A stretch of 23,280 bases of DNA from a virus, in IMG/VR virus record IMGVR_UViG_3300025769_000888, positions 1 through 23,280 of that record. The stretch is one strand, 5' to 3'. The translations under genes and the position numbers were made by a program. This document shows, one piece after another, positions 1 to 23,280 of the stretch. The notes beneath the pieces were generated by a model. The model was given only the letters and a program-made list of their open reading frames with translations. It made no database searches and was not told the DNA's origin. The first letter of the stretch is position 1, and each line of letters starts with the position of its first letter.

Positions 1-340
1 TAGTGTTTCCTAAGTCTCCACAATTTCTTAAATCTATAAAATTATAGTTTTCATCATAACAAGCAAATCCTATATGACCTGACCCAAGATTATTGTTATA
101 ATTTCTTTGATAGGTTTTCATTGATACAGAATGAATATAATACTTTGATGTATCTACAGGTATGAATTCATTACCTAGTATAGTAGTACCGTAAACATTA
201 GTACTCATAGCAAAGCATCCATCGCCACTTAAAGCATCATTGGTTGAATGAGAATATCCAGTAAAATTGGTATTGTCACCAGATTGTGCTTGACCATTAG
301 TATATAATCCGAAGGTAGGTCTTCCTGCTATTGCTCCCAT
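1..340 (-). CDS. Virion structural/adhesin-like protein, 3' end outside window
   Basis: The ATG at 338-340 opens a frame that stays open to the window edge, giving 113 residues beginning MGAIAGRPTFGLYTNG. The start shares one base with the stop of the upstream LamG-like gene (TAATG), so translation is probably coupled. The visible part is rich in Gly, Asn, Ser, Thr and Tyr, with segments such as NEFIPVDTSKYY and GSGHIGFACYDENYNFIDL. These look like a beta-sandwich from a phage receptor-binding or carbohydrate-binding protein. I recognise the general style from phage tail proteins but cannot assign a family. It is third in a run of small adhesin-like genes, which suggests a role at the tail fibre tip or in virion decoration. 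The function is inference; the open frame and the coupled start are seen directly. Confidence 0.6.
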   Translation of the reverse strand, partial: MGAIAGRPTFGLYTNGQAQSGDNTNFTGYSHSTNDALSGDGCFAMSTNVYGTTILGNEFIPVDTSKYYIHSVSMKTYQRNYNNNLGSGHIGFACYDENYNFIDLRNCGDLGNT

Positions 341-1026
341 TAGATTCCAAACCTTCCTCTAGTAGCATTAAAGTTTTGTTTGATTTCTTCGGATGATAAT
401 GCTCTATCGTATATCAACACAGAATAATGCACGCCGGAATATTGCCACTGAAAATTTTCATATCCAAATTGACCAATCGTAAGTTTATTACTACTATTAC
501 TTACAGTTTGATTTTGACCAGTAATATCATGAGATGATGTTAAAATTCCGTTGATGTATTGATTACCAGCAACATCTCTATCAAAAACAGCACAAAAATT
601 GTAATAGTTATTTTCAGATAGCACTGTAGTATCTCCCCAATGGGTATTTGTTGGAGAATCCAAATCGATACTGAATTTTGAAGATGTATTGAATGTAATG
701 CTGTATCCAGTAGACCCAGAAGCACCTTTTCCTATGAGCGTTCTCCATCCATTCACTGCCGCTGGTTTAGATGTTATACACAATGTAAAGTCACCTGTTC
801 CAAAGTCAAATGGCGTTGGATCATCACAGTATGCATATGTATCTATTCCGTTAAACACAAATCCTTCACCGTTAAAGACTGGACTATTCACCAATGTGGC
901 ATGATTATTGTGACCACTCAAATCTTTCCATACAGTTCCACTACCCGGATAACTTTTAGGATTAGCAGCATCTAAAGCAAGCACCAATCCATCAGTAACG
1001 ATTCTAGGATTATGATGAAGACTCAT
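340..1026 (-). CDS. LamG/concanavalin-like domain virion protein (copy 2)
   Basis: This 228-residue protein begins with a segment typical of LamG-type jelly-roll proteins: DGLVLALDAANPKSYPGSG (about residues 12-30), then WKDLSGHNNHATL. FNGIDTYAYCD follows near residue 58, then alternating beta-strand segments up to RALSSEEIKQNFNATRGRFGI at the C-terminus. Such domains bind carbohydrate or protein ligands and are common in phage tail fibres and capsid decorations. The ATG at 1024-1026 overlaps the stop of the preceding paralogue by four bases (ATGA). Both proteins share the opening pattern (V-x-DGLVxAxD) and end in the same nine residues, NATRGRFGI, so they look like a tandem duplication followed by divergence. 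No catalytic residues are apparent. The family assignment is fairly sure; which virion part carries it is inferred from the neighbouring fibre-like genes. Confidence 0.75.
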   Translation of the reverse strand: MSLHHNPRIVTDGLVLALDAANPKSYPGSGTVWKDLSGHNNHATLVNSPVFNGEGFVFNGIDTYAYCDDPTPFDFGTGDFTLCITSKPAAVNGWRTLIGKGASGSTGYSITFNTSSKFSIDLDSPTNTHWGDTTVLSENNYYNFCAVFDRDVAGNQYINGILTSSHDITGQNQTVSNSSNKLTIGQFGYENFQWQYSGVHYSVLIYDRALSSEEIKQNFNATRGRFGI

Positions 1027-1754
1027 ATACCGAATCTCCCTCTAGTAGCATTAATATTTTGGTTTACTTCTTCCTGAGTAAGAACACGGTCCCACATATG
1101 AACAAAGTCCATATTGCCATTCCAATTACCGCTTCTGTTTACCGTAGATCCTATTTTCAAAGCACCAGCATTTGAACCAATAGCAAAATCGCCAGTATCT
1201 CGTTCATCTACTAACCTATTACCGTTTGAGTCACATAGATATGTCTTTAAACCGTCTGTGGTATTTCTTTGATATGTTACTGTGTAAATCTGCCACGCCT
1301 GCCTATAATCGCCAGTAGTAGAACTTACAGTTGAGTAAACCGTAAATGCTTGAGATCCTATTCCCCATCTAGGTCCATCAGTCCCCCACCCAGTGCCAAA
1401 TACAAATCCATTAGTACCGTCCCAAGTGCTACCTGTCTCCTTTCCAAAAGCAGGATGGTCTATGTCTCCAGCATCACTAAATTCATGAGCAAACATCCAC
1501 GATCCTTGATTGCCTGTCGGTACTGTTATATTTACGTCTGGAAAATCTATAGTGCAAACTCTAGTTCCTCCGCCATTGAACAATACATGTCCATTGGTTC
1601 TAGTTAATGAGTTAGCTCCATTTTTTGTTCCAGAACCTCTTCCAACCAAGTCATAGTGTGTTGAAGAAGATCCATCCCACGACTTAGCATTCATACCATC
1701 CCATGCAAATACCAATCCATCTCTAACAACATTTGCTCCATACAGAGTTGCCAT
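1023..1754 (-). CDS. LamG/concanavalin-like domain virion protein (copy 1)
   Basis: This 243-residue protein is the upstream member of the LamG-like pair. It opens with VVRDGLVFAWDGMNAKSWDG (about residues 9-28), carries HVLFNGGGTRVCTIDFPD near residue 56 and LKIGSTVNRSGNWNGN near 196, and ends RVLTQEEVNQNINATRGRFGI. This is the usual course of a jelly-roll domain whose last strand is followed by a short helix and a conserved tail. The ATG at 1752-1754 has only a weak upstream GGA, and the preceding fibre gene stops 12 bases away, so translation may depend on ribosomes arriving from that gene. A virion adhesin or fibre-tip role is inferred from the fold and neighbours. The N-terminal half differs strongly from copy 2 while the tail is identical over nine residues. 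Confidence 0.75.
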   Translation of the reverse strand: MATLYGANVVRDGLVFAWDGMNAKSWDGSSSTHYDLVGRGSGTKNGANSLTRTNGHVLFNGGGTRVCTIDFPDVNITVPTGNQGSWMFAHEFSDAGDIDHPAFGKETGSTWDGTNGFVFGTGWGTDGPRWGIGSQAFTVYSTVSSTTGDYRQAWQIYTVTYQRNTTDGLKTYLCDSNGNRLVDERDTGDFAIGSNAGALKIGSTVNRSGNWNGNMDFVHMWDRVLTQEEVNQNINATRGRFGI

Positions 1755-1766
1755 TCAATTTATCCA

Positions 1767-3050
1767 TTAGTTTTCAATTAGCATCATAGAAGTGTTAAAC
1801 ACAGTAGAAGTAGCAGATGCTGGTGTAACTCTAAGTCTAACACTACCAGCATTTATATCTACATCATATGTTGCTAAAACAGCATTTGTAAATATAGAAC
1901 CATATTCTGTAGCATAAGCATTTGTACCATCATGGACAATCAGAATCTTAGTCATGTGTCTTTCGCCACTAGAAATGGCCGTTACATTTACCTCCGCACC
2001 AGAATATGTGGAGGCACTAAATGTATCTAAGCTAACCTCAGCTGTTGACGATGTAGTGACAGTAGAAGACACAAACGTGTGATTCGTTTGAATGATATCA
2101 TTCGTTACTGTAAGGTCATTACCAATTGTAACATCGTTTGGAAGACCTACTGTTACTCCAGCACCTTCGGAACCAGAACCAGAGACTTCTACTTCGTTAG
2201 TAGTACCAGAAATCGTTGCTACATAGTTGCCAGTTGTATCTGTGCTAAGTGCTACAGAGTTTGGCTGAATAGTAGCTGTAAGAGTTCCGCTTGCTAAATC
2301 AGTAAGAGTTACAGAACCAGAGAGATCACCACCTAATGTAATAACTGGATCTGGCTTATTTGTGGTATTAGTCCAATCGAGATAGTAGGAACCTTGCTGA
2401 CCATCTAACTTGTCTGCGTCTAAGTCTGTTCCAGAACCATCTACTGTTAACAACTTAGAAAGAACATCAGCAGCAGTATAGGAGGAGGAGTTTAACTTAG
2501 TTCCGAGTTGAGTCTGTACATAGTTGTTAGATGCAAATGTTCCAGTTAAATAGTTATTGGATACGTTACCTGAACCAAACTGACCTAATTGGTCCTGCAG
2601 ATAGTTGTTAGAACTGAAGGTAGCATTTACATAAGTGTTAGTAGCTCTTAAACCGATGGAGGTAGTAATCGTCGTAGAGAAGTTGGAATCATCTCCAAGA
2701 GCGGCAGCTAATTCGTTCAGCGTGTCTAATGCTGCTGGTGCAGAATCAACAAGACCAGCGACTTCTGATGCTACGTGTGCTGTAATGTAAGCATTCGAAG
2801 AGAATGTCGAAGTAAGATAAGCATTAGCTGCAAATCTTCCATCCACATAGTTATTCGAAGTAAAGATTGACTTTACAAAGTTGTTAGATGCAAGACTGGT
2901 CTTCGCTACACCATCAAGGGTAGCAGCATCGACATTAGTAAGGGCGGAACCATCCCCGGACAAGTCGTTTGCTGACAGGGAATTGGTTACATCAACGTTA
3001 CCGCCTGTAACTGCAAGACCGTCTAAAATTCGAAATGTACTTCGTGCCAT
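1767..3050 (-). CDS. Tail fibre/virion protein with decapeptide repeats (427 aa)
   Basis: A long structural protein. The N-terminal part contains SNDLSGDGSALTNVDAATLDG-type phage fibre motifs. Residues 54-183 carry repeats of the form N-x-Y-[VIL]-x-x-x-F-x-[ST] about every ten residues. Residues 100-125 hold the block LVDSAPAALDTLNELAAAL, common in phage fibres, and a DADKLDGQQGSYYLDW motif lies near 211-226. The C-terminal ~95 residues form a probable beta domain resembling the C-terminus of the neighbouring 605-residue protein (shared pattern: TKILIVHDGT...EYGSIFT versus SKILATYNGV...EYGQIFT). The ATG is preceded by a strong GAGGAGG ribosome site, and an exact late promoter lies 25 bases upstream. 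That fits a virion protein made late. I infer a trimeric fibre or shaft; the exact virion part is unknown. Confidence 0.75.
   Translation of the reverse strand: MARSTFRILDGLAVTGGNVDVTNSLSANDLSGDGSALTNVDAATLDGVAKTSLASNNFVKSIFTSNNYVDGRFAANAYLTSTFSSNAYITAHVASEVAGLVDSAPAALDTLNELAAALGDDSNFSTTITTSIGLRATNTYVNATFSSNNYLQDQLGQFGSGNVSNNYLTGTFASNNYVQTQLGTKLNSSSYTAADVLSKLLTVDGSGTDLDADKLDGQQGSYYLDWTNTTNKPDPVITLGGDLSGSVTLTDLASGTLTATIQPNSVALSTDTTGNYVATISGTTNEVEVSGSGSEGAGVTVGLPNDVTIGNDLTVTNDIIQTNHTFVSSTVTTSSTAEVSLDTFSASTYSGAEVNVTAISSGERHMTKILIVHDGTNAYATEYGSIFTNAVLATYDVDINAGSVRLRVTPASATSTVFNTSMMLIEN
2502..2891 (-). repeat. Decapeptide-repeat coding region, shorter copy
   Basis: Residues 54-183 of the 427-residue fibre protein repeat the pattern N-x-Y-[VIL]-x-x-x-F-x-[ST], for example SNNYVDGRF, SNAYITAHV and ATNTYVNATF. 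The middle (nucleotides 2586-2753) is nearly the same at protein level as residues 90-145 of the 605-residue neighbour, which points to duplication or recombination between the two genes. Confidence 0.7.
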
Positions 3051-3074
3051 TTGATCCTCCTCTGTTGTAATAGA

Positions 3075-3082
3075 TATTTATA
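3075..3082 (-). promoter_or_regulatory. T4-type late promoter TATAAATA before the 427-residue fibre gene
   Basis: The minus strand reads TATAAATA, the exact consensus recognised by RNA polymerase carrying gp55 in T4-like phages; gp55 itself is encoded at 18335-18835. Transcription should begin near 3069, giving a leader of about 20 bases that still includes the GAGGAGG ribosome site. The TAA inside the element is also the stop codon of the upstream 605-residue gene, so promoter and stop share bases. Confidence 0.8.
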
Positions 3083-4895
3083 CTATGACGGTCTTTACCA
3101 CCTTGGATCTCAGGCTAGAGAGAACCAAGGGTTCAAGAATCAATTCAACGTTAGCTCCATTATAAACTACAGATAAATCTCCTAATACTTGGCTTGATGT
3201 AAAAATTTGTCCATATTCTGAGAATGTGACGTTCGAGACGCCATTGTAAGTTGCTAGTATTTTAGATACTTGTGTTTCGTCACCATTTCCTCTTTCGAGA
3301 TGAACAAGGTACTCAAGTGAAACTTTTTCACTTCCGTGTGAGTAAGTGTCGATCACGGCACTGGTGTTACTAGCAGTACTAACACCCTCTAGCTCAAACT
3401 TTTCAGTTACGTTGTTATAGCTCTGTGTATCCACAACGTTAGTAAAGACGTTGTTCCCCGAACCAATAATCAGAGTGTCTTCGATTGTAACATTTGATGA
3501 GAATGTTTCATTTTGATCTTTACGAGCAAATGATGTCGTGATGTAATTATTAGTAGTAAACGTATTAGTAAGATAACTGTTTGAACTAAATCTTCCTTCG
3601 ATATAGTTGTTAGTTGCAAACAGGTCAGTTACATAACTATTGGATGAGTATACATCTTTATTGTAGTTGTTAGATGCAAATGTAAAGTTTACATAAGTGA
3701 TAGGTGCAAATCTATTTTGAACATATGTGTTGGAAGTAAACGTATCGTTAACATAAGTGTTAGTTGCTCTGATAGCTACTATGTTGTTAACATGAGTATT
3801 GCTTGCTTTTGAATCTATCAGTGGCTGTAAGTAGTTGTTAGAAACCTCACCTTGTTCAAATAAGTTTAACTGAGCTTGCAGATATGAATTTGAACTAAAG
3901 GTTCCAATAACAAAAGTATTGGTAGCTTTAAGATCTAATAAAGGCTGAAGATAGTTGTTTGATACTTCGCCTTGCTCGTAAGCCAAAAGTTGTGCTTGAA
4001 GATAAGCATTAGAACTAAACGTAGAATTAACATAGGTGTTAGTTGCTCTAAGACCAAATCTGTTAGTCACATTAGAAGAGAAACTTGGATCATCACCAAT
4101 AGCAGAAGAAAGTTCACCTAACGTATTAAGTCCAGCAGGTGCTGATCCTACTACAGAAGATATCTCGGAAGAGACATATGATTGGACATAACCATTAGAA
4201 CTAAATGTAGCGCCAATATAGTTATTAGAAGTAAATCTACCATCTACGTAATTGTTAGAAGTAAATGTAGAGTTTACATATGTATTAGTAGCTTTTGTAT
4301 CTACTATATCAGAGATATAGTTGTTGGAACTAAAGATTGCAGTGAGATAGTTATTTGTTACATCACCGACACTGGTGGTTAGCCCTAAATCGCCAAAATA
4401 GTTATTAGAAACAAATCCAGTTGAATCAATACCATCAAGGGTAGAAGCGTCTAAAGCATTGAGTTGTGTTTGAAGATAACTGTTGGAGCTAAAGGTAGAG
4501 TTAACATAAGTGTTAGTAGCTCTTAAACCAATCTGTGTTGTAACAGTAGTGGAGAAGTTTGAATCATCGTTAAGAGCAGCAGCTAACTCGTTTAATGTAT
4601 CGAGAGTGGCTGGAGCAGAGTCTACTAAGTTTGCAAGTTCTGTCGAAACATAAGACTGCATGTAACTGTTGGTTACATCACCCAAACCAATAATCAAACT
4701 TTGAATATATGAATTAGAAGAAAAATATGCCGTCAGATAATTGTTGGTGAGTTCATCACCAACAAGCACACCCCCATTGGTCGATCCATCACCAATATAT
4801 AATCTTCTAGTATCAGTTACAAAGATTGGCTCGCCTACATCAGGAGTGATACTAAGACGATCAGACTCTAAACCTCTCCTTATTTGTAGGGCCAT
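3078..4895 (-). CDS. Tail fibre protein with Mtd-like N-terminus and decapeptide repeats (605 aa)
   Basis: Residues 1-48 (MALQIRRGLESDRLSITPDV, then GEPIFVTDTRRLYIGDG) match the short N-terminal module seen in phage fibres and in the major tropism determinant N-domain, where it usually attaches the fibre to the particle. Residues 49-456 are built from decapeptide-like repeats such as ATNTYVNSTF, SSNSYLQTQL and SNNYIEGRF. They are broken by two copies of a VDSAP/VGSAPAGLNTL-type block near residues 90-110 and 249-266, plus two GEVSNNYLQPL blocks near 309 and 349. The last ~110 residues look like a beta domain related to the end of the 427-residue protein. A GGAG ribosome site precedes the ATG. 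The stop lies inside the late promoter of the next gene. Fibre identity is likely; its equivalent in T4 is not clear. Confidence 0.78.
   Translation of the reverse strand: MALQIRRGLESDRLSITPDVGEPIFVTDTRRLYIGDGSTNGGVLVGDELTNNYLTAYFSSNSYIQSLIIGLGDVTNSYMQSYVSTELANLVDSAPATLDTLNELAAALNDDSNFSTTVTTQIGLRATNTYVNSTFSSNSYLQTQLNALDASTLDGIDSTGFVSNNYFGDLGLTTSVGDVTNNYLTAIFSSNNYISDIVDTKATNTYVNSTFTSNNYVDGRFTSNNYIGATFSSNGYVQSYVSSEISSVVGSAPAGLNTLGELSSAIGDDPSFSSNVTNRFGLRATNTYVNSTFSSNAYLQAQLLAYEQGEVSNNYLQPLLDLKATNTFVIGTFSSNSYLQAQLNLFEQGEVSNNYLQPLIDSKASNTHVNNIVAIRATNTYVNDTFTSNTYVQNRFAPITYVNFTFASNNYNKDVYSSNSYVTDLFATNNYIEGRFSSNSYLTNTFTTNNYITTSFARKDQNETFSSNVTIEDTLIIGSGNNVFTNVVDTQSYNNVTEKFELEGVSTASNTSAVIDTYSHGSEKVSLEYLVHLERGNGDETQVSKILATYNGVSNVTFSEYGQIFTSSQVLGDLSVVYNGANVELILEPLVLSSLRSKVVKTVIV
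3528..4751 (-). repeat. Decapeptide-repeat coding region, longer copy
   Basis: About 400 residues of the 605-residue protein follow N-x-Y-[VIL]-x-x-x-F-x-[ST] with a period near ten residues, often in register for several units (around residues 205-240 and 375-456). At DNA level, short stretches encoding NTYVN-TF and SSNxYLQ recur many times, making the region prone to recombination. It probably forms a repetitive beta or triple-stranded shaft. Confidence 0.75.
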
Positions 4896-4917
4896 TTACA
4901 ACTCCAATTTTTTTATC

Positions 4918-5580
4918 CTATGTTCTATTTATCCATTTAGATACGATGGGAACCTTTCTACAAACAATCGGCTTCATCAGATTAGCAATTTCAGTATGCT
5001 CTTTTTGTGTTCCATTGGCTTGTCTCAGATCAAGATAATGAAGCCAAGATCTCAAAGTTCCGTTCATTGTCATCCGAGTCATCTGCATACCTTCTGGAAG
5101 AATGACTCTTGCACATTCTTTAGCCATGTTATTCTCTAAGGCCCATTTGTAAGCCATAGTAATTTCATGCTGAATCTGCTTCTGCTTTGCCTCCCACTGC
5201 TGTTTCAGTTCGTCATCTTCCATCTCAACAGAGTTCTGACGATTCTTGTGATCTTGGAGTCTAAATTCTCTTGTAGTCATTCCCAGCTTCGTAGCTTCTG
5301 CATATCTTTGTGAGAATTCTTGATAAGAAAAAGATCTGTGTCGTAAAATCTGTCGAGCAATGTCTCTTGGACAATCAATCTCAAAGACAAGATTGACCAT
5401 CTCTAAAGGAGACCAGTGGGCGTTTTTGATAAGATAATCAATGAGTCTCGGTGCTGTCTCGTAATTGTCTTGATTGTCAGGATTGCTGACCCTAGCACAA
5501 TAAGCAATAATACCAGACGAGTCCGGAATACCAGTGTTTTCTTCTGGTTGTGTCATTGCAAGAAGTCTTACTTTATTCAC
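4918..5580 (-). CDS. thyX: Flavin-dependent thymidylate synthase ThyX
   Basis: ThyX makes dTMP from dUMP using methylenetetrahydrofolate and reduced FAD, feeding phage DNA synthesis. The ThyX signature is clear near residues 78-94 (RHRSFSYQEFSQRYAE, fitting RHRxxSxxExSxRY). A C-terminal segment, LRSWLHYLDLRQANGTQKEH, supplies the substrate-binding arginine and histidine-rich region. The length of 220 residues is normal for the family. The start is GTG at 5578-5580, overlapping the gp41 stop by one base (TAGTG). An AAGGA sits just upstream, and the N-terminus MNKVRLLAMTQPEENTG fits family N-termini, so the GTG is preferred over the internal ATG at codon 9. It follows the helicase in the replication operon, and no terminator is visible between it and the fibre genes. 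Confidence 0.95.
   Translation of the reverse strand: MNKVRLLAMTQPEENTGIPDSSGIIAYCARVSNPDNQDNYETAPRLIDYLIKNAHWSPLEMVNLVFEIDCPRDIARQILRHRSFSYQEFSQRYAEATKLGMTTREFRLQDHKNRQNSVEMEDDELKQQWEAKQKQIQHEITMAYKWALENNMAKECARVILPEGMQMTRMTMNGTLRSWLHYLDLRQANGTQKEHTEIANLMKPIVCRKVPIVSKWINRT
4926..4933 (-). promoter_or_regulatory. Possible late promoter variant GATAAATA before the 605-residue fibre gene
   Basis: The minus strand reads GATAAATA, one mismatch from the T4 late consensus, with its near end 31 bases upstream of the fibre ATG. That is a good distance, and the flanking genes differ in class (early/middle thyX upstream, virion protein downstream), so a promoter is expected here. The same bases encode the last residues of ThyX (W-I-N-R-T), so the match could be chance. 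Confidence 0.4.
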
Positions 5581-6950
5581 TACATAAAATCCTTAAATTT
5601 ATCCATGTTAAATTTCTCAGCCGTATTGGTATTATCGAAGACGGGAGAATCCATGACATCGTTGTGTGCTGACGAATCAACATCATATAATCTCATTTTT
5701 GTCATATCCACCCCTACGACAAACCTTTTATTTTTAGAGGGGTCTCCGTACCTGTTTTTAAGCTGTTTGACCATGATCTGACCAAGCTCGTCAAGTTCAT
5801 CAGTACGTATCAAAGCAACCATAAAATCTGCTGTTGCAGGAAGACCAAAAGATTCAGACGTGTCTTCTAGTCCAATATCAGAACTTACAAATCCTGATCT
5901 AGTCGTTTGTGTGGCTGAAACGACAGGTGGCCCAAACTCAGCCGACAACCCTCTCAACTCTTCTGCAATACTTTTGATGTATCCATAAGAGTTCATATTT
6001 GACCCCGGCTTCACTCTTGCCGATGTGCATATGTTTAAGTAGTCGATGTATATGATATCGGGCATGAAGTTCTTTTTGATCTTCAGTTCATTGAGCAGAA
6101 CCCTGAAGTGGTTTGCATTGGCAGAGGCAGTTGGATATTCCTTGACAACGAGTCTACCAGAGGTCTTGCTTTTAAGTCTTTCCATTCTTGAAAAATATTT
6201 TTCTTGGTTGAGATTCTGAATCTCGTCCATTGCAATATCAAGAAGGTTGGCATCTATTCTTTCAGAGATACGCTCTTCTGCCATTTCAAGAGTGATGTAA
6301 AGAACATTCTTTCCGTCAGCAAGATTCGAAGCAGCACAATGACACATAGCCAGAGACTTACCTACGTTTGTTCCTGCAAGGAATATGTTGAGAGACTTTT
6401 TAGGAAAACCACCCTTAGTGATGATGTTCATGTATTCCAAATCAAAAGGAATACGTTCTTCTTTCCGGTGATAAAAGTCAAATCTTTCTTTGTAATCAGC
6501 AAAGAAGTCGTGACCAATGCTTCCGTCGAAGGATACCGACAAAGCATCTGTCAGTATTTTTGGAATAGACCCTTTTGAAAGATCACCCGCCTTGTCATCT
6601 ACAATTTCAATCGACTTCATCAAAGCATTATAGATGGCTTTGTCTTGGCAGAACTTTTCTGTCGTGTCTACAAGCCAATCATTGTCAACTTCTTCATCTT
6701 TAGACATACCTTCAAATATATCTTGGATGCTTCTGAAGTTATCATCTGATATATTTTCTATATCCTGAAGATCGACTAAGAGAGACTTTCTTGAGGGCAG
6801 TTCGTTGTACTTGTCAATATGATCCTTCAGTACCTTAAAAGCTATCTTGTGGTGTTTTGAGCTAAAGTATTCGACATCGATGAAAGGAAGTACCCTTCTA
6901 GAGTACTTCTCATTCATAGCCAGATTCGTTAGGATCAATTCTTCAATCAT
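5580..6950 (-). CDS. 41: Replicative DNA helicase (T4 gp41, DnaB-like)
   Basis: This is the hexameric 5'-3' helicase that unwinds the fork and works with the primase. The 456 residues align along their length with T4 gp41. The N-terminal domain reads MIEELILTNLAMNEKYSRRV; the RecA-like core has Walker A GTNVGKS (193-199), the strand LYITLEMAEERISERIDAN (about 218-236) and a Walker B-type IIYIDYLNI. SESFGLPATADFMVALIRT lies near residue 380. The C-terminal part is acidic and Asn-rich and less conserved. The ATG overlaps the uvsX stop by four bases (ATGA). It sits in the gp43-uvsX-gp41-thyX cluster, a replication unit beginning after the hsp20 terminator. No primase gene (gp61) is visible in this window. 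Confidence 0.96.
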   Translation of the reverse strand: MIEELILTNLAMNEKYSRRVLPFIDVEYFSSKHHKIAFKVLKDHIDKYNELPSRKSLLVDLQDIENISDDNFRSIQDIFEGMSKDEEVDNDWLVDTTEKFCQDKAIYNALMKSIEIVDDKAGDLSKGSIPKILTDALSVSFDGSIGHDFFADYKERFDFYHRKEERIPFDLEYMNIITKGGFPKKSLNIFLAGTNVGKSLAMCHCAASNLADGKNVLYITLEMAEERISERIDANLLDIAMDEIQNLNQEKYFSRMERLKSKTSGRLVVKEYPTASANANHFRVLLNELKIKKNFMPDIIYIDYLNICTSARVKPGSNMNSYGYIKSIAEELRGLSAEFGPPVVSATQTTRSGFVSSDIGLEDTSESFGLPATADFMVALIRTDELDELGQIMVKQLKNRYGDPSKNKRFVVGVDMTKMRLYDVDSSAHNDVMDSPVFDNTNTAEKFNMDKFKDFM

Positions 6951-7972
6951 TGACCGTACTTAAACTCCTGCTGAACAGCTTCTTCAATCTTTTCCATGAT
7001 TGATTCTGTAAAGTATTCTTCGGGTTTCTGATAAACATTCTTAGCAAAGACAGAAGCCACCTCTTCTGGAAACTTGTACCTAGCACCAGACTTCTCGACA
7101 ATACCTTTGGACTCAGCAAACTCCAGCATCCCGTGCCATTTACTCAAACCGTTTTTGTAGTCCAAAAGAAGCTCCACTTGAGCATTCTCTTTACTCAGTC
7201 TAGACTTATTCATTTTAACTTTGATGATGTTGCCTACAATGTCGGTCCCTTCTTTGACCTTTTTCTTAGAAAGAAAAGCGATTGTAGAAGCAGCATACTT
7301 CAAACCTGAACCACCACCCATGTCTTGAGTAGGGACGTAAGAGCCAACTACCTGATAGATATGGTTTGTGATCAGAAGAGGAACCTTAGCACGGGCAAGC
7401 TTTAGGGTCAGTGTTCTGAACGTACCCTTAATCACCTGTGCCTTTGTCATGTCTCGAACATCTTTGCCGTCATGGGAATCTTGCATTTCTTTGTTCGTGG
7501 ACATCATACCGAGAGAATCGAGAACCATCATCATCGGTGGTCTATCTTCGTCTTTTCCTACTGCAGCCATGTACTTATCGAGAAACTTCAACGAGTGAGT
7601 GCGGAAAGATTCAATTGTTTCCGGCTCTGCTAAAATCACTCTTTTAACGTCAATTCCTCGGTCTTCCATCATCTGCTTTGTTACTGCCGCTTCTGTGTCG
7701 TAGTAGACAACACCAGACTGAGGATTAGCATCCAAAAACTGTCTTACAGCAGAAAGAACAAAGAATGTCTTTCCGGTAGCTGGCTCTCCTGCAAAGGCTG
7801 TAACTTTGTTGTTCGGCACACCGCCATAAATGCTTCCCGAGAGAACAGCATTTAGCATGTAGCATCCGGTATCAATGTACCCGGTAAACTCAGCAGCATT
7901 TTCACCATCTGCCAAGATGCTACTATCGATATCCTTAATTTCATCAGCAAGATTTCTGAAAAAATCACTCAT
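6947..7972 (-). CDS. uvsX: RecA-like recombinase UvsX
   Basis: UvsX coats single-stranded DNA and drives strand exchange for recombination-dependent replication and repair. The 341-residue protein has Walker A GEPATGKT (62-69), a catalytic YYDTEAA segment near 105, Walker B-type MMMVLDSLGMMS near 149, and the DNA-binding loop region with QDMGGGSGLKYAAS near 229. The order and sequence are those of T4 UvsX, though the protein is shorter than the 391-residue T4 version, mainly at the C-terminus. The ATG is preceded by AGGAGT at good spacing, nine bases after the gp43 stop. Its mediator UvsY and helicase UvsW are encoded at 20256-20693 and 18832-20259. Confidence 0.95.
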   Translation of the reverse strand: MSDFFRNLADEIKDIDSSILADGENAAEFTGYIDTGCYMLNAVLSGSIYGGVPNNKVTAFAGEPATGKTFFVLSAVRQFLDANPQSGVVYYDTEAAVTKQMMEDRGIDVKRVILAEPETIESFRTHSLKFLDKYMAAVGKDEDRPPMMMVLDSLGMMSTNKEMQDSHDGKDVRDMTKAQVIKGTFRTLTLKLARAKVPLLITNHIYQVVGSYVPTQDMGGGSGLKYAASTIAFLSKKKVKEGTDIVGNIIKVKMNKSRLSKENAQVELLLDYKNGLSKWHGMLEFAESKGIVEKSGARYKFPEEVASVFAKNVYQKPEEYFTESIMEKIEEAVQQEFKYGQ

Positions 7973-7981
7973 TACAAACTC

Positions 7982-10504
7982 CTATAAGAATGGAAGGGTG
8001 TTTCTTTGTTCATGTTCCCATCCTATAGCATCAAGGATGGCTTTCATAGGGCTAAGATAGCCTTTCTCAAACTGAATTTTATAATCGATGTACTTTTCGA
8101 TATCAAACTCACTAGGCAATCCAGAAGGACATGAAACCACATTGTCTTTGATAGGATTAGGCATCTTTAGATAGGAAAACTTTACCTTGTCACCATCGTT
8201 GATGGGTTCGTAAATCTTTCCCAAATCAAGATCTTCGATTGTTTTATTATACAACAAAGCACCTCTCACGGCAATCGGTGTTCCCTTTTTGTATATGGTC
8301 GTCCTATCACGATACTTCTTTACGTTGTTTACGCTTCTAGGAAATGCAACTTCATCAAAGGAAAGGCTCGGGTATTCTCTCTTCACCTTTGCAATATATT
8401 TTTTGACTTGTTCTTCATCTGTATCCATTATCAAACGAAGTGTCTCAGTAATATAATCCCTGCAAGCTGTCGGTGTGGATGACTTGATCGCCTCGATACC
8501 CATCATCTTGAGTTTCGGTGTATCGTAAACCTCATTCTCATTGATGTAGACATTTAGAATGTACCGCTTCTTGGCCGTCCATATGGCTTTGTCAGCAATA
8601 CATTCTCTTTTCATGTTCATCTTTTGAGAATGTGCTCTAGTGTGGTCAGCCAACTCTTGATAAGTTTTTTCGATAAATGGTTGGATCTTTTGATCACAGA
8701 CCTTATCCAAGAAGTTGACCACTTTCTTTTTTGGAACTTCAGATAAGTCACCGAAAGTAGATTCAACCAGTTTATCAAAAACAACATAAACAGAGTCAGT
8801 ATCTGACGCAATAATGAAGTCTTCATTGTTTGTCCCAAGAACTTTGTTTAGGTAAGAATTAAGCTTTTCTTGAATCCACCGAATAGCCAATTGACCAGAA
8901 AGAGTGATGGACTCTGCATAGCTATTGTTAAACCAACGAAACCACTCATTCGCCAATGCTCCATAAGCAGAGTTTAGCTGAATCTTTTTAGCCATCTGCA
9001 TGTTGTGGTAACGTGTTATATCAAGCTTGTACTTTTCCTCACCCGTCTCTTTGTACTTATTGGACGATTCTTTCATCATGTTCTTGTATCGAACACGATC
9101 CTTATACATCGTCTCCATCAACTCTGCCAAAAAGCCTTGTTTTTTCTTTGAGAAAACGAATCCAGAAGCAGCCATACAACAGTTCGTTTCATCCAGTCTT
9201 TGCTGGATCTCTTTCATCTCTTCTGAGCCAAAAAGAATGCTATCGACTGTAACACTTTTTCCTATATGACCCATAAAAGTATCAGGAGAGATATTGTACT
9301 GCATGATTAGGTGTGGATACAGAGAATCAAGGTCAAAGGAACATACCCAATTATACATTCCCGGTTTCGGTTGCTTGACGTAACCACCTTTAATCTTTTC
9401 ACCTTTGTCTACATGCAAAGGCTTACCCGGAACTACGATATTCTGTTTGATTAAGTGGTTGTGAATTATCACATCCCACATTTTCACTGAGGTCAAAGAG
9501 TCAGCAAAGTTGACCTTTGCATCATAAGCCAGAGCATAAACAAGCTCAAAAAGACCTAACTTTTTATCAAGCCTTTCTACAAGCTCTACGTCTTTAATGT
9601 TGTAATCTATAAACTTTTGGTAGTCGTGTTTGTAGAGATTGAGAAGTGAACCGTACTCAGAGTAGTCCAGTTTCTTTTCACCAAGTTCAACATTTGCAAT
9701 GGTATCAAGTCTGTAGTTTTCTTGTCCTTTGTAGGTAAACTTTTTATAAAGAACCAAGTAGTCCAAGACTGTAACGCCTATGATATCCTTAACAAAGGTC
9801 GTTTCATCTCCATATAAACCTTTTTTTGTAATGGTCTTATCGAAAATAATTCCCCAAGGAGAGAGCCTGTCAGTAACCGACCTACCAGCAACCCTCTCAA
9901 ACCTGTTTACAATGTAGGGAATGTCGAACCCTTCTACGTTCCATCCGGTGACGACATCGGGATTTATCTTTCTCCAATCCTCCACAAAGCCAATAATCAA
10001 AGATCTTTCATCTTTATACTTTTTGTAAAGAACGTCATCCCTTGTGTTTGTGTATTCACCAATACCATACACGTAGTAAAAATTATCATAGCACATAGTT
10101 ATTGCAGTGATAGGTTTAAGTGCCTCTTGAATATCAGGAAATCCGTCATCAGCGGCAATCTCAATATCGATATTGGCAACTCGAATATGTCTCGAATCGT
10201 ACTCAATTGTGTTAGGATAAAGCTCGTTGATAAAAGGATACAAAGAAAGCTCCATACCGTAATATTCACGGTTAGCCGTCTCAGCTATATCCTGTTTGGC
10301 CTGATCCATGTGTCCCCTAGTCTTAAAAAATCTTTTGGCTACCTTCCTGCCATCAAGAGACCTGTAGGGTGTATCGACATTTTTAGAACATAATTCAAAG
10401 TGAGAATGCTCTACTTTGTGCTGCTCTTGAAACTGTTTTCCATTTTCGTAACCTCGGATATTGTAGTAACCATTGAATTTGTCACAGCGAGTATAGAACT
10501 TCAT
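7982..10504 (-). CDS. 43: DNA polymerase, family B (T4 gp43)
   Basis: The phage replicative polymerase with 3'-5' proofreading. Of 840 residues, the exonuclease motifs are Exo I NIDIEIA (D113/E115), Exo II GWNVEGFDIPY (D194) and Exo III YNIKD (Y301/D305). The polymerase motifs are A, DLDSLYPHLI (391-400); B, KIQLNSAYGAL (507-517); and C, ASDTDSVYV (566-574, with D568 and D570). All catalytic acids are present, so it should be fully active. The C-terminus, ending RNTLPFL, resembles the clamp-binding tail of T4 gp43, which would dock on the gp45 encoded at 12796-13464. The ATG has an AAGGAG site. It follows a terminator directly, so it needs its own promoter or readthrough; none is convincing in the 45 bases available. 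Confidence 0.98.
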   Translation of the reverse strand: MKFYTRCDKFNGYYNIRGYENGKQFQEQHKVEHSHFELCSKNVDTPYRSLDGRKVAKRFFKTRGHMDQAKQDIAETANREYYGMELSLYPFINELYPNTIEYDSRHIRVANIDIEIAADDGFPDIQEALKPITAITMCYDNFYYVYGIGEYTNTRDDVLYKKYKDERSLIIGFVEDWRKINPDVVTGWNVEGFDIPYIVNRFERVAGRSVTDRLSPWGIIFDKTITKKGLYGDETTFVKDIIGVTVLDYLVLYKKFTYKGQENYRLDTIANVELGEKKLDYSEYGSLLNLYKHDYQKFIDYNIKDVELVERLDKKLGLFELVYALAYDAKVNFADSLTSVKMWDVIIHNHLIKQNIVVPGKPLHVDKGEKIKGGYVKQPKPGMYNWVCSFDLDSLYPHLIMQYNISPDTFMGHIGKSVTVDSILFGSEEMKEIQQRLDETNCCMAASGFVFSKKKQGFLAELMETMYKDRVRYKNMMKESSNKYKETGEEKYKLDITRYHNMQMAKKIQLNSAYGALANEWFRWFNNSYAESITLSGQLAIRWIQEKLNSYLNKVLGTNNEDFIIASDTDSVYVVFDKLVESTFGDLSEVPKKKVVNFLDKVCDQKIQPFIEKTYQELADHTRAHSQKMNMKRECIADKAIWTAKKRYILNVYINENEVYDTPKLKMMGIEAIKSSTPTACRDYITETLRLIMDTDEEQVKKYIAKVKREYPSLSFDEVAFPRSVNNVKKYRDRTTIYKKGTPIAVRGALLYNKTIEDLDLGKIYEPINDGDKVKFSYLKMPNPIKDNVVSCPSGLPSEFDIEKYIDYKIQFEKGYLSPMKAILDAIGWEHEQRNTLPFL

Positions 10505-10548
10505 ACAGTCTCCTTATTTGTCGTATATCTACCACACAGCAAGGCAAT

Positions 10549-10572
10549 AAAAAAGCCCCCTTTCGGGGGCTT
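10549..10572 (-). terminator. Rho-independent terminator after hsp20
   Basis: On the minus strand the stem AAGCCCCC (rc of 10565-10572) pairs with GGGGGCTT (rc of 10553-10560) around a GAAA loop, and a run of six Ts follows (rc of 10549-10554). It lies just past the hsp20 stop and ends about 45 bases before the gp43 start, separating hsp20 from the polymerase operon. Confidence 0.9.
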
Positions 10573-10579
10573 AGTGTTT

Positions 10580-11008
10580 TTACGACTCTATTTTATATTC
10601 TTTTGGTCGTTGAGCTTCAGGAATATTTTTGACAAGCTTGATCTCTAAAATACCTTGTCTTAACGTCACCGAACTTACCTCGACGTACTCTCCCAATGTA
10701 AACTTCTTTTCGAAATTCTTCATCGAGATGCCACGATGATGGTAACTGTAATCTATCTCACTGCCTTCTTCTTTCTGTCTCTCGCCTGTAACGGTCAAGA
10801 TCCTATTAGCAGTAGACCCATCATGAACAACCTTTAACTCACTTTCTGCAAATCCAGAAACAGCAAACTGAATGATGAAATTTTGTTCGTCTGTTTCAAT
10901 GATGTTGTATGGTGGATAATTAGGTTGTTGTGAGGACAAATTTTCAAGGGTTTCTAATGTTTTTTCTAAACCAATGAAAAACGGCGAATTGAAATATACC
11001 TTGTTCAT
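10580..11008 (-). CDS. hsp20: Small heat-shock protein, Hsp20/alpha-crystallin family
   Basis: Small heat-shock proteins are ATP-independent holdases; marine T4-like phages often carry one. The 142-residue product has an alpha-crystallin beta-sandwich: PPYNIIETDEQNFIIQFAVSG (strand pair, about 30-50), ELKVVHDG, ILTVTGERQKEEG, a HHRGISMKNFEKKFTLGEYVE region, and the family-typical ASVTLRQGILEIKL-like end motif (here VSSVTLRQGILEIKLVK) before a basic tail. The frame is open further upstream to a methionine at 11059, but that lies in a hairpin. The ATG at 11006-11008 has AAGGAG seven bases upstream and is the better start. It has an exact late promoter (11070-11077) and terminators on both sides, so it is probably a single-gene late transcript that helps virion protein folding. 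Confidence 0.93.
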   Translation of the reverse strand: MNKVYFNSPFFIGLEKTLETLENLSSQQPNYPPYNIIETDEQNFIIQFAVSGFAESELKVVHDGSTANRILTVTGERQKEEGSEIDYSYHHRGISMKNFEKKFTLGEYVEVSSVTLRQGILEIKLVKNIPEAQRPKEYKIES

Positions 11009-11030
11009 ATACTTTCTCCTTGTATTAAGC

Positions 11031-11070
11031 AAAAAAGAACCATTGAACCCTTTCGGCATTCAATGGTTCT
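11031..11070 (-). terminator. Terminator hairpin between regA and hsp20, overlapped by a late promoter
   Basis: A perfect 12-base inverted repeat (11059-11070 with 11036-11047; AGAACCATTGAA and its complement on the minus strand) encloses an 11-base loop and is followed by six Ts (rc of 11031-11036). This is a good Rho-independent terminator for the clamp-loader/regA transcript. Its 5' arm starts in the last base of the late promoter at 11070-11077, so transcripts begun there would lack about half of that arm. Confidence 0.85.
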
Positions 11071-11077
11071 ATTTATA
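11070..11077 (-). promoter_or_regulatory. T4-type late promoter TATAAATA before hsp20
   Basis: The minus strand reads TATAAATA, the exact late consensus. From the usual spacing, transcription should start near 11063-11064, inside the 5' arm of the terminator hairpin, about 55 bases upstream of the hsp20 ATG. The leader keeps the AAGGAG site at 11016-11021. Confidence 0.8.
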
Positions 11078-11094
11078 CAAAATGTAATTAGAGA

Positions 11095-11502
11095 TCAAGG
11101 TATCTTTTTAGAGCCTATGTTATACTTCGGGACCAAATCCCATTGGTCTTTTTCTTTGTGTGGGACCACTTTGATCTGGCTCATGGAAGCAACAGGTGCC
11201 TTTGTCTTCTCTGGATCTTTAACTTTCAGGAGGTTCCATTCTGCAAGAAGATTGGCAATAGTATTGAGTCTGCCTGTATCGTTTTCTTCCATATTGGAGG
11301 GTTTGCCATCTAAAGCAAACATTTGCTTGAAATGGACAATATAATACTTACCCTGCTTATGGAGAATATGACAGGACTGGAAAAGCTTTTTTTCCTTCCT
11401 AGAGGATACACCTATTCTAGTAAGTGTCTCTCTGATTTTCCGAAAGTCGTCTTCACTTTCAAGATCAACCTCAACAAACGAATCAATAATATCTGCGTTC
11501 AT
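11095..11502 (-). CDS. regA: RegA translational repressor
   Basis: RegA binds start regions of early phage mRNAs, including its own in T4, and blocks translation. The 135-residue protein matches T4 RegA clearly: FRKIRETLTRIGVSSRKEKK (about 20-39), LFQSCHILHKQGKYYIVHFK (about 40-59) and, near the end, WDLVPKYNIGS. T4 has the nearly identical YQSCHILQKKGLYYIVHFK and LVPKYTIGN. The ATG overlaps the gp62 stop by four bases (ATGA), with GGTGGGG upstream. The gene order gp44-gp62-regA is as in T4. An hsp20 gene with its own promoter separates regA from gp43, whereas in T4 gp43 follows regA directly. Confidence 0.94.
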   Translation of the reverse strand: MNADIIDSFVEVDLESEDDFRKIRETLTRIGVSSRKEKKLFQSCHILHKQGKYYIVHFKQMFALDGKPSNMEENDTGRLNTIANLLAEWNLLKVKDPEKTKAPVASMSQIKVVPHKEKDQWDLVPKYNIGSKKIP

Positions 11503-11864
11503 ACCCCACCTTCGTCATACATTTCTTTCAGCATATTTATTTTTTCTTCAGACAACAACTTCATTACCTGTTTTGTTTTATGCTGATTGTATTTATATAT
11601 TTCAGAAATTAGTTTTTCGTCGTCTGAGACATTATTTTTAGGCCAAGGTGTAAATCTCTTTTTCTTCCTAGTAATACTGTGCAAATAGTCATAATGCCTC
11701 TTATTTGGGACATCTGGTCTCATGTTCATTTCGTTAGCAGCAAGAATAGTATCAGGATACAAAGAAAAAGCTTTGTTCACAATGTAAGCATCATACTCAG
11801 ATCCTACTTCTTCAACAGGATCTTTCTCTGCAGAGATGTTTTTTACGTAGTCAAAGAGTTTCAC
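11499..11864 (-). CDS. 62: Clamp-loader small subunit (T4 gp62)
   Basis: gp62 joins four gp44 subunits to form the loader that opens the gp45 clamp. The product has 121 residues, shorter than T4 gp62 (187). It keeps the core: YDAYIVNKAFSLYPDTILAA (about 24-43), NEMNMRPDVPNKRHYDYLHS, and RKKKRFTPWPK. These correspond to T4 [20 protein letters not shown], then AHFNYLM and GKRYGKWAK. The start codon is GTG at 11862-11864, overlapping the gp44 stop (GTGA), and no good ribosome site precedes it. Weak, coupled initiation would fit the 4:1 gp44:gp62 ratio of the T4 complex. Identity rests on context and the central motif. Confidence 0.88.
   Translation of the reverse strand: MKLFDYVKNISAEKDPVEEVGSEYDAYIVNKAFSLYPDTILAANEMNMRPDVPNKRHYDYLHSITRKKKRFTPWPKNNVSDDEKLISEIYKYNQHKTKQVMKLLSEEKINMLKEMYDEGGV
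11590..11597 (-). promoter_or_regulatory. Possible internal late promoter in gp62, upstream of regA
   Basis: An exact TATAAATA lies on the coding strand inside gp62, where it encodes I-Y-K-Y. It could give a late transcript of regA alone with a leader of about 80 bases, ending at the hairpin at 11031-11070. A second weaker match, AATAAATA, lies at 11534-11541. A chance match in AT-rich coding DNA is possible. Confidence 0.35.
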
Positions 11865-12799
11865 TTAAACACACACCCAGCCATGATTTCTGTCAAACAT
11901 GCAGTCGTATTGATTTCTGGATTAGCAACAAAAGCTTGTTTGTACTGATAATCTGCAAGGATAATGACAAGCTGTGCTATAGAAGCCCTTTCTAGATGCT
12001 CAGAAGCATTAGAGTAGATGTTTGAGAATAGTGTGTCGGGATGAATATCGTTGTTTTGTGTCACCCACTTACGAACTTCTGTGAAGTTCTTTTCTTTCAG
12101 GTGCTTAAACAAAAGTCTATATTCTTCGTCAAAAGAACTAACAACTTCTGTACTTAGCATTCCTGAAGAAGAATAGTATTGGACCTCGTTTAAGATTTTT
12201 CTGAAGTCCGGAAAGTGTTTTTCTAGGAGAAGCACAACAGTCTTCTTCTCGTACTCAACACCTTCTTCTTCCAAAATGCTTTTCAGTTTCTTGAAGAACT
12301 GTGCTGCAATTTGTGGCTTTTCTTCTTTGCCGATTTTAAACTCGACATGAGAGCATCGTGATCTAAGAGGCTGAAGAATTTTGTTGGCGTAGTTACATGT
12401 CAGAATGAAACCACAATTCTTAGAAAACTCTTCCATAAAGTTTCGAAGAGCAGGTTGTGTTGAGTTTGGATTCAAATAGTCAGCTTCATCAAGTATGACA
12501 TACTTCCTACCGCCTGTCATCGAAACTGCGGAAGCAAACTGTTTGATCTTGACTCTTAGAGTATCAATATTTCCGTCTAAGGATCCATTGATAACAATAT
12601 AATCACAACCTAACTCCTCCAACATGGCTTTGGCAACCGTTGTTTTACCGCAGCCAGAAGAACCAGAAAATATCAGGTTTGGCAGATTTCCTTTGTCTAC
12701 AAACCTTTGCAGTTTCTCTTTGATACTTTCTGGTAAGACAACATCCGCAACTTTGTTGGGACGATATTTCTCAGCCCAAATAGATTCACCAACAATCAT
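11861..12799 (-). CDS. 44: Clamp-loader large subunit, AAA+ ATPase (T4 gp44)
   Basis: An RFC-like AAA+ ATPase that loads the sliding clamp at primer ends. Features in its 312 residues are the RFC box II-like WAEKYRP (8-14), Walker A GSSGCGKTT (46-54), Walker B with DEAD (104-107), the sensor segment FILTCNYANKI (131-141) and the arginine-finger SRC motif (147-149) in PLRSRCSHVEF. All catalytic elements are present. The C-terminal collar domain is helical and less conserved. The ATG overlaps the gp45 stop by four bases (ATGA), and the gene overlaps gp62 in the same way. Clamp, large subunit and small subunit are therefore translated in series. Confidence 0.96.
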   Translation of the reverse strand: MIVGESIWAEKYRPNKVADVVLPESIKEKLQRFVDKGNLPNLIFSGSSGCGKTTVAKAMLEELGCDYIVINGSLDGNIDTLRVKIKQFASAVSMTGGRKYVILDEADYLNPNSTQPALRNFMEEFSKNCGFILTCNYANKILQPLRSRCSHVEFKIGKEEKPQIAAQFFKKLKSILEEEGVEYEKKTVVLLLEKHFPDFRKILNEVQYYSSSGMLSTEVVSSFDEEYRLLFKHLKEKNFTEVRKWVTQNNDIHPDTLFSNIYSNASEHLERASIAQLVIILADYQYKQAFVANPEINTTACLTEIMAGCVFK

Positions 12800-13464
12800 A
12801 CATCACCTCGAACACTTACTGCATAAACCACTGGCATTTCCTTACCTTTGAAAACACCAAACGGAGAATTAGCATCAAGACACACATCATAGTCTCCGTC
12901 GATAAGCTTTAGACTATCGAAAGAAAACGTTATTGGTAAGGTGTCTTCGTGTTCTGTTTCTGTTATGATCGTTGTCCAGTCATCAATTGTTCCGTTTTCA
13001 AGGTCAACTGCTCTTACAACAATCTTACCGTTTTCACACTGAAACTGTGCTTCCGGCATATCTAACAGTGCAGCAGCTTTTCTAAGAACAACCACGTCAT
13101 TTTTAGACATCGTAAAATTGAGGCTTCCGGAAAATGAAGTGACATGATTTGGATCTACTTTCTTGTAGATAATCATATCTTTGGAAGCATACTGATATTT
13201 TACGCTGTGTCTTCCTGACTTGATCTCAACAAACTTATCATCAAAATCAAATTCAGGGTTAGGCATCATAGAGATGATGTTAAGGAATCTAGACAACTCA
13301 TAGATCCCAAAAGGCTTGTCAAAAGTCTCACCGACATCTGCAAATGCAAAAACATTTTCATACGGTGAGGTAGTCTGGATCAAAGACCCAGACTCCACAT
13401 AGACAGAAGGATTGATAGTCGAAAAGTTTTTCAGAATATCAATCGTTTCTTTCGATAAATTCAT
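12796..13464 (-). CDS. 45: Sliding clamp (T4 gp45)
   Basis: The trimeric ring that tethers gp43 to DNA and, in T4, activates late transcription together with gp55. The product is about 222 residues. Its N-terminus, MNLSKETIDILKNFSTIN, aligns with T4 MKLSKDTTALLKNFATIN, which settles the start at the ATG 13462-13464 rather than a GTG one codon upstream. GIYELSRFLNIISMM matches the T4 IYDLNGFLGILSL segment. The ATG overlaps the stop of the glycosyltransferase-like gene by one base (TGATG). The C-terminal half shows the expected alternating strands of the second clamp domain. Its partners gp44, gp62, gp43 and gp55 are all in the window. Confidence 0.95.
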   Translation of the reverse strand: MNLSKETIDILKNFSTINPSVYVESGSLIQTTSPYENVFAFADVGETFDKPFGIYELSRFLNIISMMPNPEFDFDDKFVEIKSGRHSVKYQYASKDMIIYKKVDPNHVTSFSGSLNFTMSKNDVVVLRKAAALLDMPEAQFQCENGKIVVRAVDLENGTIDDWTTIITETEHEDTLPITFSFDSLKLIDGDYDVCLDANSPFGVFKGKEMPVVYAVSVRGDV

Positions 13465-14312
13465 CACTTTCTCATCTTCTTAAGCTGGTTCATGTCTGCC
13501 GTAGCAACAGCACCGATTTGTGCCAGTGCTGCAAGACTACCACCAAAGATATAAGTTCCGCAATGCTTAAGTTCCATCCACGGACACAACCAGACCTTCA
13601 TTCCAGCTTTACGTGTATTATAACAGAACATGTAATCCTCTGAGAGATATCTTTTTGATTCTGGATCAATAATACAGTCAAAGAAAGCTGTGATCTCTCT
13701 GGAACCATCGAAGTGTTGTGTTCTCACATGATCCGGCTTGTACTTGTAATCAGGAAAAGCTTCTTCATACTTTTCCAAAGTCTCACGGCGAATCATCATA
13801 AAGCCTGTTCCTGCTTCACCAACCTCTACAGGCTCATTAATGGGAACAGATTTTTGTCCTGCTACAGGATTGAAAACATAATCACCGACAAACTGTTCTA
13901 AGTGATTAGGATTGTCATCAGCCACACCCTGATCTACTGCTTGTTTGATCTTTTCCCAAGAGATGTTTTTCTTTGGATAAGGACCAGCAATGATATCGTA
14001 CTCTGATTCTTCATCTTGTAATGCCAAAAGTGCAAGCACGTCTTTAGGATCAAAACCAATATCAGAATCAATAAACATGAGGTGTGTGTAACCAGACCTC
14101 ATAAATTCATCAACGCAGTAGTTTCTAGCTCTGGTAATAAGAGATTCGTTGAAAAGGTAATAGAATCGAATTTCGATATTATACTTTGCACAAACAGCAG
14201 CTAAGTCTGCTGTCGATCTTGCAAACATGCCGTGACACTGACCACCGTACATTGGTGTTGCCACAAACAATTTCCTTTTCTGTAACTCCTCAATAGAAAT
14301 TTCAGTTTTCAT
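13464..14312 (-). CDS. GT-A-like glycosyltransferase family protein
   Basis: A 282-residue protein with a Rossmann-like start (KLFVATPMYGGQCHGMF, about 14-30) and a segment, YYLFNESLITRARNYCVDEF (51-70), typical of phage GT-A proteins. The metal-binding DSD motif is at 82-84, in HLMFIDSDIGFDPKD. Later come GTGFMMIRRE (168-176), an acidic SEDYMFCY (224-231) that could hold the catalytic base, and WMELKHCGTYIFGG (245-258) with a possible metal-ligand His250. It would move a sugar from a nucleotide donor to an unknown acceptor: DNA base, virion protein or host surface. The ATG follows GAGGT and lies 27 bases after the dUTPase-like gene. Its place just before the clamp gene suggests early/middle expression. 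Substrate unknown. Confidence 0.75.
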   Translation of the reverse strand: MKTEISIEELQKRKLFVATPMYGGQCHGMFARSTADLAAVCAKYNIEIRFYYLFNESLITRARNYCVDEFMRSGYTHLMFIDSDIGFDPKDVLALLALQDEESEYDIIAGPYPKKNISWEKIKQAVDQGVADDNPNHLEQFVGDYVFNPVAGQKSVPINEPVEVGEAGTGFMMIRRETLEKYEEAFPDYKYKPDHVRTQHFDGSREITAFFDCIIDPESKRYLSEDYMFCYNTRKAGMKVWLCPWMELKHCGTYIFGGSLAALAQIGAVATADMNQLKKMRK

Positions 14313-14326
14313 TATCTACCTCGTTC

Positions 14327-14338
14327 TTGTTTAAACAA
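14327..14338 (-). other. 12-base palindrome upstream of the glycosyltransferase gene
   Basis: TTGTTTAAACAA is a perfect palindrome in the 27-base gap between the dUTPase-like stop and the glycosyltransferase ribosome site. It has no T-run suited to termination. It may be a protein-binding site or chance. Confidence 0.3.
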
Positions 14339-14339
14339 A

Positions 14340-14807
14340 CTATTCACCATAATTGCCTTGGTACTCACCATTGCTTTCTGATTCCAAAATAAGATACTGA
14401 CCAATTCTAGTACCTTTCTTAATCTTTGCTGTACCTGTAGTAACAACCAACAAAGCTACCATAGAGCCTTTGTAGCCTGTGTCATAAAGACCCGAACAAA
14501 GGTAAACGCCGTTACGAATAAGTGTGGACCTACTGATCACAACACCTGCTTCTTGCTGTCCGATCTGGACCTTATTTTTCATCGTAACTTTATAAGAACC
14601 CGGTTCCAAAACATAGAACCCATCGTCCTGTATAGGTAGTTTAGACGTAATTCTGTGCTTCTTTTCATTGTCATCTAAAACAAAATCAGAAGCCTCGATC
14701 TTTTCGACTTCATCCAGACGAATATCTACAGCATTAGGCTGAATATCACCCTTTTCGATATCGGTGATTTTAGTTTCTGTAAACTGTGATTCAGGATGTA
14801 GGAGCAT
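14340..14807 (-). CDS. dUTPase/dCTP deaminase (DCD-DUT) family protein
   Basis: Trimeric DCD-DUT enzymes either hydrolyse dUTP or deaminate dCTP, supplying dUMP for thymidylate synthesis, here presumably by ThyX. Motifs visible in 155 residues are QPNAVDIRLDEV (23-34), SRSTLIRNG (92-100), the nucleotide-binding GLYDTGYKGS (106-115), KKGTRIGQ (130-137) and an end, GEYQGNYGE, like archaeal-type dUTPases. The position of the deaminase catalytic glutamate (the E in the dCTP deaminase IVLEF motif) appears to be leucine, which favours dUTPase activity. The frame is open to an ATG at 14831, but the ATG at 14805-14807 has AGAGGA upstream and is preferred. It overlaps the DUF3310 gene by 17 bases. Confidence 0.78.
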   Translation of the reverse strand: MLLHPESQFTETKITDIEKGDIQPNAVDIRLDEVEKIEASDFVLDDNEKKHRITSKLPIQDDGFYVLEPGSYKVTMKNKVQIGQQEAGVVISRSTLIRNGVYLCSGLYDTGYKGSMVALLVVTTGTAKIKKGTRIGQYLILESESNGEYQGNYGE

Positions 14808-15081
14808 TTCTGTTTTCCTCTTCAAGTGCATACAACATTAATATAATGTAATGGATTGCTTTTAACAGATCTTTTTTGTTTTTACCATCTTTTTTTCCAT
14901 ATCTGAGCAAATATTTTAAAGCATTATCTCTAGATGTCCATTCGAGTGTACCTAGAGCTTCCCAAACATCTACAGCTTGTAGGTCCGTTTTCTTGCTTTT
15001 GTAGTGCTGGTTGTAGGTTGATTCTATGTATTCCTCAACCTCGAAAATGATTTCATTTTCTCTGTACTTAAAATTGCTCAT
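14791..15081 (-). CDS. DUF3310 family small protein
   Basis: A 96-residue protein with the DUF3310 pattern: AVDVWEALG (about 37-45), then DNALKYLLRYGKKDGKNKKD (about 53-72) and LLKAIHYIILMLYAL. This family occurs in many phages and includes the region of T7 gp1.7 linked to nucleotide metabolism, but its activity is mostly unproved. The N-terminal 35 residues are charged and unlike other proteins I know. It starts two bases after the deformylase-like stop and overlaps the dUTPase-like gene downstream, placing it in a nucleotide-metabolism pair. A role as a nucleotide kinase or its accessory is only a guess. Confidence 0.75.
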   Translation of the reverse strand: MSNFKYRENEIIFEVEEYIESTYNQHYKSKKTDLQAVDVWEALGTLEWTSRDNALKYLLRYGKKDGKNKKDLLKAIHYIILMLYALEEENRNAPTS

Positions 15082-15083
15082 TT

Positions 15084-15575
15084 CTATTTGACAACTTTTT
15101 TCCGGTTTTTCAAAGCTTGCTGTCTGTGGTAAGACGTGGCTTTGTTGTAAAACACTTGACCATTGATGTTGTCAATATGATGAAGAAGATTTCTAGCTGT
15201 CAGACCAATAAATTTTTCAACGTTGAACTCTCCGTTGATATCTTGGAATCTGACTCTCACACCAGAGGGTCTTTTAACTTTACAGATGATGTCTTTCCGT
15301 GTGATATCAGTTTCTTCTAAGTAAACTTCTTCACCAAAAGTAGTTGTCACAACAGGATTGAACATTGCATAAATTGGCTCTGTGTCCAAAACAATAACTC
15401 TTGCATTTACGCCAATCTCGTTAGCCGACAAAGCAAGTGCTTTATGTCTTCTCAAAGTCTCGATCATTTCGATAGCCAATTTTCTCGGATCTTCAACTGG
15501 CTTATTGAAATCAAAGGGATCTAACTTAGTCGTGAGAATGTCATCTCTAGAGTCAACAATTCTTAAATCATTCAT
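15084..15575 (-). CDS. Peptide deformylase-like protein, active site degenerate
   Basis: Peptide deformylase removes the formyl group from new proteins and is common in marine T4-like phages. This 163-residue product has the family's course: ALALSANEIGVNARVIVLD (46-64), FNPVV (72-76), KRPSGVRVRFQDINGEF (101-117), and GLTARNLLHHIDNINGQVF (124-142). But the three active-site motifs are altered. The GLAAxQ glutamine is Glu53. The EGCLS region reads LEETDI (86-91) with no metal-binding cysteine. HExDH reads HHIDN (132-136), losing the catalytic Glu and the second His. The frame is intact and sits between gp46 and DUF3310 with a one-base overlap (TAATG), so it looks conserved for another role, not decayed. 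Fold likely; enzymatic activity unlikely. Confidence 0.8.
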   Translation of the reverse strand: MNDLRIVDSRDDILTTKLDPFDFNKPVEDPRKLAIEMIETLRRHKALALSANEIGVNARVIVLDTEPIYAMFNPVVTTTFGEEVYLEETDITRKDIICKVKRPSGVRVRFQDINGEFNVEKFIGLTARNLLHHIDNINGQVFYNKATSYHRQQALKNRKKVVK

Positions 15576-17287
15576 TATGCAACCTTACTAAAACCTTTCA
15601 CCTTTTCAAACTTTATAACATTATCAAAGGAGTCATATAACTGATCTCCTTTGTGGCTAATGATAACAATGTTAGACATGTCATCTGTTTCATTGATTAG
15701 TTTCATAAAGTCATCTGTTCCTCCAGAGTCCAAAGAGGAATCAAATACTTCATCCATAATCAAAATGTTGGTCGAAACACTGTTCTTGAGTTTTGCTATC
15801 TTTCTCCATGTGAAAAGAAGAGCCAGATCAATTCTAAACTTCTCTCCCTCTGAGAAAGAGTCATAGCTAAAGGCATCCCTGTGTCTTGACAGAATCTTCT
15901 CTGAGAAGCCTTCATCAAGCTCAAAACTAACGAAAAAGTCCATAGCCTGTAGATACTTGTTGATAAGAGAATTCATAATGGGAACATATTGTTTAACTAT
16001 TTTTGCTTTGATCCCACCATCTTTGAGAAGAGACACAGCCACCTCAAGGATGTCCGCTTCCTCTTTCAACACAACATATTCTTCTTTGAGCTTTTCGAAT
16101 TCTTTTTCCAGCTTCAAAAGTTCATTCTGATCTTGATCGTCTTTACGTTCTTTGTTGAGCTTTTCAATCTCTCTAGTGATGTCCGTGATGTTATCGTTGT
16201 ACATCTTAATCTCTCTGTTCTTTCCAGAGAGTTCCATATTTTTATTAGAAATCTTTTCGAGAATAGAAGTGATTTTCTCCACTCTCTCATTCACTTTACG
16301 ACTTTTCTCCGAAAGAGCTTTCAGACCTTCTTCGTACTCAGCTATCTTACTAGTCTTTTTGTCTTTAGTATCTTTCTTAAAGTCTTCGTCTATGGCTTGC
16401 TTACAAGTAGGACAGTCTTCACTGTTCTCATAAAACTCAATATCTTTTTTGAGCTTACCTATCTTTTGCTTAATACCATATTCAATTTTTTGGATCTCAT
16501 TAACCTTATCAGTAAGATCCCTATTCTGCTTTTTAACATCTTCAAATTCAGAAACATGTTCTATTAGAACATCAACTTCTTTCTGTGTGTCTTCTATTTT
16601 ACCCTTTGTCTTTTCAATTTTTTCTTTGTAGTTGTTTATAAGTTCCTCAGTGTTTCGTTGTAACTTTTTCTGAGTCTCTTTGAACATCCTGATACTTTCC
16701 TCCTTCAGACTTCTTTTGCCAGAGTTTTCGGAAAGTTTAGTCTTTAGAGAAGAAATCTCATCTTTGACCAAACTGCTCATAGATGAAAAAATCTTAATGT
16801 CCAAAATGTCTTCAATCACTTCTCTTCTGGAAGCTGTGTTCAATTGCATGAAAGGAACAAAGGATGCTGATCCCACGATCACCACCTGACAGAAAGACTT
16901 GTAGTTTAGTTTGAGAATATTTTTTTCAAGAACCTCTTGGTAATCTTTGTTTGCTGCGTCTTGGCTTAACAATTCACCATTCTTATAGATCTCGAACACG
17001 TTGGGCTTTATGCCTCTTATTATTTTATATTTATTCCCACCCGTCTCAAGTTCTAACTCAACAAGGCAATTTTTCTTGTTGATAGAATTAATAAGTTGAG
17101 GCTTATTAACCTTTCTGAATGGCTTGTTGTATAGACAAAACGTAAGAGCATCGAGAATCGTAGACTTTCCCGAACCATTGTCACCGACGATCAATCTAGT
17201 CTTGTGTTCTGAAAGATTTATCTCGGTAAAAGCGTTCCCTGTAGAAAGGAAATTCATCCAACGAATTTTTTCAAACTTGATGTGCAT
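15575..17287 (-). CDS. 46: Recombination endonuclease subunit gp46 (Rad50/SbcC-like)
   Basis: gp46 is the SMC-like ATPase that works with the gp47 nuclease to resect DNA ends for recombination-dependent replication. In 570 residues, Walker A is GDNGSGKST (35-43). Long charged coiled-coil arms run about 170-285 and 300-420, with a zinc-hook CPTC (292-295) between them. The ABC signature SFSEGEKFR is at 477-485 and Walker B ILIMDE at 508-513, followed by VFDSSLD. All functional parts are present, and the length is close to T4 gp46. It starts one base inside the gp47 stop (TAATG), so the partners are co-translated. Confidence 0.97.
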   Translation of the reverse strand: MHIKFEKIRWMNFLSTGNAFTEINLSEHKTRLIVGDNGSGKSTILDALTFCLYNKPFRKVNKPQLINSINKKNCLVELELETGGNKYKIIRGIKPNVFEIYKNGELLSQDAANKDYQEVLEKNILKLNYKSFCQVVIVGSASFVPFMQLNTASRREVIEDILDIKIFSSMSSLVKDEISSLKTKLSENSGKRSLKEESIRMFKETQKKLQRNTEELINNYKEKIEKTKGKIEDTQKEVDVLIEHVSEFEDVKKQNRDLTDKVNEIQKIEYGIKQKIGKLKKDIEFYENSEDCPTCKQAIDEDFKKDTKDKKTSKIAEYEEGLKALSEKSRKVNERVEKITSILEKISNKNMELSGKNREIKMYNDNITDITREIEKLNKERKDDQDQNELLKLEKEFEKLKEEYVVLKEEADILEVAVSLLKDGGIKAKIVKQYVPIMNSLINKYLQAMDFFVSFELDEGFSEKILSRHRDAFSYDSFSEGEKFRIDLALLFTWRKIAKLKNSVSTNILIMDEVFDSSLDSGGTDDFMKLINETDDMSNIVIISHKGDQLYDSFDNVIKFEKVKGFSKVA

Positions 17288-18342
17288 TATTCTGCATTCA
17301 TTGCCTTGTAGTAAATGTCATGAATTTTGGTTTTGAGCTTATCAAGATCAACATCCGTTTCGATAAGCCCAATGTACTTGTCAATAATCTCTTTCGTGTT
17401 TTCAATATTTTCTACATCTACGTCTGAACCATTCTCTTGATATATCATAGTCTCGTCAATGATTTTTACCTCATACGGAGAGAAAGATTCTATCTGACTA
17501 ATAAAGTCGTCAAACTCCTCCACATCAACTTTCTCTTTGACAACAACACGAACGTAATGATCTTTAACACTTCCCTTTGTCACTGTGTTTCTAAAGTGAT
17601 CTGTGCCGTCTACGATAAACTTGGTGTAGATCGAATAAGGGTTCTCGATGAAGGTTAACTCTAAAGTGTCTGTGTCTAGAAGGTGGAATCCCTTTACAAA
17701 ACCGTAGTCCGACCAGTTCATTTGATAAGGACAACCAAGATAGTAGATGCCGTTACTGTCTGATTTGTGGTGAAAGTGGCCGGAAAGAGTTTTCTCAAAC
17801 TTCTTGAAGATAGATGAACTAAGACCTTCTTTACTAAGTTGACCCGGCTGCATAGTGAAACCTTCGATCTCAAGATGGCCGATACACAAACGAGACTCAG
17901 ACAGTTTAATCATGTCCATGCTCTGTTTGTGGTTGTCTTTACAAATCCAAGGAAGGTACAAAGTCGGAACACCAAAAAGATCCACCTCTTCGGGATCTTT
18001 GTAGAAGTTGATGTTCTTATATCTTCTGACAACCTCATCGATTGCATTGATCTGGTTCGTGTTCTTGTAGAACGTGTCATGATTGCCGACAATGATGTCC
18101 ATCTCCATTCCCATGTCCTCTAAGGGCTGAAGGAATGTCTTCCGCAGGTTATGTGCTGTCAGAAAGTTGATGTATTTTCTACGATCTACAACATCACCAA
18201 GATGGACTACCTTGTCGATCTTATTTTTCTTCAGGTACGGAAAAAATACATTGTCAAAAAATTTTGCAAAGTAGCTGTGATAGTTAACATTATCATTTCT
18301 GACGCCATAGTGCGTGTCAGCAATCAAAACAATTTTAGCCAT
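17287..18342 (-). CDS. 47: Recombination endonuclease subunit gp47 (Mre11/SbcD-like)
   Basis: The nuclease partner of gp46. The 351-residue protein carries the full metallophosphoesterase set: D9-x-H11 in IADTHYG, GDVVDRR (49-55), GNHD (86-89), GHLE (155-158) and GHFHH (188-192). The C-terminal third lacks motifs and probably binds gp46. The ATG overlaps the gp55 stop region by eight bases (18335-18342), and the gene runs directly into gp46. The order uvsW-gp55-gp47-gp46 is one I associate with marine T4-like genomes, though I could not check this here. Confidence 0.96.
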   Translation of the reverse strand: MAKIVLIADTHYGVRNDNVNYHSYFAKFFDNVFFPYLKKNKIDKVVHLGDVVDRRKYINFLTAHNLRKTFLQPLEDMGMEMDIIVGNHDTFYKNTNQINAIDEVVRRYKNINFYKDPEEVDLFGVPTLYLPWICKDNHKQSMDMIKLSESRLCIGHLEIEGFTMQPGQLSKEGLSSSIFKKFEKTLSGHFHHKSDSNGIYYLGCPYQMNWSDYGFVKGFHLLDTDTLELTFIENPYSIYTKFIVDGTDHFRNTVTKGSVKDHYVRVVVKEKVDVEEFDDFISQIESFSPYEVKIIDETMIYQENGSDVDVENIENTKEIIDKYIGLIETDVDLDKLKTKIHDIYYKAMNAE

Positions 18343-18835
18343 TCTTTTCTTCGTGCTTCTTCTCTAGTTCATCCATGTAGTCGTTCTGGATATATGTGTC
18401 AGCATACGGCAAAGTGGCTTTATCGGAAAGAGAATAATCGACAAGCTCCTGATTTACGTACTTATGGTCGTAGTATTTTTTCTTGATCAAAAGAAGCTTT
18501 TTCTCTTTCTCAATTTTTCTAATGAAAGCATTCCAGATGATCTGTGTAAAATAGGCAAAAGGGTTGCTCCCCTTTGCAGGATCAAATTTCATTACAGCCT
18601 CAAATGCATTCTCCACACCGTCCCCAATCATGTCGTCTTTGAAGATGTAACCAGAGTAGTTTGGCTTGGTCGCCAACCTAGTAGCAATGGTCTGTAGACA
18701 GATGGCAATATCATTGGGAATAATCGGTCTCTCTCTTTCCTCTTTGTCTGCCTCATAGCATTCTTTCTGATACTCAACAAGTCTTAGGTAAAATGTTTTG
18801 TTATCAATATAGTTGACTGGCTTTTTCTTTTTCAT
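18335..18835 (-). CDS. 55: Late-transcription sigma factor gp55
   Basis: gp55 is the small divergent sigma that directs host RNA polymerase to TATAAATA late promoters. The 166-residue product matches T4 gp55 in PNYSGYIFKDDMIGDGVENA (about 68-87; T4 [21 protein letters not shown]) and FDPAKGSNPFAYFTQIIWNAF (about 93-113), the region-2-like core, followed by RKIEKEKKLL. Its basic N-terminus and acidic C-terminus are as expected; in T4 the C-terminus contacts the gp45 clamp. It overlaps uvsW by four bases (ATGA). The exact TATAAATA elements in this window are its predicted targets. Confidence 0.94.
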   Translation of the reverse strand: MKKKKPVNYIDNKTFYLRLVEYQKECYEADKEERERPIIPNDIAICLQTIATRLATKPNYSGYIFKDDMIGDGVENAFEAVMKFDPAKGSNPFAYFTQIIWNAFIRKIEKEKKLLLIKKKYYDHKYVNQELVDYSLSDKATLPYADTYIQNDYMDELEKKHEEKNG

Positions 18836-20259
18836 ATATCAAACTCATAAACTTTGAAATTAAACTTCTCCTCAGTATATATTTTCAAACGTGCTTTAAA
18901 ATGTAGGTAGGTATAGTTTTCTCTCTTCCTATACCGTATGTCGTCAAAAATATCGTATATGACAGCCTTATCTTTCTTGGATGATTTTCTAAGACCTCTT
19001 CCGATTGACTGAAGGTTTCTAACTCTTGATTTCGATGGTGATGCAAAAATTACGTTGTGAAGATTTTTGATGTTCACACCCGTACTGAACACACCATAAC
19101 TCGCCACTATAATTACATTGTCATTCTCCTCTGCATACTTCCTAACGTACTCCCTATCCTCTGCCTTTGTTCTACCGTCCACATAAAAAACATTCCTACC
19201 GTTTTCCTTAATAAGATCAAACAGCATTCTCCCTTGCTTCTCAACCATCTGGAAAAGAACCAGAGTGTTTCCCTTGCTTGAAAGAGCAAGACCCTTAATG
19301 AACTTATTTCTTTTCTGACTAGTGCAAAGATACTCAATCTCCTGTTGATAAGTAGCAGCCTTCATAGCCTTCTTCATCTCGTCAGAATGATTCAGACCGA
19401 TACACTTCACCTTCATGTCGGCTAAGTGGTCAGCATCCATCAGTTCCTTGGTTGTCACAACCTTCTTAACAGGACCAAAAAGACCTTCTAAAACAAGCTT
19501 GTTAGTATAAGAACCGTCTAAGGTTCCGGTAAACCCAAACCTGTAAGGAACGTCAGTCGTCTTCTCCATAATCGATGTTAACGATTTAGCCTTGAACAGG
19601 TGAGCTTCATCGCCTATAATGACCTTATAGGGAAAATAAAAATTATTAGATTCCTTATGGATAGATTGCCACGTAGAGATAACAACAGGTTTGTCAGAAA
19701 CCTTTTCCTTACCAGACATGATACAATGAATGTTATCGATATCATATCCGTAGGAAACAAAATCATCTCTCATCTGATAAACAAGAGATGTAGTAGGAAC
19801 GATAATAAGAGTTTTCTCTTCATACAATCTTGTAAGCAGATAAATGATTAAAGACTTACCAGAAGCAGTTGGAGAGAGTAAGAGTGCTCTAGAGTTAGCA
19901 GCAGCATGTTTAACAGCTTCTATCTGATAATCTCTAGGTTTGATAGAGTCAGGGACGCCTATGTCCCTGACAAAAGACTGAAAGTCTTTTATTGTTAAAG
20001 GGTCTGTAGGACAATCTACGTTATACTCGTATTCTTTTTGATCAAAATATTCTTTTACGTGATCAAGAAGACCTGCATACAAAGTTTTTCTTTTTATATT
20101 GAATAGTCTTATTTTGCCGTCCCATAACTTTTTCTTATAGACGGGAGTAAACTTTGCACCGGGAACTTCAAATGTGAATAAGTCACTTAGTTCAAATGCA
20201 ACGTCTTCAGGACAATCAATCTTTATGTGAACTTCATTAACCTTTTTAATTTCTATCAA
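18832..20259 (-). CDS. uvsW: DNA/RNA helicase UvsW
   Basis: UvsW is a RecG-like superfamily 2 helicase that remodels stalled forks and unwinds origin R-loops, switching T4 from origin- to recombination-driven replication. The 475 residues begin with the UvsW N-domain (KLWDGKIRLFN, 44-54; T4 has NWDGRIRLLD). Then come motif I SPTASGKS (129-136), DEAH (217-220), TGT (244-246) and motif VI QSIGRGLRK (417-425). The start codon is TTG at 20257-20259, overlapping the uvsY stop (TTGA). The frame upstream is closed by TAA five codons earlier and no ATG is available near the N-terminus, so TTG is the only reasonable start; an AAGG precedes it. Confidence 0.95.
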   Translation of the reverse strand: MIEIKKVNEVHIKIDCPEDVAFELSDLFTFEVPGAKFTPVYKKKLWDGKIRLFNIKRKTLYAGLLDHVKEYFDQKEYEYNVDCPTDPLTIKDFQSFVRDIGVPDSIKPRDYQIEAVKHAAANSRALLLSPTASGKSLIIYLLTRLYEEKTLIIVPTTSLVYQMRDDFVSYGYDIDNIHCIMSGKEKVSDKPVVISTWQSIHKESNNFYFPYKVIIGDEAHLFKAKSLTSIMEKTTDVPYRFGFTGTLDGSYTNKLVLEGLFGPVKKVVTTKELMDADHLADMKVKCIGLNHSDEMKKAMKAATYQQEIEYLCTSQKRNKFIKGLALSSKGNTLVLFQMVEKQGRMLFDLIKENGRNVFYVDGRTKAEDREYVRKYAEENDNVIIVASYGVFSTGVNIKNLHNVIFASPSKSRVRNLQSIGRGLRKSSKKDKAVIYDIFDDIRYRKRENYTYLHFKARLKIYTEEKFNFKVYEFDI

Positions 20260-20693
20260 TTCAAGCCTTCTTTAAATCTTTCCCAATCAATAATTGATTT
20301 GATCTGATAACCTCTATTGTTGATTTGATGTAAGATAGACTCAACAAGAGATATTTTTTCTTTTTGTAATGAAATTTTGTTGTTGATAGTGATAATATCT
20401 TCGTCTTGTTGAATGTACATGTCTAAGTCTTGACGTAAGATCTTGAGAGGATTTTGTTCCCATCCCCAAGCTTTGAGAGTGTCTTGATCTAGATCGCCTC
20501 TGTAGTATTCATGCTTGACACGAAACAGCTTTTTGTACTCAGCCTCATGTCCTTTAAGCTTAATTCTCTCTTCAGAAAGAACTCTGAGGTACTTTGAGTG
20601 TAGTCTTGGTATTCTCAAAGTTTCTTCTGTAAGGAGATCTCTTTCGAACTTAGAATCTTGTTCCCAATTCTCATAGATATCTTTTAAATTCAT
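20256..20693 (-). CDS. uvsY: Recombination mediator UvsY
   Basis: UvsY helps UvsX displace the single-strand-binding protein. The 145-residue, mostly helical and charged protein matches T4 UvsY in layout: LHSKYLRVLSEERIKLKGHE (about 31-50; T4 LYSKWLNKHSSIKKEMLRIE), VKHEYYRGDLDQD (about 59-71; T4 LDYYSGRGDGD), and the end, NNRGYQIKSIIDWERFKEG (about 125-143; T4 SRGFAIKHIQDMRAFEAGK). It overlaps the upstream tail protein by one base (TAATG) and uvsW by four (TTGA). Confidence is high because length, motifs and neighbour agree. Confidence 0.9.
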   Translation of the reverse strand: MNLKDIYENWEQDSKFERDLLTEETLRIPRLHSKYLRVLSEERIKLKGHEAEYKKLFRVKHEYYRGDLDQDTLKAWGWEQNPLKILRQDLDMYIQQDEDIITINNKISLQKEKISLVESILHQINNRGYQIKSIIDWERFKEGLN

Positions 20694-21232
20694 TAACCAC
20701 CAACAACTTCAAAATCATAATCTCGATATGTGAATACTACTTGTGCCTTTGCAAACTGAGATGGGTCTGATTGTGAATCAAAAATCAAATCCGATAACTG
20801 AATAGGAAAGGCTTCAGTAAACTTTAATCTTATATTAGGATTTTTAGCTGAAGTCAATATATTAATTGAAATATCTGAAAATAAACCTTCATCAGAAGCA
20901 GGTTTAGCATCTCTAACAGTAGAGTAATGATAGTCACCGGGAAGCTTCCAACTTTGGTTTGTTACTCTACTCATCCAAGTGAATATTTCTCTGAAATTCT
21001 CCATGTTCTCGTCAACAAGAAAAGTTACAGAAAGATCTGCAAAGAAAAGTCTGTCACCCTGTAAAGGAGAACCTTGAATAGGGTTTGGCTGATCAACACG
21101 TCCAACAGAAATGCCGGGAACGTTAATAGACTGAACCGTAAAATTGAGGTCAGGAAGTCTCTTTACCCTAAAAGTAAAATTATTAGGATGAATATAATTG
21201 AGAGAAGAAGGCTGTGAATTTTGAATAGCCAT
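20693..21232 (-). CDS. Tail tube-fold virion protein (gp3- or gp19-like)
   Basis: A 179-residue protein, probably all-beta. It has NNFTFRVKRLPDLNFTVQSI (about 17-36), VPGISVG (38-44), a loop rich in Pro and Gln, LQGDRLFFADLSVTFLVDE (about 57-75), and a helix MENFREIFTWMSRVTNQ before further strands ending FTYRDYDFEVVGG. This is the course of contractile-tail tube proteins such as T4 gp19 and related rings. In marine T4-like genomes the gene between gp23 and uvsY is, as I recall, often annotated as gp3, the tail completion protein, and the length fits gp3 as well. I cannot decide between these without a profile search. The TAATG overlaps on both sides place it in the transcript of the preceding late promoter. 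Confidence 0.65.
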   Translation of the reverse strand: MAIQNSQPSSLNYIHPNNFTFRVKRLPDLNFTVQSINVPGISVGRVDQPNPIQGSPLQGDRLFFADLSVTFLVDENMENFREIFTWMSRVTNQSWKLPGDYHYSTVRDAKPASDEGLFSDISINILTSAKNPNIRLKFTEAFPIQLSDLIFDSQSDPSQFAKAQVVFTYRDYDFEVVGG

Positions 21233-21957
21233 TATCTGTAATACTGTACCAGTTTCTTAGGCTTTTTCTTTTTTGGTCGAGCCATTTTAGCAAGCTGATA
21301 AGCACCGACAGTTCCTAAAGCACCGCCCAAAGCACCACCAAGACCAGCACCCACAATACCAAACCCCGGAACAGGACTTGCCATTCCCAAAGCCTTTCCA
21401 AGAGCAGATCCAATTTTCTGCCCACCAGCAAGACCTGCTGTATAACCTAAAGCACCTCCTGTAATTCCTCCAGCAGTAGATGCTAATTGAGAAACAGTGT
21501 ATTGTGGAGCATAAGGATCAAAATCCACTTGCTTATAGTAGAGGTCATCTTTGTCTCTATCTTTTCCTGCTTCTTCTAATGCCTTTTTCTTTTTACGATC
21601 ACGTAATTTCTGTCTTAAAAGTTCAAGACCTAAAGCAGCACCTCCACCAATAAGAGCACCTTGTAAAGGTTTAACTGCAGCTCTTGCAGCGATTCCTCTT
21701 TTCGTCATATTTTCTACTTTTTTGTAGTCATATGGAGTTCCGGCTATACTTGGATCTGCTTGAATTTTTTTAGCCACATTTAAAGCAGTATCTTGATAAT
21801 GTTTAATTAAATTTTTTGGTGTCAAAGTTTTCTTTGCAACAATACCGCCAGTGAGAGCGCCACCAGCTAAGGCAGCAGCACCTAATCTATACAAGTCTCT
21901 TCTTTTTTTCTTTTTTTCATCTGTCTGTTCTTGAAGAATTAAATTTGAATAAGACAT
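21232..21957 (-). CDS. Glycine-zipper-rich basic protein of unknown function
   Basis: I do not recognise this 241-residue protein. A polar start with KKKKRR (15-20) leads to a small-residue hydrophobic stretch, RLGAAALAGGALTGGIVA (24-41). A second lies near 98-114 (PLQGALIGGGAALGLELL), flanked by a basic helix RQKLRDRKKKKAL. Then comes a long Gly/Ala-rich segment, 159-223, with GxxxG spacings typical of glycine-zipper membrane or pore-forming segments. The end is very basic (RPKKKKPKKLVQYYR). Such proteins can be virion-internal, membrane-penetrating or holin-like. It has its own exact late promoter and ribosome site GGTGGAG, and follows the capsid gene, suggesting a virion or late lysis/ejection role. 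Function is unproved. Confidence 0.75.
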   Translation of the reverse strand: MSYSNLILQEQTDEKKKKRRDLYRLGAAALAGGALTGGIVAKKTLTPKNLIKHYQDTALNVAKKIQADPSIAGTPYDYKKVENMTKRGIAARAAVKPLQGALIGGGAALGLELLRQKLRDRKKKKALEEAGKDRDKDDLYYKQVDFDPYAPQYTVSQLASTAGGITGGALGYTAGLAGGQKIGSALGKALGMASPVPGFGIVGAGLGGALGGALGTVGAYQLAKMARPKKKKPKKLVQYYR

Positions 21958-21985
21958 GTTTTACTCCACCTAATAATTCTAAGAG

Positions 21986-21993
21986 TATTTATA
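21986..21993 (-). promoter_or_regulatory. T4-type late promoter TATAAATA before the glycine-rich gene
   Basis: The minus strand reads TATAAATA directly after the gp23 terminator; its first base is also the last T of the terminator's U-tract. Transcription should start near 21980, giving a leader of about 23 bases that includes GGTGGAG. It can serve the glycine-rich gene, the tail protein and perhaps uvsY and beyond, as no terminator is seen between them. Confidence 0.8.
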
Positions 21994-22018
21994 AAAAAAG
22001 GGGGCCGAAGCCCCCTTT
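21993..22018 (-). terminator. Strong Rho-independent terminator after gp23
   Basis: On the minus strand AAAGGGGGC pairs with GCCCCCTTT around a TTCG tetraloop (the very stable cUUCGg type), followed by a run of seven Ts (rc of 21993-21999). It lies about 27 bases past the gp23 stop and should end the abundant capsid mRNA. Confidence 0.93.
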
Positions 22019-22044
22019 GACATAATGAAATTGTGCAGTTTCGA

Positions 22045-23280
22045 TTACATCAAGTTTGCAACGGTTACTCTTCTGTAGTAAACGTTGGAATTCTGCGTGA
22101 TTGCACCCGCACCAGCAGTTTCGCCTTCAGCAAATGGGTTAGCAACCATACCGTAACGGGTCTTAAAGCCGATCTTTGGCTGGAAGCTGTTCTCACCTAC
22201 TGCACGGACCATCTGCAGAGGAACGTATGGGCAGTAGAAGAGACCGGAATCAAAGGCGTTTGCACCCTTGTAGCCAACAGTCATGTACTGGTTAGCACCC
22301 GAACCTGTGAAGTATGGGTCAATGTACACTCTAATACGACCATTCAGGACACCAGCAAAGGTCTTACCTGTATCGTCAACTTCAAGGTTGTTAGCATTCA
22401 GAGCAGGGGTGTAATCCAGAACACCAGCCATCTGCAGAGCAGAAGCTACGTCAGAGGAACACAGAAGGATGTTACCCTTACCACGGCGAGTGTCTTTAGC
22501 AATTTTGTTTGCTTCACGCTCGATCTGGAACATCAGACCCTTGAACTTCTCAACCATCCAACGACCGTTGGAATCAACGTCAAGATCGAAAGTACCGGAA
22601 GAAGCAACGTTGTTCTGAGCACCAGTTACAGCAGTCAGGTTAATTGTTCTTACAACTTCACGGTTGATTTCAGCCAGAACTTCAGCTTGCAGAATGTTAG
22701 CAAGTTCAGTTTCAGCATCCAGACCATGAATTGCCTTCAGATCTTGAGCCAGTTCCATTGTGTATTCAGCCTTCAGAGCACGGGACTTTGCAGTCACAGC
22801 GACTTTCTCAATGCTGAATGCCATTTCTGGAATGGTGTAGGTGGTGTTACCGCCGATTGCTTCAGCATCAGCAGTGGACATACCAGCTTGGAAGTTGTAG
22901 GTGTTCGACTCGCCAGTTGGCTGATCGCCAAGGTTCTGACCAGCGTTACCGTCAACAGCATTGTCATGAGCAGCAACAGGATTCGAAGAGAAACCAGTGT
23001 TTGCTTCATTGTACAGTGCTTCTGCACCAGTCTGGCTATCGAAGCGGGATCTCATAGCAAAGATCAGACCAGTAGGACCAGTCATAGGCTGGACACCACA
23101 AATGTCATAAGCTACGAGGTTAGGCATGGAACGGCGAACCAGAGAAATCAGTACTGGATCGTAGATGTCTACGTTACCGTCACCAGCAACGGAAGACGAG
23201 GAACCCATTGCGTTTGCAGGTGCAGCCTCTAAGAGAGACTGAGGTGCAAACCCTCTTTGCTCCATAATAGACTTTTCAGT
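22045..23280 (-). CDS. 23: Major capsid protein gp23, 5' end outside window
   Basis: The frame is open to the right edge (five more codons, TEKSI, precede the ATG at 23263-23265), so this is a 3' partial of 411 residues and that ATG is internal. It shows the T4/marine gp23 signature: YDPVLISLVRRSMPNLVAYD, then CGVQPMTGPTGLIFAM. Later come AEYTMELAQDLKAIHGLDAE, CSSDVASALQMAGVLDYTPA, and the end, PFAEG plus YYRRVTVANLM. Numbering from the internal Met, SLLE (10-13) before AAPANAMG fits the LxE rule of the T4 prohead protease, so the mature protein may start at that Ala. Its base composition looks more GC-balanced than neighbouring genes, as for a highly expressed protein. A terminator follows. 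Confidence 0.95.
   Translation of the reverse strand, partial: TEKSIMEQRGFAPQSLLEAAPANAMGSSSSVAGDGNVDIYDPVLISLVRRSMPNLVAYDICGVQPMTGPTGLIFAMRSRFDSQTGAEALYNEANTGFSSNPVAAHDNAVDGNAGQNLGDQPTGESNTYNFQAGMSTADAEAIGGNTTYTIPEMAFSIEKVAVTAKSRALKAEYTMELAQDLKAIHGLDAETELANILQAEVLAEINREVVRTINLTAVTGAQNNVASSGTFDLDVDSNGRWMVEKFKGLMFQIEREANKIAKDTRRGKGNILLCSSDVASALQMAGVLDYTPALNANNLEVDDTGKTFAGVLNGRIRVYIDPYFTGSGANQYMTVGYKGANAFDSGLFYCPYVPLQMVRAVGENSFQPKIGFKTRYGMVANPFAEGETAGAGAITQNSNVYYRRVTVANLM

Follow-up and report, generated by a model that had tools for sequence, protein, structure and literature searches.

In a marine, T4-like phage, the short region between regA and hsp20 likely forms the 5′ leader of a monocistronic hsp20 mRNA made late, i.e., a ROSE-like RNA thermometer placed under a late promoter, the first hairpin of which (hairpin I) is lengthened into a terminator-like stem in one clade. 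The compared sequences show a conserved two-hairpin structure, a ROSE motif, a lock between the transcription start (+1) and hairpin I, and conservation of the stem extension within the clade; the leader is called ROSE-like from its sequence and predicted structure, and it is predicted to work as a thermometer. Throughout, the window is the whole 23,280-nucleotide stretch that was analyzed (IMG/VR record IMGVR_UViG_3300025769_000888); the genes around the finding are all on its minus strand, as are the features described below unless stated otherwise. Briefly, in the mechanism we propose, the gp55 late sigma factor would start hsp20 transcription at 11064, the first base of hairpin I, and a second hairpin (hairpin II) would mask the Shine-Dalgarno sequence via U(U/C)GCU around an unpaired G, holding hsp20 translation down in the cold and releasing it on warming. 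In the window's clade, read-through RNA from the regA operon would end ahead of hsp20 at a strong intrinsic terminator that it folds, and RNA begun at the late promoter would be unable to fold the full terminator.

Locus, late promoter and predicted start

The regA gene (11095-11502; PHROG 242, E 1.3e-57) closes the upstream 45-44-62-regA cluster with its stop at 11095, and hsp20, encoding a small heat-shock protein of 142 amino acids (10580-11008; PHROG 432, E 6.6e-35), begins with an ATG at 11008. A terminator (AAGCCCCCGAAAGGGGGCTT followed by TTTT, 10553-10572) stands 3′ of hsp20, which makes the gene a single-gene unit ahead of gp43; a strong terminator directly 3′ of hsp20 is present in all tested members of the window's clade (the window, L002-L011 and L018), and in 20/97 cases overall versus 0/97 shuffled. 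Two observations are recorded from elsewhere. Two adjacent genes of 228 and 243 amino acids at 340-1754 (minus strand), both matching phrog_8510 (virion structural protein) and phrog_24074, are likely a tandem duplication; and in many marine contigs (L042, L045, L047, L048 and others) tRNA-like sequences were seen by eye just after the regA region, before a different gene.

The T4-type late promoter octamer TATAAATA is present as an exact match at 11070-11077 with hsp20 downstream, and the genome encodes a gp55-like late sigma factor (18335-18835; PHROG 234, E 1.7e-46), the predicted reader of the octamer, i.e., both parts of a T4-type late promoter system are found. The exact octamer occurs four times in the window (1.1 expected), each time on the coding strand. 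It is kept throughout the window's clade, and TATAAATA or TATATATA is found in most other phage hsp20 leaders. It shares one base with the 5′ arm of a terminator-like 12-bp hairpin of the read-through RNA (11036-11070), with arms AGAACCATTGAA (11070-11059) and TTCAATGGTTCT (11047-11036) and a loop, TGCCGAAAGGG, that contains two further pairs (CC/GG). This stem is the longest inverted repeat of the window; its folding energy is -18.6 kcal/mol (z -5.8) for the transcribed strand and -17 kcal/mol (z -5.4; 0/200 shuffles as good) for the plus-strand copy. The U6 (T6) run at 11031-11036, the first T of which closes the stem, is both the tail of this hairpin and the 5′ strand of hairpin II. The preliminary description had reported a perfect 12-bp hairpin with a U-run after regA, and an exact late octamer overlapping the first base of the 5′ arm; both are confirmed at these positions.

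The late octamer of T4 occupies -13 to -6 (PMC1524935), which puts +1 at 11064, six bases into the 5′ arm, where a gp55-dependent late start would lie. RNA from 11064 folds at -6.7 kcal/mol and keeps a 6-bp hairpin with the +1 base paired, and five unpaired bases separate this stem from the U-run. The earlier suggestion that late RNA cannot form the full stem holds with T4 spacing (-6.7 versus -18.6 kcal/mol), but the late RNA is not hairpin-free. The predicted +1 draws, besides octamer spacing, on a pairing profile of 41 distinct leaders, for which +1 was defined as the sixth base after the octamer and a shuffled control was run. Pairing of the 5′ arm is 0.88 at +1, 0.90 at +2, and 0.97-1.00 further in; at -1 it is 0.27 versus 0.33 shuffled, and it stays near the shuffled value further upstream. 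Because pairing is high from +1 and at chance level just upstream, the mRNA seemingly begins at the base of hairpin I, and in the hsp20-leader phages this boundary, as read from the alignment, estimates the late start independently and by comparison. The promoter would then abut the hairpin because the message starts with hairpin I, not because transcription starts generally split terminators.

The ROSE-like two-hairpin leader and its family

ROSE elements are defined by a U(U/C)GCU motif that faces the Shine-Dalgarno sequence with an unpaired G (PMC3669281), and in Pseudomonas the small heat-shock gene ibpA is under the control of a short form with two hairpins (PMC3669281, PMC11182007). The window element likewise precedes a small heat-shock gene (hsp20, PHROG 432) within its 5′ leader and has two hairpins, within the two to four, with a stable 5′ one, that characterize ROSE. 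In the late RNA, hairpin I (11042-11064) reads AUUGAA-U.G-(bulged G)-CC-GAAA-GG-UUCAAU, the architecture of hairpin I in Rfam ROSE_3. Hairpin II (11012-11036) pairs U6-G-CUU with AAG-G-AGAAAG and covers the Shine-Dalgarno sequence AAGGAG of hsp20 (11016-11021); the equivalent helix is paired in the family. Its UUGCUU (11027-11032), which pairs with AAGGAG in the window, corresponds to the ROSE U(U/C)GCU motif as an anti-Shine-Dalgarno strand with the unpaired G at 11030. Please note that the 3′ end of the long form of hairpin I, at 11036, lies 14 nt ahead of AAGGAG at 11021, and that the second hairpin over the ribosome site had been missed in the preliminary description.

The likeness to Pseudomonas ibpA ROSE (RF02523, ROSE_3; PMC3669281) thus covers the position before a small heat-shock gene, the stable hairpin I, the core of which (GGAUGCCGAA..UCGGGUCC) is near-identical in ROSE_3 and many phage leaders, and the pairing of U(U/C)GCU with the Shine-Dalgarno sequence around an unpaired G in hairpin II. 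Unlike ROSE_3, the phage leaders have a gp55-type late promoter with +1 at the base of hairpin I, the window stays below the Rfam cut-off, and in the window's clade hairpin I is terminator-like as well.

Searching viral contigs with regA and hsp20 gathered about 100 distinct hsp20 leaders. Most of them share a common layout: TATAAATA or TATATATA, about 5 nt, then a hairpin of the form P1 - U.G - bulged G - C.. / ..G - P1', and on the 3′ side a short U-rich linker, CUUGCU or CUCGCU, AGGAG, and the hsp20 ATG. The 41 phage leaders that were aligned all have CTTGCT, and hairpin II is U-rich in the window's clade and mixed in the other leaders. In pair counts on 59 leaders, 94% of cells are paired, and 182 cells are changed on both sides versus 52.7 +/- 5.8 in shuffled and 9-29 in slid controls. 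In these counts the hairpin I core and hairpin II are each 99.5% paired, hairpin II in 57 leaders, and both ends of hairpin II covary around the invariant ROSE core. A 12-sequence subset served as the seed alignment, chosen because the first alignment misaligned the Shine-Dalgarno sequence; it was not fitted to a model, and its pair counts agree with those of the 59-leader set. In a partial run of temperature folding, the Shine-Dalgarno sequence of the window's late RNA was mostly paired at all temperatures, other leaders varied, and no clean melting appeared, from models that treat the ROSE core badly.

Two covariance models were built, R1 from 12 leaders and R2 from 59; neither included leaders of the window's clade. 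Each gave a single match in the 23-kb window, and in both cases it is the hsp20 leader (R2: 11067-11006, 23.2 bits, E 2.2e-4; R1: E 0.0017). R2 matched in 18/20 phage records searched whole, and wherever the place of hsp20 is known (S-PM2, Melnitz, C48C1, S-CRM01, S-CREM1, HTVC115P) its best match is the hsp20 leader. The leader is present in cyanophages (S-PM2), one methylophage and one pelagiphage, and in S-CAM3 the motif is visible by eye, together with a weak model hit. R2 gave no match at E <= 1 in L009, the closest divergent sister of the window. The Rfam model ROSE_3 (RF02523) had no match in the window at E <= 1, its curated cut-off of 43 bits not being reached, and an Rfam scan of the window alone returned weak or opposite-strand matches only, ROSE not among them. 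Against 20 phage loci, ROSE_3 matched in 7, below the cut-off and within the hsp20 leader; in a per-genome search it scored 46.1 bits in G012 (the contig of L124), the only score above 43 bits, and within the window's clade it scored 27.8 bits (E 2.8e-6) in the contig of L010 and 17.6 bits (E 0.021) in that of L009. Since the window is below the ROSE_3 cut-off, we name the element ROSE-like and not a member of RF02523; the lack of a ROSE_3 match in the window, together with the failure of R2 in L009, makes the window's clade an outlier of the family, near the limit of what R2 recognizes.

Weak matches also come from related hsp20 genes of bacteria (Hyphomonadaceae, Robiginitomaculum), and a bacterial origin of the element, together with the gene, may thus be considered. 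Among contigs filed as bacterial, several of the strongest matches (L301, L289, L294, L295) carry phage-type TATAAATA or TATATATA; these may be phage sequence, perhaps binned with bacteria. Similar hairpins with UCGCUU were also observed in L254 (HTVC115P), L092, L093 and L096, with a sigma70-like promoter in place of the late octamer, i.e., the leader is not bound to a single promoter class.

The extended stem and the alternatives

The stem in the window's clade continues six pairs upstream of +1 and reaches the last octamer base (-6), with the U6 run after it. Promoter, stem and U-run are identical save one loop base in L002-L008 and L018, and they are kept with compensatory changes in L009-L011. 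The extension and U-run of L009 are identical to those of the window despite a third-codon-position identity of 60% in hsp20 and 48% in regA, and the extended stem of L010/L011 is largely paired, with one compensatory change upstream of +1. With three known variants of the extended stem and one compensatory change upstream of +1, selection there is suggestive only, and since the U-run is used by hairpin II and would also be the terminator tail, its conservation has two possible causes.

As in intrinsic (Rho-independent) terminators, a stable, GC-containing stem (-18.6 kcal/mol) is followed at once by a U-run (U6) in the window's clade; unlike in ordinary ones, a promoter octamer reaches into the 5′ arm, and a conserved regulatory hairpin is what the stem extends. 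An energy-based scan found the leader hairpin terminator-like in the window, L009, L010 and L011, plus the unrelated L014, L118, L126 and L161, and a search upstream found terminator-like folds in 15/99 leaders versus 1/99 shuffled. Most members of the leader family have no terminator at the leader. In S-PM2 a terminator of its own stands after regA and ahead of the hsp20 leader, i.e., insulation of hsp20 from the regA operon recurs there in another form. Given its terminator score and its conservation in the clade, it is plausible that the full hairpin stops read-through from the clamp-loader operon, and a time switch on top of the translational thermometer is thus plausible in the window's clade; early RNA would terminate there and late RNA would escape. 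A distant hsp20 lineage (L014, L019, L023), in which TATATATA touches a long GAGTGTGGTAT..ATACCACACTC hairpin followed by TTTT, seems to be a separate instance of the window-type extension.

How general a late promoter inside a hairpin may be was examined in eleven related phage records and the window, where the geometry is rare, with 10/880 octamers versus 9/1760 displaced positions. The idea of a general device in related phages, i.e., a late promoter inside a terminator, was rejected, the geometry being only about twice as frequent as in the displaced control. A pattern scan of viral contigs returned 17 matches, mostly terminators without a recognized gene start downstream. Before endolysin-like genes (products MAKENFEDCL...HHEGGYVNHPKDPGGETN), TATAAATA abuts a GGACG..CGTCC hairpin in L384 (about 549-603), L385, L388 and L389, and also in L044 (6582-6636) and L079 (4123-4179). 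Four distinct leaders of this kind have an octamer-abutting hairpin, two have a long U-run, and one compensatory change separates leaders; they are suggestive as further cases of the geometry, and their matches to the ROSE models are weak or none. Within the window itself, a terminator hairpin at 22018-21986 (minus strand), between the major head protein gene and the next ORF, at 21957, has a T-run that leads straight into another exact TATAAATA (TTTTTTATAAATA), i.e., terminator then promoter, the reverse of the order at hsp20.

The preliminary description had read the hsp20 element as a plain intrinsic terminator after regA with a late promoter inside it, i.e., a time switch with no thermometer. 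The terminator-like fold with its U-run speaks for this, as do the similar octamer-overlapping hairpins before the endolysin-like gene in L384, L385, L388 and L389. Yet such a switch leaves the bulged G, UUGCUU and hairpin II unexplained, as well as the match to a family that mostly lacks the U-run and the extension, and we regard it as unlikely, although the most probable of the alternatives. The terminator reading thus stands insofar as the hairpin scores as one and is conserved in the window's clade, but the hairpin is seemingly in the first place hairpin I of a ROSE-like leader, found also in phages without the extension or U-run. Next comes the proposal that the +1 hairpin mainly shields late hsp20 mRNA from decay, with hairpin II weak or incidental. 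It would account for a hairpin that begins at +1, and for the endolysin-like leaders, which also open with a hairpin near +1 and match the ROSE models weakly or not at all; it needs, however, neither a 99.5%-paired hairpin II with covarying ends nor an invariant CTTGCT, which leaves it improbable.

Control of the type described for T4 e, soc and I-TevI, in which the ribosome site is hidden in a hairpin of the long early RNA and not in the late RNA, is very unlikely here. The logic is shared with T4 e, soc, 49 and I-TevI (PMC3014915, PMC2988022), i.e., the long early RNA can form a hairpin whose 5′ strand contains the late promoter, and a late start removes that strand. However, the T4 hairpins hide a ribosome site and act on translation, whereas the long hairpin of the window looks like a terminator and does not sequester the ribosome site: the Shine-Dalgarno sequence is outside hairpin I, and hairpin II, which bears it, lies entirely 3′ of +1, where both RNAs are able to fold it. 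A merely accidental overlap between a promoter and a standard terminator within a short intergenic gap has in its favor a geometry only about twice as frequent across genomes as at displaced positions, and is hardly credible given the clade conservation with compensatory changes and a promoter-hairpin register that is fixed across the leader family, as tested.

Phage thermometers and hsp20 biology

Thermometers on phage genes have been described for lambda cIII, SPbeta blyA (fourU) and a Caudoviricetes sigma70 (fourU) (PMC10586365, PMC11182007), blyA being counted as only the second known phage RNA thermometer (PMC10586365, PMC11182007); the leader proposed here would be likewise a thermometer on a phage gene, and for none of these three do reports name a ROSE type, a heat-shock gene or a T4-like phage. 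The literature that we searched, with subscription literature mostly outside the search, described no ROSE element or other thermometer on a phage hsp20, and in it we found no description of translational control of hsp20 in T4-like cyanophages. The published Rfam annotation of S-CREM1 lists abiF, wcaG, manA and glnA only; the annotated glnA (glutamine) riboswitch of that phage occupies the opposite strand of the regA-hsp20 gap (L256, 1785-1883). A sequence before S-PM2d hsp20, ATTCAAACTCGCTTAAATA, is listed as a putative Pho box (PMC10976474), and it coincides with the ROSE anti-Shine-Dalgarno strand (L252, about 2416-2476, i.e., S-PM2 96136-96196). If the conserved thermometer is true, this annotation would be corrected to the anti-Shine-Dalgarno strand of the thermometer.

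T4-like cyanophages have hsp20 among their core genes (PMC3037559). We lean neither way on the broadest statement, i.e., that T4-like phages infecting cyanobacteria, SAR11 and methylotrophs have a ROSE-class thermometer on this gene with the late start locked to its first base, that hairpin I of one lineage also terminates upstream RNA only, and that a single 60-nt sequence there would set the time (late) as well as the warmth at which hsp20 is expressed. If the conserved thermometer is true, a new class would join the handful of known phage RNA thermometers, and abundant marine phages would sense temperature in late infection.
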